From positions 52,485 through 112,234 of the forward strand of contig PXRR01000008.1 of the NCBI GenBank assembly GCA_003021975.1: DNA of 59,750 nt, given 5' to 3'. The translations under genes and the position numbers were made by a program. The first letter of the stretch is position 1. The number at the start of each line of letters is the position of its first letter. Of this stretch, positions 1 to 59,750 are shown piece after piece. The notes beneath the pieces were generated by a model. That model was given only the letters and a program-made list of their open reading frames with translations. It did no database searches and was not told where the DNA came from. Source of the stretch: Halobacteriales archaeon QS_5_70_17. GTDB taxonomy: Archaea > Halobacteriota > Halobacteria > Halobacteriales > Haloarculaceae.

Positions 1-463
1 CGGCGGCCGCCCGGTCGACGGCGGTCGAACCTGGGGCGGCCGCCGCCTGCTCGGCGACGGCAAGACCTGGCGGGGTACCGCCGCCGGCGTCATCGCGGGG
101 ACGCTGCTGGCGGGTCTGCTGAACCGCCTCGCCGCCCGGTTCGAGGGCCGGATCGGCCGGTCGCTGCCCCGCTTCTCCGCGCGGGCGGCGGTCGCGCTGG
201 CCGCGGGCGCGATGGCCGGCGACGTCGCCGCCTCCTTCCTCAAGCGGCGCTCCGGCCGGTCGCGCGGCGCGATGGTCCCCGGGCTGGACCAGCTAGACTT
301 CGTCGCCGGCGCGTTCGCGCTCGCGCGGCTGCTCGCGCCCGACTGGTTCCACGAGACGTTCACCCGGCCCGCGGTCGCGGCCGTCCTCGTCGCGACCCCG
401 CTGTTGCACGTCGCCACCAACGGCGTCGCCTACCTGCTCGGACTGAAGGAAGAACCCTGGTGA
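1..463 (+). CDS. carS: CDP-archaeol synthase CarS, 3' part
   Basis: C-terminal part of an integral membrane enzyme that transfers CMP from CTP to 2,3-digeranylgeranylglycerol phosphate in archaeal phospholipid synthesis. The frame is open from base 2 and its start lies outside the window. The visible segment has the GDGKTWRG motif typical of the CarS/DUF46 family, hydrophobic helices (for example VIAGTLLAGLL and AAVLVATPLLHV), a conserved GDVAASFLKRR segment, and the usual C-terminal HVATNGVAYLLGLKEEPW. It ends by converging on the orc1/cdc6 gene. Family assignment is firm; only the N-terminus is missing. Confidence 0.88.
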   Translation, partial: GGRPVDGGRTWGGRRLLGDGKTWRGTAAGVIAGTLLAGLLNRLAARFEGRIGRSLPRFSARAAVALAAGAMAGDVAASFLKRRSGRSRGAMVPGLDQLDFVAGAFALARLLAPDWFHETFTRPAVAAVLVATPLLHVATNGVAYLLGLKEEPW

Positions 464-507
464 CCGGGAGCGGGAGTCGAGGCGAACCCTTTTGACCGAA
501 GGCGGAA

Positions 508-585
508 CCAGCGCCCCCGCGCGCTGACGAGCCGACGCGGGACGGTCCGCCGGGCGAGCGGTCGAGCCCGGACCGCGGGCGCTGG
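508..585. terminator. long inverted repeat between convergent genes
   Basis: Between the convergent carS and orc1 genes, a 9-bp perfect inverted repeat (CCAGCGCCC at 508-516, GGGCGCTGG at 577-585) encloses a second stem (544-547 with 571-574, and 551-555 with 566-570). A promoter-like stretch (CGAACCCTTTTGACC, about 483-497) lies just upstream on the + strand. It could act as a bidirectional transcription end or as part of a small structured RNA. The sequence alone does not tell which. Confidence 0.3.
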
Positions 586-640
586 CCCCGCGAGCGCGAC
601 GGCCCCGTCTCGCGAGCGCGCGCCGGCCGTTGCCCGTCCG

Positions 641-1762
641 TCAGTCCAGCCGCTCGAGCACCGCCTCGGCGTCGTAGGCGAGCGACAGCTCCCGGGACCG
701 CCCCCGGCCGTCGACGCTGGTGTAGGTGGCCTCGATCAGCCCCAGGCGGTCGAGCTTGTTGATCAGCTCCGAGTAGCGGGTGTACCCCAGCCCGGTCTCC
801 GCCTCGAAGGCCTCGTAGACGTCGCCGGCGCGCTCGCCGTCGTGCTCGGCGATGACGCGCACCAGCGCCACCTCCGAGTCCGACAGCTCCTGGAGGTGCC
901 GCGAGAGGTGGACGTACTTCGACTTGTCGTAGGCGGTCTCGACGTCCTCGAGTTCGACCGTCGGCGAGGCGCGCATCTCGGCGTTCAGCCCCGCCCGCCG
1001 CAGGAGGTCGATCCCCACCCGGAGGTCGCCGCCGGTGTCGGCGGTGAGTTCGGCGACCCGGTCGATCACAGACGGCCCGGCGGCATCGGTCCGGAACCCC
1101 CGGTCGACCCGCTCCTGGAGGATGTCGGCGATCTCCGGCTCGTCGTACTTCGGGAAGTAGACCTCCTCGGGGCGGAACACCGACTGGACCCGCGTGTCGA
1201 GTTCCTCGACGATGTCGAGGTCCAGGTCAGAGGAGATCAGGATGACGCCGATCTTCGCGCCGGAGTGGGCCTCGTGGGCGCGCAACAGCGAGTACAGCGT
1301 GTCGGAGGCCTCCCCCTCGTAGAACAGGTAGTTGACGTCGTCCAGCGCCACCACGAGCACCTCGTCGTCCTCGACGAGCTGGTCGGTGATCTGCCCGAAC
1401 AGCTTCTTGAAGGAGATACCGCTGGTCGGCGGCTCGTACTCGAACATCTCCTCGAACAGGCGGGAGAACACCGCGTAGCGCGTCGAGTCCACCTGGCAGT
1501 TCACGTGCGCGACGTTCACGTCCGAGACGGTTCGGAGTTCGTCGAACAGCTTCTGGACCGCCGTCGTCTTCCCGGTCCCGGGGGGACCGCGGGCCATCAC
1601 GTTCAGCGGGCGCGACCCCCGGACCGCCGGCCGCAGCGCGTACTGGAGCCCCTGCATCTGCTCGTCGCGGTGGCGGAACGTCTCGGGGAGGTAGTCGATC
1701 TCGAAGACGTGCTCGTCGCGGAACACGGACTCGTCCCACGACAGCATCTCGTCGTCGGCCAT
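641..1762 (-). CDS. orc1/cdc6: Orc1/Cdc6-type replication initiator
   Basis: AAA+ ATPase of the archaeal Orc1/Cdc6 family (373 aa), which binds origins and helps load the MCM helicase. Walker A is GPPGTGKTT (residues 59-67). Walker B is VVALDDVN (about 137-144). A C-terminal winged-helix region follows (AEHDGERAGDVYEAFEAETG). I chose the ATG at 1762, giving MADDEMLSW. The frame is open to 1858, but a TATA-like CGCTTATGTG lies about 29 bp upstream of 1762 and a GGTGA ribosome-binding sequence precedes it. Haloarchaea carry many Orc/Cdc6 paralogues. No A-rich ORB-like repeats are visible beside this one, so it is probably not at an origin. Confidence 0.9.
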   Translation of the reverse strand: MADDEMLSWDESVFRDEHVFEIDYLPETFRHRDEQMQGLQYALRPAVRGSRPLNVMARGPPGTGKTTAVQKLFDELRTVSDVNVAHVNCQVDSTRYAVFSRLFEEMFEYEPPTSGISFKKLFGQITDQLVEDDEVLVVALDDVNYLFYEGEASDTLYSLLRAHEAHSGAKIGVILISSDLDLDIVEELDTRVQSVFRPEEVYFPKYDEPEIADILQERVDRGFRTDAAGPSVIDRVAELTADTGGDLRVGIDLLRRAGLNAEMRASPTVELEDVETAYDKSKYVHLSRHLQELSDSEVALVRVIAEHDGERAGDVYEAFEAETGLGYTRYSELINKLDRLGLIEATYTSVDGRGRSRELSLAYDAEAVLERLD

Positions 1763-1925
1763 CACTTTCACCTCGCTACCCCGGACACATAAGCGTTCGG
1801 CGTGCGAGGGGCTGATGGACCGCTGGACGGTAGATTCCGGGATGTCGAACCGCACCACGAAATCCGCGTACGGCCGCGGCGCCGGGGTCCCGGGCGTCGT
1901 CTCGGACTCCCGACCGCTCGGTCGC

Positions 1926-3959
1926 TCACGGCGACTCGCGGTCGCCGTCGGCCGTCCCGGGGCGGTTCCGGTCCGCCTCGCTCCCCTCGAACTTCCCGAG
2001 CAGGCGGTCGTAGAACGAGCCGTCGGACCCGGGCTCGTCGGCGAGTTTCTCGACGATGAGCTCCGGCGTCGAGCGCGCCAGCCGGCCCTTCACCGGCGAG
2101 CGGTTCACGCGGAGTTCGCCGTCGACCAGCCCGACGGCCTCGATGCCGTCGACCTGCACGTCGAAGCCGGCCGCGTCGCTGATCTCCCCCGCGAGGTGGG
2201 AGACGAAGACGGCGGTCGCCCCCTGTTCGTGGAGGGCCTCGAGGATCCCGGCGATGATCCGGGCGCTCGCGCCCGGTTCCGTGATGCTCTCCAGTTCGTC
2301 GACGAGCACCAGCCGGTTCCCTGATCCCGTCACGAGGTCGCCGAACTCCTGGAGCGTGGCCTCGAAGGCCCCCGCGTCGAGGGTGCCCTGGCTCTTGGCC
2401 TGGTAGTGGAGCGCGTCGAACCGCTCCAGGCGGACGCGCTCGGCCGGCACGGGCAGCCCCATCTGGGCGAGCACCGCGATCACCCCGACGAGGTCGATAG
2501 TGGAGGTCTTCCCGCCGGAGTTGACCCCGGAGAGCACTGCGACCCCTTCGACGCGGTAGTCGACCGGTTCGACGGCCTCGAAGGTGACGTCCAGCAGCGG
2601 CGACCGGCCGCCCTCGATCTCGACGCCGCTGCCGCCGAACTCCGGGAGCGTGCACTCGAAGTCCCGGGCGAACCGCGCGACCGCCAGTTCGACGTCGAGT
2701 TCCAGCGCGGCGTCGACGAGGTCCTCGGTCGGCCCGCGGAGCGCCGCGAGATCGGCCGCGAGGTCGGCTTTCAGCGCGGCCGCGCGGCGGTCCCGGGCGG
2801 CGGCGAGTTCCGTCCGCAGCCGGTTGACCGCCTCCTCCTCGCGCTCGACCGGGAAGGTCGGCTCCTCGGCGAACACCGGCTCCGCGAGGTCGGCGCGGCC
2901 TTCCAGGTCCAGCGCGTCGACGAGGTGCGCTCGGGCGGCCTCGATGGCGTCCTCGAACTCCCCGGAGAGCTCGCGGTCGAGCAGCGTGTCCACCCGCGCG
3001 CCCTGCTCGACCAGCGACAGGAGGTCCGACCCCTCGATGGTGACGTCGCGCTGCTGAATCGCCTCGCGCAGGCGGTCGTTGGCGACGCTCTCGGCGGTCG
3101 AGGCCGCCGCGTCGAGGTCGTCGACGGCGGTCCCCAGCCGCCGGAGCTCCTCGTCGCCCTTGACGGTCCCGTCCTCGGTCAACCGGTCGAGACCGTCCCG
3201 GAGGGCGTCCAGGTCGCAGGGCGGGTCGAGGTCGGCGGCCTCGTGGACCGCCGCCGCGGCGAGCAGCCGCTCGCGGTTCGCGGCGAAGAACCCCAGCAGG
3301 CGCTCGGGCAGCACCTCGTCGATCCGGTTCTCGGCGTCGGGGATCACCCGGACATCGCCCTCGATGTCCAGTCCGGCGAAGGCCTCGTCGAGCGCGATCA
3401 CCGTCGCGTACCCGCGGGCGAGTTCCGCCAGGTCGCGGGCCCCGTCGACGAGTTCGACGCTCACCTCCGGGAAGGTCGCCTCCGCGCTCGCGTAGGTCTC
3501 GGCGTCCGCCGTCGCGAGACAGCGGTCGCGCACCCGCAGGTCGTCCGGCGCCGCGAGCGGTTCGACGCCGTCGAGGGCGTCGCGCACCGCCGGGTCGGGG
3601 TCGCGGTCGGTCGCCCGCTCCACGAACGCCCGGACCTCTTCGATCCGGGAGGCGCTGGCGCTTGGATACAGCGTCTCCAGGCGCTTCTCGCCGTACCCGG
3701 TGACCGCCCGGTCCTGGAGCAGGGATAGCGCCGCGCGGTAGAGTTCGCGGGCGCGGTCGGTCCGGAGGAACTCGCCGTCGTCGTCGTGGCGGCGCCGGAT
3801 CGCGCCCCGGGCGATCCGGGCGGCCCGCGCCTCGGAGATCCCCGGCGCCCGCGCGAGCGCCGCCACGTCGCCCGCCCGCAGCGCGCCTTCCGGATCCTCG
3901 AGGCGGGCCAGGCGCTCAGCCGTCTTCGCGCCCCCCCCCGGGATGGACTCGAGGTCCAT
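1926..3959 (-). CDS. MutS-related DNA repair ATPase with N-terminal HhH
   Basis: 677 aa. The N-terminus carries helix-hairpin-helix-like segments (SIPGGGAKTAERLARL; AAARAPGISEARAARIA-like). A long helical middle region (about 150-430) resembles the lever/clamp of MutS proteins. The C-terminal ATPase has Walker A GVNSGGKTST near residue 477 and Walker B LVLVDELES near residue 548, followed by the signature ITEPGASARIIAGI and the VSHLAGEIS segment. The mismatch-recognition domain of MutS1 is absent, so this is a MutS5-like or MutS2-like haloarchaeal protein; its true role (recombination or repair) is inferred. It lies upstream of orc1 on the same strand. Confidence 0.8.
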   Translation of the reverse strand: MDLESIPGGGAKTAERLARLEDPEGALRAGDVAALARAPGISEARAARIARGAIRRRHDDDGEFLRTDRARELYRAALSLLQDRAVTGYGEKRLETLYPSASASRIEEVRAFVERATDRDPDPAVRDALDGVEPLAAPDDLRVRDRCLATADAETYASAEATFPEVSVELVDGARDLAELARGYATVIALDEAFAGLDIEGDVRVIPDAENRIDEVLPERLLGFFAANRERLLAAAAVHEAADLDPPCDLDALRDGLDRLTEDGTVKGDEELRRLGTAVDDLDAAASTAESVANDRLREAIQQRDVTIEGSDLLSLVEQGARVDTLLDRELSGEFEDAIEAARAHLVDALDLEGRADLAEPVFAEEPTFPVEREEEAVNRLRTELAAARDRRAAALKADLAADLAALRGPTEDLVDAALELDVELAVARFARDFECTLPEFGGSGVEIEGGRSPLLDVTFEAVEPVDYRVEGVAVLSGVNSGGKTSTIDLVGVIAVLAQMGLPVPAERVRLERFDALHYQAKSQGTLDAGAFEATLQEFGDLVTGSGNRLVLVDELESITEPGASARIIAGILEALHEQGATAVFVSHLAGEISDAAGFDVQVDGIEAVGLVDGELRVNRSPVKGRLARSTPELIVEKLADEPGSDGSFYDRLLGKFEGSEADRNRPGTADGDRESP

Positions 3960-4065
3960 ACGCCGCCCGTAACCGGCCGGCGAGAAAACACCACCGCTTT
4001 GCGAAGCGTGGTACCGGACCGCACGGTACGGTCCGCGTCGTCGGCGGTGCGCCCGCCGGCCGCCG

Positions 4066-4374
4066 TCAGCGATCCTCGCCGTCGCTGCCCGCGCCTGGGA
4101 CGTACTCCTTCGCGCGCTCGCTCAGCCAGTCCCAGCCGCTGCGGTCGCGCACGTCGTCGATCAGGTCGTTGACGGTCGCGTCCTCCCCCAGCTGGCGCTC
4201 GTTGGCCCGGCCGGGTCGCACGCCGTCGTCGACGCGGGCCTCGAACGCCGAGTGGGCGTTCTCGTCGTAGTAGATGGGGGAGCCGCGGGCCTCGACACCG
4301 ATCAGGTCGCCGCCCTCGTGCTCCTCCGGGAACGTCGGGTCCTCGTTGCGGTCGGCACTCTCGGGTCCGGACAT
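4066..4374 (-). CDS. small acidic protein of unknown function
   Basis: 102 aa, starting MSGPESADRNEDP. A longer open frame exists upstream, but it is the antisense shadow of larE. The ATG at 4374 has a TATA-like GTTATCATTG about 30 bp upstream on this strand. The composition is strongly acidic, with segments such as SPIYYDENAHSAFEARVDDG and GWDWLSERAKEYVPG. There is no transmembrane segment or known motif that I recognise. It is divergent from larE and may share its regulatory region (4375-4495). Confidence 0.65.
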   Translation of the reverse strand: MSGPESADRNEDPTFPEEHEGGDLIGVEARGSPIYYDENAHSAFEARVDDGVRPGRANERQLGEDATVNDLIDDVRDRSGWDWLSERAKEYVPGAGSDGEDR

Positions 4375-4495
4375 GCATCGATGTGAGACCCGAAGGCGTG
4401 TTATCATTGTGCTTGCCTGCGGTCGGTCGCCGTTTCGGTCGCGGGCCCGGGCCGCGTGACGCGGGGCTTTTGCCCGCGGACGACGATCCCACGAT

Positions 4496-5374
4496 ATGGT
4501 CGCCGACAAACTCGACGCCGCGCGGTCGGCGCTGGCCGAGCGCGACGGCGTCCTCGTCGCGTTCTCCGGCGGCGTCGACTCCAGCGTCGTCGCCGCGCTG
4601 GCCCACGACGCGCTGGGCGACGACGCAGTCGCCTGCACCGCCCGCAGCGAGACGCTGCCGGACGCCGAACTCGAGGACGCTCGCCGCGTCGCCGAGGAGA
4701 TCGGCATCCGCCACGAGACGGTCACGTTCTCGGAACTCGACGACCCCGACTTCGTAAAAAACGACGGCGACCGCTGCTATCACTGCCGGACGATGCGCCT
4801 CTCGAAGATGTACGAACGCGCGGAGGCGCTGGGTATCGGAACGGTCTGTGACGGCACCAACGCCTCCGATCCCGGCGAGGGCCACCGGCCCGGCCTGCGC
4901 GCGGTCGAGGAACTGGAGGTGTTCTCGCCGCTGCTGGCCCACGGGATCGCGAAAGGGGAGGTCCGGGAGGCCGCCCGGGAGTACGGCCTCTCGGTCGCCG
5001 ACAAGCCCTCGATGGCGTGTCTCTCCTCGCGGATCCCCACGGGCCTGGAGGTGACCGAGGAGCGCCTCGGCCGCGTCGAGCGCGCCGAGACGCTGCTCCG
5101 ACAGTGGGGGTTCGAGCAGTTCCGGGTGCGCGACCACGACGGCCTCGCGCGCATCGAGGTCGGTCCCGACGAACTGGGGCGCGCCCTCGACCCCGATTTC
5201 GCCGCGGCCGCCGAGGAGCACCTCCGGGACATCGGCTTCGAGCACGTCACGCTCGACCTGGGTGGGTACGCGACCGGGAGCGTCAGTCCCGAGGGCGCGG
5301 AGGCCGACGGCTCGGACGATACCACCGACGGCGCGGAGACGACGGCGGTCTTCGACGCCGACTACCCCTCCTGA
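4496..5374 (+). CDS. larE: ATP-dependent sacrificial sulfur transferase LarE
   Basis: 292 aa, PP-loop ATPase with AFSGGVDSS (residues 22-30). LarE adenylates and sulfurates the pyridinium dicarboxylate precursor of the nickel-pincer nucleotide cofactor of lactate racemase-type enzymes. Three candidate cysteines are visible: C94 and C97 in RCYHCR, and C175 in SMACLSSRIPTG. C175 corresponds in context to the sacrificial cysteine, and the three together suggest the iron-sulfur-dependent LarE subtype (inference). A TATA-like GGGGCTTTTGCCC lies about 25 bp before the ATG, so the mRNA is probably leaderless. No larB or larC is present in the window. The 3' end overlaps the convergent GNAT gene by 13 bp. 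Confidence 0.88.
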   Translation: MVADKLDAARSALAERDGVLVAFSGGVDSSVVAALAHDALGDDAVACTARSETLPDAELEDARRVAEEIGIRHETVTFSELDDPDFVKNDGDRCYHCRTMRLSKMYERAEALGIGTVCDGTNASDPGEGHRPGLRAVEELEVFSPLLAHGIAKGEVREAAREYGLSVADKPSMACLSSRIPTGLEVTEERLGRVERAETLLRQWGFEQFRVRDHDGLARIEVGPDELGRALDPDFAAAAEEHLRDIGFEHVTLDLGGYATGSVSPEGAEADGSDDTTDGAETTAVFDADYPS

Positions 5375-5868
5375 CCGCCCAGTTCCGTTCGCGTCTCCAC
5401 GACCTCCCCCTCGACTCCGGTCGAGCGGCGCCCGGAGAACTCGTGCGTGCGGGTGCCGACGCGCTCGTAGCCGCGGCGCTCGTAGAACGGGACGGCGCCG
5501 AGCGACGACGAGAGGCGAAGCCGCCGGCGGCCCCGCTCCCGGGCCGCCCGCTCCAGGTCGGCGAGGAGCGCCGTCCCGACTCCCTCCCGGGCGACCGAGG
5601 GACGGACGTAGACGGCGGTCACCTCGGCGTCGGCGTCGGCGCCCGCCGTCGGTTCGCCGTCGGGCCGCGGATCGAGGCGCACCGAGCCGAACCCGACGAC
5701 CGCGCCGTCGCGCTCCGCGACGGCGACGTACGCGTCCCCGTCCGCGATGGTCGCCGCGTAGTCGGCCGACCCGCAGCCGCCGGCCCACGCCTCGACCTGC
5801 TCCGGGTCGTCCGCCGCCGGCCCGAGTCCCTCGATGGACGCCCGGTGGACCCGCCGTACGGTCGGCAT
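5362..5868 (-). CDS. GNAT-family N-acetyltransferase
   Basis: 168 aa acetyltransferase of unknown substrate. The acetyl-CoA binding core is VTAVYVRPSVAREGVGTALL, with the R/Q-x-x-G-x-G/A pattern as REGVGTA, followed by VPFYERRGYERVG typical of GNAT motif B. The ATG at 5868 (MPTVRRVHRAS) is preferred because the upstream extension runs into the preceding gene and is not GNAT-like. It lies 49 bp downstream of the histidine phosphatase on the same strand, possibly co-transcribed. Confidence 0.8.
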   Translation of the reverse strand: MPTVRRVHRASIEGLGPAADDPEQVEAWAGGCGSADYAATIADGDAYVAVAERDGAVVGFGSVRLDPRPDGEPTAGADADAEVTAVYVRPSVAREGVGTALLADLERAARERGRRRLRLSSSLGAVPFYERRGYERVGTRTHEFSGRRSTGVEGEVVETRTELGGQEG

Positions 5869-5917
5869 AGTCCGTGCGGTCGACCAGCGAACGGTGGGAG
5901 GCCAGAGGCGACCGGCG

Positions 5918-6520
5918 CTACCGCCAGGGGGTGGCGTTCTCCCGGACGACCTCGCTGCCGCCCCCGATCCGGAATTCGTTGACCGCACAGTTGTCCTGCT
6001 CGTGTTCGGTCAGCGTCTCCCCGAGGTCGAGCCCCTTTGCGTGGCCGAGCGCGAGGTAGATGGGGCCGCCGTGGGTCACGACCACCGTCGTCCCCGGGCG
6101 GTCGGCGACTGCGCGCCACCCCTCGACGACCCGCCCGCGGACGGCCGCGAAGCTCTCGCCGCTGTCGGGCGCCTCGTCGACGGCCGCGGCCGCCGCCTCC
6201 TCGGCGGCGAACTCCGGGAAGCGGTCGAGCAGGTCCTCGTACTCCAGCCCCTGGTAGACGCCGATGTCGCGCTCGCGCCAGCGCTCGGAGCGCTCGACCG
6301 GCGCGTCGACCGCGGCGGCGACGCGGTCGGTCGTCTGTCTCGCCCGCAGGAGGTCGGAGGTGACGACCCGGTCGACGTCGTAGGCGTCGGCGACGCACTC
6401 CGCGGCCGCCGCGGCCTGCTCGCGGCCCCGCTCGTTGAGCGGGACCGGCGCCCACCCCTGGATGCGCCCTGCCCGGTTCCAGTCGGTCTCGCCGTGACGC
6501 AGGAGTACGACCGTGCTCAT
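5918..6520 (-). CDS. histidine phosphatase family protein
   Basis: 200 aa, phosphoglycerate-mutase-like fold. The catalytic RHGETDWN motif is at residues 8-15, PLNERGREQA follows at 27-36, and the second histidine lies in VVVTHGGPIYLALGH. The substrate cannot be inferred; relatives include phosphoglycerate mutases, sugar phosphatases and alpha-ribazole phosphatases. Full length for the family. Two consecutive genes on this strand (this and the GNAT gene) may form an operon. Confidence 0.85.
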   Translation of the reverse strand: MSTVVLLRHGETDWNRAGRIQGWAPVPLNERGREQAAAAAECVADAYDVDRVVTSDLLRARQTTDRVAAAVDAPVERSERWRERDIGVYQGLEYEDLLDRFPEFAAEEAAAAAVDEAPDSGESFAAVRGRVVEGWRAVADRPGTTVVVTHGGPIYLALGHAKGLDLGETLTEHEQDNCAVNEFRIGGGSEVVRENATPWR

Positions 6521-6627
6521 CTACCGGTCGGCTACGGAGGGGGGCGGGATGTGCTTTCCTCCGTGCGCGAGCGGCGGCCGCGCCGACCGGGACCGAGGCC
6601 GGGACCGGGACCGAGTGGGGGTGCCGG

Positions 6628-7956
6628 CTATCGGTCGGTCCACCGCAACAGCAGTAGCGTCGCCTCGAACAGTCCGACCATCGTCAGCGCCACGATGATC
6701 GGCGCCATCCCCGTCGGGTCCGGGCTGAACAGCAGGGCGACGCCCAGGAACCCGCCCCAGAAGTACAGCCGGCGGTCGACCAGCCACCGGCGGGTCGTCA
6801 GCCCCATCATCACCGCCAGCATGATCAGCAGGGGGATCTGGAAGACGGCGGCGAAAAAGCCCATCATCAGCAGCATGAGGCCGAACGTGTCGGTCAGCCC
6901 GAACGCGATCCCGGCCGCCTCGACCGTGTAGCTGACGAAGTAGGTGAACAGCGCCGGCAGGACGAGGTAGAACGCGAACGCCACTCCGATGAACGCGAGT
7001 ACGAGGCTGGTCGGTACGGCCGCGAGGTAGTAGCGGCGCTCGTGCTGGTAGAGCCCCGGGCGCATGAAGAGATACGTCTCGTAGACGAACACCGGCAGGG
7101 CGGCGACGAAGCCGACCAGCGTCGCGACCTTCAGCCGCGCGAGCACCAGCGCCAGCGGCCGGTAGATCCGCGGTTCCGTCGGGACGTCCTGGACGCTGCC
7201 GAGGATCGAGTACCAGATGAAGTTGATCATGTCGACCGAGAACGGCAGCGCGAGCACGCTCACGATCGACATCGCGAGGATGACCACCCCCAGTCGGCTG
7301 ACCATCTCCTCGATGTGGTCCGCCAGGGGCATCTCCTCGTCCGAGGCCGGTCCCTTGAGGGGTTCGTCGGTGGTGTCGACGAAGCCGTCCTCGTAAGCGG
7401 GGGTCTCCGACGACGCCGAGGGGACGGCCGCCCCGCCGTCGGACTGGACGGCGTCCTCGTCCGCGTCCGCGTCGGTCTCGGCCCCGCCGAAGTCGATTTC
7501 AGGGTCGGAATCGGGGTCCCGCTCGTCGGCCCACTCGATGTCGGCGTCGGAGTCCGCGCCGACGTCGCTGCCCTCCGGATCCGGATCGTCGGTCCCGGGT
7601 CCGGTTTCGTTCACCCGGGTGACGCTGCTCCCGGAGCCATCGCCGTCGCCGGCGTCCGGATCGGCCGAGCGGTCGGGGTCGTCGGGGAACTCCGCCTCCC
7701 GACGCTCGCCGTACCGCTCGTCGGAGGGGAGAGCCCTCTCGTCGATACCGTCCTCGTCTCCGTCCTCGCCCTCGTCGATTCCGCCGGTTTCGGCGCCCTC
7801 AGCGTCGGCATCTGAGGTCGGATCGGCGTCGTCCGGATCCGTGGTCGAGGTCGGATCCGGGTCCGGACCGGGGTCCGCGTCCGAGTCGGAGCGGGGGGGT
7901 CCGTTCCCCTCCCCGCTCTCGTCCCCGTCGGACGTGCGACGCTCGTCGCCGGTCAT
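6628..7956 (-). CDS. tatC: Tat translocase subunit TatC (single-domain) with long acidic N-terminus
   Basis: 442 aa. The C-terminal ~220 residues are a TatC domain with six membrane segments, starting at MPLADHIEEMVSRLGVVIL and including FVYETYLFMRPGLYQHERRYY and the terminal LFEATLLLLRWTDR. TatC is the receptor for twin-arginine signal peptides, the main export route in haloarchaea. The first ~220 residues are a very acidic, Asp/Ser/Gly-rich, probably disordered cytoplasmic extension unlike the compact TatC of bacteria. The start is the ATG at 7956. It is divergent from the double TatC gene at 8089, so both subunits of the haloarchaeal Tat system are encoded side by side. Confidence 0.9.
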   Translation of the reverse strand: MTGDERRTSDGDESGEGNGPPRSDSDADPGPDPDPTSTTDPDDADPTSDADAEGAETGGIDEGEDGDEDGIDERALPSDERYGERREAEFPDDPDRSADPDAGDGDGSGSSVTRVNETGPGTDDPDPEGSDVGADSDADIEWADERDPDSDPEIDFGGAETDADADEDAVQSDGGAAVPSASSETPAYEDGFVDTTDEPLKGPASDEEMPLADHIEEMVSRLGVVILAMSIVSVLALPFSVDMINFIWYSILGSVQDVPTEPRIYRPLALVLARLKVATLVGFVAALPVFVYETYLFMRPGLYQHERRYYLAAVPTSLVLAFIGVAFAFYLVLPALFTYFVSYTVEAAGIAFGLTDTFGLMLLMMGFFAAVFQIPLLIMLAVMMGLTTRRWLVDRRLYFWGGFLGVALLFSPDPTGMAPIIVALTMVGLFEATLLLLRWTDR

Positions 7957-8088
7957 TACCCGTTCGTAGGTCACCCCGCCGTTGTAAGCCTTCTCACCCG
8001 AGCGCGGCGACCGCCCGCACCGCCTTCCCGCCGCCGGAACGCGGATCCGACGGAAAAGATTGATAGCACCCACTAGGCTAGGGCGACT

Positions 8089-10371
8089 GTGTCGAGCGCC
8101 ATCGACGAGGACACGATGCGGACCGTCGCCGAGGGACGCGCGGCGATGGGCGAGATGCTCCGCGCCGCCCAGAAGGACCTCCAGAAGGTGGCGGTCGTCT
8201 TCCTCGTCGGACTCCTCGGAACGATCCTCTATCTCTACTACTACGGATGGGCGGTCCTCAAGCGGGACCTCCTCTCGCACACCGAGGCGGACGTCTTCGC
8301 GATCACCCCCTTCGACGTCATTCTCCTGCAGGCGAAGATCGGGCTGATCGTCGGCGCTATCCTCGCCCTGCCGGTACTGATCTACTTCGCTCGCGACGCC
8401 CTCCGGGACCGGGGGTACTGGCCCGCGGAGAAGGTCCCCCGCTGGAAACTCGCCGGTCTGGGCGCGATCGGCCTCGTGTTGTTCGTCTTCGGGATCGCCT
8501 ACGGCTACTACGTCTTCTTCCCCGTGATGTTCGAGTTCCTGGCGTCGAACGCCGCGAACTCGGGGTTCACGCCCAACTACTCCATCGTCAAGTGGGCGGA
8601 GTTCGTCCTCTTCCTGACGCTCTCGTTCGGCATCGCGGCGCAACTGCCGCTGATCATGTCCGCTCTGTCCTACAGCGGCATCGTGCCCTACGAGACCTTC
8701 CGGGACAAGTGGCGCTACGCGGTCGTCATCATCTTCCTGTTCGGCGCGCTGTTCTCGCCGCCCGACCCGTTCACCCAGGTCATGTGGGCCGTGCCGCTGC
8801 TCTTCCTGTACGCCTTCAGCCTCTTTCTGGCCCGGACGGTCGCCGCCGTCAAGCGCGGCAGCGCCGACGTGCGTCTCCGGTCGGAACTGCGCGGGGACTG
8901 GCCGCTCCTGGCGGGGTCCGCGCTCACCGGGTTCGCCGTCACCTACGCGGCGATCACCCTCGGCGTCGGGACCTACTTCAACGACGTCGTCCGGCCGCTG
9001 CTCCCGCCGGTCGCCCGACCCCCGCAGGTTCCGCCGCTGCTGACGGCCGTCCAGTGGCTGTGGGCGCTCCCCGGTCCGCGGGCCGTACTGGCGACCGCCG
9101 CGGTCGTCGCCGCGGTCGCCGGCCTCCTGGCGGCGGCGTACTCGGTCTACCGCTCGCTGAACGCCGTCGGCGGGGGGGCGGCCCCCGAGGAGGCCTTCGC
9201 GGAGATGGAAGAGGAGGAGGCCGTCGACCTCGCCGGCGGGGCGATGGAGGACGGCGACCACGAGAAGGCCCAGGCCATCCTCGACCGGTACGACGAGGGC
9301 AGCGAGGCCGACGCGGCCGACGGGACGGACGGGGAGAGCGGAAGCGCGAGCGCGGCCGCCGAGGAGGGCAGCGCGGCGGCCGCGGGCGCGACCGGGGCGG
9401 CCGCCGGCGACGAGGCGGGAGGCGGCGGCGTCTTCACGAACACGGCCGCCGGTATGGCCGACGCCTTCACCGAGGACGAGACCACCGAGGAGGAGATCGG
9501 CGGCTACCTCTACGACGCGCAGTTCGTCCTCTCGAGCCTCGCCTCGAAGTCGTTCCGGCTGATCGCGGTGTTCATGATCGTGCTCGCCGGGACGTTCGCG
9601 TGGCTGTACACCGGCGGGATCGGGCGACTCAAGCAGACCTTCCTCGACCGCCTGCCGACGGCCGTCCTGGGAGTCGACGGCCCCCTGATCGAACCCAGCC
9701 CCCTCACCGGCGGGATCGGGGCGCTCTCTCCGGAGTTCGTCGTCGCCACGTCCCAGGGGTTCGACCCCGGACTGGTCGACATCGTCACGCTCCACCCCGT
9801 CGAGGCGCTGGTCTTCGAGATCAAGGTCGCGACCATCGCCGGGGCGGTGGCGACGCTCCCGCTCGTGCTCTACTACGCCTGGCCGGCGCTGGCCGACCGG
9901 AGCGCGGTCTCGGGCGACCGCGGGGTCGTATTCACGTGGTCGGTGACGACCGCGATCGCACTGATCGCCGGAAGCCTGTTCGGCTTCCTGGTGGTCGCGC
10001 CGACGGTCATCTCGCTGGTCGCCGCCGACGCCATCCGCCACGGCATGGTCATCAAATACCAGATCAACGGCTTCGGCTGGCTGGTGTTCGCCACCACCGT
10101 GGGGGTCGGCCTCCTGGGGGCGATCCCCTCGACAATGCTGTTGTTCCACCGTGGCGGCGTCGTCGGCTACTCGATCATGCGGGACCGCTGGCGGGAGTTC
10201 ACCGTCGCCGTGTTCGCCCTCGCCGCGCTGTTCTCCCCGAGGGGGATGTTCACGATGTTCCTGCTCGCCCTGCCGATCGTCGCCGCCTACGGCGTCGGCC
10301 TCGGCCTGCTCTGGCTGTACACCCTCGGCGGCCGCCGGACGCCCCGGACGGCGGGACAGCGAGCGGACTGA
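8089..10371 (+). CDS. tatC: duplicated TatC protein (TatCt type)
   Basis: 760 aa protein with two TatC domains. The first (about residues 5-265) includes PRWKLAGLGAIGLVLFVFG. The second (about 480-755) includes VEALVFEIKVATIAGAVATL. They are joined by a low-complexity Ala/Gly/Glu-rich linker (about 355-470) with extra hydrophobic helices before it. This architecture is the haloarchaeal TatCt, essential in species where it was tested (family knowledge). The start is GTG at 8089, and the AAAAGATTGATAGC stretch at 8053-8066 could serve as its promoter, giving a leaderless mRNA. It shares the 132-bp divergent region with the other tatC. Confidence 0.9.
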   Translation: MSSAIDEDTMRTVAEGRAAMGEMLRAAQKDLQKVAVVFLVGLLGTILYLYYYGWAVLKRDLLSHTEADVFAITPFDVILLQAKIGLIVGAILALPVLIYFARDALRDRGYWPAEKVPRWKLAGLGAIGLVLFVFGIAYGYYVFFPVMFEFLASNAANSGFTPNYSIVKWAEFVLFLTLSFGIAAQLPLIMSALSYSGIVPYETFRDKWRYAVVIIFLFGALFSPPDPFTQVMWAVPLLFLYAFSLFLARTVAAVKRGSADVRLRSELRGDWPLLAGSALTGFAVTYAAITLGVGTYFNDVVRPLLPPVARPPQVPPLLTAVQWLWALPGPRAVLATAAVVAAVAGLLAAAYSVYRSLNAVGGGAAPEEAFAEMEEEEAVDLAGGAMEDGDHEKAQAILDRYDEGSEADAADGTDGESGSASAAAEEGSAAAAGATGAAAGDEAGGGGVFTNTAAGMADAFTEDETTEEEIGGYLYDAQFVLSSLASKSFRLIAVFMIVLAGTFAWLYTGGIGRLKQTFLDRLPTAVLGVDGPLIEPSPLTGGIGALSPEFVVATSQGFDPGLVDIVTLHPVEALVFEIKVATIAGAVATLPLVLYYAWPALADRSAVSGDRGVVFTWSVTTAIALIAGSLFGFLVVAPTVISLVAADAIRHGMVIKYQINGFGWLVFATTVGVGLLGAIPSTMLLFHRGGVVGYSIMRDRWREFTVAVFALAALFSPRGMFTMFLLALPIVAAYGVGLGLLWLYTLGGRRTPRTAGQRAD

Positions 10372-10420
10372 GGGCGCGTACCAACGCAAGTGCTATCAAC
10401 CGGTAGCCGAGTACAAGGGT

Positions 10421-10516
10421 ATGGTCAGCGGGTCGCGGTCCCAGTTCCAGTCCCAGTCCAAGTCCCTGTCGCGGACGCGGACACTGGCCGGCGCGGACCG
10501 GGGGGTGGCCCGGTGA
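10421..10516 (+). CDS. possible 31-codon leader ORF
   Basis: Short open frame beginning ATG at 10421 and ending TGA at 10514-10516. That stop overlaps the GTG start (10513) of the next gene as GTGA. A TATA-like TGCTATCAAC is centred about 27 bp before the ATG, as expected for a leaderless haloarchaeal gene. The peptide is Ser/Gln/Arg-rich (MVSGSRSQFQSQSKS...), and the DNA is a degenerate hexanucleotide repeat around CAGTCC. It could be a translated leader that couples translation to the membrane protein, or a chance frame. Confidence 0.35.
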   Translation: MVSGSRSQFQSQSKSLSRTRTLAGADRGVAR

Positions 10517-10908
10517 GCGACGTCACTCCCCGGCTGTTCGACCCCGCGGCCGGCGACCGGGACTGGCTCGTCCCGGGGGTCTACGCCGCGGTCGTCCTCT
10601 GTCTCGTCGTGGGCGTGGCGCTCCTGGGCGGTCCGATCGGCGACGCGCTCTACGGCGGTCTGCTCCCCTGGCTGCTGGTCGCGACGCCCCCGCCGGTCTC
10701 GGCGATCAACGGCGCCCGCGGCGGCGGCCTCCTCGAGAGCGCCGCGATCGGAGCCGTGCCCGTGGTCGCGTTCGCGCTGGCCGGGCGGGAGGCGCTGGCC
10801 GCCGGCACGCTCGGGCGGGTCGCCGCGGTCTGTCTCGGCGGCGCGCTCCTCGGGTTCGTCGCCGGCTACGCCGTCCGCGAACTCTCCCGGCTCTACTACG
10901 AGGGGTGA
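10513..10908 (+). CDS. small multi-pass membrane protein, unknown
   Basis: 131 aa with about four hydrophobic segments (LVPGVYAAVVLCLVVGVALLG; LLPWLLVATPPPVSAI; IGAVPVVAFALAG; VAAVCLGGALLGFVAGYAV). I do not recognise a named family. The start is GTG at 10513 (VSDVTPRLFDPA). An in-frame upstream GTG at 10390 would add a Val-Pro repeat stretch that looks like non-coding repeat DNA. It overlaps the stop of the short frame at 10421-10516. Confidence 0.6.
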   Translation: MSDVTPRLFDPAAGDRDWLVPGVYAAVVLCLVVGVALLGGPIGDALYGGLLPWLLVATPPPVSAINGARGGGLLESAAIGAVPVVAFALAGREALAAGTLGRVAAVCLGGALLGFVAGYAVRELSRLYYEG

Positions 10909-11046
10909 CCGCCCGCCGGGCGTAACTATCATCTCACAGTGTTCCCCAGGTGCTACTATGCTGCTCCGCGCTGCCCCGAACGGGGCCCCGCTCGCCGACG
11001 GACGGTCCCCGGCGGCGCCGACGCCGGCCCCGGAGGTGGTCGCCCC

Positions 11047-11241
11047 GTGCCCAAGATAAGCGTCGAGATCCCGCAGGAACTGCTCGACGACCTCGACGAT
11101 CACGTCGGGGACGACGGCAAGTTCGTCAACCGGAGCGACGCGATCCGCGCGTCGATCCGCAAGACCCTCGACCTGCTCGACGAGATCGACGCCCGCCACG
11201 GCCGACTGGACGACGCGGGCGCGGACGCCGACGATGAGTGA
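11047..11241 (+). CDS. ribbon-helix-helix (CopG/Arc-like) regulator
   Basis: 64 aa. The pattern VPKISVEIPQELLDDLDDHV...FVNRSDAIRASIRKTLDLLDEI is a short N-terminal strand followed by two helices, typical of RHH DNA-binding proteins of the CopG family. The start is taken as the GTG at 11047. Its last codons overlap the start of the transporter gene by 8 bp (ATGAGTGA), so the two are translationally coupled. It may regulate the downstream transporter or its own operon (inference). Confidence 0.75.
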   Translation: MPKISVEIPQELLDDLDDHVGDDGKFVNRSDAIRASIRKTLDLLDEIDARHGRLDDAGADADDE

Positions 11242-11912
11242 CCCGGCACGCGCGGACCGAACGCGGGCGTCGATCCCGGCGGGAGCGGTGGCGCTGGCGG
11301 CGCTGTTCGTCGCGGCGCTGGTCACGGGCCAGTTGCTCGCGGTGAAGGTGCTCGCGCTCCCGTCGGCGGTGGCCGTCCCCGGCGCGGGGTCGACGCTGCT
11401 GGTGCCGGCGGGCGTCGTCGCCTACGCGCTGACGTTCTTCGCCTCGGACTGCTACGCCGAACTGTACGGCAAGCGGGCGGCGCAAGTGGTTGTCAACGTC
11501 GCCTTCCTGACGAACTTCGTCTGGCTGGGGCTGCTCGCGGTCGCCATCGCGCTCCCGGGGTCGCCGGCCGGCGTCGATCCCGGGGCGTTCGCGTCGGTGC
11601 TGGCTCCCAGCGGTAACGTCGTCGCCGGAAGCCTGCTCGCCTACCTCGTCAGCCAGAACTGGGACGTCGTCGTCTTCCATCGCCTGCGCGAAGCGACCGG
11701 CGGCGAGCACCTCTGGCTGCGCAACGTCGCCTCGACGGCGAGCAGCCAGCTGCTCGACACCGTCGTGTTCGTCGCCGTCACCTTCTCGCTGGCGCCGCTG
11801 GCAGTACGTGGTGAAACTGTCGATCGCCGTCCTCGATACGCCCCTGGTCTACGCCGCGGTCCGGGCGGCCCGCGGCGGCGCGAGCGCCCGCCGGCCGACG
11901 GCCGGGGACTAG
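11234..11912 (+). pseudogene. YhhQ/VUT-family queuosine-precursor-type transporter, frameshifted
   Basis: Membrane protein of the YhhQ/COG1738 vitamin-uptake-transporter family, which in bacteria and archaea imports queuosine or archaeosine precursors (family knowledge). The N-terminal ~188 residues are normal, including YALTFFASDCYAELYGKR and SSQLLDTVVFVAVTFSLAPL. At about 11799 the family C-terminus continues in another frame (WQYVVKLSIAVLDTPLVYAA, stop TAG at 11910-11912), and roughly 15 residues expected before QYVVKL are missing. The literal frame instead reads Arg/Pro-rich nonsense to 11947. Either a real inactivating deletion or a sequence error. Confidence 0.7.
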
Positions 11913-11953
11913 GCCCCCCGCGTAGACCGGGTCCGTCGACCCGGTGACGGCGG

Positions 11954-12661
11954 TCACTCCCCGTCGATGGGCTCGGCGAACCCGAAGTTCGGCTTCACGT
12001 CGGTCACCCGGACCCGGCGGGTCTCGCCTTCCTCGGCCCCGGGGACGAACAGCGTGTACCCCTCGGGCTTGGCGATCCCGTCGCCCTCGCTGCCGGTGTC
12101 GACGATCTCGACCTCCCGCTCCTGGCCGGGCCGAACGGGCGCGGTCAGTCGCCCCTTGCCGACGAGGTACAGTTCCGAGGACTCCTCGCGGGTGGCGTCG
12201 GGGCGAATCCGGCGGACGTACTCGAACTCCCTGTCGACGTCGCGCTCGAACTCCTTCAGGTCCTGACCGTCGAAGACCTTCGCGACGAAGCCCCCGCCCG
12301 GTCCGAGCACCGTCAGCGCGGTGTCGAACGCCTGCCGCGCGAGGTGGATCGACCGGGCGTGGTCGAGCGAGTACTCGCCGGTCATGTTCGGCGCCATGTC
12401 CGAGAGCACGACGTCGACGACGGGGTCCTCGCCGGCGCCGACGGCCTCGGCGACCCGCTCGCGGGTGTCGGCCTCGGTCATGTCGCCCCGGACGGTCTCG
12501 ACGCCGTCGATCGGGTCGATCCGCTGGCGGCCGAGGTCGACGACGGTGTCGCCCGGGTCGATCAGGTCGGCCTCCCGGTCGAGCTGTCTCAGCTTGTAGG
12601 CCGCCCGGGAGCGGTACCCCTCCTGTTTGGCCCGGTTGTAGTACTCGTCTCTGCGCGCCAT
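11954..12661 (-). CDS. rlmE: 23S rRNA 2'-O-methyltransferase RlmE (FtsJ) lacking SAM motif I
   Basis: 235 aa. FtsJ/RlmE fold with a C-terminal TRAM-like extension, which is the normal haloarchaeal form. The N-terminus is standard (YYNRAKQEGYRSRAAYKL), as are LSDMAPNMTGEYSLDHARS and FVAKVFDGQDLKEF, which carry the catalytic Asp and Lys. Between VVDLG (residues 40-44) and RQRIDPIDGVETVRGDM, however, the SAM-binding loop (AAPGGW and about 20 following residues) is absent. The break is at about 12530 and is in frame. As written, the protein could hardly bind SAM. It converges on the broken transporter gene. Confidence 0.85.
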   Translation of the reverse strand: MARRDEYYNRAKQEGYRSRAAYKLRQLDREADLIDPGDTVVDLGRQRIDPIDGVETVRGDMTEADTRERVAEAVGAGEDPVVDVVLSDMAPNMTGEYSLDHARSIHLARQAFDTALTVLGPGGGFVAKVFDGQDLKEFERDVDREFEYVRRIRPDATREESSELYLVGKGRLTAPVRPGQEREVEIVDTGSEGDGIAKPEGYTLFVPGAEEGETRRVRVTDVKPNFGFAEPIDGE

Positions 12662-12722
12662 TTGCCCTTCGATACGCGAGTCCGCCGGATACGCCCTTCG
12701 CTCGCGCGCTCACCGGCGAGCG

Positions 12723-13373
12723 CTACTCGCCGCCCGACCCCCGGAGCAGCGCGTACAGCCCGCCGGCGATTCCGCCGACGGCCGCCAGCGGCCCGAACCC
12801 CGGTCCGACGGCGCCGGAGCTTCCCCCGTCGTCGCCACCGTCGCCGTCGTCGACCTCTCCGTATCCCCGCTCGATCCCGCCGGCCCGGAGCTGTTCGAGC
12901 TGGATGCCGATGTACGCTTCCTCGGGGCAGTCGTGCTGGTTGTTGATGACGAACACGTCCCCGGTCCGGAGGTCCGTCTGGCGGGGGAGGTACACCGACG
13001 ACGCGAGGATCTCGGTGTCGTCGCCGATCTCGTTGACGAGCTGGGTCTCGTAGACGTCGGTGTTCCCCGGGTCCCAGTCGGCGAAGTCGCACTCCTCGAC
13101 GCCCGCCACCTGCGTGTCATCCAGGCGGTTCGTGAGCTGGAGGAAGAAGCCGGTGTAGTCCTGATCGCTGCTGATACGGTCGGTCTCGGGCATGATGGCC
13201 CGGGTGTTGATGCGACTGCCGTCCTCCGACTCGTCGGCGCTATCGTTCCCAGTCCCGTTTTCGTTCTCCTGAGCGCCCGCGACCGCCGGTCCGACGGTCA
13301 GTCCCGCGCCCAGGGTTCCCGCGGTCGTCAACAGTCGCCGCCGCGACAGCGTCGCGGGGCAGTCACGCTCCAT
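12723..13373 (-). CDS. secreted Tat substrate with PGF-CTERM-like anchor
   Basis: 216 aa. The N-terminus is a twin-arginine signal (SRRRLLTTAGTLGAGLTVG). The mature part has acidic low complexity, then a globular segment (QDYTGFFLQLTNRLDD...EECDFADW...FVINNQHDCPEEAYIG) of unknown function with two cysteines. The C-terminus is a Gly/Asp/Ser linker followed by GPGFGPLAAVGGIAGGLYALL and a short polar tail. This matches the PGF-CTERM arrangement processed by archaeosortase A (family knowledge). Probably a lipid-anchored cell-surface protein. Confidence 0.75.
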   Translation of the reverse strand: MERDCPATLSRRRLLTTAGTLGAGLTVGPAVAGAQENENGTGNDSADESEDGSRINTRAIMPETDRISSDQDYTGFFLQLTNRLDDTQVAGVEECDFADWDPGNTDVYETQLVNEIGDDTEILASSVYLPRQTDLRTGDVFVINNQHDCPEEAYIGIQLEQLRAGGIERGYGEVDDGDGGDDGGSSGAVGPGFGPLAAVGGIAGGLYALLRGSGGE

Positions 13374-13488
13374 AGGGGGGCGGTCTCGTTCCCACCAGTT
13401 GTATCTTGACCCGGCGATCGGAGAGCCACGCGCGTGGCGCCCGCGTAGATCGTTTACGTTTTTACCCCCTCGCCGATAACCGAACTGC

Positions 13489-14232
13489 ATGTTCAAGGCT
13501 ATCGTGAGCTCGGGGACGCTCCGGGCGGCCCTCGACTCCGTGAGCGTGCTCGTCGACGAGTGCAAGATCCGACTGGAGGACGACGGGCTCACGATCCGCG
13601 CGGTCGATCCCGCGAACGTCGGCATGGTCGATCTCTCCCTGGCCGCCGACGCCTTCGAGTCCTACGAGACCGACGGCGGCATCATCGGCGTCAACCTCTC
13701 CCGGCTCGAGGACATCGCGGGCATGGCCGACAGCGATCAGCTGGTCGAACTCGAACTCGACGAGGAGACCCGGAAGCTCCACATCCAGTTCGACGGGCTG
13801 GAGTACACGCTGGCGCTGATCGACCCCGACTCCATCCGACAGGAACCCGACCTCCCCGACCTGGACCTCTCCTCGGAGATCGTCCTCGAGGGCCGGAACG
13901 TCGACCGCGCGGTGACCGCAGCCGACATGGTCTCCGACCACATCGCGCTGGGCGTCGACGCCGACGAGGAGTACTTCTACGTCGACGCCGAGGGCGACAC
14001 CGACGACGTCCACTTCGAACTCGACCGCGACGACCTCATCGCCCTCTCGGCGGGCGACGCCCACTCGCTGTTCTCGCTGGACTACCTCAAGGAGATGAAC
14101 AAGGCGATCCCCACCGACGCCGAGGTGACCGTCGAACTCGGCGAGGAGTTCCCCGTCAAGATGCACTTCGACATCGCGGAGGGCAGCGGCAACGTCACCT
14201 ACATGCTGGCGCCGCGCATCCAGAGCGAGTAG
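13489..14232 (+). CDS. pcn: DNA polymerase sliding clamp PCNA
   Basis: 247 aa, two PCNA repeats. The sequence begins [24 protein letters not shown], contains [23 protein letters not shown] and the inter-domain region around [15 protein letters not shown], and ends [10 protein letters not shown]. It forms the homotrimeric ring that tethers polymerase, ligase and FEN1. Highly acidic, as usual in haloarchaea. A promoter element around GTTTACGTTTTTACC (about 13452-13466) lies 25-30 bp before the ATG. Confidence 0.96.
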
Positions 14233-14472
14233 GCGTCCCCGGGAGCGCTCTCTCTCCCTAGTTCGACCGTCGACCCCGATCGGTCGACGGTCCCCCGCCG
14301 GCGAGCGAGCGTCAGGCGGTCCGAGAGCGGTCGTCCCGGACGATCGCCGGTGTGGACGACCGGAGTCGCTCTCACGTCAAGTATTCACCCGGGAGAGACA
14401 CGAACACGACAGAACGTCTTAACGACCGTTCGTACCTCGTGCCGTGCGGTGCGTTACCGAGGGTAACGAACA

Positions 14473-14775
14473 ATGCCAACGTACGTCACTCTTCACAAGC
14501 TACCGCCGGAGAAACAGACCGAACTCGCCGACGCGTCGGAGTCCTACGAGCGGTCGAAGCAGCTCGTCGAGGCGATGGGCGGGGACGTGATCGGGACCTA
14601 CTACGGGTCGATCGGCGACTACGACGCCATGACGATCACCGAGTACCCGGACGCGGAGTCGGCCGCGAAAGCGAAAATCGCGTTCGACCGGACGGCGGAG
14701 TCAGACGCCCAGAAGTTCCGGGTCCACACCCCCGAGGAGTACTTCGATCTGATCGAGGACGTCGTCGAGGAGTGA
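14473..14775 (+). CDS. GYD-domain protein
   Basis: 100 aa. Small protein of the GYD family (DUF, ferredoxin-like fold), recognised by its N-terminal THKLPPEKQTELADA-like segment and the motif YYGSIGDYDAMTITEYPD. The biochemical function of the family is unknown. Monocistronic in context. An AT-rich element (ACGTCTTAACGACC, about 14414-14427) upstream could be its promoter. Confidence 0.8.
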   Translation: MPTYVTLHKLPPEKQTELADASESYERSKQLVEAMGGDVIGTYYGSIGDYDAMTITEYPDAESAAKAKIAFDRTAESDAQKFRVHTPEEYFDLIEDVVEE

Positions 14776-14880
14776 ACGGCCGCGGCGCGGTGGGGTGTGG
14801 CGTCCGGTCGCCGCGTCGAGCGCGGGGCCGCGACGTCGGCGGATCCGCGCGGTCGGTCGCGGCGGACTCCGCGTTCGCAC

Positions 14881-15468
14881 TCACAGCGACCGGTCGATGA
14901 CCGCCTTCGCCGCCCGCGCCTTCTCCTTCCAGCCGTAGCCCTGCTGATAGACGTGGCGCTTGGCCTCGACGAGCTCCTCCGGGGACTCCTCCTCGAAGCC
15001 TCCCCGGTCCCAGGTGCCCGAATCGCGGAGCCAGGCGGTCACGTTCTCCCGGGTCTCCTCCCAGGAGAGACCGACCATCTCGTAGTACGCGATCAGCGCG
15101 AAGACGGCGTTGTCGTGGGTGCCCGGCACGCTGCCCTCCTCGTAGACCGTCCGGATCGGCTCGACGGTCGGCTCGGAGACCCGCTCTTTGAACTCCGCGG
15201 GCGAGCGCACCTCCAGGGCGCCCCCCGGCGTCTCCCGGAGGCGCTGCTCGCGGCGGAGCTGCGAGAGCGCCGCCGCGTGGAGGCGGTCCCAGGGGGCGTC
15301 GACGGCCTCGCGCAGGCGGTCCTCGGGTTTCGCCCCGTCGGCGAGCGCCGCCAGGACGTCGACGTACGCCCGCTCGATCTCGTTCCACGGCGTCCCGTCG
15401 AAGCGACACTCCGGGTCGTGGAGGCTGTTGTCGCTCCGGCAGTCCGGACAGTGGTAGCGAAACCGCAC
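14881..15468 (-). CDS. zinc-binding protein of unknown function, divergent from priL
   Basis: 195 aa starting VRFRYHCPDCRSDNSLHDPEC. The N-terminal CxxC with a further Cys suggests a zinc ribbon. The rest is helical (AYVDVLAALADGAKPEDRL; AVFALIAYYEMVGLSWEE; YGWKEKARAAKAVIDRSL). The GTG at 15468 is preferred over an upstream ATG because a clear TATA box (AGTATATTAG on this strand, 15491-15500) is centred about 27 bp before it. I do not recognise a function. The divergent neighbour is the primase large subunit. Confidence 0.75.
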   Translation of the reverse strand: MRFRYHCPDCRSDNSLHDPECRFDGTPWNEIERAYVDVLAALADGAKPEDRLREAVDAPWDRLHAAALSQLRREQRLRETPGGALEVRSPAEFKERVSEPTVEPIRTVYEEGSVPGTHDNAVFALIAYYEMVGLSWEETRENVTAWLRDSGTWDRGGFEEESPEELVEAKRHVYQQGYGWKEKARAAKAVIDRSL

Positions 15469-15490
15469 GCCCGGTCGATGGGCGAGGGCG

Positions 15491-15500
15491 CTAATATACT
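15491..15500 (-). promoter_or_regulatory. TATA box of the zinc-protein gene
   Basis: AGTATATTAG on the minus strand, about 27 bp upstream of the GTG at 15468. This spacing is typical for leaderless haloarchaeal transcripts and it decides the start codon. Confidence 0.6.
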
Positions 15501-15650
15501 TGTGCGGTCCCGCGTCGGACCCGGCTCCGGTGGCGGTCGCCGCAGTTCCCTGACCCCGAGACCGCCGTGGAACCGCCCACAGCGGTCCGGACACCGCCCT
15601 TCGATCGGGGGACCGCCGTACTTATCGGCGCGCAGGCGGTGGGTGAGCGT

Positions 15651-16745
15651 ATGGACGCGCGCCACGCCCGGTACCCGTTCCTCGACGCGGCCCGTGAGGC
15701 CGTCGAGCAGGCGGGCGTGTCGCTGGCCGACCTGATCGCGGCCGACCGCGACCGCCCCGCCGTCGAGCGCGGCCGAGAGCGCGTCGAGCGCGCGCTGGTC
15801 GCCGGGACCGTCGAACCCGACCGCCGGATCGACCCCCGCACCGAACTGCTCTCCTACCCGGTCGCCCGGGTGATCGTCTCCCTGCTCGACGCCCCGGGAG
15901 CCGTCGAGAAGTACGCCGCCGCGGAGGCCGCGACCGCCAGCGAGCGGTTCACCGAGGAGTTCCGGCGCGAGGGCGACGCCGACCGACAGGCGACCCTGGG
16001 TGCCGGTGCCGATGCCGGTGCCGGCGCGGGCCGGGCCGGGGGCGACGCCCCGTCCGGTGACGGGTTCACCGTCGAGGCGTTCCTCCGGGAGTTCGGCCTC
16101 GACGACGCCGTCCTCGCCCGGGACGACGAGTACCGGGTGGCCGTCGCGGAGTACCTCCGCCTGGCGCCCGACGGCGAGGCGTGGCGCCTGGCGGTCCGGG
16201 AACTCTCCGACGGCCGCGTAACCGTCACTCGGGGAGAGCTGTCGGAGTTGCTGCGGAGCGCCGTCGAGCGGCGGGTCGCCGACGGCCTCCCGCTATCGGT
16301 GCCGCCGGCCGTCGCCGACCCCCTGGAGCCGACCGTCGAGGCGGTGGCGTCTCGCATCGCCGGCGCGGACTACCCCCGGTCGTTCGACGCCGAGGCCGAT
16401 CCGGCCGCTTTCCCGCCCTGCGTTCGGGCGCTCCTCGAGCGGGTCCGCGAGGAGGAGTCGCTGCCGCCCCGGTCGCGGTTCTCGCTGGCCGCCTTCCTCG
16501 CGGCGGCCGGACTCGACGAAGAGCGGATCGCGTCGCTGTGCGGGCGCGACGCGGACGGGGACGGTCGGTTCGCGTACGCCCTCGATCGGCTGGTCGGCGA
16601 CGGGTCGTACCCGCCGCCGAGTTGCGAGACGATGCAGGCCTACGGCGACTGCGTGAACCGCGACGACCTCTGTGCGCGGATCGACCACCCGCTGGAGTAC
16701 TACGCGGCGCGACTGGACGAGGAGAGCGAACGGGCGGCCGACTGA
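15651..16745 (+). CDS. priL: DNA primase large subunit PriL
   Basis: 364 aa. Non-catalytic, iron-sulfur subunit of archaeal/eukaryotic-type primase; it partners with PriS to make RNA primers. The N-terminal helical domain (RYPFLDAAREAVEQAGVSLADL; DPRTELLSYPVARVIVSL) is standard. Four C-terminal cysteines suited to a 4Fe-4S cluster are visible at residues 257 (FPPCV), 325 (PSCETM), 334 (YGDCVN) and 341 (DDLCAR), followed by IDHPLEYY. The ATG at 15651 is preferred over upstream in-frame codons, and a TATA-like CGTACTTATCG lies about 30 bp upstream. Confidence 0.92.
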   Translation: MDARHARYPFLDAAREAVEQAGVSLADLIAADRDRPAVERGRERVERALVAGTVEPDRRIDPRTELLSYPVARVIVSLLDAPGAVEKYAAAEAATASERFTEEFRREGDADRQATLGAGADAGAGAGRAGGDAPSGDGFTVEAFLREFGLDDAVLARDDEYRVAVAEYLRLAPDGEAWRLAVRELSDGRVTVTRGELSELLRSAVERRVADGLPLSVPPAVADPLEPTVEAVASRIAGADYPRSFDAEADPAAFPPCVRALLERVREEESLPPRSRFSLAAFLAAAGLDEERIASLCGRDADGDGRFAYALDRLVGDGSYPPPSCETMQAYGDCVNRDDLCARIDHPLEYYAARLDEESERAAD

Positions 16746-16787
16746 GGATCCGGGGGTCGCGGGCGATAAGGGTTCGACGAGGGCCGG

Positions 16788-16988
16788 CTACCGTCCCGCG
16801 AGGAAGTACGCGACGAGGCTCATCAGGACGACGAACCCGGCGATGGCGCCGATGAGCGCGAGCGCCCCCGCGTTGGTGAGCCCGTCGCTGTTGTAAGTCG
16901 ACCCGATGCCGACGATGACGGCGATGAACAACCCGACGGAGACGACGGAGACGGCGATCTCCACGACGGTCTCCCGTTCGGTGGCCAT
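16788..16988 (-). CDS. small two-helix membrane protein
   Basis: 66 aa (MATERETVVEIAVSVVSVG...). Two hydrophobic segments (VEIAVSVVSVGLFIAVIVGIG and AGALALIGAIAGFVVLMSLV) separated by a short polar loop containing YNSDGLT. A conserved-looking haloarchaeal small membrane protein; no function recognised. The ATG at 16988 is used because the upstream frame extension is not protein-like. Confidence 0.7.
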   Translation of the reverse strand: MATERETVVEIAVSVVSVGLFIAVIVGIGSTYNSDGLTNAGALALIGAIAGFVVLMSLVAYFLAGR

Positions 16989-17147
16989 GTGCCGCGATTT
17001 CGCCGGTTGATTCAAAAGCGCTTCGAAGGGCGTTTCGACCCCGAATTCGGAGGATTTCGGCGGTTGCACGCGCCAGCGAGGGGTTCTTCCGTCTCCGGTT
17101 CCTACGTTTCGTGTGGAACGGGACGACCCCCGATTCCCGATTCGATC

Positions 17148-17831
17148 ATGACGCGATCCGAACACACACCAGCGTCACCGCGAGCCGCACTCGCTCCCGA
17201 CACGCGCCGCCTCGAACCCAGGGCCGCGCGGGCCTGGACCGAGCGAATGGCCGTCAGTGCGCGCGGAGGTGGTATCTACGACGTCGACAGCGATAGCGGG
17301 AACCGCTACGTCGTCGACCTGCTCGAGGGCCGATGTAGCTGCCCCGACCACCAGATCCGCGGGGAACGCTGCAAGCACATCCGGCGAGTTGCACTCGAAA
17401 TAACGGTGGGGAACGTCCCCGCGCCCGGCCGTCGCGCCGTGGCCTGCATGGCCTGTGGCAGCGAGGCGTTCGTCCGGGAGTCCGACCCGGCGGTCTGTGA
17501 CCGCTGCCGGCTCCCGCCCGGAACGACCGTCCGCGACCGGGAGACGGGCGACCTGCTCGTGGTCGCCGAGACGACCGGCGAGCGCGCCGACGAGGTGTAC
17601 GTCCCCGCCCGCGGGGACACCCTCGACGCCTACAGCGAGGGGGAGACGACCGTCGCGGACTACCCGAACAACGACCACTACCCGCGGTCGGATCCGGTCG
17701 TCCGGGCGGTCTACCCCTTCTCGGGAGACGCCGAGACGCCGTTCGACGAGCGCCCGCGGTACTCGTTCCCGTTGTCTCGGCTCGACCCCGACGCCGAGGA
17801 CGGCGACCGGGCGACGGCCGCGGGCCGCGCC
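17148..17831 (+). CDS. SWIM zinc-finger protein, stop codon missing
   Basis: About 228 residues recognisable. SWIM motif CxCx(n)CxH is visible as GRCSCPDHQIRGERCKHIRR, followed by a second zinc site (CMACGSEAF...CDRCRLPPG) and a RETGDLLVV segment. This is a haloarchaeal nucleic-acid-binding-type protein of unknown role. Relatives normally end shortly after the YSFPLSRL segment (about 17761-17790). Here no stop follows in that frame until 20186, so the open frame continues antisense through hjc and ahcY. The end given is only the point where hjc begins; the true 3' end appears lost. Confidence 0.65.
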
Positions 17832-18296
17832 CTACTCCGGTCCGCTCCCGCCATCGCCGTCCGTTCCCGGCGCGCCGTCGGTACCGAGGCGGGTCTGCCG
17901 GGGACCGCCCGTCAGTTCCTCGATGTCCGTCCCCTCCGCCAGCGCCGTCTCCTTCTTGACGCGGTAGTTGCCCCCGTCGGTGGTGTGGAGGTCCGCGGGG
18001 TGGAAGAAGTACCAGTCCTCGCGGTCGAAGCGGACGCCGATGCGGGGTTTCGCGCCGAAGTTCCGCGCGAAGTAGACCAGCGCCTCCACCTCCTCGCCGG
18101 TGAGGTAGATGGGGCGGTCGCTGCTCGACTTGGCCTCGATGGCGTAAAACGAGTCCCCGTCGCCGGCGAGCACGTCCGGGAGTTCGCGGTCGGTCGCCGA
18201 TCCGCTGGCCGGCGCGCGCATCACCGCGAACCCGCGGTCGTCGAGTTCGTTGACGAGTTCGCGCTCGCGGCGGTCGCCCTTCCTGTTGGCCGGCAT
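17832..18296 (-). CDS. hjc: Holliday junction resolvase Hjc
   Basis: 154 aa. Archaeal resolvase with a PD-(D/E)xK nuclease core: N-terminal [19 protein letters not shown], then ELPDVLA and IEAKSSS supplying the acidic and lysine active-site residues, then [22 protein letters not shown] and [12 protein letters not shown]. It cuts four-way junctions symmetrically during recombination and repair. It has a Gly/Asp-rich C-terminal tail. Convergent with the SWIM gene. Confidence 0.92.
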
Positions 18297-18401
18297 GGCG
18301 CCGACTCGCGCGCGAAGGGGCTTAAGCCCGCCGAGAGCGGGGTGAAACTGGTCGGCGGCGACACCGCGGCCGACCGACGAGCGGTCCGGACCGAGGTCGG
18401 C

Positions 18402-19763
18402 TCAGGTCCCGTGGCGCCAGTCGTCCATGTACTCGACCTGCGCCTCGGTCAGTTCGTCGATGCCGATGTCCTCGGCGTCGAGTTTGATCCGGGCGACCTC
18501 GCGGTCCAGCGCGTCGGGCACCTCGTGGACGCCGGCGTCGTAGCTGCGCGCGCCGGTCGGTTCGGGCGCGGTGGTCCGCCCCAGCCGTTCGCGGATCCGC
18601 TCGGCGATCCGGTCCCCGAGGCCGCCGGCGTTGGCGGCGACGAGTTCGCGGACGCAGACCGCCTGCACCCCGAAGCTCTGGTCCATCACTTCGACCGGGT
18701 GGCCCAGCGCCAGCGGTCCGGCGAGGTTGACGAGCCGTCCCTCCGCGAGGACGTTCAGCCGGCGGCCGTCCTCGAGTTCGTACTCCCGGACGCCGTCGCG
18801 GACCTCCCGGACGCTCGCGGCCAGGTCCGAGAGGTCGTCGAGGTTCACCTCGACGTCGAAGTGGCCGGCGTTCGCCAGCAACACGCCGTCGTCCATCCGC
18901 TCGAAGTCCTGGGTCGTGATCACGTCGCGGTTGCCCGTCGTCGTGATGAAGACGTCGCCCTCGGCGGCGGCCTCGTTCATCGGCATGACGTCGTAGCCTT
19001 CCATGTGAGCCTCCAGCGCCCGGCGCGGGTCGACCTCCGTCACGACGACGTCGGCGTTCTGGCCGCTGGCCTTCTCGGCGACGCCGCGCCCGCAGTCGCC
19101 GTAGCCCGAGACGACGACTGTCTTCCCGGCGAACGAGAGGTTCGTCGTCATGGCGATGTTCGCCAGCGAGGACTCGCCGGTGCCGTGGACGTTGTCGAAC
19201 AGCCGCTTCATCGGCGTGTCGTTGACGGCGAAGACGGGGTACTCGAGGGCGCCGTCGGCGTCCATCGCCCGGAGGCGGTGGACGCCGGTGGTCGTCTCCT
19301 CGCAGCCCCCGAGGACGTCGTCGATCAGTTCGGGGTGGTACTCGTGGATGCGGAGCACGAGGTCGCCCCCGTCGTCGACGGTGATCGTCGGCTCGACGTC
19401 GAGGGTGGCCTCGATGGCGTCGTAGTACTCCTCGTCGTCGACGCCGCGCTTCGCGTAGCTGGTGACGTTCTCGTGGGCGTCGAGGGCGGCGCTGACGTCG
19501 TCGTGCGTCGAGAGGGGGTTACAGCCCGTGATCGCCACCTCGGCACCGCCGTCGGCCAGCGTCTCCGCGAGGTTGGCGGTCTTGGCCTCGACGTGCATCG
19601 CCATCGCGATCCGCTGGCCGGCCAGCGGTTCGTGGGCCTCGAACTCCTCGCGCAGCGCGCCCAGGATCGGCATGTGCTGGCGAGCCCAGTCCATCTTCCG
19701 GCGGCCCTCTTCGCGAGCGCCCTCGGGATCGTCGAGTTGCTCGCTGATGCGGGGGTACGTCAT
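18402..19763 (-). CDS. ahcY: S-adenosylhomocysteine hydrolase
   Basis: 453 aa NAD-dependent enzyme converting S-adenosylhomocysteine to adenosine and homocysteine. Signatures include AITGCNPLSTHDDVSAAL, EETTTGVHRL, the VSGYGDCGRGVAEKASG NAD site, TTTGNRDVIT, and the C-terminal HEVPDALDREVARIKL. The NAD loop reads GYGDCGRG, where GYGYCGKG or GYGWCGRG is more usual. About 25 extra residues (around GGLGDRIAERIRERLG) precede the C-terminal AGVHEVPD segment compared with the haloarchaeal form I remember. Its product pathway meets mtaD nearby. Confidence 0.94.
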   Translation of the reverse strand: MTYPRISEQLDDPEGAREEGRRKMDWARQHMPILGALREEFEAHEPLAGQRIAMAMHVEAKTANLAETLADGGAEVAITGCNPLSTHDDVSAALDAHENVTSYAKRGVDDEEYYDAIEATLDVEPTITVDDGGDLVLRIHEYHPELIDDVLGGCEETTTGVHRLRAMDADGALEYPVFAVNDTPMKRLFDNVHGTGESSLANIAMTTNLSFAGKTVVVSGYGDCGRGVAEKASGQNADVVVTEVDPRRALEAHMEGYDVMPMNEAAAEGDVFITTTGNRDVITTQDFERMDDGVLLANAGHFDVEVNLDDLSDLAASVREVRDGVREYELEDGRRLNVLAEGRLVNLAGPLALGHPVEVMDQSFGVQAVCVRELVAANAGGLGDRIAERIRERLGRTTAPEPTGARSYDAGVHEVPDALDREVARIKLDAEDIGIDELTEAQVEYMDDWRHGT

Positions 19764-19939
19764 ACGGGGTCGTCGCCCAGCGCGGGCAAAACCTTACCGG
19801 GATCGCGTCAGCGAACGGGACGCTCGGCGATTCAGGGAGCACCCACGAACCAGTCAGGTCGACGCGGGTCGGTCTACACCGCAAAAAGAGTCGGTCGGAT
19901 CAGTCGGAGATCGGTCCGGTCGGATGGTCGACCGACGAG

Positions 19940-20692
19940 TTACGTCTCGCTGTTCTCGTCGTCCTCGTCGTCATCGTCGTTCTTCTCGGAGCCCTTGTCC
20001 TCGGGCGGGCCGCCGCCCTTGCGGTCGTCGTCATCGTCGTTCTTCTCGGAGCCCTTGTCCTCGGGCGGACCGCGCCGGTCGTCGTCATCGTCGTCGTTCT
20101 CCGGGCCCTTCTCGTCCGGGCCAGCGTGGTCGGGTCGGTCGTCGGCGCCGGGGTTGTTCGCCGTGACGAACGCGGAGATCATCTGACCGATGGTCTGCTC
20201 CTCGTCGTCGCTCTCGACGTCAGTCTCGTTCTCGGTCTCGTTCTCGCCGTCGTCGTAGTCGCCGCTGGCGATCAGTCCGTGGACGAACAGCGCGACCCGC
20301 TGGCCGAACGTCTCGGGCTGGTCGGCCTCCTCCGTCCCGTCGGAGGCCGTCAGTTCGACCGTCGTCGCGGCCGTGGCGTTACCGGCGGCCGCCTCGACGG
20401 TCACGGTGACGTTCTCCTCGGGGGCGGGAAGCCCGACGGTCCCGTTGGCGTCGGTCTCGTACTCGCCTTCGCCCGCGTACGAAGTGTTGTTGAGGGCCGT
20501 CACCGCCACCGAGGCGTTCTCGACGGCGGTGTCGTTGTCGGTGACGGTCACCGTGACGTTCTCGCTTTGCGTGACCTCGACGGTCAGGTCCTCTTCGGCC
20601 ACCGCGGTCGCCGCGAACGCGCCCGTCGACAGGACGGACAGTCCCAGCAGTGCGGTCGCCACGATCGCGAACAGTGAGTGTCTCTGGCTCAT
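19940..20692 (-). CDS. secreted acidic protein with charged repeats
   Basis: 250 aa with a Sec-type signal peptide (HSLFAIVATALLGLSVLSTGAFAATAVA). A Thr/Val-rich beta domain follows that resembles a carboxypeptidase-regulatory-like fold (VTVTVTDNDTAVENASVAVTAL...TDANGTVGLPAPEENVTV), with several Asn-X-Thr/Ser sites suited to N-glycosylation. The last ~75 residues are extremely charged and contain GPPEDKGSEKNDDDD-type repeats. No membrane anchor is evident. Function unknown; the Ig-like part resembles the C-terminus of the lipoprotein at 27888-28958. Confidence 0.72.
   Translation of the reverse strand: MSQRHSLFAIVATALLGLSVLSTGAFAATAVAEEDLTVEVTQSENVTVTVTDNDTAVENASVAVTALNNTSYAGEGEYETDANGTVGLPAPEENVTVTVEAAAGNATAATTVELTASDGTEEADQPETFGQRVALFVHGLIASGDYDDGENETENETDVESDDEEQTIGQMISAFVTANNPGADDRPDHAGPDEKGPENDDDDDDRRGPPEDKGSEKNDDDDDRKGGGPPEDKGSEKNDDDDEDDENSET
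19965..20068 (+). repeat. 44-bp direct repeat, 60-bp period
   Basis: Two identical 44-bp copies (19965-20008 and 20025-20068) spaced exactly 60 bp apart inside the secreted acidic protein, encoding the GPPEDKGSEKNDDDDD unit. Identity at the DNA level suggests recent duplication or copy-number variation. Confidence 0.85.
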
Positions 20693-20895
20693 CGCATCGG
20701 ATTAGATGACTGTATCGGGCATAAGAGGGTAGTCCCGTTCAGCGCGGTTCGGAGAATTCATACGAACTAGAGAGTGTCATAGATCCGTTTAGAAAGTTCA
20801 TCGCGCCGGCTAATCGTTCATCTACGAGAGAGTATTCTCACGGCTGATATGTGCGCTGCTCCAGTCGGGCGGCCCGTCCCGGGGCCGCCGGCCCG

Positions 20896-22188
20896 TCACG
20901 CCGCCCGGTCGACGAGCGCGGCGGCCCGCTCCTGGGCGGTCGCGCGCACCGCGTCGGCGTCCAGGGTCAGCACCTCGCGGTCGCGCATGAGCACGCGCCC
21001 GTCACAGACCGTGTGGCGGACGTCTCCGCCCCGTGCCGCGTACGCGAGGTGGCTCACCGGGTCGTGGACCGGAGTCAGGTGCGCGCGGTCGAGGGAGACG
21101 ACCGCGAGATCCGCCGCCGCACCCGGAGCGACCCGCCCACCCGGCAGTCCCGCGACCGCCGCGCTCCCGGCGGTGGCCATCCGGACCGCGTCGGGGGCGG
21201 CGACGGCGCTCGCGTCGTCGGCTCCGAGTTTCCCCAGCAGCGCCGCGTCGCGCACCTCGCCGAGCATGTCGAGGTCGTTGTTCGAGGCCGCGCCGTCGGT
21301 CCCCAGCCCCACCGCGACGCCCGCGTCGAGCAGTCGCTGGACCGGCGCGGTCCCGCTGGCGAGTTTCATGTTCGATGCCGGGCAGTGAACGACCCCCGCC
21401 CCCGTCTCCGCGAGGTGGTCGATCTCCTCGCCGTCGAGGTGAACGCCGTGGGCGAGGAAGTCCGCCGGGTCGAGCAACCCCCGCTCGCGGGCGTGGGTCA
21501 GCGGCCGCTCGCCGCGCTCGGCGAACGGTTCGACCTCCGCGCGGGTCTCGTTGGCGTGGAAGTGCACCGGGACCCCGGCCTCGCGGGCCTCCGGGAGGAA
21601 CTCCGCCAGGATCTCGTCGCTGACCGTCGTCAGCGAGTGGGGCATGAACGCCGTGCGGACGCGACCGCCGGCGGCGCCGTCGAGCTCCTCGGCGATCGCG
21701 ACGCTCTCGGCGGCGTCCTCGCGGGCCTCGTTCTCCTCTTTGCCGACCGTGACGACGCCGTGGCCCAGGCGGGCGCGCAGGCCGCTCTCGTCGACTGCTG
21801 CGGCGACCTCCGGCACCTCGAAGTACATGTCCACGAACCCGGTCGTCCCCGAGCGGATCATCTCGAGGGCGCCCAGCCGCGCCCCCGAACGGACGTCCTC
21901 CGGTCCCATCGCCGCCTCCGCCGGCCAGACGTCCTCGCGCAGCCAGGCGTCGAGGGGCTTGTCGTCGGCGTACCCCCGCAGCAGCGTCATCGCGACGTGC
22001 GTGTGAGCGTTGACGAGACCCGGCAGCACGACCGCCTCGCTCGCGTCGAGGCGCTCGTCGGCGTCCGCGCCGACTTCGCTCCCGACGTCTACGATCTCGC
22101 CGGCCTCCCGGTCGACGAGCACGTCCGCTCTCTCGACTGTCATCCCCGGGCGCAGCACGCGCCCGCCGGTAATCCCGAGCGTGGTCAT
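20896..22188 (-). CDS. mtaD: MTA/SAH (adenosine-type) deaminase, amidohydrolase family
   Basis: 430 aa metal-dependent amidohydrolase. The metal site is LVNAHTHVAM (HxH), with further ligands in HFHANET and HGVHLDGEE and a metal Asp in LGTDGAASNNDLDML. This set is typical of 5-methylthioadenosine/S-adenosylhomocysteine deaminases and the archaeal DadD group. The ATG at 22188 (MTTLGITGGRVL) fits the family start. It lies close to ahcY, so it probably removes SAH, adenosine or methylthioadenosine left by methylation reactions. Precise substrate preference is not visible. Confidence 0.85.
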   Translation of the reverse strand: MTTLGITGGRVLRPGMTVERADVLVDREAGEIVDVGSEVGADADERLDASEAVVLPGLVNAHTHVAMTLLRGYADDKPLDAWLREDVWPAEAAMGPEDVRSGARLGALEMIRSGTTGFVDMYFEVPEVAAAVDESGLRARLGHGVVTVGKEENEAREDAAESVAIAEELDGAAGGRVRTAFMPHSLTTVSDEILAEFLPEAREAGVPVHFHANETRAEVEPFAERGERPLTHARERGLLDPADFLAHGVHLDGEEIDHLAETGAGVVHCPASNMKLASGTAPVQRLLDAGVAVGLGTDGAASNNDLDMLGEVRDAALLGKLGADDASAVAAPDAVRMATAGSAAVAGLPGGRVAPGAAADLAVVSLDRAHLTPVHDPVSHLAYAARGGDVRHTVCDGRVLMRDREVLTLDADAVRATAQERAAALVDRAA

Positions 22189-22632
22189 GGCGACTGTTTT
22201 CGGGCCGCCGGCGTCAATCCATCGGGTCGGAGCGCCGCCGCCGACCGCCCCGGGGCGCGAGGCGACTCGCTCGCGGGACCGTCCCGCCCGGTAGACGCGG
22301 GTGACGGTGACGCGGGGTGCCGGTCTCGGGCCACCGGTGCACTCGAGTTCGCGAACTCGCGGATCGAGTCCGATCGAGACGGCCGCGGCCCAGTTCATTC
22401 ACGGTGATGCTTCTCGAAAAGTATATGCCGCGACTGCTGCAACGAGAACACGCCCGCCCGACTGGACCCCTCGGTTCGTCTGTCCAACCATGACAGGTAC
22501 ACTGTTCGTTCCGAGCGGCGGCGGGCGTGTACGGACAGTTCCCCGTACACGCCTATAGTGCGTCGGCTTTCGCAGGACGGCCCTCCTGGTCCCCGTCGAA
22601 AGGCACAACGTGTCCGGCCGTGAGGTGACCCC
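22189..22632. other. 444-bp non-coding region upstream of hisG with an 11-bp inverted repeat
   Basis: No convincing gene. It contains a TATA-like AAAAGTATATGCC (about 22417-22429), a perfect 11-bp inverted repeat (GGCGTGTACGG at 22524-22534 and CCGTACACGCC at 22543-22553, 8-bp spacer) directly followed by TATAGT, and a clear Shine-Dalgarno sequence GAGGTGA just before the hisG ATG. The inverted repeat next to a TATA-like element looks like a repressor operator for hisG, or an RNA hairpin. Confidence 0.5.
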
Positions 22633-23478
22633 ATGCGCATCGCCGTGCCCAACAAGGGCCGCCTGCACGATCCGACGATCGACCTCCTCGAGCGGGCCGG
22701 CCTGCACCTCGTGGACGGCGCCGACCGGAAACTGTACGCCGACACGGTCGACCCGGACCTGACCGTCCTGTTCGCCCGCGCCGCCGACATCCCCGAGTAC
22801 GTCGCCGACGGCGCCGCCGCCGTCGGAATCACGGGGCTAGATCAGGCCCGCGAGTCGGGGAGGGAACTCGTCGATCTCCTCGATCTGGAGTTCGGCCGCT
22901 GTCGACTGGTGCTGGCCGCGCCCGAGGACGGGGACGTCGAGACGGTCGCCGACCTCGCCGGGGGCACCGTCGCCACCGAGTTCCCCCGGATCACCCGGGA
23001 GTTCTTCGACGAGCGGGCGGTCGACGTCGACGTCGCGGAGGTGTCGGGGGCGACCGAACTCACCCCCCACGTCGACATCGCCGACGCCATCGTCGACATC
23101 ACCTCGACGGGCACGACCCTGCGGATGAACCGCCTCGCGGTGATCGAGGAGGTGATGGAGTCGTCGGTCCGACTGTTCGCCCGCCCGGAGACCGGGGGCG
23201 ATCCCAAGGTCGAACAGGTCCGGACCGCCCTCCGGTCGGTACTGGCTGCCGGCGGCAAGCGCTACCTCATGATGAACGCTCCCGAGGCCAACCTCGACGA
23301 GATCCGGGGGGTGATCCCCGGACTCGGCGGGCCGACGGTGATGGACGTCGCCGGGGAGGACAGCGTGGCGGTCCACGCCGTCGTCGACGAGCGCGACGTC
23401 TTCGAGACCATCTCGAAGCTCCGCGACCGGGGAGCGACGGGCATCCTCGTCACCGAGATCGAGCGCCTCGTGGAGTGA
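22633..23478 (+). CDS. hisG: ATP phosphoribosyltransferase, long form
   Basis: 281 aa. First enzyme of histidine synthesis (ATP plus PRPP to phosphoribosyl-ATP). It begins [23 protein letters not shown], with [15 protein letters not shown]-type PRPP-binding residues ([14 protein letters not shown]). The C-terminal ACT-like regulatory domain ([18 protein letters not shown]) marks the long, histidine-inhibited form. It has a strong Shine-Dalgarno sequence, unlike the many leaderless genes here. Not in a his operon; hisH lies 32 kb away. Confidence 0.94.
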
Positions 23479-23520
23479 GCCCGGTCCGGCCGGAGCGGAG
23501 CCTACGGCGGTAGGCGCCGG

Positions 23521-24438
23521 CTACCGCCGGAGGTCCGGCGTCGTGACGTCCCGCACTCGCACGCTGCCGTCCCGCCAGCGGACGTACGCGACGACCCCGG
23601 CGGTGCCGGCCGCGACCGCGCCCAGGCCGACCAGCCCCGCCTCCGGGCCGAAGGCGCCGCCGGTGGCGACCGGCGGTCCGGTCTGCTCGACGGCGACGAC
23701 GCTGGCCTCGATCGGGAGACCGCTGACGGGGAACCCGTAGGCCAGCCCCTGGAACGCGTTCCAGGTGACGTGGAGGCCGATCGGCACCGCGAGTTCGCCG
23801 GTCGTCACGTACGCCGCGGCCAGCATGACGCCGGCGGCGGTGATGCCGAGGGCGCTGACGGGCGTCGCGTTCGGGTTCCCGAGGTGGAGCGCGCCGAAAA
23901 TCGCCGATGAGCCGAGGACGGCCAGCGCGACGGCGCCGCGATCGCCGACCGGTCCCGCCAGCCCCTCCGCGAGGTTCCGCAGCAGGTACCCCCGAACGAG
24001 GAGTTCCTCGTAGACCCCTACGACGACGAAGACGGCGACGAACGGCGCGACCGCCGCGAGGAAGGGGCCGTCGGCGCGGAACGTCCCGACGACCCGCACC
24101 CACCCGACGGCGAGTTCGAACAGGAAGATCAGCGTCATCAGGCCGGCGCCCAGCGCCAGGCCGGCGACGAGGTCGATCCACCACTGCCGGCCGAAGTGGA
24201 ACCCGAAGTCGGTCAGCCGCCGCCGGTCGAGCGCGACGCCGGCGACCAGCACCGCGACGGTGATCCCGAGGCCGACGGCCACGACGGTCACGGCCGCGCC
24301 GGGGTCGCCGCCGACGGAGGGCGCGACGAGGGCGACGACCAGCGACTGCGCGCCGACGGTCGCGAGCGCCACCAGCGCGATCGCCAGCAGGAGCCGCCAG
24401 GGGGCCCGGAGCCGGCCCTCGCTGTCGTTGCGGAGCAT
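23521..24438 (-). CDS. CPBP-family intramembrane metalloprotease
   Basis: 305 aa, about eight membrane helices. The three CPBP (Rce1-like) motifs are visible: YEELLVRGYLLRNL (EExxxR), FGALHLGNPNA (FxxxH), and HVTWNAFQG (HxxxN). Members cleave proteins within membranes; in archaea the substrates are unknown. The ATG at 24438 overlaps the stop of the upstream gene by one base (TGATG), so the two are translationally coupled. A long upstream extension of the frame is an antisense shadow. Confidence 0.85.
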   Translation of the reverse strand: MLRNDSEGRLRAPWRLLLAIALVALATVGAQSLVVALVAPSVGGDPGAAVTVVAVGLGITVAVLVAGVALDRRRLTDFGFHFGRQWWIDLVAGLALGAGLMTLIFLFELAVGWVRVVGTFRADGPFLAAVAPFVAVFVVVGVYEELLVRGYLLRNLAEGLAGPVGDRGAVALAVLGSSAIFGALHLGNPNATPVSALGITAAGVMLAAAYVTTGELAVPIGLHVTWNAFQGLAYGFPVSGLPIEASVVAVEQTGPPVATGGAFGPEAGLVGLGAVAAGTAGVVAYVRWRDGSVRVRDVTTPDLRR

Positions 24439-24857
24439 CAGAGGTAGCCGATCAGGTTGTAGAGTGCCAGCCCCAGGGCGGTCGCGAACGCGAGGTGCAA
24501 CAGCCCGAGGACGGTCGCGGTCCGGAACCGGAGCCGGTAGACGAAGTGGATCGCCAGGACGGCGCCCAGCAGCGACACGGGGAGGAAGACGATCGGGTCG
24601 TACCGCTGGAGGAGGATCGAGACGATCGCCGGGGGGAGGCTGGCTGCGGCCGCCCGCTGGTGGGTGACGTCGCCGAGGAAGAACGTCGCCGCGAGGTGGA
24701 GCGTGACGGCGTAGAACAGCCACGCGAGCAGGAACGTGACGACGACCGCCAGCGGCCCGCCGCCGGTGACGTCGACCTGCGCCGGGGCGAGCCAGCCGGG
24801 GTTCGGAGAGGGCGCGGTCGGGGGCGTCGCGGCCTGCGGGGCCGAGACCGGGAACAT
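24438..24857 (-). CDS. membrane protein, unknown
   Basis: 139 aa with a Pro/Ala-rich N-terminus and four hydrophobic segments (LAVVVTFLLAWLFYAVTLHLAA; SLPPAIVSILL; PVSLLGAVLAIHFVYRL; VLGLLHLAFATALGLALYNL). No domain recognised. Its stop overlaps the start of the CPBP protease gene, suggesting that they work together. Confidence 0.7.
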   Translation of the reverse strand: MFPVSAPQAATPPTAPSPNPGWLAPAQVDVTGGGPLAVVVTFLLAWLFYAVTLHLAATFFLGDVTHQRAAAASLPPAIVSILLQRYDPIVFLPVSLLGAVLAIHFVYRLRFRTATVLGLLHLAFATALGLALYNLIGYL

Positions 24858-24893
24858 ACCGGCGCTACGGTCGCCGGGGGTTTCCGTGCTGCG

Positions 24894-25457
24894 TTACGAC
24901 TCGAGCAGGCCGAGGTCCTCGAGCCGGGAGACGATCTTGTCGACGGCCTCCTCGGCGTCCTCGGGTTTCTTGCCGCCGGTGATCACGAGCTTCCCGGACC
25001 CGAACAGCAGGGCGACCACGTCGGGGTCGTCGAGGCGGTAGACGAGGCCGGGGAACTGCTCAGGTTCGTACTCGATGTTCTCGAGGCCGAGGCCGATCGC
25101 GATGGCGTTGAGGTTGAGCGTCCGTCCCAGGTCCGCGGAGGTGACGATGTTCTGGACGACGATCTCGGGGTCCTCGTCCACCTGGATCTCCAGGTCGCGG
25201 AGCTTGTCGAAGACGATCCGGAGCGACTCGTGGACGTCGTCGGTCGACTTGGCGCCGGTGCAGACGATCTTGCCCGACCGGAAGATGAGCGCCGCCGACT
25301 TCGGGTCCTGGGTCCGGTAGACGAGGCCGGGGAACTGCTCGGGATCGTAGTCTGCCCCCTCGAGGTCCATCGCCACGCTCTGGAGGTCCAACTCCTGGCC
25401 GATGCCCGTCGAGGCCACCACGTTCTCGATGTTGATGGTTTCCTTGGGGTCGGTCAT
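24894..25457 (-). CDS. tbp: TATA-box binding protein
   Basis: About 187 aa. Two direct TBP repeats, each with PEQFPGLVYR...LIF/LLFxSGK: PEQFPGLVYRTQDPKSAALI, then PEQFPGLVYRLDDPDVVALL. It recognises promoters with TFB and recruits RNA polymerase. The start is ATG at 25457; a GTG at 25463 would add two residues. The promoter contains a perfectly palindromic TATA element (25484-25495), so the factor probably binds its own control region. Divergent from trmG10. Confidence 0.95.
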   Translation of the reverse strand: MTDPKETINIENVVASTGIGQELDLQSVAMDLEGADYDPEQFPGLVYRTQDPKSAALIFRSGKIVCTGAKSTDDVHESLRIVFDKLRDLEIQVDEDPEIVVQNIVTSADLGRTLNLNAIAIGLGLENIEYEPEQFPGLVYRLDDPDVVALLFGSGKLVITGGKKPEDAEEAVDKIVSRLEDLGLLES

Positions 25458-25483
25458 TGACACGACTTAAAACACGTATTTAA

Positions 25484-25495
25484 CCTTTATAAAGG
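25484..25495. promoter_or_regulatory. palindromic TATA element between tbp and trmG10
   Basis: CCTTTATAAAGG is a perfect 12-bp palindrome. Its centre is about 32 bp upstream of the tbp ATG and 80 bp upstream of trmG10. Because it reads the same on both strands it could drive divergent transcription. Confidence 0.6.
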
Positions 25496-25569
25496 TGTGG
25501 GGGATGTCCTGACAGGTCCGGGGGAGAGCGATCGGCACGCTCTTGCCCGCTCGCGGGCGAACGGGTGGC

Positions 25570-26577
25570 GTGTACGTCCTGGAACTGGCGGGGGAGGACG
25601 ACGGGTTCGCGCGGCGGGAAGCCGAGAGCGCCTGTACGGACGTCCGTCCGCTGGCTGCCGGCCTCGCGACCGCCCGCGGGATCACCGACCGCGTCCGGGG
25701 GCTGGCGTTCACCCGGCGGGCCAGCGAGTCGGTAGGTCGGTGCTCGGGCAGCGTCGCGGACGCCCGGACGCTGCTCGAGGCCGCGTCCGTCGATCGGTCG
25801 GGGAGCGTCGCCGTCCGTGCCCGGGACGTCCGGGGGACGACCGGCGTCGACACTCGCCGCGCCGAGCGGGTCCTCGGGAGCGTCCTCGTCGACCGGGGGT
25901 TCGAGGTCGACCTCGACGACCCCGACCACGAACTCCGGGCGCTGTTCGCCCGGACCGACGGGGGGACCGCGGCGAGCGCCGGATCGGATTCCGGCGCCGA
26001 CGCGGTCTGCGCCCTCGGCTGGCTCGCGGCCGAGAGCCGCCGGGACTACGGCGACCGGCGACCCACCGACCGCCCGTTCTTCCAGCCGGGGAGCATGGGA
26101 CCGCTGCTCGCCCGGGCGCTCGCCAACCTCGCCGGCGCGCGTCCGGGTCGGCGCGTGCTCGACCCGATGTGCGGTACCGGCGGCGTCCTGCTGGAGGCGG
26201 GGCTGGTCGGCGCGGACGTCGTCGGCGTCGACGCCCAGGCGAAGATGGCCCGGGGGACCCGCGAGAACCTCGCGCACTACCTCGACGGCGGAGCGGTCCT
26301 CCGGGGGGACGCCGCCCGCCTCCCGCTGGCCGACGACAGCGTCGACGGCGTCGTCTTCGACGCCCCCTACGGTCGCCAGTCGAAGATCGTCGACAGCGAC
26401 CTCGCGGCGCTCGTCGAGGACGCCCTCGCGGAGGCCCGCCGCGTCGGTTCCCGGGGCGTTCTCGTGGCCGACCGCTCCTGGCGGGGAGCCGCCGAGGCGG
26501 CCGGCTGGTCCGTCGAGGCGGTCTTCGAGCGCCGGGTCCACCGCTCGCTCGTCCGGTCGATCCATCTGCTCTCCTGA
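25570..26577 (+). CDS. trmG10: tRNA (guanine-10-N2) dimethyltransferase
   Basis: 335 aa. An N-terminal THUMP-type RNA-binding region is followed by a Rossmann methyltransferase: RVLDPMCGTGGVLLEAGLVGADVVGVD (SAM motif I) and VVFDAPYGRQSKI (motif IV, DAPY in place of DPPY). It methylates G10 of tRNA. The GTG at 25570 (VYVLELAGEDDGFA) matches the family N-terminus; a TTG further upstream is less likely. Confidence 0.88.
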   Translation: MYVLELAGEDDGFARREAESACTDVRPLAAGLATARGITDRVRGLAFTRRASESVGRCSGSVADARTLLEAASVDRSGSVAVRARDVRGTTGVDTRRAERVLGSVLVDRGFEVDLDDPDHELRALFARTDGGTAASAGSDSGADAVCALGWLAAESRRDYGDRRPTDRPFFQPGSMGPLLARALANLAGARPGRRVLDPMCGTGGVLLEAGLVGADVVGVDAQAKMARGTRENLAHYLDGGAVLRGDAARLPLADDSVDGVVFDAPYGRQSKIVDSDLAALVEDALAEARRVGSRGVLVADRSWRGAAEAAGWSVEAVFERRVHRSLVRSIHLLS

Positions 26578-26657
26578 CCGTTCGCTTCGTTCTCGCGCGG
26601 TCGAGACCAATAGTGTGCCATGATAACTCTTATTGCTGTTCATCCGTAGTGGCGAGT

Positions 26658-26798
26658 ATGGTATTGACCGATCCCGCGCCAGCGGACGCGTGGTACGAGT
26701 GTCTCGACTGCGGGAAGCGGGTCGACTCCGTCGAGGACGGACGGCTCTGCGAGTGCGGGGGCTACCTGCGCAACATCGGCGTCCCGCGCCAGGAGTGA
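26658..26798 (+). CDS. small zinc-ribbon (rubrerythrin-like) protein
   Basis: 46 aa, MVLTDPAPADAWYECLDCG, with CLDCG and a second LCECGG pair forming a four-cysteine metal site like the C-terminal ribbon of rubrerythrin. Such tiny proteins are widespread in haloarchaea; function unknown. It stands alone between trmG10 and the convergent rfc gene. Confidence 0.75.
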   Translation: MVLTDPAPADAWYECLDCGKRVDSVEDGRLCECGGYLRNIGVPRQE

Positions 26799-26829
26799 GC
26801 GGCCCACCGGCCGTCGCCGAGCGACGCGG

Positions 26830-27828
26830 CTACCGACCCAGTTCCGCCAGGAACCGCGAGAGGTGGATGCGGTCGCTGGTCCCATCGGCGAGGTCCAGGT
26901 CTACCTCGCCGGCCAGTTGGTGGACCGCGGCGAGTTCTCGACCGGAGAGGCGCGAGCGGGCGACCGCGAGCAGGTCCGCCAGCACCTCCTCGCCGTCGTA
27001 CCCCTCGTCGACCAGCAGATCGTCGAGGGTCGACCGGGCGTCCCGGAACTCGCCGGCCTGCGCGTCGGTCAGCATCTCCTCGACGCGGTCGGTGAGGCCC
27101 ACCTCGCCCAGCGCCTCGTAGGCCGCGTCCATGGTCACTTCGCCCTCCTGCTCGGCAGCGGTCTGGGCGCCCAGGATCGCCCGCCGGAGGTCGCCGCCGG
27201 CGTACCCGGCGACGTACTCCAGGCCTTCCTCGTCGTGGGCGACGCCCTCGCGCTCGACGATCCGCTCGAGGACCGCGACGGTCTCGTCGTGGGTGGGCGC
27301 CCGCACCGGGACGTCGAAGCACCGCGACCGGATCGGCGGGATGAGCTTCGAGGGCTGGCGGGTCGCGACGACGAACTGCGTCGTCCGGTGGTGCTGTTCC
27401 ATCACCCGGCGTAGCGCCTGCTGGAAGTCCTCCCGGATCGACTCGGCGTTGTCCAGCAGGAGGGTCTTGTACTCCCCAGAGACGGACGCGTAGCTCGCGG
27501 TCTCCTTCAGCACGCGGTTGATCATGTCGCGCTTCGAGAGCCGCGAGCGCCCCTCCAGAAACGGCGCGAAGCGGGGGTCGTTCTTGATCTCGGTCTTCGT
27601 CCGCGAGAAGAAGTCGTCGACGTTCACCGCGATCAGGTCGTTGTCGGGGTCGGCGTGGGCCTCGCGGGCCAGCGCTCGCACGGCGGCGGTCTTCCCCGCC
27701 CCCTCGGGCCCGTGGACCACGAGGTTCATCGGCTCGTCGACGGCCCCCGTCAGGGCGTCGCGGACCCCCGGCTGGGGCAGGTCAGCCAGCGTCGGGGCGT
27801 GAGCTTCGGTCCACAGCGGGCCGTCCAT
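26830..27828 (-). CDS. rfcC: replication factor C small subunit paralogue
   Basis: 332 aa clamp-loader AAA+ protein. The N-terminus LWTEAHAPTLADLPQPGVRDAL matches the haloarchaeal second small subunit. Walker A is GPEGAGKTAAV, and the arginine-finger region is PPIRSRCF. The Walker B position reads LLLDNAESI rather than the usual DEAD/DEAE, so ATP hydrolysis at this subunit may be weak (inference). The sensor segment QFVVATRQPSKL and the C-terminal collar helices are present. It loads PCNA (pcn at 13489) together with other RFC subunits. Confidence 0.85.
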   Translation of the reverse strand: MDGPLWTEAHAPTLADLPQPGVRDALTGAVDEPMNLVVHGPEGAGKTAAVRALAREAHADPDNDLIAVNVDDFFSRTKTEIKNDPRFAPFLEGRSRLSKRDMINRVLKETASYASVSGEYKTLLLDNAESIREDFQQALRRVMEQHHRTTQFVVATRQPSKLIPPIRSRCFDVPVRAPTHDETVAVLERIVEREGVAHDEEGLEYVAGYAGGDLRRAILGAQTAAEQEGEVTMDAAYEALGEVGLTDRVEEMLTDAQAGEFRDARSTLDDLLVDEGYDGEEVLADLLAVARSRLSGRELAAVHQLAGEVDLDLADGTSDRIHLSRFLAELGR

Positions 27829-27887
27829 ACCGGAGGGTGCCGGCCGACGGCCATGAATCGGTCGGTTAGCGGTCGAGTCCGGACCCG

Positions 27888-28958
27888 CTACGCTCCGGCG
27901 TTCGCACCGCCGCCGGCGTTCAGGTGCGCCTCGAGGTCGACGGTCGTCTCGAGGGTCTCCTCGCCGGTGTCGACGGTCACGTCGACGACGGGCTCCTCGG
28001 GCAGCGGCAGGCTCACGTGCCCGTCGGCGTTCGTCTCGCCCTGCACCTCGCCGTCGACGGCGACGGTCGCGCCCTCGACCGGTTCGCCGGCGTCGGTGAT
28101 GGCCACGGTGACCCCCGAGAGCCCCGCCTCGACGACCTCGACGGCGAGATCGCCGGAGGCGTTCGCGCCGGCGGTCGCGTTCGTACCGACGACGTCGCTG
28201 CCGCTCGCTTCGGCGCTCGCGGACGCCGAGGCGGAGGCGTTCCCGCCCGCGTTCGCGCCCGCCGACGGGCGCGCGTCCTCGACTAGCCGGATCGGTCGGT
28301 CGGTGCCGGACTCGCTCGCGACCGGCTTCAGGATGTACTCCCCGCTCCCGCCGGCCTCGAAGACCGTCGCGTCGAAGACGAAGTCCGTCTCGGCGCCGGC
28401 GCCCACGGCGAACGCCTCGTCGACTACGAGACCCCCGCTCGGGAGCTTCACGTTCACCCGCTCGCCGCTCTCCAGCGTCCCCTCGACCTCGCTCACTTCG
28501 AGGCGGACGGCGGCGTACTCGCCCTCGGGGACCGACAGGTTCCCGAGGCCCGTGGCGTTCTCGCCCTGCAGGCGCGTCAGGTCGACGGTCCGCTCGTCGA
28601 CCTCGTAGGTGTGCCAGTCGGCCGCGGCCTCAGCCTCGGCTTCGGCGTCGGCACTCGCGTTCGCGGTGGCGTTCCCGTTCGCGTCGGCGCTGGCGTCCGC
28701 CTCGGTCTCAGCCTCGGCCGATCGGAACGAGACGGCGGTGACGGTCACGTTCAGGTACTCGAACCGGTCGATCGCGTTGCGCTCGTCGCTCAGGTACATG
28801 CGGACGGTACCGCTGTCGCGGTCCCCGTCGTCGGTCGTCTCGGTGGCCGCGCCGTCGGCTTCGGGGGTCGCGTCCCCGCCGCCGAGGCCGGACTGCGCGC
28901 TACAGCCCGAGACCACGAGCATCGCGGCGACCAGTAGTACGGTCAGTGCCTTTCTCAT
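27888..28958 (-). CDS. DUF4382 lipoprotein
   Basis: 356 aa lipoprotein. The signal and lipobox are LLVAAMLVVSGCSAQ (Cys about residue 19). The main domain (GTVRMYLSDERNAIDRFEYLNVTVTAV through AVRLEVSEVEG) is DUF4382, interrupted by an Ala/Glu/Asp repeat insertion. A C-terminal Ig-like, carboxypeptidase-regulatory-like domain (VTVAITDAGEPVEGATVAVDGE...TNADGHVSLPLPEEPV) ends in an Ala/Gly tail. Cell-surface; function unknown. Confidence 0.82.
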   Translation of the reverse strand: MRKALTVLLVAAMLVVSGCSAQSGLGGGDATPEADGAATETTDDGDRDSGTVRMYLSDERNAIDRFEYLNVTVTAVSFRSAEAETEADASADANGNATANASADAEAEAEAAADWHTYEVDERTVDLTRLQGENATGLGNLSVPEGEYAAVRLEVSEVEGTLESGERVNVKLPSGGLVVDEAFAVGAGAETDFVFDATVFEAGGSGEYILKPVASESGTDRPIRLVEDARPSAGANAGGNASASASASAEASGSDVVGTNATAGANASGDLAVEVVEAGLSGVTVAITDAGEPVEGATVAVDGEVQGETNADGHVSLPLPEEPVVDVTVDTGEETLETTVDLEAHLNAGGGANAGA

Positions 28959-28982
28959 TTCTACCCGTGATAGTCACTGAAT

Positions 28983-28992
28983 ATTATATAAG
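28983..28992 (-). promoter_or_regulatory. TATA box of the DUF4382 lipoprotein gene
   Basis: CTTATATAAT-type element on the minus strand, about 28 bp before the ATG at 28958, consistent with a very short or absent leader. Confidence 0.55.
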
Positions 28993-29111
28993 ACGTTCGG
29001 CCGTTCCCGGTCGTTCGCGACGGTTGAACACCGCCGACTTCCTGCGATTGAACGGTCTGAACGGTCGTAAGATCCCCATTCCGACGTGTCCGCCGCCCTC
29101 TGGGTCGGCGG

Positions 29112-29470
29112 TCAGATCACCGGCCCGGTACTCGGCGGCGTCCTCCGTGTGTCCGTCGCCGGCGGACGCTCCAGCCTTCGCTCGAACTCCTCGCCGGTGA
29201 GTTCGTCCCGGGCGTACCGGTCTCGGAGGGCATGGAGGGCGCCGGTCGCGTCCGCCCCCTCGTCGGTCCTGCAGTCGCCCGCGGGCCCGTCGTCCGGGCC
29301 TGCCGGCCGCCGGGAGCGTCGACGCCGAGTAGGAGGCCGGCCGCCGGAACGACGACCGGGGAGCAGATCCCCGGACCGTCCGGAACGGAACCGGACGCCT
29401 CCGGACAGGTCGAGCAGACCGCCGCCGAGGATCAGCAGCGGGAGGGCGTCGACGGCTTGCGGGCGCGCGG
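29112..29470 (-). pseudogene. degraded SHOCT-domain small membrane protein gene
   Basis: On this strand a SHOCT-type C-terminal motif is clear (ALRDRYARDELTGEEFERRL), and a hydrophobic start of a membrane segment (LPLLILGGGLLDL) lies upstream. The segment between them reads as Arg/Pro/Gly-rich, and after EFERRLERPPATD the expected family continuation (TEDAAEYRAGDL) is found one frame away. No start-to-stop frame gives a normal protein, so there is at least one frameshift. No other gene is seen between 28959 and 29570. Confidence 0.5.
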
Positions 29471-29570
29471 GGTCGGGGACTCGTCGACCGGGGAGGCGTT
29501 GCGAGAGCGCCGGGAAGAACCTCCGGGGGCTTCCGAAGCGGCTATCCGGCCGCCGCAGCGACGGGGAGGT

Positions 29571-30494
29571 ATGCACGTGACGTTCCTCGGGACCAGCGGG
29601 GCCATCCCGACGACCGAGCGTAACACGAGCGCGGTCATGCTCCGCCGGGAGGGCCAGCGGTTCCTGCTGGACGCCGGCGAGGGGACCCAGCGCCAGATGA
29701 TGCGGTTCGGCGCCGGCTTCGACGTCTCGCACGTCCTGGTGACCCACCTCCACGGCGACCACGTCCTCGGCCTGCCGGGGCTCTGTCAGACCTGGGACTT
29801 CAACGAGCGCGACGCCGCTCTCGCGATCCACGCGCCCCGGGGCACCCGCCGGTCGATCGAGGACCTGATCGGCGCGACCGGCACCGATCCCTCCTTCCCC
29901 GTCCGGATCAACGAGGTCGGGGACGGAGACGTCGCGGTCGACGGCGCCGGCTACGAGGTCCGCGCGTTCGAGACCGACCACCGCGCCCGGTCGGTGGGCT
30001 ACGCGCTCGTCGAGGACGAGCGCAAGGGCCGGTTCGACCGCGAGCGCGCCGAGGAACTCGGCGTCCCGGTCGGACCGAAGTTCTCGCGCCTCCACGGGGG
30101 CGAACCGGTCGAACTCGCGGACGGCCGCACGATCCGCCCCGAGCAGGTCGTCGGCCCGCCCCGGCCCGGCCGCCGGGTGGTCTACACCGGCGACACCCGC
30201 CCGACTGCGGCGACCGTCGAGGCCGCCGAGGACGCCGACCTGCTGATCCACGACGCGACCTTCGGGGAGGACCACGCCGACCGCGCGGGGCCGACCGGCC
30301 ACTCGACGGCCCGCCAGGCCGCCGAGGTCGGCAACCGGGCCGGCGCGAAGCGACTCGCGCTCACCCACGTCTCCTCGCGGTACCCCGTCGCCGACCCGCT
30401 GGCCGAGCAGGCGGCGGCGGTCTTCGACGGCGACTGCTTCGTCCCCGACGACGGCCACGAACTCGACGTTCCCTATCCCGACGCCGACGAGTGA
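29571..30494 (+). CDS. rnz: ribonuclease Z
   Basis: 307 aa metallo-beta-lactamase nuclease that removes the 3' trailer of pre-tRNAs. It begins MHVTFLGTSGAIPTTERN, has the metal motif THLHGDHVLGLPG, RVVYTGDTRPT, and the C-terminal LIHDATF...GHSTARQAAEV...LTHVSSRY. Full length for the archaeal short form. The ATG at 29571 is the family start. Confidence 0.94.
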   Translation: MHVTFLGTSGAIPTTERNTSAVMLRREGQRFLLDAGEGTQRQMMRFGAGFDVSHVLVTHLHGDHVLGLPGLCQTWDFNERDAALAIHAPRGTRRSIEDLIGATGTDPSFPVRINEVGDGDVAVDGAGYEVRAFETDHRARSVGYALVEDERKGRFDRERAEELGVPVGPKFSRLHGGEPVELADGRTIRPEQVVGPPRPGRRVVYTGDTRPTAATVEAAEDADLLIHDATFGEDHADRAGPTGHSTARQAAEVGNRAGAKRLALTHVSSRYPVADPLAEQAAAVFDGDCFVPDDGHELDVPYPDADE

Positions 30495-30563
30495 CGCCGC
30501 GGCCGGTCGCCCGCCTCGCACGGGAGCGACATCCTCTCCTCGCTCGCGGGGCTACTCTCTGCC

Positions 30564-30776
30564 ATGAGCGACGCCACCGACGGCGCCTGCGTCTACTGTG
30601 ACAGCGACCTCTCGCGGTACGACCCGGTGTACCTCCTCGAGAGCGACGACGGGGGCGGAAACGACGGGAGCGACCGCCGCGAGGTCGGCGGCTTCTGTAA
30701 CTACGCCTGCCTGCACGCCCACGTCGAGGAGTCCGAACTCGTCTACGGGACCGCCTGCGAGTGGTCGCCCGAGTGA
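30564..30776 (+). CDS. small zinc-finger protein
   Basis: 70 aa. C-V-Y-C-D near the N-terminus and FCNYACLHAHVEESE with further Cys/His suggest a treble-clef or FLYWCH-like zinc site; the middle is acidic and Gly-rich (ESDDGGGNDGSDRR). Haloarchaeal, function unknown. It is 69 bp downstream of rnz on the same strand. Confidence 0.72.
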   Translation: MSDATDGACVYCDSDLSRYDPVYLLESDDGGGNDGSDRREVGGFCNYACLHAHVEESELVYGTACEWSPE

Positions 30777-30837
30777 CCGTGCCACTGGGTGCCAACTCGG
30801 CGCCGGCACGGGGTTTAAGACGGCCGTCCGCCTAGCC

Positions 30838-32808
30838 ATGGGCGTGAGCACCCGCACGAGCGCCCTCGACGCGGTCGTCTTCGGAGTCGACGTCCAGAGC
30901 GGGGACGTCCGGGGGGACGCCCCCCAGTACGCCGTCGTCGCCTTCGACGGCGAACACATCGACCGGGACGTCGTCTCCCGCCGGAAGTTACGTCGGCTGA
31001 TCGACCGAGAGGAGCCGGCGATGGTCGCGACCGACAACATGTACGAACTCGCGGCCGACAAGGACGCGCTCGTGGGGCTGCTGCGGTCGCTGCCCGCCGG
31101 GACGAAACTCGTCCAGGTGACCGGTGCCGAGCGTCCCGAACCGCTCTCCCGGGTGGCCGCCCGCCACGGCGTCCCCTACGGCAAAAAGCCCATGAAGGAA
31201 GCGGAGGCGGCCGCCCGCCTCGCGGCCGCCAACGTCGGCCAGGAGGTGACCGCCTTCTCGGACACGACTACCGTGAAGGTCTCCCGGGGCCGGTCGACGG
31301 GCAAGGGCGGCTGGAGCGAGGACCGCTACACCCGCCGCATCCACGGCCACGTCCAGAACAAGGCACGCGACGTCGAGCGGACGCTCGACGACGCGGGCCT
31401 GGAGTACGACGCCGACCGCGTCGAGAAGTACGGCGGCCTCTCGCGGGCGGTGTTCACCGTCCGCGCCCGCCCCGAGGACATCCCCGTCTCGCGGTCCCGC
31501 TCGGGCGACGTCCGCGTGGAGGTCGAGCGCGAGCGCCGCGACCACGTCCTCGTCGGTATCGATCCCGGGACGACCACGGCGGTCGCCATCGTCGGCCTCG
31601 GCGGCGAGGTGCTCGACACCCTCTCGACGCGGACCGCCGACACCGCGGCGGTCGTCGAGTGGATCGTCGAGCGCGGTCGTCCCCTGTTGGTCGCCGCCGA
31701 CGTCACCCCGATGCCCGAGACCGTCGAGAAGATCCGCCGGAGCTTCGACGCCGCGGCGTGGGCGCCCGAGCGGGACCTGCCGGTCGACTCGAAGCAACAC
31801 CGCACCCGCGAGGTCGGCTACGAGAACGACCACGAGCGCGACGCGATCGCCGCCGCCCTGTTCGCGTTCGACGACCGGGAGGACCAGTTCGAGCGCATCG
31901 CCCGGAAGGTCCCCCCGCGGCTCGACCGCGGGGAGGTCACCGCCCGGGTCGTCGCCGGCGAGGACTCCGTCGAGACCGCCATCGAGGCGCTGACCGACGA
32001 CGAGAGCGACGAGGAGGAAGAGAGCGAGCACGACCCCCGGGAGCTGACCGAGGAGGAGAAGCGCATCAAGCGCATGGAGGCCCGCATCGAGCGCCTGGAG
32101 TCCCACGTCGACGACCTCAAGGAGACCATCGCGGCCAAGGACGAGCGCATCGAGGAGTACGAGGCGGAACTCAGCGAGGCCCGCCGCCAGGAGCGCAGGG
32201 AGGCACGCGAGCGCCGCGAGGTGACCCGCCTCGAACGGGAGAACGAGCGCCTCGAACGCCAACTCGGCGAGGAGCGCGAGCGGGTCGACGACCTCGAGGG
32301 GAAACTCGAGCGGCTGAAGGCCCTCTGGAAGCTCGACCACTCGGACTTCGCTGACGTCGCGGACGGCCGGGAGGACCTCGTCCCGGTGAAGGTCGTCGAG
32401 CAGTTCACGAAGGGCGCGATCGAGGCCGCCGACGAGAGCTACGGACTGGCGCCCGACGACGTCGTCTTCCTGCGGGACGCCAGCGGCGCCGGCCGGTCGA
32501 CCGCGGAACGCCTCGCCGACCGCGAGCCCCGCGTCGTGCTCCGGCAGGGCGGGCTCTCGGAGGCCGCCGACGAGGTCCTGTTCGACCGCGGGATCCCCGT
32601 CGCGCCGGCCGACGACGTCACGATCCAGGAGATCGACGACCTCGCGGTCGCCCGCGACCGCGAGGTCGGGGCCGCCATCGAAGACTGGGAGGACCGCGCG
32701 GCCGAGCGCCGCAAGGACCGCACCGGCGAGATGGTCGATCGGCTGATCAGCGAACACCGCGCGGCCGCGGACGGCGAACGCGGCGAGGGGACCGGAACCG
32801 GCGACTGA
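30838..32808 (+). CDS. DUF460 protein with RNase H-like domain and coiled coil
   Basis: 656 aa. The N-terminal region covers VVFGVDVQSGD...YAVVAFDGEH, a second RNase H/RuvC-like core follows (VLVGIDPGTTTAVAIVGLGGE, about residues 236-256), then a long charged coiled coil (about 395-495, ELTEEEKRIKRMEARIERLE-like), then a C-terminal helical domain. DUF460 proteins are archaeal and predicted nucleases or nucleic-acid-binding; the role is unproved. TTTAAGACGG about 25 bp upstream of the ATG looks like its TATA element. The ATG at 30838 is preferred over a longer frame. Confidence 0.85.
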   Translation: MGVSTRTSALDAVVFGVDVQSGDVRGDAPQYAVVAFDGEHIDRDVVSRRKLRRLIDREEPAMVATDNMYELAADKDALVGLLRSLPAGTKLVQVTGAERPEPLSRVAARHGVPYGKKPMKEAEAAARLAAANVGQEVTAFSDTTTVKVSRGRSTGKGGWSEDRYTRRIHGHVQNKARDVERTLDDAGLEYDADRVEKYGGLSRAVFTVRARPEDIPVSRSRSGDVRVEVERERRDHVLVGIDPGTTTAVAIVGLGGEVLDTLSTRTADTAAVVEWIVERGRPLLVAADVTPMPETVEKIRRSFDAAAWAPERDLPVDSKQHRTREVGYENDHERDAIAAALFAFDDREDQFERIARKVPPRLDRGEVTARVVAGEDSVETAIEALTDDESDEEEESEHDPRELTEEEKRIKRMEARIERLESHVDDLKETIAAKDERIEEYEAELSEARRQERREARERREVTRLERENERLERQLGEERERVDDLEGKLERLKALWKLDHSDFADVADGREDLVPVKVVEQFTKGAIEAADESYGLAPDDVVFLRDASGAGRSTAERLADREPRVVLRQGGLSEAADEVLFDRGIPVAPADDVTIQEIDDLAVARDREVGAAIEDWEDRAAERRKDRTGEMVDRLISEHRAAADGERGEGTGTGD

Positions 32809-32934
32809 CGCCCTCGACTCCGGCTTCGGCTTCGATCCCGGTCTGGCGCCGCCGCGACCCCGAGTGGAGGCGTCCCGCTCCGATCCCGCGGGATCCCCCG
32901 AAAGCTATAGGCGCCCCGGCCGTTCGGCACCGAC

Positions 32935-33192
32935 ATGTACGCGCCCCTCCAGGGTCCGATGGGGCCCGTCCCGCCGGAACTGCTGATCGTCGCCCTGCTC
33001 GTCACCCTCGCCGTCGCCGTCGCCGGCGGGTACTGGGTCTACAAGGACGCCACTCGCCGCGGCAGCGACAGCGCCGCGCTGTGGGCGGTCGTCGTCGGCG
33101 GGGCGTTCCTGCTGGGGCTCCTGTTCGGGATCGTCGCGCTGATCGCGTACTTCGTGGTCGGGCGGCCCGACGCGCCCGAACGGACCCTCTGA
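32935..33192 (+). CDS. small two-helix membrane protein
   Basis: 85 aa. Two membrane segments (ELLIVALLVTLAVAVAGGYWVY and LWAVVVGGAFLLGLLFGIVALIAYFVV) with a basic loop (KDATRRGSDS), like many archaeal phage-shock- or PLDc_N-like small proteins. A TATA-like AAGCTATAGGCG is about 27 bp before the ATG. No function recognised. Confidence 0.75.
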   Translation: MYAPLQGPMGPVPPELLIVALLVTLAVAVAGGYWVYKDATRRGSDSAALWAVVVGGAFLLGLLFGIVALIAYFVVGRPDAPERTL

Positions 33193-33221
33193 CCGCCCCG
33201 GGGTCGGATCCGCGACAGCTC

Positions 33222-33410
33222 CTACAGCCCGCCCCCCATTCCGAAGGTCCGCATCACCGATCCGAGCAGTCCGCGAGCGACGAGCACCAGACCGACCAGT
33301 ATCAGCGCGAGGCCGGCGGCGACGAGGAGGTTGGCGTACGCGACGAGCCCCAGACCGCCGAGCAGCAGGAGGACGCCGGCGGCCCCGGTCGAGCCGAGCT
33401 TGTCGAGCAT
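33222..33410 (-). CDS. small two-helix membrane protein, haloarchaeal
   Basis: 62 aa (MLDKLGSTGAAGVLLLLGG...). Two hydrophobic helices (GAAGVLLLLGGLGLVAYANL, then ALILVGLVLVARGLLGSVM) and a C-terminal FGMGGG. A conserved haloarchaeal type without known role. The ATG at 33410 gives the compact form. It converges with the gene at 32935. Confidence 0.72.
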   Translation of the reverse strand: MLDKLGSTGAAGVLLLLGGLGLVAYANLLVAAGLALILVGLVLVARGLLGSVMRTFGMGGGL

Positions 33411-33514
33411 AGCGGGGCTGGCGGTGGGACGCAAAAAAGCGGTCCGATACGGCCGCCCCGCGGCCGATCGGTCCCTTTGTAAAGTTTAACCGTCCGCCTG
33501 CCGAACGACCTGTC

Positions 33515-33802
33515 ATGAGCGACAGCGACAGCCGGAAGGACCTTCGAATGCCGGACGAGGACGAGGTGTTCGCCGTCGTGACGAACATGCTCGGCGCCAA
33601 CCGCGTGAAGGTACGCTGCATGGACGGGCAAGAGCGGACCGCCCGCATCCCGGGACGGATGCAGAAGCGCATCTGGATCCGCGAGGACGACGTCGTCCTC
33701 GTCGAGCCGTGGGACTGGCAGGACGAGAAGGCCGACATCACCTGGCGCTACGAGAAACAGGAGGCCGACCAGCTCCGACGCGAGGGCCACATCCAGGAGT
33801 GA
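33515..33802 (+). CDS. eif1A: translation initiation factor aIF1A
   Basis: 95 aa OB-fold factor that, with aIF1 and aIF2, prepares the small ribosomal subunit for start-codon selection. Diagnostic residues: [42 protein letters not shown] and the [14 protein letters not shown]-terminal part. A TATA-like AAAGTTTAACCG lies about 28 bp upstream. First gene of a translation/ribosome-biogenesis run. Confidence 0.95.
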
Positions 33803-33812
33803 CCGCGCTCAC

Positions 33813-34292
33813 ATGACCGCAACGGTCCCCGCTTCCCACCGGGCCGCCCTGTTCGCGCTGTGCGACCGAATCCCCCACGGCTGGCCGTGGGCGGTGACGG
33901 CCAGCGCGAACCTGGCGCTGCGCGGGTTCGACGTCTCCCCCGGCGACGTGGACGTGACCGCGGACGGCGAGACCGTCTACGACGTCGCCGACCTGTTCTC
34001 GGAGGCGGTCGTCCGCCCGGTCCGGCCGCCCGCGTCCGAACCGGGCGACCGGATCCGCTCGCACTTCGGCGCCCTCGAACTGGGGGGCTCCGAGGTCGAA
34101 CTCATGGGAGAGGTCGAACACCGGATCGACGGGGAGTGGGTGCGGGATCCGCCGGTCGCGGCGACCCGCGAGTTCCTGTCCGTCGGTGACGGCGACCGCC
34201 GGGTTCCGGCGATGGGGCTGGACTACGAGGCGCGGGGCTACCGCGCCCGCGGGGAGCACGACCGCGCCGCCCGCATCGAGCGCCGCCTATGA
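33813..34292 (+). CDS. nucleotidyltransferase-like protein
   Basis: 159 aa. Resembles the archaeal nucleotidyltransferase-fold proteins found between eIF1A and rio1: WAVTASANLALRGFDVSPGDVDVTAD contains the SxN/S...D-x-D/T pattern of a nucleotidyltransferase core, with ELGGSEVELMGEVEH later. Substrate unknown. It overlaps the start of rio1 (ATGA), so it is co-translated with it. Confidence 0.75.
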   Translation: MTATVPASHRAALFALCDRIPHGWPWAVTASANLALRGFDVSPGDVDVTADGETVYDVADLFSEAVVRPVRPPASEPGDRIRSHFGALELGGSEVELMGEVEHRIDGEWVRDPPVAATREFLSVGDGDRRVPAMGLDYEARGYRARGEHDRAARIERRL

Positions 34293-35155
34293 CCCGGCGC
34301 GAGGACTACGGCCTGCTCGACCAGGAGGCGGTCGAGGGAGTCGGCGACGAGTGGGAGCAGGTCGACGTCGAGGACACGGAGGCCGACACTATCGCGCGCC
34401 AGCAGGACCGGGAGTTCCTGGAGTTCCGCAAGCGCATCAAGGACTCCGAGGGGCTCAAGGTCGAGGCGTCGGTGTTCGACGACGCCACGTTCGCCGCCAT
34501 CTACAAGCTCGTCCAGGACGGCCACATCGAGGCCTTCGGCGGTCCCGTCTCGACGGGCAAGGAGGCCGCGGTCTACACCGCGCTCGGCCCGGAGGGGACG
34601 GTCGCGGTGAAGGTCTACCGCATCTCGGCCAGCGACTTCCGGCAGATGCGGGACTACCTCGACGGGGACCCCCGGTTCGAGGGGATCGGCAGCGACAAGA
34701 AGAAGGTCGTCCTCGCGTGGACGCGCAAGGAGTTCGCCAACCTCAACCGCGCTCGCGAGGCCGGCGTCCGGGTTCCGGAACCCATCGCCGTCGAACGCAA
34801 CGTCCTCGTGATGGAGTTCGTCGGGAGCGACGAGGGCCAGCGCGGCCGCCGGCTGGCGGAGGTCCACGTCGAGAACCCGGAGACCGCCTTCGAGGTCGTC
34901 CGGGAGTACGTCCGCCGGCTCTACGACGCCGGGCTGATCCACGGGGACCTCAGCGAGTACAACCTCGTCGTTCACGACGGCCAGCTGTACGTCATCGACC
35001 TCGGGCAGGCCGTCACCGTCCACCACCCCAGCTCCCGCGAGTTCCTCGAGCGGGACTGCCGGAACGTGGCGAAGTTCTTCGCCCGGCAGGGCGTCGACAC
35101 CTCCGGGGAAGAGCTGCTGGCGTACGTCACGAGCGAGGCGGATCCCGACCGCTGA
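34289..35155 (+). CDS. rio1: RIO-type serine kinase Rio1
   Basis: 288 aa atypical protein kinase acting in maturation of the small ribosomal subunit. Visible motifs: GPVSTGKEAAVYTAL (P-loop region), VAVKVYRI (Lys), LIHGDLSEYN (catalytic loop), VIDLGQAVTVHHP (metal Asp), and the C-terminal FLERDCRNVAKFF. The standard partner order eIF1A, nucleotidyltransferase, rio1, KH protein is here interrupted by trpS and a GNAT gene. Confidence 0.93.
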   Translation: MTRREDYGLLDQEAVEGVGDEWEQVDVEDTEADTIARQQDREFLEFRKRIKDSEGLKVEASVFDDATFAAIYKLVQDGHIEAFGGPVSTGKEAAVYTALGPEGTVAVKVYRISASDFRQMRDYLDGDPRFEGIGSDKKKVVLAWTRKEFANLNRAREAGVRVPEPIAVERNVLVMEFVGSDEGQRGRRLAEVHVENPETAFEVVREYVRRLYDAGLIHGDLSEYNLVVHDGQLYVIDLGQAVTVHHPSSREFLERDCRNVAKFFARQGVDTSGEELLAYVTSEADPDR

Positions 35156-35226
35156 CGGGGCGACCTCCCGCCCGTCGGGGTCGCCCTCGTCCCGTTCCCG
35201 TTTCCCGACCCCGGCCGGCGTCGGCG

Positions 35227-35242
35227 TGCGAAATCGTTTTTG
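35227..35242 (+). promoter_or_regulatory. promoter of the trpS leader
   Basis: A BRE-like GCGAAA followed by TCGTTTTTGG, the common haloarchaeal promoter pattern. Its T-run is centred about 28 bp before the GTG of the leader peptide at 35266, so transcription is expected to begin at or next to that GTG. Confidence 0.6.
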
Positions 35243-35265
35243 GGTCGCTCTCCCTTCGTTGGCCT

Positions 35266-35349
35266 GTGACACCCCTCCGCTGGCGGTGGCACTGGCGCCC
35301 GCTTCTCCCGCCAGCGGACAGTGCCAGTTCCGCGCGCACCGCGGCCTAA
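35266..35349 (+). CDS. trpL-like: Trp-rich leader peptide of trpS
   Basis: 27-codon frame, GTG start, TAA stop at 35347-35349, lying 80 bp upstream of the tryptophanyl-tRNA synthetase gene. It begins MTPLRWRWHWRPLLPP; TGG codons are at 35281, 35287 and 35293, giving three Trp within five residues. The promoter spacing implies a leaderless mRNA, so a ribosome could load directly on the 5' end. The same codons form the left arms of the hairpins at 35276-35326. Best explained as a tryptophan-sensing attenuator peptide: scarce charged tRNA-Trp would stall the ribosome here and change RNA folding ahead of trpS. Coding is not proven; no expression data are available to me. Confidence 0.65.
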   Translation: MTPLRWRWHWRPLLPPADSASSARTAA

Positions 35350-35360
35350 CCGCGCCGCGG
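35276..35360 (+). promoter_or_regulatory. alternative RNA hairpins in the trpS leader (putative attenuator)
   Basis: Hairpin 1 pairs 35276-35286 with 35308-35318 (11 bp, perfect). Hairpin 2 pairs 35287-35292 with 35321-35326 and 35293-35297 with 35309-35313; an alternative 8-bp pairing is 35287-35294 with 35319-35326. Hairpins 1 and 2 share 35309-35313, so they exclude each other, or the 8-bp version forms a pseudoknot with hairpin 1. Hairpin 3 pairs 35339-35345 with 35354-35360 and holds the leader stop codon in its loop. The left arms of hairpins 1 and 2 contain the Trp codons. A pyrimidine-rich stretch follows (35371-35400). Confidence 0.55.
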
Positions 35361-35429
35361 CGGGCCGGCGCTCCCTTCGCTCGGTTCTCCTCGTTCGTCC
35401 GCCGACCGCTCGCGACCAGAGTTCCACGT

Positions 35430-36629
35430 ATGCCCGACGACGCCGACCCGACAGCACCGATCGACCCGACCGAGACAGACGCGGGGCCCGACTACCGACG
35501 GCTCCTCGAGCGGTTCGGCGCCGACCCGCTGACCGACGACCAGCTCGCCCGCTTTCCCTCCCCGCCCCACCCGCTGCTCCGGCGAGGGGTCTACTACGCC
35601 GGCCGGGACGTCGACCGCCTGCTGGCGGCCGCCGAGCGCGGCGACCCCGTCTCCGTCGTCACCGGGGTCGGTCCCTCGGGGCCGATGCACCTCGGCCACG
35701 CCGTCACGTTCTACTTCGCGAAGTGGCTCCAGTCGGAACTGGGCGCGCACGTCTACGTGCCGCTGTCCGACGACGAGAAGTACCTCACCCGCGGGCAGGA
35801 CCTCCGGGAGACCCGCCGACACACCCGGGAGAACCTCCGGGACCTGCTGGCGGTCGGCTTCGACCCCGAGCGCACCCGGTTCGTGGTCGACACCGCCGAC
35901 GCCGACGTGGTCTACCCGCTCGCGACGGCGCTGGCGAAGGATCTCACGCCCGCGACCGTCGAAGCGGTCTACGGCGACCCGGGAAACGTCGGAGCGGGGT
36001 TCTACCCGGCCGTCCAGGCCGCCCACCTCCTGCTCCCGCAGTTCGTCCGGGGGCCCCACGCCACGACCGTCCCCGTCGCCGTCGACCAAGACCCCCACGT
36101 CCGTGTGGCCCGGGACGTGGCCGCCAAGGAGCGGTTCCCCGCCGAGAAGCCCGGCGCGCTGCTCGCGACCTTCCTCCCCGGGCTCGCCGGCCCGGGCAAG
36201 ATGTCCAGCAGCGAGGACGTCCCCCGGATCGAACTCACCGACGACCCGGAGGCGGTCCGGGCGACGGTTCGCGAGCACGCCTACTCCGGGGGCCGAGAGA
36301 GCCTCGACGCCCACCGCGAGCACGGCGGCGACCCGGCGGTCGACGTCGCCTTCCGGTATCTCCACGCGTTCTTCGAGGCGGACGACGCGACCGTCGCTCG
36401 CCTCGCCCGGGAGTACCGCTCGGGGGAGTTGCTCACCGGCGAACTCAAGGGGTACGCCGCCGATCGGATCGGCGAGTTCCTCGCGGCCCACCAGGAGCGC
36501 CGGCCGGAGGGCGACCTCCTGACTGCCCTGGAGCCGTACCGGCTGACCGGCGCCGAGCGCGAACGAGCGCTCGGCGCAGTCGGTCTCGGACCGGGGGTGG
36601 CGGACGCTCCCGCGGGACGCGAAGAGTGA
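35430..36629 (+). CDS. trpS: tryptophanyl-tRNA synthetase
   Basis: 399 aa class I aminoacyl-tRNA synthetase of the archaeal/eukaryotic TrpRS type. The HIGH-like motif is GPSGPMHLGHAV, followed by PLSDDEKYLTRG, GAGFYPAVQAAHLLLP, PVAVDQDPHVRVARDVA, and the KMSKS-like GPGKMSSSEDV. It charges tRNA-Trp. The ATG at 35430 (MPDDADPT) is preferred; no strong Shine-Dalgarno sequence precedes it. It sits in the middle of the ribosome-biogenesis cluster and has its own promoter and Trp-rich leader. Haloarchaea often carry two trpS genes; whether this strain has another cannot be seen. Confidence 0.92.
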   Translation: MPDDADPTAPIDPTETDAGPDYRRLLERFGADPLTDDQLARFPSPPHPLLRRGVYYAGRDVDRLLAAAERGDPVSVVTGVGPSGPMHLGHAVTFYFAKWLQSELGAHVYVPLSDDEKYLTRGQDLRETRRHTRENLRDLLAVGFDPERTRFVVDTADADVVYPLATALAKDLTPATVEAVYGDPGNVGAGFYPAVQAAHLLLPQFVRGPHATTVPVAVDQDPHVRVARDVAAKERFPAEKPGALLATFLPGLAGPGKMSSSEDVPRIELTDDPEAVRATVREHAYSGGRESLDAHREHGGDPAVDVAFRYLHAFFEADDATVARLAREYRSGELLTGELKGYAADRIGEFLAAHQERRPEGDLLTALEPYRLTGAERERALGAVGLGPGVADAPAGREE

Positions 36630-36654
36630 ACCCGTCGGCGCCCCATCGCCCGGC

Positions 36655-37215
36655 GTGGCCGACGCTCCGACGGACGGGATCGCAGTCCGCGAGACGACCG
36701 CCGCCGACGTGCGGGGGGTCCGCCGGGTCGCCCGCCGGTCGTGGACCGCGGCCTACGGGGACGCCCTCGACGGAGAGACCGTCGACCGCGCGATGGCCGA
36801 GTGGTACGACCCGGAGGCGCTGCGTGATCTGATCGAGCGCGGCGACGTCGAGCACCTCGTGGCGGTCGATCCCGACGCTGCTCGCGAAGGGTACGCCACC
36901 GGGAGCGACCGCGCCGATCCGACGGAATCGGTCGTCGGCTACGCCGGCGGCGGCGTCGAGAGATCGACGGGGTCCGTCGCGGCGCTGTACGTCGCTCCCG
37001 AGCGGTGGGGCGAGGGGATCGGGACGCGACTGGTCGAGCGACTGCTCGCCGCGCTGCGCGACCGCGGGGCGGAGCGGGCCGAGGTCCGCGTGCTCGCCGC
37101 CAACGACGTCGGCCGTTCGTTCTACGAGTCGCGGAGGTTCGACGCCGTCGAAGAGCGCGGGACCGACCTCTTCGGGGAGCCGTGCACCGAGGTGACTTAC
37201 GCGCGGCCTCTGTAG
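36655..37215 (+). CDS. GNAT-family N-acetyltransferase
   Basis: 186 aa. N-terminal IAVRETTAADVRGVRRVARRSW; acetyl-CoA site AALYVAPERWGEGIGTRLVERL; then VLAANDVGRSFYESRRFDAVE. GTG start at 36655, 26 bp after trpS, so possibly in the same transcript. Substrate unknown. The intact central part is a useful comparison for the broken GNAT gene at 44644. Confidence 0.85.
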   Translation: MADAPTDGIAVRETTAADVRGVRRVARRSWTAAYGDALDGETVDRAMAEWYDPEALRDLIERGDVEHLVAVDPDAAREGYATGSDRADPTESVVGYAGGGVERSTGSVAALYVAPERWGEGIGTRLVERLLAALRDRGAERAEVRVLAANDVGRSFYESRRFDAVEERGTDLFGEPCTEVTYARPL

Positions 37216-37296
37216 CGCCGGACCCGGGCCGCGACCCTCGTGAGACCCTGACACTCCCGGCGAAGGCTTGAAACGCTACCGCCCGCTAGGCCGGAT

Positions 37297-37845
37297 ATGC
37301 AACACGTGACGATTCCGCAGGACCGCATCGGCGTCCTCATCGGCGAGGGCGGGACGACGATGCGGCGGATCGAGGACCGCGCCGAGGTCCGCCTCGACAT
37401 CGACTCCGAGACGGGGTCGGTCGCCATCGAGAAAGTCGGCGACCCCGTCCGCGGGCTGAAGGGCCCGGACATCGTCCGCGCGATCGGTCGCGGCTTCGCC
37501 CCCGACGAGGCGCTGACGCTGCTCGACGGCGACATGCGGATGTTCGAGGCGATCGATCTCGACGCCGCGACACGCAACCGCAACGACCTGCGGCGCCAGA
37601 AGGGTCGGCTCATCGGCGAGAACGGCCGCACGCGGGAGCTGATGGAGGAGCTGACGGGCGCGTCGGTCGTCATCTACGGATCGACGCTGTCGATCATCGG
37701 CGATCCCGAGGAGGTGGAGGCGGTCCGCAACGCGGCGGAGATGATCCTCGACGGCGCGCCCCACGGCGCCGTCTACTCCTACCTCGAGCGGCGCCGCTCG
37801 GAGATGGACGAGGGCGGCCTCAACTACCACGAGTTCACCGGCTGA
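37297..37845 (+). CDS. KH-domain RNA-binding protein (Dim2/Pno1-like)
   Basis: 182 aa with two KH domains: N-terminal IPQDRIGVLIGEGGTTMRRIED and central RQKGRLIGENGRTRELMEELTG (GxxG loops GEGG and GENG). This is the archaeal Dim2/Pno1 relative that binds the 3' end of 16S rRNA and works near Rio1 in small-subunit assembly (family knowledge). A TATA-like GCTTGAAACGC is about 28 bp upstream; probably leaderless. Confidence 0.9.
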   Translation: MQHVTIPQDRIGVLIGEGGTTMRRIEDRAEVRLDIDSETGSVAIEKVGDPVRGLKGPDIVRAIGRGFAPDEALTLLDGDMRMFEAIDLDAATRNRNDLRRQKGRLIGENGRTRELMEELTGASVVIYGSTLSIIGDPEEVEAVRNAAEMILDGAPHGAVYSYLERRRSEMDEGGLNYHEFTG

Positions 37846-37953
37846 CGGAGCGCACGTTTCTCCCGCCCGAGGCTGTCGCCACCGATCCTGCAGAGCCGTG
37901 AGGGCTGTTCCCAACCCGCAGGCTTTTCGCGCGGGCAGCCGTCACCCGGGGGC

Positions 37954-39237
37954 ATGGTCTGGAACGACGCCGAGACGATCGACCGCGAGCAGCGCCGCCG
38001 CCGGCAGGACCGGCGGCTCCGGGACGTCGTCGCCTCCGTCGCCGAGCGGGTGCCGTTCTACCGGGAGGCGTTCGCCGATGCCGGCGTCGATCCCGGTGAG
38101 GTCGAGGGGATCGACGACCTCGCCGGCCTCCCGTTCACCTCGAAGGAGGACCTCCGCGAGCACTACCCCGACGGGCTGTTCGCGCTCCCCCGGTCGGACC
38201 TGAACTGCCTCCACGCCTCCTCCGGGACGACCGGAACGCCCAAAGTAGTAGGGTACGCCGACCGCGACCTGGAGATCTGGCGGGAGGTGATGGCCCGATC
38301 GCTGGTCGCGGCCGGCGTCGGGCCGGAAGACACCCTCCAGAACGCCTACGGCTACGGGCTGTTCACCGGCGGCCTGGGCTTTCACTACGGTTGCCAGGAA
38401 CTCGGGGCCGCGGTGCTCCCGATCGGCGGCGGGAACACCGACCGGCAACTCCGCTTCCTCCGGGACCTCGGCAGCGAGGTACTGGCGTGTACGCCCTCCT
38501 ACGCGCTGTATCTCGCCGAGCAGGGCGAGAAGCGGGGGATCGACGTCGCCGACCTGCCGGTGTCGGCGGTCGTCTACGGGGCCGAACCCTGTACCGATCC
38601 GATGCGAGCGGCCATCGAGGAGCGTCTCGGCGCCGCCGGGTTCGACATCTACGGGCTCTCGGAGATCATCGGGCCCGGGGTCTCCGTCGAGTGCGAGGCC
38701 CGCGACGGTCTGCACGTTCACTCCGACCACTTCTACCCGGAGGTGATCGACCCCGAGACCGGCGAGGTCCTGCCGGCCGGCGAGGAAGGCGAACTCGTAG
38801 TGACGACGCTGACCAAGCGGGGGATGCCCGTGATCCGCTACCGGACCGGGGACGTGACGACGCTGTACCCGGACGCCTGCGACTGCGGCCGCACGACCGT
38901 CCGGATGGACAACGTGACCGGGCGGACCGACGACCTGCTCGTCGTCCGCGGTGCGAACCTCTACCCCAGCGAGGTCGAGGCCGCGGTGCTCGACCTCGAG
39001 GGGGTCGCTCCCCACTACCGGATCGACCTCTACCGGGAGGGCGCCCTCGACGAGTTCGAAGTCACCGTCGAGACCGCTCCCGGCGTCGACGGCGAGGCGC
39101 TCCGCGAGCAGGTCCGCGAGCGCCTCGAGGACCGCTTGGCGGTCGCCCCCGACGCCGTCTCCGTCGTCGGCCCGGGCGGCATCGAGCGCACGGAGACGGG
39201 CAAAGCCCGCCGCGTGTACGACCACCGCGAGGAGTGA
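37954..39237 (+). CDS. paaK: phenylacetate-CoA ligase family AMP-forming ligase
   Basis: 427 aa ANL-superfamily enzyme. P-loop HASSGTTGTPKVVGY, adenylate-binding IYGLSEIIGPGVSVECEA, DVTTLYPDACDCGRTTVRM and GRTDDLLVVRGANLYPSEVE, with a terminal RTETGKARRV. It activates phenylacetate or another aryl or carboxylic acid as a CoA thioester. No other phenylacetate genes are in the window, so the substrate is open. GGCTTTTCGCG about 28 bp upstream suits a leaderless start. Confidence 0.87.
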   Translation: MVWNDAETIDREQRRRRQDRRLRDVVASVAERVPFYREAFADAGVDPGEVEGIDDLAGLPFTSKEDLREHYPDGLFALPRSDLNCLHASSGTTGTPKVVGYADRDLEIWREVMARSLVAAGVGPEDTLQNAYGYGLFTGGLGFHYGCQELGAAVLPIGGGNTDRQLRFLRDLGSEVLACTPSYALYLAEQGEKRGIDVADLPVSAVVYGAEPCTDPMRAAIEERLGAAGFDIYGLSEIIGPGVSVECEARDGLHVHSDHFYPEVIDPETGEVLPAGEEGELVVTTLTKRGMPVIRYRTGDVTTLYPDACDCGRTTVRMDNVTGRTDDLLVVRGANLYPSEVEAAVLDLEGVAPHYRIDLYREGALDEFEVTVETAPGVDGEALREQVRERLEDRLAVAPDAVSVVGPGGIERTETGKARRVYDHREE

Positions 39238-39591
39238 GCCGCGCCTGCCCTCGCCGGAGCGCGCCGCCGCCCCCGGCGCGCGGAAATTCGCGCCGAAACC
39301 AAGAGTTATATATCAGTGATGCTACATCCCGGCGACGGCGCGTCGTAGTAGGCAACAGCGTCCACACGACGCATCCGGGGCGCTCGCCGTCACGCCCCTC
39401 TCCGGGAGCATCGACCGATCGCATCCTCGCGGCACGCTGTCCGTATCCGGACTGCCCAGTGGCGGATCTGCTAGCGCGGGCCACCCGCGGCGACTTCCGC
39501 GCCGCCAGCGATCCGGCATGCGGTCCGGACGACGCTCGTTCTCGTCCCGGCGTCGCGTTCCGAGCGCTCCTCGCGGCCCCGTAGCTCCGGG
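39238..39591. other. 354-bp region without a clear gene; strong orphan promoter
   Basis: Contains GAGTTATATATCAG (39303-39316), one of the best TATA boxes in the window, yet no convincing gene follows on the + strand. A 9-codon frame starts at 39319, and a hairpin GGGGCG/CGCCCC lies at 39377-39398. A longer frame reads ILAARCPYPDCPVADLLARA but has no start near the promoter. A small RNA or gene remnant is possible. Confidence 0.4.
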
Positions 39592-40728
39592 TCAGGCCGC
39601 GTTCAGTTCGTCGAGGGTCTCCTCGAGGGCCGCCAGCAGGTACCGGACGTTCTTCGGGCGCGCCGAGTACCCCATGCAGCCGATCCGGAACACTTCTCCC
39701 GAGAGGTCGCCCAGGCCGCTCGCGATCTCGAGGTCGTACTCCTCGAGGAGGTGGTCGATCACCACCTCGTCGTCGACGCCCTCGGGGACGCGCACGGTGT
39801 TGAGGCTCGGCAGCCAGTAGGCGTCGTCGGCGTAGCGCTCCAGGCCGACCTCGTCGAGTCCGTCGACGAGGGTGCCGGCGACCTCGCGGTGGCGCTCCCA
39901 GCGGTTCTCGATGCCCTCCTCGGCGGCGATCCGCAGCGCCTCGCGCAGCGCGTACACCGTCGAGATGGGCGTGGTGTGGTGGTACTGGCCGTCGCCCCAG
40001 TAGTCGTCGAGTTCCGTCAGGTCGAGATACCACGACCGGACGGGTTCCTCGCGGCCGCGGATCTTCTCGCGGGCGCGCTCGCCGACGGTCAGCGGGCTCA
40101 TGCCCGGCGGCGCAGAGAGGCACTTCTGGCCCGCGGAGTAGGCGACGTCGATCCCCCAGTCGTCGGTCCGGAGCTCCACGCCGCCGAGCGACGTGACCGC
40201 GTCGGCGACCACCACCGCGCCGTGGTCGCGGGCGGCCTCGGTCAGTGCCGGGACCTCCGGCTGGAGGACGCCCGTCGACGTCTCGGCGTGGACGAAACAG
40301 ACGACCTCGGGATCGTGATCCTCGCAGGCTCCGCGCACGTCCGCCACGTCCAGCGGCTCGCCCCACGGCGCGTCGACGCTCACCGGATCGCCGCCCGCCC
40401 GGCGGACCATCTCGGCCATCCGCCCGCCGAAGTAGCCGTTCGACGGGACGAGCGCGGTGTCACCCGGTTCGACCACGTTCGCGATGGCCGCCTCCATCGC
40501 CGCCGATCCCGTGCCGCTGATCGGGAGCGTCCACTCGCTGTCCGTCCGAAAGACGTACCGGAGCAGCTCCTGGACCTCCTCCATCACCTCGAGGAAGGAG
40601 GGGTCGAGGTGGCCGACCGTCGACCCGGTCATCGCGCGCTGCACTCGGGGGTGGACGTCGGTCGGACCCGGTCCCATCAGCGTCCGAACCGGCGGCCGTA
40701 GCTCGCCTACGTCGGGTGCGTCGGTCAT
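39592..40728 (-). CDS. class V aminotransferase (alanine-glyoxylate / serine-pyruvate type)
   Basis: 378 aa PLP enzyme. LMGPGPTDVHPRVQRAM at the N-terminus, SGTGSAAMEAAIAN, the Asp of VVVADAVTSLGG, and the PLP lysine in YSAGQKCLSAPPGMSP are typical of the AGXT/SPT group; FRIGCMGYSARPKNVRYLL is near the end. It probably transfers amino groups among glyoxylate, alanine and serine. The exact substrate pair is uncertain. Confidence 0.88.
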   Translation of the reverse strand: MTDAPDVGELRPPVRTLMGPGPTDVHPRVQRAMTGSTVGHLDPSFLEVMEEVQELLRYVFRTDSEWTLPISGTGSAAMEAAIANVVEPGDTALVPSNGYFGGRMAEMVRRAGGDPVSVDAPWGEPLDVADVRGACEDHDPEVVCFVHAETSTGVLQPEVPALTEAARDHGAVVVADAVTSLGGVELRTDDWGIDVAYSAGQKCLSAPPGMSPLTVGERAREKIRGREEPVRSWYLDLTELDDYWGDGQYHHTTPISTVYALREALRIAAEEGIENRWERHREVAGTLVDGLDEVGLERYADDAYWLPSLNTVRVPEGVDDEVVIDHLLEEYDLEIASGLGDLSGEVFRIGCMGYSARPKNVRYLLAALEETLDELNAA

Positions 40729-40949
40729 GGGTTCGTCTTCCCTTTCGAGGACAGGTCGAAAAGCACACCGGTTCGACCGATCGCGGACCGCTTCGAGGGT
40801 TCGATACGGCGACGAACGCCCGGGGGCGCACCGACCGTCGAGAGATATGCCGAACGTGCCCTCGAGGATCGGAATTCCGCTGTAACCCGAACGGTTGCTG
40901 TTGCAAGCCCAGCGGCTATCCCCGTTTCGGGAGCAGACAAAGAGGATTC

Positions 40950-41627
40950 ATGTCCGACTCTACTGACGACGAGACACAGTTCGACGAGGCGGCACTCCGG
41001 ACCGACGGCGGCGAGCAGGAGATGGAGGACGAAGAGGAGCAGGAAGCGGAAGGAGACGGAGAGGAGCAGGAAGCCGAGGGAGACGAAGAGGAGCAGGAAG
41101 CCGAGGGGGACGGAGAGGAGCAGGAGGGTGGGGACAGGCGCTCCGAGGACATGTCCCCCGAGGGCGTCGCGAGCCGCGACGAGGGGACCGACGTCGCCTT
41201 CCTCAATCTCCAGGGACTGAACCTCAACGTACTCGGCCTGGACGTCGAGCTGAGCGAACTCGTCCTCGACGTCGAGGCCGTCGAGGGCGACGGTAACCTG
41301 CTGGGGAACCTCCTGTCGTCGGTCGCCGGGCTGCTCGACGGCGGACTCGGGAGTCTACTCGACGGTCTCGGGATGGACTTCGACATCGGGGAGAAGCTCT
41401 CCTCGGTCGCCGACAGCGTGCGGAGCGCCCTCGGCGACGCCTTCGAGGACGTCCCGATGAGCGACATCCTCACCCAGGTCCTCACCGGCGTCATCTCCCA
41501 GGCGCTCGGGCTCGACAGCGTGACGGGCGACGACGAGTCCGAGGAGGGCGACGAGAGCGAAGAGGCCTCCGACGAGTCCGAGGAGTCCACAGAGGAGGAC
41601 GAGGGAAACGAGGAGAGCGAGGAGTAG
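40950..41627 (+). CDS. very acidic protein with LNL/LGL leucine-rich core, unknown
   Basis: 225 aa, first gene of a four-gene acidic operon. The N-terminal third is a tandem EEQEAEGDG repeat. The core (about residues 83-190) is hydrophobic and Leu/Gly-rich: VAFLNLQGLNLNVLGLDVEL and GNLLGNLLSSVAGLLDGGLG, a pattern I have seen in uncharacterised bacterial and archaeal proteins. The C-terminal tail is Glu/Ser/Asp-rich. No signal peptide. AAAGAGGATTC before the ATG at 40950 provides a Shine-Dalgarno-like sequence. Function unknown. Confidence 0.7.
   Translation: MSDSTDDETQFDEAALRTDGGEQEMEDEEEQEAEGDGEEQEAEGDEEEQEAEGDGEEQEGGDRRSEDMSPEGVASRDEGTDVAFLNLQGLNLNVLGLDVELSELVLDVEAVEGDGNLLGNLLSSVAGLLDGGLGSLLDGLGMDFDIGEKLSSVADSVRSALGDAFEDVPMSDILTQVLTGVISQALGLDSVTGDDESEEGDESEEASDESEESTEEDEGNEESEE
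41034..41128 (+). repeat. 27-bp tandem repeat, about 3.5 copies
   Basis: Units begin at 41034, 41061, 41088 and 41115 (the last partial), each starting GAGGAGCAGGA and encoding EEQEAEGDG. Prone to copy-number change. Confidence 0.85.
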
Positions 41628-41629
41628 GA

Positions 41630-41878
41630 ATGAGTGACCAGTCGCTCGCCAGTCGCATCGACTTCGCCCGGCTGCTCCGGGACGTCGACTTCGGGGAGGC
41701 CTTCGAGGGGACCGGCTTGGAGGGGCTCTTCGAGGGCGACGGCGGGATCGGCGAGACCGCCGGCGCTCGGCTCGGAGAGCTGCTCGGCGCGCTGATCGGG
41801 GAGGTCCTCGGTCGGACGCTCGGAACGACGCTGCTCCAGCAACTCCTCGATATCGGGGGTGACGATGGCGGAGAGTGA
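41630..41878 (+). CDS. small acidic glycine-zipper protein, unknown
   Basis: 82 aa, starting 2 bp after the previous stop and with a GAGGAGTAGG ribosome-binding region. The second half (GETAGARLGELLGALIGEVLGRTLGTTLLQQL) shows a GxxxG/small-residue spacing of a glycine-zipper amphipathic helix, often used for helix packing or oligomerisation. No known family. It overlaps the next gene. Confidence 0.65.
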   Translation: MSDQSLASRIDFARLLRDVDFGEAFEGTGLEGLFEGDGGIGETAGARLGELLGALIGEVLGRTLGTTLLQQLLDIGGDDGGE

Positions 41879-42758
41879 CTCGCTCGGCGACGCCATCGCC
41901 GAGAAGGTCGAGGAGCAACTGACCGACGCCGATGTGGCCGCCGAGGTCGGCCGGTCGATCGGCGCCACCGCGGGCCGGACGATCGGGGCCCGAGCCGGCG
42001 CCGCCGCCGAGGACGCGGTCCGCGAGGGACTCGACGAGGGGCAGTCGCTGGGCGAGATCGCGCGCGCCGCCGCCGAGGCCGTCGCGGAGACGCTCCGGAA
42101 CCTGCTGACCGATCGCGAGGCGCTCGCGGACCTGATCGACGACCTGAAGCAGGTCGGCGCGGAGGAGGCCGTCGGACAGGTCGTCGGGACCGGCTCCGAC
42201 GCCGCCGACGAAGGGACCGATTCCGCGACGGACGCTGCGGATTCGGCGACCGAAGCGGTGGAGTCAGCGGCGGACGCCGCGACCGACGCCACCGACGAAG
42301 CGGCCGATTCCGCGACGGGCGCTGCGGATTCGGCGACCGAGGCGGTCGAGTCGGCGGCGGACGCCGCGACCGACGCTGTTCCCGACATCACCGACGAAGA
42401 AGGCGAAGAGGAGTCGGAGGGTGGAGGCGAAGAGGAGTCAGAGAGTGAAGGCGAAGAGGGCCAAGACGAAGGGGAGTCGGAGGGTGAAGGCGAGGAAGAC
42501 GAAGACGAAGAGGAGTCGGAGAGCGAAGGCGAAGCGGGCGAAGAAGGCGGGGGTCCCGGCGGACTCCCTCAGGACGCCGACCAGCTCCGCGAGGAGACCT
42601 TGCGCGAACTGCTCGACGTGATGTCGTACAACGAACTCCAGTCGATCGCCAAGGAGGTCAACGTGAGGGCGAACCTCTCTCGCGACGAGATGACCGACCG
42701 CATCGTCGAGGAGTTCTCGAGCGAAGGAGACGAGGGCGAGGAGAGCCAAGAGGAGTAG
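41865..42758 (+). CDS. acidic repeat protein with C-terminal Rho-N/SAP-like domain
   Basis: 297 aa. The start is ATG at 41865, overlapping the previous gene by 14 bp; a GTG six bases upstream is possible. The N-terminus has a second glycine-zipper-like helix (GRSIGATAGRTIGARAGAAAE). The middle is a Ala/Asp/Thr/Ser repeat (DSATEAVESAADAATDA) and then a Glu/Gly/Ser stretch. The C-terminus (RELLDVMSYNELQSIAKEVN, continuing to IVEEF) fits the Rho-N/SAP/HeH helix-extension-helix fold that binds nucleic acid. A role linking a structural assembly to DNA or RNA is speculative. Confidence 0.68.
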   Translation: MAESDSLGDAIAEKVEEQLTDADVAAEVGRSIGATAGRTIGARAGAAAEDAVREGLDEGQSLGEIARAAAEAVAETLRNLLTDREALADLIDDLKQVGAEEAVGQVVGTGSDAADEGTDSATDAADSATEAVESAADAATDATDEAADSATGAADSATEAVESAADAATDAVPDITDEEGEEESEGGGEEESESEGEEGQDEGESEGEGEEDEDEEESESEGEAGEEGGGPGGLPQDADQLREETLRELLDVMSYNELQSIAKEVNVRANLSRDEMTDRIVEEFSSEGDEGEESQEE

Positions 42759-42759
42759 T

Positions 42760-43884
42760 ATGACCGACGACGACCCGGCCGATCGCGTCGAGGCGGTCCT
42801 CGCCGACGCCCGCGGCGCGGTCGAGGACGCGACCGACGACGGGGAGGTCGCGGCGACGCCGACGCTCCGGGCGGTCTCGAACGCGGCCGCCGGGCTCGTG
42901 GACGAGGCCGACTCGGCGGACCTACTCGCGGCCGTCGGACTCGACGATGAGGACTACGACTCCGTCCCCGAGGCCATCGGCCAGGGGGAGCCCGAGCGGG
43001 TGCGCGAACTCGAACAGCTCCTGAAGCTCTCGAGGCTCGCCGACGCCTGGGACGACTCCGAGGGCGACCAGATCAGGTCGGAGCTCCCCGAACTGTTCGA
43101 CGTGACGACCGGAGAGGGAGCGAGCGCCGGTGGCGAGGCGTCCGGCGATCAGGAGAGCGAGGCCGCCGAAGCGGCCGACGACAGCGAGGAAAGTGAGGAG
43201 AGCGTCGTCGAGTCGGTAGTCGAGCGAGTCACCGACGACGAATCCGAGGAGAGCGACGAGGACGGGATCGTCGTGCGGGCCGTCGAGAGCATCGCCGAGG
43301 ACGACGAGGCCGAGGACACCGAGGACGACGGAGCGGTCGCGAGCGCGGTCGAGCGCGTCGCCGAAGCGGCCGCGGATCCCGACGGGAGCGGAGACGACGA
43401 GGAGAGCGTCGTCGAGTCGGTGGTCGAGCGGGCCACCGACAACCGAGAGGAAGCCGCCGAGTCCAGCGAGGAGAGCGACGGTGCGGACCCCGATGAGGGC
43501 GAAACCCCGGATGACGGCGTCATCGAGTCGGTGGTCGAGCGGGTCACCGACGACGAATCCGAGAGGAGCGACGAGGACGAGGGGATCGTCGAGTCGGCGC
43601 TCCGGTCGCAACTGGAGGACGCCGTCGGGCAGTTCCGGGAGGGCATCGAGCGGGCCCAGGCCGACCTCGACGCCCTCCGGGCGGTCGGCGACGACGGTGA
43701 CGGCGAGGGAGAGAAAGAGGAAGAGGCCGATCGGACCTCCGATGGCAACCAGGGCAGCGGGACGCGTCACTCGACGATTCCGGACAGCGACGCCAGGGCG
43801 ACGCGTCACTCGACGATTCCGGACAGCGACGCCCGTGCCACACGTCACTCGACGGTCCCGGACGGCGAGACCTCGGATCGGTGA
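42760..43884 (+). CDS. acidic repeat protein with C-terminal TRHSTIPDSD repeats
   Basis: 374 aa, starting one base after the previous stop (TAGTATG). The N-terminal ~115 residues are helical and may fold (DRVEAVLADARGAVEDATDD; LLAAVGLDDEDYDSVPEAIG; RVRELEQLLKLSRLADAW). Then come four related ESVVESVVERVTDDESEES blocks, a coiled-coil-like QLEDAVGQFREGIERAQADL, and three 13-residue C-terminal repeats around TRHSTIPDSDARA. The basic Arg/His content of the tail contrasts with the rest. Function unknown. Confidence 0.68.
   Translation: MTDDDPADRVEAVLADARGAVEDATDDGEVAATPTLRAVSNAAAGLVDEADSADLLAAVGLDDEDYDSVPEAIGQGEPERVRELEQLLKLSRLADAWDDSEGDQIRSELPELFDVTTGEGASAGGEASGDQESEAAEAADDSEESEESVVESVVERVTDDESEESDEDGIVVRAVESIAEDDEAEDTEDDGAVASAVERVAEAAADPDGSGDDEESVVESVVERATDNREEAAESSEESDGADPDEGETPDDGVIESVVERVTDDESERSDEDEGIVESALRSQLEDAVGQFREGIERAQADLDALRAVGDDGDGEGEKEEEADRTSDGNQGSGTRHSTIPDSDARATRHSTIPDSDARATRHSTVPDGETSDR
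43762..43869 (+). repeat. 39-bp tandem repeat, three copies
   Basis: Copies start at 43762, 43801 and 43840. Each begins ACGCGTCACTCGACG (the third ACACGTCACTCGACG) and encodes TRHSTIPDSDARA. The first two are nearly identical in DNA. Confidence 0.85.
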
Positions 43885-43918
43885 CTGGTCCGCGCCGCTC
43901 TGGGGCGTTCCCGGTTTC

Positions 43919-44551
43919 TCAGGCGAGGAGCTGTTCGAACAGGCCGCGCTGTGCGCGCCGGAGGCGCTCGAGGAACGCGGACTTGCTGATTTCGAGGTCC
44001 TCGGCGACGTCGGCGGCGTCGGCCTCCCGGGGGACGGCGAAGTAACCCGCAGCGACGGCGGCGCGCAGTGCCGCCTCCTGCGGCGGCGTGAGGTCCCACC
44101 GCTGGGCGACGGGAACGTCTCCGTCGGCGCCCAGCGGGGAGACCCGCTCGAGGTCCACCCCGACGGTCTCGCCGGCGCGGTCCATCACACCCCGGAGGAC
44201 CTCGTGGCCCACTACCGCGCCGGTGAAGCGGGCGCTGCCGTCGCGGTAAGTCAGCGATTCGGCGGCGAACCCCTCGCTGACGAGGTCGTGGACGACGCAG
44301 GGGGCCTTCGAGAGACAGCGGAAGTTCGCGCGGCCCTCGACCCGGGCGCGGTGGAGGTACCTGAGGCGGTCGTCGCCGTCGAGGCGACTAGCCAGCGCCG
44401 GGTCGTCCGGCGCGCTGAACTGCAACAGCGCGTAGCCGTCGTCACGCAGTTGGGGCGGCCGGGCGTCGATGGTCACGCCCCCGGCGGCCTCCGCCAGCGG
44501 GCAGCCGTCGCCAGTGACGGCGAACTCCACGACGAGACACTCCTCGATCAT
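43919..44551 (-). CDS. HTH-10 (Bat-like) transcription regulator
   Basis: 210 aa. The C-terminal HTH-10 domain (WDLTPPQEAALRAAVAAGYFA...DADVAEDLEISKSAFLERLRRAQ, in part) is the DNA-binding module of haloarchaeal bacterio-opsin-activator-like regulators; the N-terminal part is a ligand- or signal-sensing domain. ATG at 44551; GGGTTTTATGTTTTCGG on this strand, about 30 bp upstream, is a good promoter. It is convergent with the acidic operon, whose regulator it could be, but it could equally act elsewhere. Confidence 0.8.
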   Translation of the reverse strand: MIEECLVVEFAVTGDGCPLAEAAGGVTIDARPPQLRDDGYALLQFSAPDDPALASRLDGDDRLRYLHRARVEGRANFRCLSKAPCVVHDLVSEGFAAESLTYRDGSARFTGAVVGHEVLRGVMDRAGETVGVDLERVSPLGADGDVPVAQRWDLTPPQEAALRAAVAAGYFAVPREADAADVAEDLEISKSAFLERLRRAQRGLFEQLLA

Positions 44552-44643
44552 GCGGCGTGTCACCTCGCCGAAAACATAAAACCCGTCCGTGTGGCGGTCC
44601 GAGTGGAGCGGGACTAACACCAAGAGAAGCGTTACCACACGAC

Positions 44644-45095
44644 ATGGACGTTCGACCCGCGGATCCGGCCGACGTTCCGGCGCTCCGGTCGATCGCTCGC
44701 TGCTCCTGGGAGCAGGCCCCGGCGCTCACCCGGGAGACGGCCACCGAGTCCGTCGAGGAGTGGTACGACGAGGAGCGGTTGCGCGGGGACGTCGCGCCGG
44801 CGACGTCCTCGTGTCGGTCGCCGTCGCGGAGCTGTACGTCGATCCGGACCGCCGCCGGGAGGGGATCGGATCGCGCCTGCTGGAGCGCACCCGCCGAGAG
44901 CTAGCCGGTCGCGGCGTCGACCGCGTGCAGGCCATGGTGCTCGCGGCCAACGACCCGGGCGCGGCGTTCTACCGCGCCGACGGATTCGAGCCGGTTTCGA
45001 CCGGCGAGACGGTCATCGGGGGCGAGACCTACCCCGAGCGCGTCTACGAGCGACCCGCCGAGCAGATACTTAAAGACTGGCGTGCCATCCAGTAG
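44644..45095 (+). pseudogene. GNAT acetyltransferase gene with internal deletion and frameshift
   Basis: The first part reads MDVRPADPADVPALRSIARC...TATESVEEWYDEERLRGDV in one frame (from the ATG at 44644). The acetyl-CoA core and C-terminus (VAVAELYVDPDRRREGIGSR...[18 protein letters not shown]) are in another frame and end at 45095. The switch lies at about 44790-44812, and the stretch of roughly 20-40 residues that should join them (compare the GNAT gene at 36655) is missing. Neither frame alone makes a full enzyme. Confidence 0.7.
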
Positions 45096-45147
45096 CACGC
45101 CCTCCGGGGACGGCCACGTGTCGCGATTCCTCGAACGGTCACGACAG

Positions 45148-45175
45148 ATTTATATAGAACCGCAGACAACGGTTC
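45148..45175 (+). promoter_or_regulatory. thermosome promoter with small inverted repeat
   Basis: ATTTATATAG (about 45148-45157) is a strong TATA box about 30 bp before the ATG at 45184. GAACCG (45157-45162) and CGGTTC (45170-45175) form an inverted repeat between TATA and the start. A heat-shock operator is possible. Confidence 0.5.
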
Positions 45176-45183
45176 GATTGATT

Positions 45184-46872
45184 ATGGCTCAACAGATGGG
45201 TAACCAGCCCCTCATCGTACTGTCCGAGGAGAGTCAGCGCACCTCCGGGCGGGACGCCCAGTCGATGAACATCACGGCCGGGAAAGCCGTCGCGGAGGCC
45301 GTCCGCACGACGCTCGGCCCGAAGGGGATGGACAAGATGCTCGTGGACAACACGGGCAACGTCGTCGTCACCAACGACGGGGTCACGATCCTCGACGAGA
45401 TGGACATCGAGCACCCCGCAGCGAACATGATCGTCGAGGTCGCCCAGACCCAGGAGGACGAGGTCGGCGACGGCACCACGACTGCGGTCGTCATCGGCGG
45501 CGAACTCCTCGCGAAGGCCGAGGACCTGCTGGACCAGGAGATCCACGCGACGATCCTGGCCCAGGGGTACCGCCAGGCCGCCGAACAGGCCAAGGAGATC
45601 CTCGAGGACATGGCCATCGAGGTCTCCGCCGACGACTCGGAGATCCTCGAGCAGATCGCCGCCACGGCGATGACCGGCAAGGGCGCCGAGAACTCCAAGG
45701 AACTGCTCTCGGAGCTCGTCGTCGACGCCGTTCAGGCGGTCGCCGACGAGGACGACATCGACACGGACAACGTGAAAGTCGAGAAGGTCGTCGGCGGCAG
45801 CGTCGACGAGTCCGAACTCATCGAGGGCGTCATCATCGACAAGGAGCGCGTCCACGACAACATGCCCTACCACGTCGAGGACGCGAACGTCGCCCTGCTG
45901 GACACGGCCATCGAGGTCCAGGAGACCGAGATCGACGCCGAGGTCAACGTCACCGACCCCGACCAGCTCCAGCAGTTCCTCGATCAGGAGGAGGAACAGC
46001 TCCAGGAGATGGTCGACCAGCTCGTCGACGTCGGCGCCGACGTGGTCTTCTGCCAGAAGGGCATCGACGACATGGCCCAGCACTACCTCGCCCAGGAGGG
46101 CATCCTCGCGGTCCGCCGGGCCAAGAAGTCCGACATGAAGCGCCTCGCCCGCGCGACCGGCGGCCGCATCGTCTCCAACCTCGACGACGTCACCGACGAG
46201 GACCTCGGGTTCGCCGGCAGCGTCGCCGAGAAAGACATCGGCGGCGACCAGCGCGTCTTCGTCGAGGACGTCGAGGAGGCCAAGTCGGTCACGCTCGTGC
46301 TCCGCGGGGGCACCGAGCACGTCGTCGACGAGGTCGAGCGCGCCATCGAGGACTCGCTGGGCGTGGTGCGCGTCACGCTGGAGGACGGCCAGGTCCTCCC
46401 CGGCGGCGGCGCACCCGAGACCGAGCTCGCGCTCCAGCTCCGCGACTACGCCGACTCCGTCGGCGGCCGCGAGCAGCTGGCAGTCGAGGCGTTCGCAGAC
46501 GCCATCGACGTGATCCCGCGCACCCTCGCGGAGAACGCCGGCCTCGACCCCATCGACTCGCTGGTCGACCTGCGCAGCAAGCACTCCGGCGGTGACACCA
46601 CCGCGGGACTGGACGCCTACACCGGTGACGTCGTCGACATGGAGGGCGACGGCGTCGTCGAACCGCTGCGCGTGAAGACCCAGGCCGTCGAGTCCGCGAC
46701 GGAGGCCGCCGTGATGATCCTCCGGATCGACGACGTCATCGCCGCCGGCGACCTGAAGGGCGGCGGTAGCGACGACGACGACGAGGGCGGCGACATGCCC
46801 GGCGGCCCCGGCGGCGGCATGGGCGGCATGGGCGGTATGGGCGGCATGGGCGGTATGGGCGGCGCGATGTGA
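45184..46872 (+). CDS. ths: thermosome (group II chaperonin) subunit
   Basis: 562 aa. ATP-dependent folding chamber subunit. [52 protein letters not shown], and [17 protein letters not shown] near the C-terminal equatorial domain are diagnostic. It ends in the usual GGM-rich tail. The ATG at 45184 ([13 protein letters not shown]) is preferred; an upstream in-frame ATG at 45082 lies before the TATA box and cannot be the start. Haloarchaea have two or three paralogues. Confidence 0.95.
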
Positions 46873-47100
46873 AAATCGGCGCGTCGCCTCCCGCCTGACC
46901 GCCTCCCGCTGCACCGCTCCTCGAACCGTTCCCGTCGACGAAGCGACGTCGTTCCTCGGCGAACCGTACTTACGCGAATAAATCGACGCTTACCGGCAGG
47001 GATCCGTCGGTCGCGGTCGACAGCGCCCGGTTCCCGTCGAACGCTCCGAGAGCGCCGTAACATCCGGCTAACGAGGGGCTATTAGTGCTATGTGCGTGTC

Positions 47101-47364
47101 GTGAACGCGACCGCGTGGTTCGTGCTCGTGGGGACGCGAAACAGCGGGGTGCGGTGTCGGTTGCTCGCGGCGCTCGACGGGGAGGCCCGATCCGTCGACG
47201 GGGCAGCGGCAGCGATCGGACTGCCCGCCGAGACCGTCGAGCGCCACCTGGCGGTGCTGCGGGCCAACGGGGTCGTCGTACACCGGGACGACGGGAGGTA
47301 CGCACCGAGCGACGAGGCCCGGCGCCACCGGGAGGAGATTCCGTCCCTCAGTGGCTCGAACTGA
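47101..47364 (+). CDS. winged-helix regulator (ArsR/MarR-like)
   Basis: About 87 aa. GTRNSGVRCRLLAALDGEARSVDGAAAAIGLPAETVERHLAVL followed by RANGVVVHRDDGRYAPSDEA is a winged helix-turn-helix with a short wing. The GTG at 47101 gives the compact domain; a GTG at 47092 is also possible. No effector domain is seen. It is convergent with the HD hydrolase. Confidence 0.68.
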   Translation: MNATAWFVLVGTRNSGVRCRLLAALDGEARSVDGAAAAIGLPAETVERHLAVLRANGVVVHRDDGRYAPSDEARRHREEIPSLSGSN

Positions 47365-47371
47365 TCGCCGG

Positions 47372-47980
47372 CTACCGTTCGCCGGCCAGTTCCGCCTCGA
47401 AGGTGGCCGCGAACTCCTCGAGGACGGCGTGACGGCGTTCGGCCAGCGCCCGGCCGGCGTCGGTGTACATCCGCTCGCGCAGCGAGAGGAGCTTCGACCG
47501 GAGGTGTGCGAGTTGCCCCGCCTCGGGGTCGTCGACGGCGCCGTGCATCGGGAATCCCTCGCTGCCTCCGTGGGCGAAACACCGGCCGATCCCGACTGCG
47601 CCCATCGCGTCGAGGTTGTCGGCGTCCCCGAGCAGGCGCGCTTCCCGGCTGTCGGGGTCCGGCCCCGTCGAGTATCGGTGGGCGCGCACGCAGTGGGCGA
47701 CAGCGTCGGTCTCGCCGCCGCAGGCGCCCGTCGCCGAGAGGACCTCTCGGGCGCGGGCCGCCCCCCAGGCGGCGTGGTCGTCGATCTCTCCCCGGGCCTC
47801 CCGCTCGCGGCCGACGTCGTGGAGATAGACGGCGGCGAGTACGACCGCCCGGTCGGCCCCGGGTCCGACCAGCCGCTCGGCGAGGCGCTCGACGCGCTCG
47901 ACGTGGCGCCAGTCGTGGGCCGGGCCGGCGGCCTCGAAGTGCGGACGGGCGCGTTCGCGGACCGCGTCGAGGTCGATCAC
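47372..47980 (-). CDS. HD-domain phosphohydrolase
   Basis: 202 aa. HD signature: AHDWRHVERVERLAERL, AAVYLHDVGRE, and further metal ligands in the HRYS and DADNLDAMGAVG segments. HD proteins hydrolyse nucleotides or phosphate esters; this archaeal type has no fixed substrate. It starts at the ATG at 47980, and lrp follows 63 bp away in the opposite direction of reading. Confidence 0.82.
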   Translation of the reverse strand: MIDLDAVRERARPHFEAAGPAHDWRHVERVERLAERLVGPGADRAVVLAAVYLHDVGREREARGEIDDHAAWGAARAREVLSATGACGGETDAVAHCVRAHRYSTGPDPDSREARLLGDADNLDAMGAVGIGRCFAHGGSEGFPMHGAVDDPEAGQLAHLRSKLLSLRERMYTDAGRALAERRHAVLEEFAATFEAELAGER

Positions 47981-48043
47981 ACTGGGGACGGGACTCGGCT
48001 CCCGATAGGCGTTTCCCTCCTCCGGAGCGAGCGCTCCGCAGTC

Positions 48044-48502
48044 TTACTCCTCGACGTCCAGTTCGAACTGCTCGTACTCGCTGATCGCGTTGAGCACGAC
48101 GCTGGTGTTCGACTCCTTGACGTTGGCGTCGCTGAGTAGCTCCTTGATCTGGCGGTTCATGCCGTCCGTGTCGCGGAACTTGCCGATCGCGATCACGTCG
48201 TGGTCGCCGGTCACCTCGTAGACCGAGACCATCTGGTCGGCCTCTCGGAGGGCGTCGGCGACCTCCTCGATCGCGTTGCCCTCGACTTTCAGTTGGACGA
48301 CCGCGGTGACGTCGTAGCCGAGCGCGTCGTAGTCGACGACCGGCGTGTACCCCTCGACGACGCCCCGGGATTCGAGGTCCTTGAGGTGGTTGGACACCGT
48401 CGTCACGGAGACGTCGAGTTCTTCGGCCAGACTCCGGAGACTCGCCCGACCGTCCCGCAGGAGGGCATTCACGAGCTTCTCGTCGAGATTTTCGTACGTC
48501 AT
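48044..48502 (-). CDS. lrp: Lrp/AsnC-family regulator divergent from glnA
   Basis: 152 aa. N-terminal HTH ([40 protein letters not shown]) and C-terminal RAM ligand/oligomer domain ([21 protein letters not shown]...[15 protein letters not shown]). Divergent from glutamine synthetase, as in other haloarchaea, so it probably controls glnA and itself in response to glutamine or amino acids (family knowledge plus context). The ATG at 48502 is chosen; TAAAATTATAG on this strand about 35 bp upstream is the promoter. Confidence 0.88.
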
Positions 48503-48629
48503 CACGCTCACGGTGTGTCTCCCCCTACTATAATTTTACGAATATTCACTTCTTAGCCGGGTAGGCGAGGGTTGCGCTGACCAGTACGGCTTTGTATGAT
48601 TAGACGGTTGTATGGACCGTCGGACAAAA

Positions 48630-50006
48630 ATGACAAACCCAAACGTAAAACCGGACGGTGGGCTGACCGCGGACGCCCAGGGCGTCATCGACGAGATCGA
48701 GGCGGAGAACGTCGACTTCCTGCGCATCCAGTTCACCGACATCCTCGGAACGGTTAAAAACGTCTCTATTCCTGCGAGCCAGGCGGAGAAGGCCTTCACC
48801 GACGGGATCTACTTCGACGGATCCTCGATCGAGGGGTTCGTCCGCATCCAGGAGAGCGACATGCGGTTGATGCCCGACGCGAGCACCTTCGCGGTGCTCC
48901 CGTGGCGCGACCGCGAGGACGGCACGGCGAGCGCGCGGCTGATCGCCGACGTGCTCGACACCAAGACGGGCGATCCCTTCCCCGGCGACCCCCGGCGCGT
49001 CCTGAAGCGCGCGATCAGCCGCGCCCGGGACATGGGCTACGAGGTCAACGTCGGCCCCGAACCCGAGTTCTTCCTGTTCGAGGAGGACGAGGACGGCAAC
49101 GCGACGACGACCACCCACGACTCGGGCGGGTACTTCGACCTCGCGCCCCGCGACCTCGCCAGCGACATCCGGCGGGACATCATCTACGGCCTCGAGGCGA
49201 TGGACTTCGAGGTCGAGGCGAGCCACCACGAGGTCGCCGAGGGGCAACACGAGATCGACTTCAAGTACGACGACGCGCTGACCACCGCCGACAACATCGC
49301 GACGTTCCGGTCGGTCGTCCGCGCCATCGCCGCCGAGCACGACACCCACGCGACGTTCATGCCCAAGCCCATCGCGGGCATCAACGGCAGCGGGATGCAC
49401 ACCCACCTCTCGCTGTTCACCGAGGACGGCGAGAACGTCTTCCACGACGAGAACGACGAGTTCAACCTCTCGACGGAGGCCAAGCAGTTCCTCGCCGGCG
49501 TCCTCGAACACGCCCCGGCGATCACGGCCGTCTGCAACCCGACGGTCAACAGCTACAAGCGGCTGGTGCCGGGCTACGAGGCGCCGGTCTACGTCGCCTG
49601 GTCCGACGTCAACCGCTCGGCGCTGATCCGCAAGCCCGACTCCCGGGTGCCGGCGGCCTCGCGCATCGAACTGCGCTCGCCCGACCCGGCGTGTAACCCC
49701 TACCTCGCGCTCGCCGTCATGATCCAGGCGGGCCTGGAAGGGCTCGATCAGGGCCTCGAGGCCCCCGACCCCGTCCGGGAGAACATCTACGAGTTCGACG
49801 AGGAGAAACGCGAAGAGTACGGCATCGACACGCTGCCGCCGAACCTCGGCCGCGCCATCGACACCCTCGAGGACGACGAGGTCGTGATGGACGCGCTCGG
49901 CGACCACGTCGCCGGGAAGTTCATCGAGGCCAAGCGTGCCGAGTACGACGAGTACCGCGCGTCGGTCTCCGACTGGGAACTCGAGCGCTACCTCGAGAAG
50001 TTCTAG
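48630..50006 (+). CDS. glnA: glutamine synthetase
   Basis: About 458 aa, type [22 protein letters not shown], the [11 protein letters not shown] and [11 protein letters not shown] metal-binding regions, [31 protein letters not shown] and [15 protein letters not shown] are all present. It makes glutamine from glutamate, ammonia and ATP. The ATG at 48630 ([11 protein letters not shown]) is taken as start; an in-frame ATG at 48612 would add MDRRTK. A TATA-like TTTGTATGATTAG lies just upstream (about 48589-48601). Full length. Confidence 0.94.
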
Positions 50007-50113
50007 GCCCCGATCCGCCCGCCGTCCCCCCCGCAGTTCTCACCTCGTCTCCCCCGAGAGCGCGGCGTCCGGGAGCGCGTCCCGCTGTCGGTCGCGCGGT
50101 CCGTCCCGACCGG

Positions 50114-51061
50114 TTACGACCTCACCGGGTCCGGGCGACGGCCCCCGACGCGACGGCCGACCACCGGCGCCGCGAGCACGCCGGCGACGACGACCGCGCC
50201 GCCGACGAGCGCGACCGGCGCCGTCGGTTCGAGCGAGTAGAGCACTCCGAAGCCGGCGACCGCGGCGCCGGCGACCGCGACTCCGATCCCGGCTTCTCGG
50301 CGCGCGAGTCGGCGGTCGGGGTACTCGGCGACGGCCCGCCAGGTCGCCCAGCCGCCGACTGCGGCCCCGAGGATCGCCGCCGGCTCGAAGCGGATCCCGG
50401 CGGCGAGCAGGCAGAACGCGGTCGCCCCCAGAGCGACGTCGAAGGCCCGCTCGGGGGTCCGACCGGCGTCGGCGATCCGGTAGGTGGCCGCGAGGTAGGC
50501 GGTCCCCAGGACGACGCCGCCGACGACGTCGGAGAGGTAGTGGACGCCGAGGGTCAGCCGCGTCAGTGCGACGACCGCGACCACGGCCCCGGCGACCTGG
50601 AGGCGCCGCCTGCGGGTCCAGACGTCGACGACGAGGGCGGTCCCGCCCCAGACGGCGGTCGATCCGAGGGCGTGGCCGCTCGGAAAGCCGAAGCCGTCGG
50701 CGAGCACGGCCTCGACGTACACCTGCTGGAGGAGCGCCGGCACCAGTTCGAGCCCCGGGACCGTCTCCGGCGCCGGGGGTCTGGGGAACGCGAAGAGGTA
50801 CTTCAGTCCCGTCGTGACCGCGGCGACGCCGACCGCGAGCGCGACCAGAAACGCCGCCCGGTCGCGGTCGACGGCGTCGGTGCGCCCGGCCCCGAGATAC
50901 AGCGCCGTCAGAACGACGAAGTACAGCCACGGATCGCCCAGTTGCGTCACCAGCGCCGACAGGACGACCAGCGGCTCGGAGATCAGCGGCTCTAGCGCCT
51001 CGGTGATCCCGACGCCGCGGTCCGGGCCGGGGAGGGCAAGGGGGACCTGCGAGCCCGTCAT
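50114..51061 (-). CDS. PAP2-family membrane phosphatase
   Basis: 315 aa, about eight membrane segments. The three PAP2 motifs are visible: KYLFAFPRP, GFPSGHALGS, and RLTLGVHYLSDVVGG. It probably removes phosphate from isoprenoid or lipid phosphates at the membrane. A hydrophobic C-terminal extension of two or three helices (ALVGGAVVVAGVLAAPVVG) is added. ATG at 51061. Confidence 0.87.
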   Translation of the reverse strand: MTGSQVPLALPGPDRGVGITEALEPLISEPLVVLSALVTQLGDPWLYFVVLTALYLGAGRTDAVDRDRAAFLVALAVGVAAVTTGLKYLFAFPRPPAPETVPGLELVPALLQQVYVEAVLADGFGFPSGHALGSTAVWGGTALVVDVWTRRRRLQVAGAVVAVVALTRLTLGVHYLSDVVGGVVLGTAYLAATYRIADAGRTPERAFDVALGATAFCLLAAGIRFEPAAILGAAVGGWATWRAVAEYPDRRLARREAGIGVAVAGAAVAGFGVLYSLEPTAPVALVGGAVVVAGVLAAPVVGRRVGGRRPDPVRS

Positions 51062-51111
51062 CGGTCGAGACGAGCCGCTCCAGTGGTGTTACCCTTTCGC
51101 CCCGGCGGGAC

Positions 51112-52431
51112 TCAGCTCCGGAAGTTCCGCACCCAGTCGAGCGCCCGGCCGGGGACGCCGGCGGTCTTCAGTCCGACGCCGACGGTGACGAAGACGACGT
51201 AGAGACCGAGCGTCGACAGCCAGACGACGATCATCGCGAGCACGGCCCAGAGGCCGCTGTCGAGGAAGTAGAACGCGCCGAGGGTCATCGCGGTCCCGTA
51301 GAGGAGCACGAGGTACGGCCCCCACCCGCGGGCTTTCCCGCGGCGCATCCGCGAGCGGACGTACTGTCGGAGGTCCCGCTCCAGTTCGTCGCGGTGGACC
51401 GTCCGCTCCTCGACGTTCTCCTCGACCTCCTGGAGCTGGCGCCGGAGGCGGCGGACCTCGGCCTCGAGGTCCTGGTCTCGGTCGCCGCTCCCGCCCGCAC
51501 CGCGCGGTTCGTCGTACGCTTCGTCCACCGGGCCCGTCTCGCGGGTTGTAGTCGTGTCGTCAGTCATGTGTGACGTGTTGGTGGTCGTCTCTCGCCCCGA
51601 TCCGATCCCGGGCGTCGACGCCTCGTCGTGGCGCACGCGGCCGGCGAGGACGGCGTTGAGAACGACGCCGGTCAGGAGGACGAGCGCCCCGAAGTAGAGG
51701 AACGTGACCAGCAGGATGACCGCCCCGACCGCGCCGTAGGCGTCGCTGCCGGCGACCGAGGCGTAGACGCGAAACGCCGTCTGGAGAACCGTCCACCCGA
51801 TCGCGGCGAACGCCGCTCCGGGCAGTGCCTCCCGGAGGGTCACGTCGGTGCTCGGGAGGATGTAGTACAGCGGCAGGAAGGTCAGGGTCAACCCGGTCAG
51901 CAGGAGGACGGTCCCGAGCGTGCCCAGCAGGCTGACGCCGCCGATCACGAGGTCGAACTCGGGGATCGCCAGCAGCGCGCCGACGACGACGGTGAAGGCG
52001 ACGCCGCCCCCGACGGCGACGAGCGTGATCAGCCCGTCGCGGAGCTGCTGGAGGATGCCGTCCGGGAGCGGCGCCCGGTAGGCGATCGAGAACGCGACGT
52101 CGAGTCCCCGGAAGAGCTTCAGGCCGCTCCAGACCAGCGCGAGGACGGCGATGACCGACGCTCCGGCCTGTCCCCCCTGGTCGGTGATGATGGTACCGAT
52201 CTGCTCGCCCGCGGCCGCACCCAGTTGCGTCGTCGCCTCCTCGACGACCGCCGTCCGGAACGCCTCGCCGCCGACCGCCGTGGCGACGACGATCGCGAGC
52301 AACAGCAGCGGGATCAGCGAAATGAACGCGTAGTAGGCCAGGCTCGCCGCGATGAAGGTGATCCGGTCGGTCTGGATCCCGTGAATCACTCCCCTGACGA
52401 CGGTCACCGGCCGGGTTGCGGTTCCGCTCAC
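51112..52431 (-). CDS. YihY/BrkB membrane protein fused in frame to a coiled-coil membrane protein
   Basis: 439 aa if read as one frame. The first ~285 residues are a YihY/BrkB protein with six helices (TFIAASLAYYAFISLIPLLL; VIAVLALVWSGLKLFRGLD; AIGWTVLQTAFRVYASVAG; LVTFLYFGALVLLTGVVLN). A second protein begins at an internal ATG (51567, MTDDTTTTRETG) with a coiled coil (EAEVRRLRRQLQEVEENVEE) and two helices (GPYLVLLYGTAMTLGAFYFL...). No stop lies between them, although such proteins are usually separate genes. The GTG at 52431 is chosen because a TATA box lies 25-30 bp upstream. Confidence 0.7.
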   Translation of the reverse strand: MSGTATRPVTVVRGVIHGIQTDRITFIAASLAYYAFISLIPLLLLAIVVATAVGGEAFRTAVVEEATTQLGAAAGEQIGTIITDQGGQAGASVIAVLALVWSGLKLFRGLDVAFSIAYRAPLPDGILQQLRDGLITLVAVGGGVAFTVVVGALLAIPEFDLVIGGVSLLGTLGTVLLLTGLTLTFLPLYYILPSTDVTLREALPGAAFAAIGWTVLQTAFRVYASVAGSDAYGAVGAVILLVTFLYFGALVLLTGVVLNAVLAGRVRHDEASTPGIGSGRETTTNTSHMTDDTTTTRETGPVDEAYDEPRGAGGSGDRDQDLEAEVRRLRRQLQEVEENVEERTVHRDELERDLRQYVRSRMRRGKARGWGPYLVLLYGTAMTLGAFYFLDSGLWAVLAMIVVWLSTLGLYVVFVTVGVGLKTAGVPGRALDWVRNFRS

Positions 52432-52454
52432 CGGAGGACGGTTCACGCGACGCC

Positions 52455-52466
52455 CACATATAATCA
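52455..52466 (-). promoter_or_regulatory. TATA box of the YihY/BrkB gene
   Basis: GATTATATGTGG on the minus strand, centred about 29 bp before the GTG at 52431; this spacing supports a leaderless GTG start. Confidence 0.6.
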
Positions 52467-52493
52467 GGGGAGCCGGAACCGCCACGTCGTCCG

Positions 52494-53594
52494 TCAGGTC
52501 GTCGCGCGTCGGATCGCCTCGACGTCGGCGTCCGTCTTGAACGTCGTCCCGCCGAAGTGGGTCCGGGAGGCCGCGAACCCCTGCTCGCGGAGCCGATCGA
52601 GGAACTCGTCCATCCCGATGGCCGAGACGCCCCACTCCTTCGAGAGGCGGTGCTGGTCGTAGTGGGTCGGCTCGTGGAGCTCCGCCTCCAGGCGGTCACA
52701 GAGCCGCCGGGCGCGACTGGCGGTCCCCATCCCGTCGTCGATCCGCTCGCGGACGGCAGCCACGGCGTCGGAATCGTGGGCCGGACCGAGCCACAGCGGG
52801 CCGGCGGCCTGCGTGTCCGTCCCGCAGTTCGGACAGCACTCGAGCGGGTCGGCGATCAGCCCGCGGTCGTGCTCGCGGTAGAGACACGACGCACAGTGGT
52901 AGACGTACCCCAGGTCCCGCAGGGCGTCGTCGGCGTCGGTCGCCCGCCCGCTGACGCGCAGGTACGTCCGGACGTAGTGGCGGGTCGCGTGACTGAACAC
53001 CGGCCGCGCCCCGACGTCCCGGCGGGCCGCGGTCCGGACGAGCGCCGAGAGCAATACCCGCAGTCCCATCTCGGGGTGGAAGTCCGTGTTGCGCGGGACG
53101 GCGCCGTACTTCCGGACGCCGCTGTTGAAGTGCGCGCCGCAGAGCGGCGCGGTGTCGGTCGCGGTCACGCAGAGCAGTTCCGTCGCGCTGCGGGCGGCGG
53201 CGTCGTCGAACGGCGCCGGCGTCCCGAATGGGTCGACGTCGACGACGTCGAACCGCCGCTCGTGCATCAGGGCGTTGGCGTCCCGGTGAACGACCTCGCC
53301 CGCGAGGTCGTTGCGCGCGAAGTTCGCCCGCGCGAGGTCGACGGCCTCGGGGTCGACGTCACAGCAGGTCGCGGTCCAGTCGGCCGCCGCCGCTCGGACC
53401 CCACGGATCCCGGAGGCGGCCGTCGCGTCGAGGTACGTCCCCGGCCCGCCGCGCTCGTCGGCCGCCCAGCGCAGGACCGCGGCGGTCAGGTCCCGGTTGA
53501 GCTCCTGTTCGGGGTTGAAGAAGACCACGTCGCCCGCCCCCTCGTCGGGCTGTTCGGGTACCTCGACGGCCACCGACCCTTCCCGGACGTCCAT
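52494..53594 (-). CDS. trm1: tRNA (guanine-26-N2) dimethyltransferase Trm1
   Basis: 366 aa. [30 protein letters not shown] (SAM motif I), [17 protein letters not shown] (catalytic DPFG), [13 protein letters not shown], and a C-terminal zinc site from CASCLYR and CCPNCG. It makes dimethylguanosine 26 in tRNA. A second tRNA guanine dimethyltransferase gene (trmG10) is elsewhere in the window. ATG at 53594; the longer upstream frame is the antisense of the next gene. Confidence 0.93.
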
Positions 53595-53795
53595 ACCCCC
53601 GATGTGCCGGCGGGGCGCAAAAGCCCCACGACCCGACCGCGGCTGGCGCTCTCGCCCCCGCCGGTCGCACCGGCGCTTCGGTCGCCGGCCCGTCACGGCG
53701 TCCCGGGAGCCTTCGCCCCCGCTCGCCGGCCTCGCGTCGGACGCGCGGCGTGCGGAACCCGAACCGGTTTCTTTCCGGAGGGTAAAGCGCTCCTC

Positions 53796-54140
53796 GTGAC
53801 GGACGAGGAGTGGCGGGCGACGCTCGCGGAGGCGGGCGAACTCGACGCCCGCTCGACCGAGCAACTCATCGCGGCCCACGGCTCCCGGGCGACCCGGGCC
53901 ATCGAGGCCGTCGCCGAGCGGCGGGTCAAGAAGTACCGCGACTTCACCGTCGTCGTCGGCCACTCCGAGGAGTACGTCGTCGAGGACGGCGAGTGCACCT
54001 GCGAGGACAGCCGGTACAACCTCGACACCGAGGACCCCTCCCAGCGGTGCTGGCACGCGCTCGCCGTCGAGATCGCGCGCCGGATCGACGCCGTCGACCA
54101 CCACGACATGTGGTACTCGGAGGTCCGGGAGTTCCTCTGA
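53796..54140 (+). CDS. SWIM-like zinc-finger protein
   Basis: 114 aa. The motif [24 protein letters not shown] has the CxC...CxH ligands of a SWIM-type domain. The N-terminus contains [32 protein letters not shown]. Probably nucleic-acid- or protein-binding. GTG at 53796 ([10 protein letters not shown]). Unlike the SWIM gene at 17148 it has a normal stop. Confidence 0.78.
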
Positions 54141-54318
54141 CTGCCCGGCGGCGCGTCACCGACCCTGGGTGTGCCGGGTGGGGAACGCCCCCACGGACAG
54201 CCCCTCTCAGATATTACAGCCTCTCTGTCGCTTCCAATAATATGCCGTTTCGGTCCCGCGACCGGTGCTTGTTCGCGAGCGCACGACAGTTACCACCCTG
54301 TGACCGCTCAGTTCCTGT

Positions 54319-54465
54319 ATGACTGCCCGATCGATCACTGTCCGAGACGAGGACGACACGACCGTCGCGAGCGACGAGGCCACCGACATCGAGGCGCGCG
54401 GGGACAACGTCCCGACTGCCCTCTACACCCTCTCGGAGAAACTGGAGATAGAGCTGTTCCGCTGA
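54319..54465 (+). CDS. possible 48-residue protein
   Basis: ATG at 54319, TGA at 54463-54465. MTARSITVRDEDDTTVASDE is acidic with a C-terminal ALYTLSEKLEIELFR. Codon use has the high third-position GC of real genes here, but there is no homology I recognise. An AATAATATG TATA-like element lies about 80 bp upstream. It may be a remnant of a longer gene. Confidence 0.35.
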   Translation: MTARSITVRDEDDTTVASDEATDIEARGDNVPTALYTLSEKLEIELFR

Positions 54466-54558
54466 GTCCCGCGGCCGGTGACCGCGGGGATCCCCATCGG
54501 CGGTCACGCCGCCCGTCGGGACGGAAGCGCTAACTGCCTGCTCCCGGTACCGACGGGA

Positions 54559-55230
54559 GTGACCGGGTACGACGCAGTCCTGTTCGACAGCGACGGGGTA
54601 CTGGTCGATCCGCCGGCCCGCGAGACCAAAGCCGAGGCGGTCCGTGCCGCCTTCCGGGCGGTCGAGGCCGACCCCGACCGGGAGCACGTCCGTGCCGTCG
54701 TCGACGGCGTAACCGTAGAGGACCTCCGCGAGATCTGTAGCGCCTGCGGGCTCGACGTCGACGCGTTCTGGGCCGCCCGCGAGCGCTGCGACGCGCGCTC
54801 CCAGCGTGAGGCCTTCGCGGCCGGCGACCGAGACCGGTACGACGACGTCGACGCGCTGGCCGACGTCGACGCCGTCCGCGCCGTCGTCAGCAACAATCAC
54901 CACAGCACCGTCGAGTACGTTCTCGACCGGTTCGACCTGCACTCGCTGTTCGACACCTACCGCGGCCGCGAGCGCAGCGTCGAGAGCCTCCGTCTGAAGA
55001 AGCCCGATCCCCACTACCTCCGGGAGACGCTCGACCACCTCGGGGTCGACGCCGGCGGGGCGCTCTACGTCGGCGACAGGGGGAGCGACGTCGTCGCGGC
55101 CCGGCGAGCGGGGATGGACTCGGTCTTCCTCCGTCGACCCCACTGCGCCGACGCGACGCTCTCGGCGACGCCGACCTACGAGGCGAGCGATCTGTGGGAG
55201 GTAGCGCGCCTGTCCGACGGTCGGGAGTGA
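54559..55230 (+). CDS. HAD-superfamily phosphatase
   Basis: 223 aa. HAD motif I VLFDSDGVLVDP, motif II VVSNNH, motif III KKPDPHYLRETL, and motif IV LYVGDRGSDVVAARRAG. Typical of phosphoglycolate-phosphatase/Cof-like hydrolases, substrate open. GTG at 54559 is used (VTGYDAVLFDSD). Confidence 0.85.
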   Translation: MTGYDAVLFDSDGVLVDPPARETKAEAVRAAFRAVEADPDREHVRAVVDGVTVEDLREICSACGLDVDAFWAARERCDARSQREAFAAGDRDRYDDVDALADVDAVRAVVSNNHHSTVEYVLDRFDLHSLFDTYRGRERSVESLRLKKPDPHYLRETLDHLGVDAGGALYVGDRGSDVVAARRAGMDSVFLRRPHCADATLSATPTYEASDLWEVARLSDGRE

Positions 55231-55249
55231 CCCGGGCGACGGCCGCCCG

Positions 55250-55888
55250 TCAGTCGCACATCTCGACGAAGTTCCGGAGGATCCGCAGGCCGGTGTCGCC
55301 GGACTTCTCGGGGTGGAACTGCGTGCCGAAGACGGTGCCGGACTCGTCGGCGACGATGCTGGGGAACGACCGCCCGTAGTCGGTGGCGGTGACGACCGCC
55401 CGGTCGTCCTCGGGGACCGCGTAGTAGGAGTGGACGAAGTAGGCGTGCTCGCCGTCGACGCCCTCCACCAGCGGGTGGTCGCGCTCGACGCGCAGTTCGT
55501 TCCAGCCCATGTGGGGGACCTTCTGGCCCTCGGCGAAGCGGACGTTCCGACCGGGGATCAGGTCGAGTCCCTCGGCGCCGCCCTGGCCGGCGTACTCGGC
55601 CTCCTCGCTGGTCGTCAGCAGCATCTGCATCCCCAGGCAGATGCCGAACAGCGGCGTGCCGCCCTCGGCGGCCTCGACGAGCGCGTCCCGGAACGGGCCG
55701 GCGTTCTCCATCCCCTCGCTGAACGCGCCCACGCCGGGGAGGACGATCCCGTCGGCGTCGTCGACCGTCCCGGGGTCGGCGCTGAGTTCGACATCCGCGC
55801 CCGCCCGCTCCAGTCCGCGGGTGACGCTCCGGAGGTTGCCGAGGCCGTAATCGACTACGACCACGTCGGCGGCGACCTGAACACTCAT
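55250..55888 (-). CDS. hisH: imidazole glycerol phosphate synthase subunit HisH
   Basis: 212 aa class I glutamine amidotransferase. VVVDYGLGNLRSVTRGL, IVLPGVGAFSEGM, the nucleophile in FGICLGMQMLL, and HPEKSGDTGLR with the catalytic His-Glu pair. It feeds ammonia to HisF in histidine synthesis. ATG at 55888. The promoter on this strand (CACTATATACCC, about 55937-55948) carries a perfect ACGTACGT palindrome next to it, also near the phnD promoter. Confidence 0.93.
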   Translation of the reverse strand: MSVQVAADVVVVDYGLGNLRSVTRGLERAGADVELSADPGTVDDADGIVLPGVGAFSEGMENAGPFRDALVEAAEGGTPLFGICLGMQMLLTTSEEAEYAGQGGAEGLDLIPGRNVRFAEGQKVPHMGWNELRVERDHPLVEGVDGEHAYFVHSYYAVPEDDRAVVTATDYGRSFPSIVADESGTVFGTQFHPEKSGDTGLRILRNFVEMCD

Positions 55889-56028
55889 AACCCGACCTAG
55901 GGAGGGCGGGGGGAAGTCCCTTTCCGTCCGCCGTTCGGGTATATAGTGATACGTACGTCCTCCGGAGAGGGCGCTTTGAGTAGAAAGATTTAGAACCGTG
56001 CTCATGAATTTCGACGTGTCTTCCCACC

Positions 56029-57057
56029 ATGTCCAGACGACGCGAGTTCCTCAAGACGGCGAGCGCGCTCGGTGCGGCCGGACTGATCGCGGGTTGCACC
56101 GGCGGCGACGGCGGGAGCGCAGGCGAAAACGAGACGACCGAGGCCGGAAACGAGAGCGGGGGCGACGAGGAATCGTCCCAGTTGACCTTCGGCGGGGACG
56201 GGGAAATCAACATGGGGGTCTCCCCCAGCGTCCCCCAAGACAACCTCATCCAGCAGTACGGTCCCGTCCGCGATCACCTCCAGTCGTACGTCACGGAGAA
56301 CTACGACGTCCCGGACGGACTCGAGGCGTCGATGTTCGTCGGGAACAACTACTCGGCGATCATCCAGGCGCTCGGCCAGGGGACCGCCGATCTCGCCGAG
56401 ACCGGCCCGTTCGCGGCCGCGCTCGGCGTGAAGTCCGACAACGCCGACATCGTCCTCCAGCGGAAGGGGTACGGCTCCTGGACGTACGTGAGCCAGATGG
56501 CCACCTCGCCGGACAGCGACATCGAGTCGCTGTCTGACCTCGAGGGCAAGCGCGTCGCCTTCTCGGATCAGCTCTCGACCAGCGGCTGTCTCTACCCGCT
56601 GTACGACATGAAGACCGAGGGCGGCCTCGACGTGGGCGACCTGCCCGAGGGGAGCGGCACCAACGCGGACTTCGAGGCGACGTTCGCCGGCGGCCACCCG
56701 GCGTCGTACGAACTGCTCGCCAACGGCCGGGTCGACGCCGCCGCGATGGGCGGGTTCGTCCCCGGAATCATCGGCGAGGACGAGTTCGAGAGCAACGCCC
56801 GGGTCTTCCACAGACACGAGGGGCTCCCCCGCGCGCCCATCGTCGTCAGCGCCGACCTGGGCGACGACGAGCAGAGCGCCCTCCAGCAGGCGTTCCTCGA
56901 GGCCCCCCAGTCCATCTACCACGGTCAGGACGGCGAGGAGGGCACCGACGACGACCTCTGGTTCTCCGACGTCCGCGAGGCCGACGTCGAGACCTATCAG
57001 GGCGTCATCGACGTGGCCAACGAACTCGACGTGAGCCAGGACATCTTCCAGGGCTAA
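56029..57057 (+). CDS. phnD: phosphonate/phosphate ABC transporter substrate-binding lipoprotein
   Basis: 342 aa. Twin-arginine signal and lipobox together: SRRREFLKTASALGAAGLIAGC, so it is exported by Tat and lipid-anchored. An acidic linker is followed by the PhnD-like domain (INMGVSPSVPQDNLIQQYGP; VGNNYSAIIQALGQGTADLAETGP; SDLEGKRVAFSDQLSTSGCLYP). It binds phosphonate, phosphite or a related oxyanion. First gene of a phnDCE operon. Confidence 0.9.
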   Translation: MSRRREFLKTASALGAAGLIAGCTGGDGGSAGENETTEAGNESGGDEESSQLTFGGDGEINMGVSPSVPQDNLIQQYGPVRDHLQSYVTENYDVPDGLEASMFVGNNYSAIIQALGQGTADLAETGPFAAALGVKSDNADIVLQRKGYGSWTYVSQMATSPDSDIESLSDLEGKRVAFSDQLSTSGCLYPLYDMKTEGGLDVGDLPEGSGTNADFEATFAGGHPASYELLANGRVDAAAMGGFVPGIIGEDEFESNARVFHRHEGLPRAPIVVSADLGDDEQSALQQAFLEAPQSIYHGQDGEEGTDDDLWFSDVREADVETYQGVIDVANELDVSQDIFQG

Positions 57058-57087
57058 GCCCGACTCACACTACTCGGATCACCACAC

Positions 57088-57951
57088 ATGCCCGCCGTCT
57101 CACTCGATAGCGTCACGAAGATCTACGGCGAGGACACCGTCGCCCTCGAGAACGTGTCCGTCGACATCGACGATGGCGAGTTCGTCATCCTCCTCGGCCC
57201 CTCCGGGGCGGGGAAGTCGACGCTGCTGCGCGTGCTCAACGGGCTCACCCCCCCGACCGAGGGGACGGTCGAGATCAACGGCCGGCCCGTCGGCGGCGAC
57301 CGGGGAGAGGTCGGGATGGTCTTCCAGGAGCACTACCTCATCGAGAACATGAGCGCGTTCCGCAACGCGCTGACGGGCGCGCTCGCGCGCAACGGCCTCG
57401 TCCGGAGCCTCCTGACGCTCCAGAACGAGACCGACAAGCGGACCGCCCTCGAGGCGCTGGACACCGTCGGACTGCTCGGGGAGGCCCACCAGCGAGCGGG
57501 GTCGATGAGCGGCGGGCAGAAACAGCGCGTCGGGATCGCCCGCGCGCTCGTCCAGCAGCCGAGCCTCCTGCTCGCCGACGAACCGGTCGCCAGCCTCGAC
57601 CCGAAGGCGGCCCGCGACGTGATGCGCTACCTGCGGGACGCGGCCGCCGAGCGGAACCTCACGACGGTCACCAGCCTCCACCAGGTCAACATCGCCCGGG
57701 AGTTCGGCGACCGGTTCCTGGGGATCCGCGACGGCGAGGTCATCTTCGACGGGGGGAAAGACGACCTGACGATGGACGCCGTCGACGAGATCTACTACGA
57801 CGACGCCGACGCCGGCGAGGGCGACAGCACCGCGATGGACGTTCGCCGGTCGGACGTCGCCGGCCCCGAGGAAGCCGGTGGGAACGGCCAGTCCGAGTCG
57901 GGCATCGATCACCCGACGACCGAACCCGGGAGCGGAGGTGAGAGCACGTGA
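57088..57951 (+). CDS. phnC: phosphonate ABC transporter ATPase
   Basis: 287 aa. Walker A LLGPSGAGKSTLLRVLNG, signature SMSGGQKQRVGIARALV, Walker B LLLADEPVASLDP, and H-loop TVTSLHQVNIAREF. PhnC-type insert regions are present. An acidic 40-residue tail is haloarchaeal. It overlaps phnE by 4 bp (GTGA). Confidence 0.93.
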   Translation: MPAVSLDSVTKIYGEDTVALENVSVDIDDGEFVILLGPSGAGKSTLLRVLNGLTPPTEGTVEINGRPVGGDRGEVGMVFQEHYLIENMSAFRNALTGALARNGLVRSLLTLQNETDKRTALEALDTVGLLGEAHQRAGSMSGGQKQRVGIARALVQQPSLLLADEPVASLDPKAARDVMRYLRDAAAERNLTTVTSLHQVNIAREFGDRFLGIRDGEVIFDGGKDDLTMDAVDEIYYDDADAGEGDSTAMDVRRSDVAGPEEAGGNGQSESGIDHPTTEPGSGGEST

Positions 57952-58946
57952 GCACCTCTGTCAGCGACGTGCTCGCCTCCCTCGAACGGACCCGCAGGTT
58001 CAAGCAGCTGTTCAAGGTCGGGGTCGTCGCCGCGTCGCTGCTGATCACCTACTTCGGGCTGGAGTTCATCGGCTTCCAGCTGAGCGTCATCCTCAACCGG
58101 CTGCCACAGTTCTTCGCGTTCATCGGCGAGTTCTTCCCGCCGGACTTCCGGGAGTTCACCGTCTACACGAAGAACAACGACATCGGCGGACTGCGGGCGG
58201 TCCCCGCGAGCGTCGCGAACGGCGGCGAGTACATCCTCGAGAGCTTCGACTCCCAGCAGCTCACCCTCGCGAAGGCGACGGTAGTGACGCTCCTGTTGGG
58301 GTTCATGGGGACCGTCATCGGGTTCCCGCTCGCGTTGACCTTCGGCGTGCTCGGCAGCGAGCGGGTCACGCCGTTCCCCTTCAACTTCCTGTTCCGGGGC
58401 GTGATGAGCGCCATCCGGGCGATCCCGGCGATCGTCTGGATCTTCCTGTACATCCCGCTGGGACCGCCCGGCCAGGTGACGGCGGTCCTCGCCATCGCCA
58501 CCGACACTATCGGTAACCTCGGGCGGCTGTTCACCGACGAACTCGAGGAGATCGACGAGGGACCCATCGAGGCGGTCCGCTCGACCGGTGGCTCGCGCGC
58601 GCAGGTGGTCTCCTTCGGGATGCTCAGCCAGGTGTCGTCCTCGTACGTCGCCTGGACGCTGTACATCCTCGAGATCAACACCCGGATCGCCATCTCGCTG
58701 GGCGTCGTCGGCGCCGGCGGACTGGGGTACATCATCCGGACCAACCAGGACTCCTTCGCGTACGCCCAGACCGCCGCCGGCATCGTCATGGTGTTCATCG
58801 TCGTGCTGTCGGTCGAACTGCTCTCCTCGCGCATCCGTGCGCGGCTCCGCCCGAGCGAGCACGAGAGCAAGGGGATCGTCGACGCCCTACGGGACCTGGG
58901 CGACGCGGGCAAGTGGCTCGGGACGGGCGGCGGCGGGAAGAACTGA
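57948..58946 (+). CDS. phnE: phosphonate ABC transporter permease
   Basis: 332 aa membrane permease with the coupling-helix EAA region IEAVRSTGGSRAQVVSFGML and multiple helices (KATVVTLLLGFMGTVIGFPLAL; AGIVMVFIVVLSVELLSSRI). GTG start overlapping phnC. Only one permease gene follows; many PhnCDE systems have a second phnE copy, so this one may work as a homodimer. No phosphonate-degrading gene is in the window. Confidence 0.92.
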   Translation: MSTSVSDVLASLERTRRFKQLFKVGVVAASLLITYFGLEFIGFQLSVILNRLPQFFAFIGEFFPPDFREFTVYTKNNDIGGLRAVPASVANGGEYILESFDSQQLTLAKATVVTLLLGFMGTVIGFPLALTFGVLGSERVTPFPFNFLFRGVMSAIRAIPAIVWIFLYIPLGPPGQVTAVLAIATDTIGNLGRLFTDELEEIDEGPIEAVRSTGGSRAQVVSFGMLSQVSSSYVAWTLYILEINTRIAISLGVVGAGGLGYIIRTNQDSFAYAQTAAGIVMVFIVVLSVELLSSRIRARLRPSEHESKGIVDALRDLGDAGKWLGTGGGGKN

Positions 58947-59064
58947 CCCCGGCCGGTCCGGATCCGGGACTCCGGCTCTCCCGGCCTCCGGCGCCGAGTC
59001 GCTCGGGACTGCCCGCTTGCTCCTGCCCTGGCTCCGGCTCCGAGGCCGGGAACTGCAGGCGCGG

Positions 59065-59655
59065 TCAGTAATCGCCCAGCCGCGACTGCTCGCTGTCGCC
59101 GGCGCCGACGAGCGCGACCGCCTCGTCGAGGGCCGCCCCGAAGGTCTCCTCTTGGCTGCGGTCGTACAGCGTCGCCGCGGGGTGGACACAGACCAGCAGC
59201 CGACGCGCCCGCTCGCCCAGTCTGACCTCGTGGACCTCCCCGGCCCGCTTGGTCACCGCCACGTCCTGTCCGAGGAGGTGTTCGCTGGGCACCTTCCCCA
59301 GCGTGACCACCAGTTCCGGATCGACGAGGTCGACCTCCCGCTCCAGGTACTCCCGGCAGTCGTCGAGTTCCCCGGCGGTGGGGTCGCGGTTCTCCGGCGG
59401 CCGGCACCGCACGCAGTTGGTGATCCGGACCGCCGACCGGGAGACGCCCCGCTCGGCGAGCGCGCTGTCGAGGACGTCCCCCGACCGGCCGACGAACGGT
59501 TCGCCCTGCTCGTCCTCGCGCGCGCCCGGGGCCTCGCCGACGAACAGCAGGGCGGCGTCCTCGGCGCCGGTCCCGTTGACGATCCGCGAGCGCGACTCGC
59601 ACAGCTCCGGACAGCGCTCGCAGCGCTCGACCTCCAGTCGGTCCATTCGTCCCAT
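59065..59655 (-). CDS. udg: uracil-DNA glycosylase, Fe-S type (family 4-like)
   Basis: 196 aa. Four cysteines around an iron-sulfur cluster (CERCPELC near residues 12-19, later cysteines in NCVRC and the C-terminal VHP region), active-site loop GEAPGAREDEQGEPFVGRSG, and VCVHPAATLYD. It removes uracil from DNA, an important repair activity for high-GC, salt-exposed genomes. ATG at 59655; a second ATG is three codons in. Confidence 0.87.
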   Translation of the reverse strand: MGRMDRLEVERCERCPELCESRSRIVNGTGAEDAALLFVGEAPGAREDEQGEPFVGRSGDVLDSALAERGVSRSAVRITNCVRCRPPENRDPTAGELDDCREYLEREVDLVDPELVVTLGKVPSEHLLGQDVAVTKRAGEVHEVRLGERARRLLVCVHPAATLYDRSQEETFGAALDEAVALVGAGDSEQSRLGDY

Positions 59656-59682
59656 ACCATCGCCCCGCCCGCGAGGGACAAA

Positions 59683-59750
59683 TCAGGTGCGGTCGGCCCG
59701 CCGGAAGGCGTCGCCGGCCCGCGCGGCGGTCCGGGCGACGCGAAGCGGTT
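59683..59750 (-). CDS. 3' end of a gene continuing beyond the window
   Basis: On the minus strand a frame open to the window edge ends TGA at 59683-59685; the last residues read RTAARAGDAFRRADRT. Codon positions show the third-position GC of coding sequence. Too short to identify. Confidence 0.35.
   Translation of the reverse strand, partial: PLRVARTAARAGDAFRRADRT

Follow-up and report, generated by a model that had tools for sequence, protein, structure and literature searches.

A short reading frame with clustered tryptophan codons lies upstream of the tryptophanyl-tRNA synthetase (TrpRS) gene of the window, i.e. of the whole 59,750-nt stretch of DNA from Halobacteriales archaeon QS_5_70_17 that was analysed here. 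Together with a structured RNA element which overlaps it, this leader very probably forms a ribosome-mediated attenuator that senses by ribosome stalling; this is our best reading of the locus, its regulation and its response being inferred. The predicted leader, its Trp codons, the helices P1 and P2, the alternative helix AT and the promoter spacing are well supported by the comparison of related loci. What is inferred is that the ribosome stalls, in which direction the system responds, and that its output is termination. A ribosome-stall attenuator had already been proposed in the original prediction. The comparison supports this proposal, with the regulation itself and the transcriptional output remaining unproven: the support for stall sensing comes from an RNA switch made of three regions and from the spread of the element to trpS1, trpD and serS. 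Both the RNA switch and the spread to other genes go beyond what had been claimed.

The window contains the following features (trpS2 is the name used here for the TrpRS type NF008927).

35230 to 35241, plus strand: promoter with a BRE-like GAAA (35230-35233) and a TATA-like TTTTT (35237-35241), assigned from the sequence and from AT peaks in relatives.
35266 to 35349, plus strand: putatively leaderless leader ORF MTPLRWRWHWRPLLPPADSASSARTAA of 27 codons, from the GTG start at 35266 to the TAA stop at 35347-35349.
35281 to 35295, plus strand: three in-frame TGG (Trp) codons at 35281-35283, 35287-35289 and 35293-35295, a cluster kept in 110 of 119 loci.
35275 to 35285, plus strand: region 1, the 5' arm of helix P1, which in the window's clade includes the first Trp codon (own-versus-other arm test).
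35309 to 35319, plus strand: region 2, shared as the 3' arm of P1 and the 5' arm of the alternative helix AT.
35320 to 35372, plus strand: helix P2, formed by AGTGCC (35320-35325) and GGCGCT (35367-35372), with the leader stop codon inside it (RNAalifold, pair counts).
35370 to 35392, plus strand: region 3, GCTCCCT and a pyrimidine-rich tail, present in 115 of 116 elements.
35378 to 35385, plus strand: part of region 3 able to pair with 35310-35316 of region 2 with one bulge (alternative-pairing tests).
35275 to 35378, plus strand: complete RNA element, matched by covariance model R1, which was built without the window (50.5 bits, E 1.3e-7).
35430 to 36629, plus strand: trpS2-type tryptophan--tRNA ligase gene with its ATG at 35430 (NF008927, 497.6 bits, above the cut-off).

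On the window sequence the promoter, the GTG frame, the three TGG codons, the TAA and the start of trpS all lie where they had been predicted, and the downstream gene is a TrpRS gene as claimed. GAAA and TTTTT occupy -36 to -33 and -29 to -25 relative to 35266. A second model, R2, gave 36.5 bits on the window element. A single trpS2 copy was detected in the 73% complete genome from which the window comes, and no tRNA genes were found in the window.

The Trp cluster of this locus, taken alone, is only mildly unlikely by chance and is weak evidence. Among mini-ORFs of up to 45 codons that start with ATG or GTG, counted on both strands, the window has one in which three TGG fall within five codons, compared with 0.35 on average after mononucleotide shuffling (20 shuffles); two TGG within three codons occur in four such ORFs, compared with 8.55 after shuffling. 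For a single locus, the original prediction overstated how unlikely it is to meet three Trp codons in five by chance. The fold of the window leader was no better than that of shuffles (z -0.12), a result which is uninformative alone and counts against an attenuator. It is the conservation across trpS2-type loci, and not the window locus alone, that places the leader above chance.

For this comparison 119 trpS2-type loci were used. A search through 293 genomes of the order supplied 113 of them, and six are named loci, three of these having the same element sequence as other loci. At 110 of the 119 loci a leader ORF no longer than 45 codons has at least two Trp codons within seven. The original prediction had named the absence of a conserved Trp-rich frame from relatives as a refuting condition, and with this count it withstood that test. 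Six further loci carry one leader Trp codon together with the RNA element. At L110, L112 and L113 no RNA element was found; the element is present at the other 116 loci, 114 of them identified by a weight matrix and two (L107 and L114) by eye. Nine of the 119 loci fall short of two leader Trp codons, which counts against an attenuator. Among 15 control loci (ten of another trpS type and five trpS1 from genomes also carrying trpS2) one reached two clustered Trp codons.

Leaders of this kind occur in Halomarina halobia, Haloprofundus marisrubri and two Halegenticoccus, and on plasmids of Haloferax mediterranei, Haloferax larsenii and Natronorubrum aibiense. The leader of the first of these (strain ATCC 33500), MVSTSHANCWRWHAFREVDSIAV, is situated upstream of E6P09_RS17035 on pHME505. 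Plasmid copies of Natrinema zhouii, Natrinema sp. DC36 and Haloprofundus sp. MHR1 have the variant with one Trp codon, and no element was visible by inspection at two Halobaculum plasmid copies and one other-type Haladaptatus copy. Further haloarchaeal plasmid matches, outside this inspection, lie in XH8, in a second Haladaptatus and, as a fragment, in Halalkalicoccus. Two peculiar forms of the leader were also seen. At L042 a TGA replaces the second TGG of the relatives (MTTALEWQ*), the RNA element being intact. At L066, L088, L140, L141 and L144 the leader belongs to a subtype like VSTSxETxERRWR*, with a single Trp codon directly before the stop; this subtype occurs in second or plasmid copies.

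When 103 loci were aligned at the leader start codon, AT peaks appeared at -36 to -34, at -30 to -26 and at -11. Such peaks are absent from the 50 nt upstream of the main start in the same loci. The haloarchaeal promoter consensus is given as CGAAA / TTWT / WW (PMC4983044), and since the peaks match the BRE, TATA and -10 elements the transcripts most likely begin at the leader start codon and would be leaderless. This spacing backs the leaderless start that had been postulated for the window.

Data from Haloferax volcanii are available for comparison. Table 2 of a dRNA-seq study reports a 23-aa uORF (2743 Da, pI 5.4) in the 150-250 nt 5'-UTR of trpS HVO_A0127, where no second transcription start site (TSS) is marked at the main gene, and a 26-aa uORF upstream of pheS HVO_2948 (PMC4983044). 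The uORFs of this table are characterised by length, pI and mass only and their sequences are not printed; the term "attenuation" is absent from the main text, and the accessible part does not mention Trp or Phe codons (PMC4983044). Four distinct 23-aa leaders of Haloferax relatives have masses of 2625-2728 Da and pI values of 5.4-8.0, and none equals the uORF of the table. We infer that the HVO_A0127 uORF is the same kind of leader, with which these values are consistent without proving it. In the same table the SNF-family transporter HVO_A0165 also has a 23-aa uORF in a long 5'-UTR (PMC4983044).

The RNA element itself consists of a short series of paired regions. Region 1 (consensus GTCCGCTCYC) is located downstream of the leader start codon and begins at +5 in 85 of 112 leaders; in the window's clade it is shifted, so that the first Trp codon falls inside it. 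Region 2 (consensus GRGAGCGGAC) follows 3' of the Trp codons and pairs with region 1 to give P1. In 104 of 108 non-redundant loci the locus's own region 2 pairs better with the DNA upstream of it than differing regions 2 of other loci do. RNAalifold placed helix P2 immediately 3' of P1. Alignment A1 comprises 64 of 69 selected rows (L003, L081, L096, L099 and L109 were dropped). In A1 86.9% of the cells are paired, and there are 131 doubly changed cells versus 42.3 after shuffling, with none of 500 shuffles as high; pairs changed on both sides number 12 versus 8.2, with one of 500 as high. Controls with slid arms fail at 35-45% paired cells. In A4, with 42 hand-chosen rows from several gene contexts, 93.3% of the cells are paired and 77 are doubly changed (17.1 after shuffling, 0 of 500 as high). 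The rows of A4 that do not come from trpS2 lean towards P1 and P2, because they were found with a model already containing these helices. Region 3 (GCTC[AC]CT and the pyrimidine-rich tail) begins 49-72 nt after the start of region 2, and its motif occurs in 2.6% of control stretches.

Of the 108 loci with a good P1, 81 have a P1 loop whose length is divisible by three, so insertions there are mostly whole codons. Among the other 27 loops, 12 belong to leaders ending ...TVS*, seven to the window and six shifted-arm loci, and five to misplaced arms (L005, L020, L021, L022, L072), followed by L066, L096 and L099; the arm search misplaced L018 as well. Those 12 leaders read through region 2 in a different register, yet its nucleotide sequence is unchanged. 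Kept despite the other frame, region 2 is conserved as RNA and not as peptide. To judge from these alignments, the early part of the leader is kept as codons and region 2 is kept as RNA.

Region 2 is the common strand of two mutually exclusive helices, P1 (region 1 with 2) and AT (region 2 with 3), both of which show compensating changes. AT was assessed in 136 of 142 elements (L162, L163, L168, L170, L179 and L096 were dropped). At one of two fixed offsets, region 2 and the tail of region 3 form seven or eight of eight standard pairs in 123 of the 136. The observed mean was reached by none of 2000 permutations, and likewise by none when 105 unique combinations were used. The energy of the own AT was better than with shuffled tails in 114 of 136 elements; for the next 20 nt the figure was 65 of 136. 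In the own-versus-other comparison of arms AT does weakly, with 92 of 136 elements, and P1 reaches 133. The evidence for AT is weaker than that for P1. All pairing tests ignore the tree, and region 2 is additionally constrained by P1. An alternative helix between region 2 and the core of region 3 (GCTC[AC]CT) had also been considered; it fails by inspection in the AAGTG group, and the tail pairing was adopted.

In silico folding of 62 sequences with a ribosome footprint at the first Trp codon changed P1 from 0.74 to 0.02 and P2 from 0.59 to 0.85. Under this footprint region 3 was the partner of 438 of the 534 region 2 positions that were paired above 0.3. With the footprint at the leader stop codon P1 was 0.58 and P2 0.28, versus 0.74 and 0.59 without a ribosome, which counts against an attenuator. 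The folding was done at standard conditions, not at the high internal salt of these cells. Because the Trp codons sit at or between regions 1 and 2, a stalled ribosome would block P1 and free AT.

The element is not restricted to trpS2. Model R1 matched 134 of 293 genomes (E at most 0.01) and model R2 178 of 392 (E at most 1e-4), and in a phylum draw of 246 genomes the 15 matching genomes were all within this order. Strict filters were applied in these counts and in the draw, and weak matches were lost. We fetched 34 matches away from the collected trpS2 genes for their gene context. The other TrpRS type, trpS1, follows in 21 cases (BLAST for all 21, NF008928 for the one tested); the leaders have clustered Trp codons in 14 of these and a single Trp codon in the loop in seven, the latter counting against an attenuator. 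One match (L165 / L180) is situated upstream of trpD (TIGR01245) with the leader MLSAFRSWSWRWYRSGKRTVS, this being the sole Trp biosynthesis gene found with the element here. Upstream of intact serS genes (two matches, TIGR00414 for the one tested) the leader reads MESTSRSRSQSSFWEVDS... and Ser codons replace the Trp codons. Both genes, L167 and L169, are second copies in their genomes and encode auxiliary SerRS; one match (L166) precedes a serS copy that is broken by a stop (by eye).

The remaining contexts are GNAT acetyltransferases (four matches, three tested with Pfam), methyltransferases (two, one tested), an ABC exporter, a truncated trpS2 (by eye) and one match with no nameable gene downstream. 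Some of these other-context genes, as called, begin 150-400 nt after the start of the element. A further GNAT-like case was seen by eye at L197. The leaders of the GNAT, ABC exporter and methyltransferase loci (L155, L163, L164, L173, L197, L159, L160, L162) are without a clear codon cluster, which counts against an attenuator; these elements could respond to drug-stalled ribosomes. Twenty more matches in newly drawn genomes are located upstream of TrpRS genes of one type or the other, where the gene was nameable by eye. Among the R1 matches at E at most 0.01, the element was never seen upstream of both TrpRS types in one genome. The R2 matches in G278 and G596 (34 bits) look like chance, and the one in G171:C2 (L200, 29.5 bits) was dropped, no leader or element being visible at the match.

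A different-looking leader, for which the same logic may hold, precedes pheS (PheRS alpha). At least three Phe codons within eight are present in 25 of 43 loci (L262-L304), typically as MASEP...GFGFFF, and seven more pheS leaders were seen by eye in the other orientation. The 43 loci are not a random sample, since 14 were hand-chosen and 29 were among the best-scoring of 146 genomes. Region 1 of the pheS leader, CCGAAYCCC, is at +7 in 21 of the 25, and its partner strand holds the first Phe codon. In alignment A5, with 21 of the 25 rows, this helix has compensating changes: column pair 14-70 is CG in 13 rows, TA in seven and TG in one; 17-67 is CG in 15, GC in three and unpaired in three; 9-75 is CG in 19, GC in one and unpaired in one. 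A conserved downstream GAAACCG can pair with CGGTTTC. This second pairing is not established, because 15 of the 21 rows have a mismatch at one position.

From these observations the following course of events can be proposed for the Trp element. Transcription would begin at the leader start codon, so that the free 5' end could receive a ribosome, which translates the leader while RNA polymerase proceeds. With ample charged tRNA-Trp the ribosome would complete the leader and depart; P1 would form, leaving the pyrimidine-rich region 3 exposed, and premature termination would be favoured. With scarce charged tRNA-Trp the ribosome would stall at the Trp codons and cover region 1; region 2 would then pair with region 3 in AT, atop P2, region 3 would be masked and trpS would be transcribed.

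Provided that the switch is real, we lean slightly towards premature termination as its output. Intergenic termination in Haloferax takes place at T stretches ending at C, according to the accessible part of one study (PMC7237163), and some region 3 tails resemble such terminators. A run of at least three T was found in the tail of 75 of 136 elements versus 50 after shuffling; the window's own tail has no T run of three or more. A conserved 3:4 terminator hairpin was not found, a candidate third helix having own better than other arms in 64, 80 and 81 of 136 elements at three lengths; like the modest excess of T runs and their lack in the window, this counts against an attenuator. This third helix, 3' of P2, was rejected as weak in the own-versus-other test.

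The absence of a terminator hairpin and the weakness of the T runs leave room for a variant of our best explanation, with which its confidence overlaps. Stalling would be sensed in the same way, and the switch between P1 and AT would alter the stability or the translation of the trpS mRNA instead of termination. We regard this as possible but rather unlikely. Neither P1 nor AT reaches the trpS start, and in 112 of 116 loci the first TrpRS ATG follows region 3 at a variable distance of 34 to 92 nt. The last 20 nt upstream of the main start are rich in A and C and contain 17% G, so that there is little to sequester, and the resemblance of part of the tails to Haloferax terminators likewise speaks against this variant.

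Compensating changes together with sequence-conserved patches (AGT, GCTC, CTAACC) would also be expected of a riboswitch-like RNA that senses tryptophan or a protein directly, the Trp codons being incidental. This is improbable: the Trp codons keep the reading frame of the start codon even as the loop varies in length mostly by codons, they are replaced by Ser codons before serS, and Rfam, T-box included, gave no match up to E = 1 in 34900-36000. Still less probable is a leader acting as a functional small protein. Residues do recur, S-A near the start and ADS near the end, but they are encoded by regions 1 and 2, the latter part is in another frame in 12 loci, and the residues between the Trp codons are variable. 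For an arrest peptide of the TnaC type the criterion is not met for the same two reasons: the recurring non-cognate residues are products of the region 1 and region 2 sequences, and the 12 loci read the C-terminal half of the leader in another frame. Chance, or an N-terminal TrpRS extension, to which the 467-aa frame open from GTG 35226 in the ORF list would point, can be set aside given an own frame and structure conserved in 110 of 119 loci.

Leader-peptide attenuation is a textbook form of bacterial regulation, with trp and pheST of E. coli as examples. In the bacterial model of trp-type ribosome-mediated attenuation (PMC1183508), as proposed here, a leader ORF carries cognate codons, the position of the ribosome chooses between 1:2 and 2:3 pairing, and 2:3 pairing is the expected "on" state. 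Unlike the bacterial systems, the archaeal element is leaderless as predicted, with region 1 immediately behind the start codon and the regulatory codons mostly within the P1 loop, and it has no recognisable 3:4 terminator hairpin and no Rfam match. T-box leaders also sense tRNA charging before synthetase genes; they bind the tRNA directly and need no leader ORF. The haloarchaeal element, as a proposed charging sensor, shares with them the position before a synthetase gene and differs from them by its leader ORF and the lack of an Rfam match. An inducible auxiliary TrpRS of S. coelicolor has reportedly been described by Vecchione and Sello. The closest bacterial parallel is a candidate attenuator upstream of trpS2 of Streptomyces avermitilis (PMC1262725), where, as here, an additional TrpRS gene follows a leader with Trp codons; the classical attenuators of Streptomyces have an antiterminator and a poly-U terminator, unlike the haloarchaeal element. 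The Haloferax volcanii uORFs before trpS HVO_A0127 and pheS HVO_2948, in long 5'-UTRs with mapped TSS, are similar in arrangement (PMC4983044). No archaeal leader-peptide attenuator was among the matches listed in the open-licence literature, which covers few subscription papers. The Haloferax volcanii transcriptome paper, in its accessible part, drew the inference that structured leaders do not typically control translation in haloarchaea (PMC4983044). A tool paper mentions attenuation in passing as the mode of action of uORFs in bacteria, archaea and other organisms, its accessible part giving no example from archaea (PMC10219788), and the accessible part of a Haloferax volcanii translation study contains nothing on leader attenuation (PMC12482152).

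It seems fairly probable to us that these elements form a portable class of haloarchaeal ribosome-stall switches, in which one RNA chassis receives its input from the codons in the loop, the general mechanism resting on leaderless translation. The same reading, held with equal confidence, would assign Trp to trpS1, trpS2 and trpD, Ser to auxiliary serS and a Phe-codon leader to pheS, and the copies before GNAT, ABC exporter and methyltransferase genes may report drug-stalled ribosomes. If this is true, archaeal transcription and translation would communicate as in bacteria, and leaderless mRNAs would be able to carry attenuator-like switches, which is testable in Haloferax. The element would offer a codon-programmable sensor for archaeal genetics.
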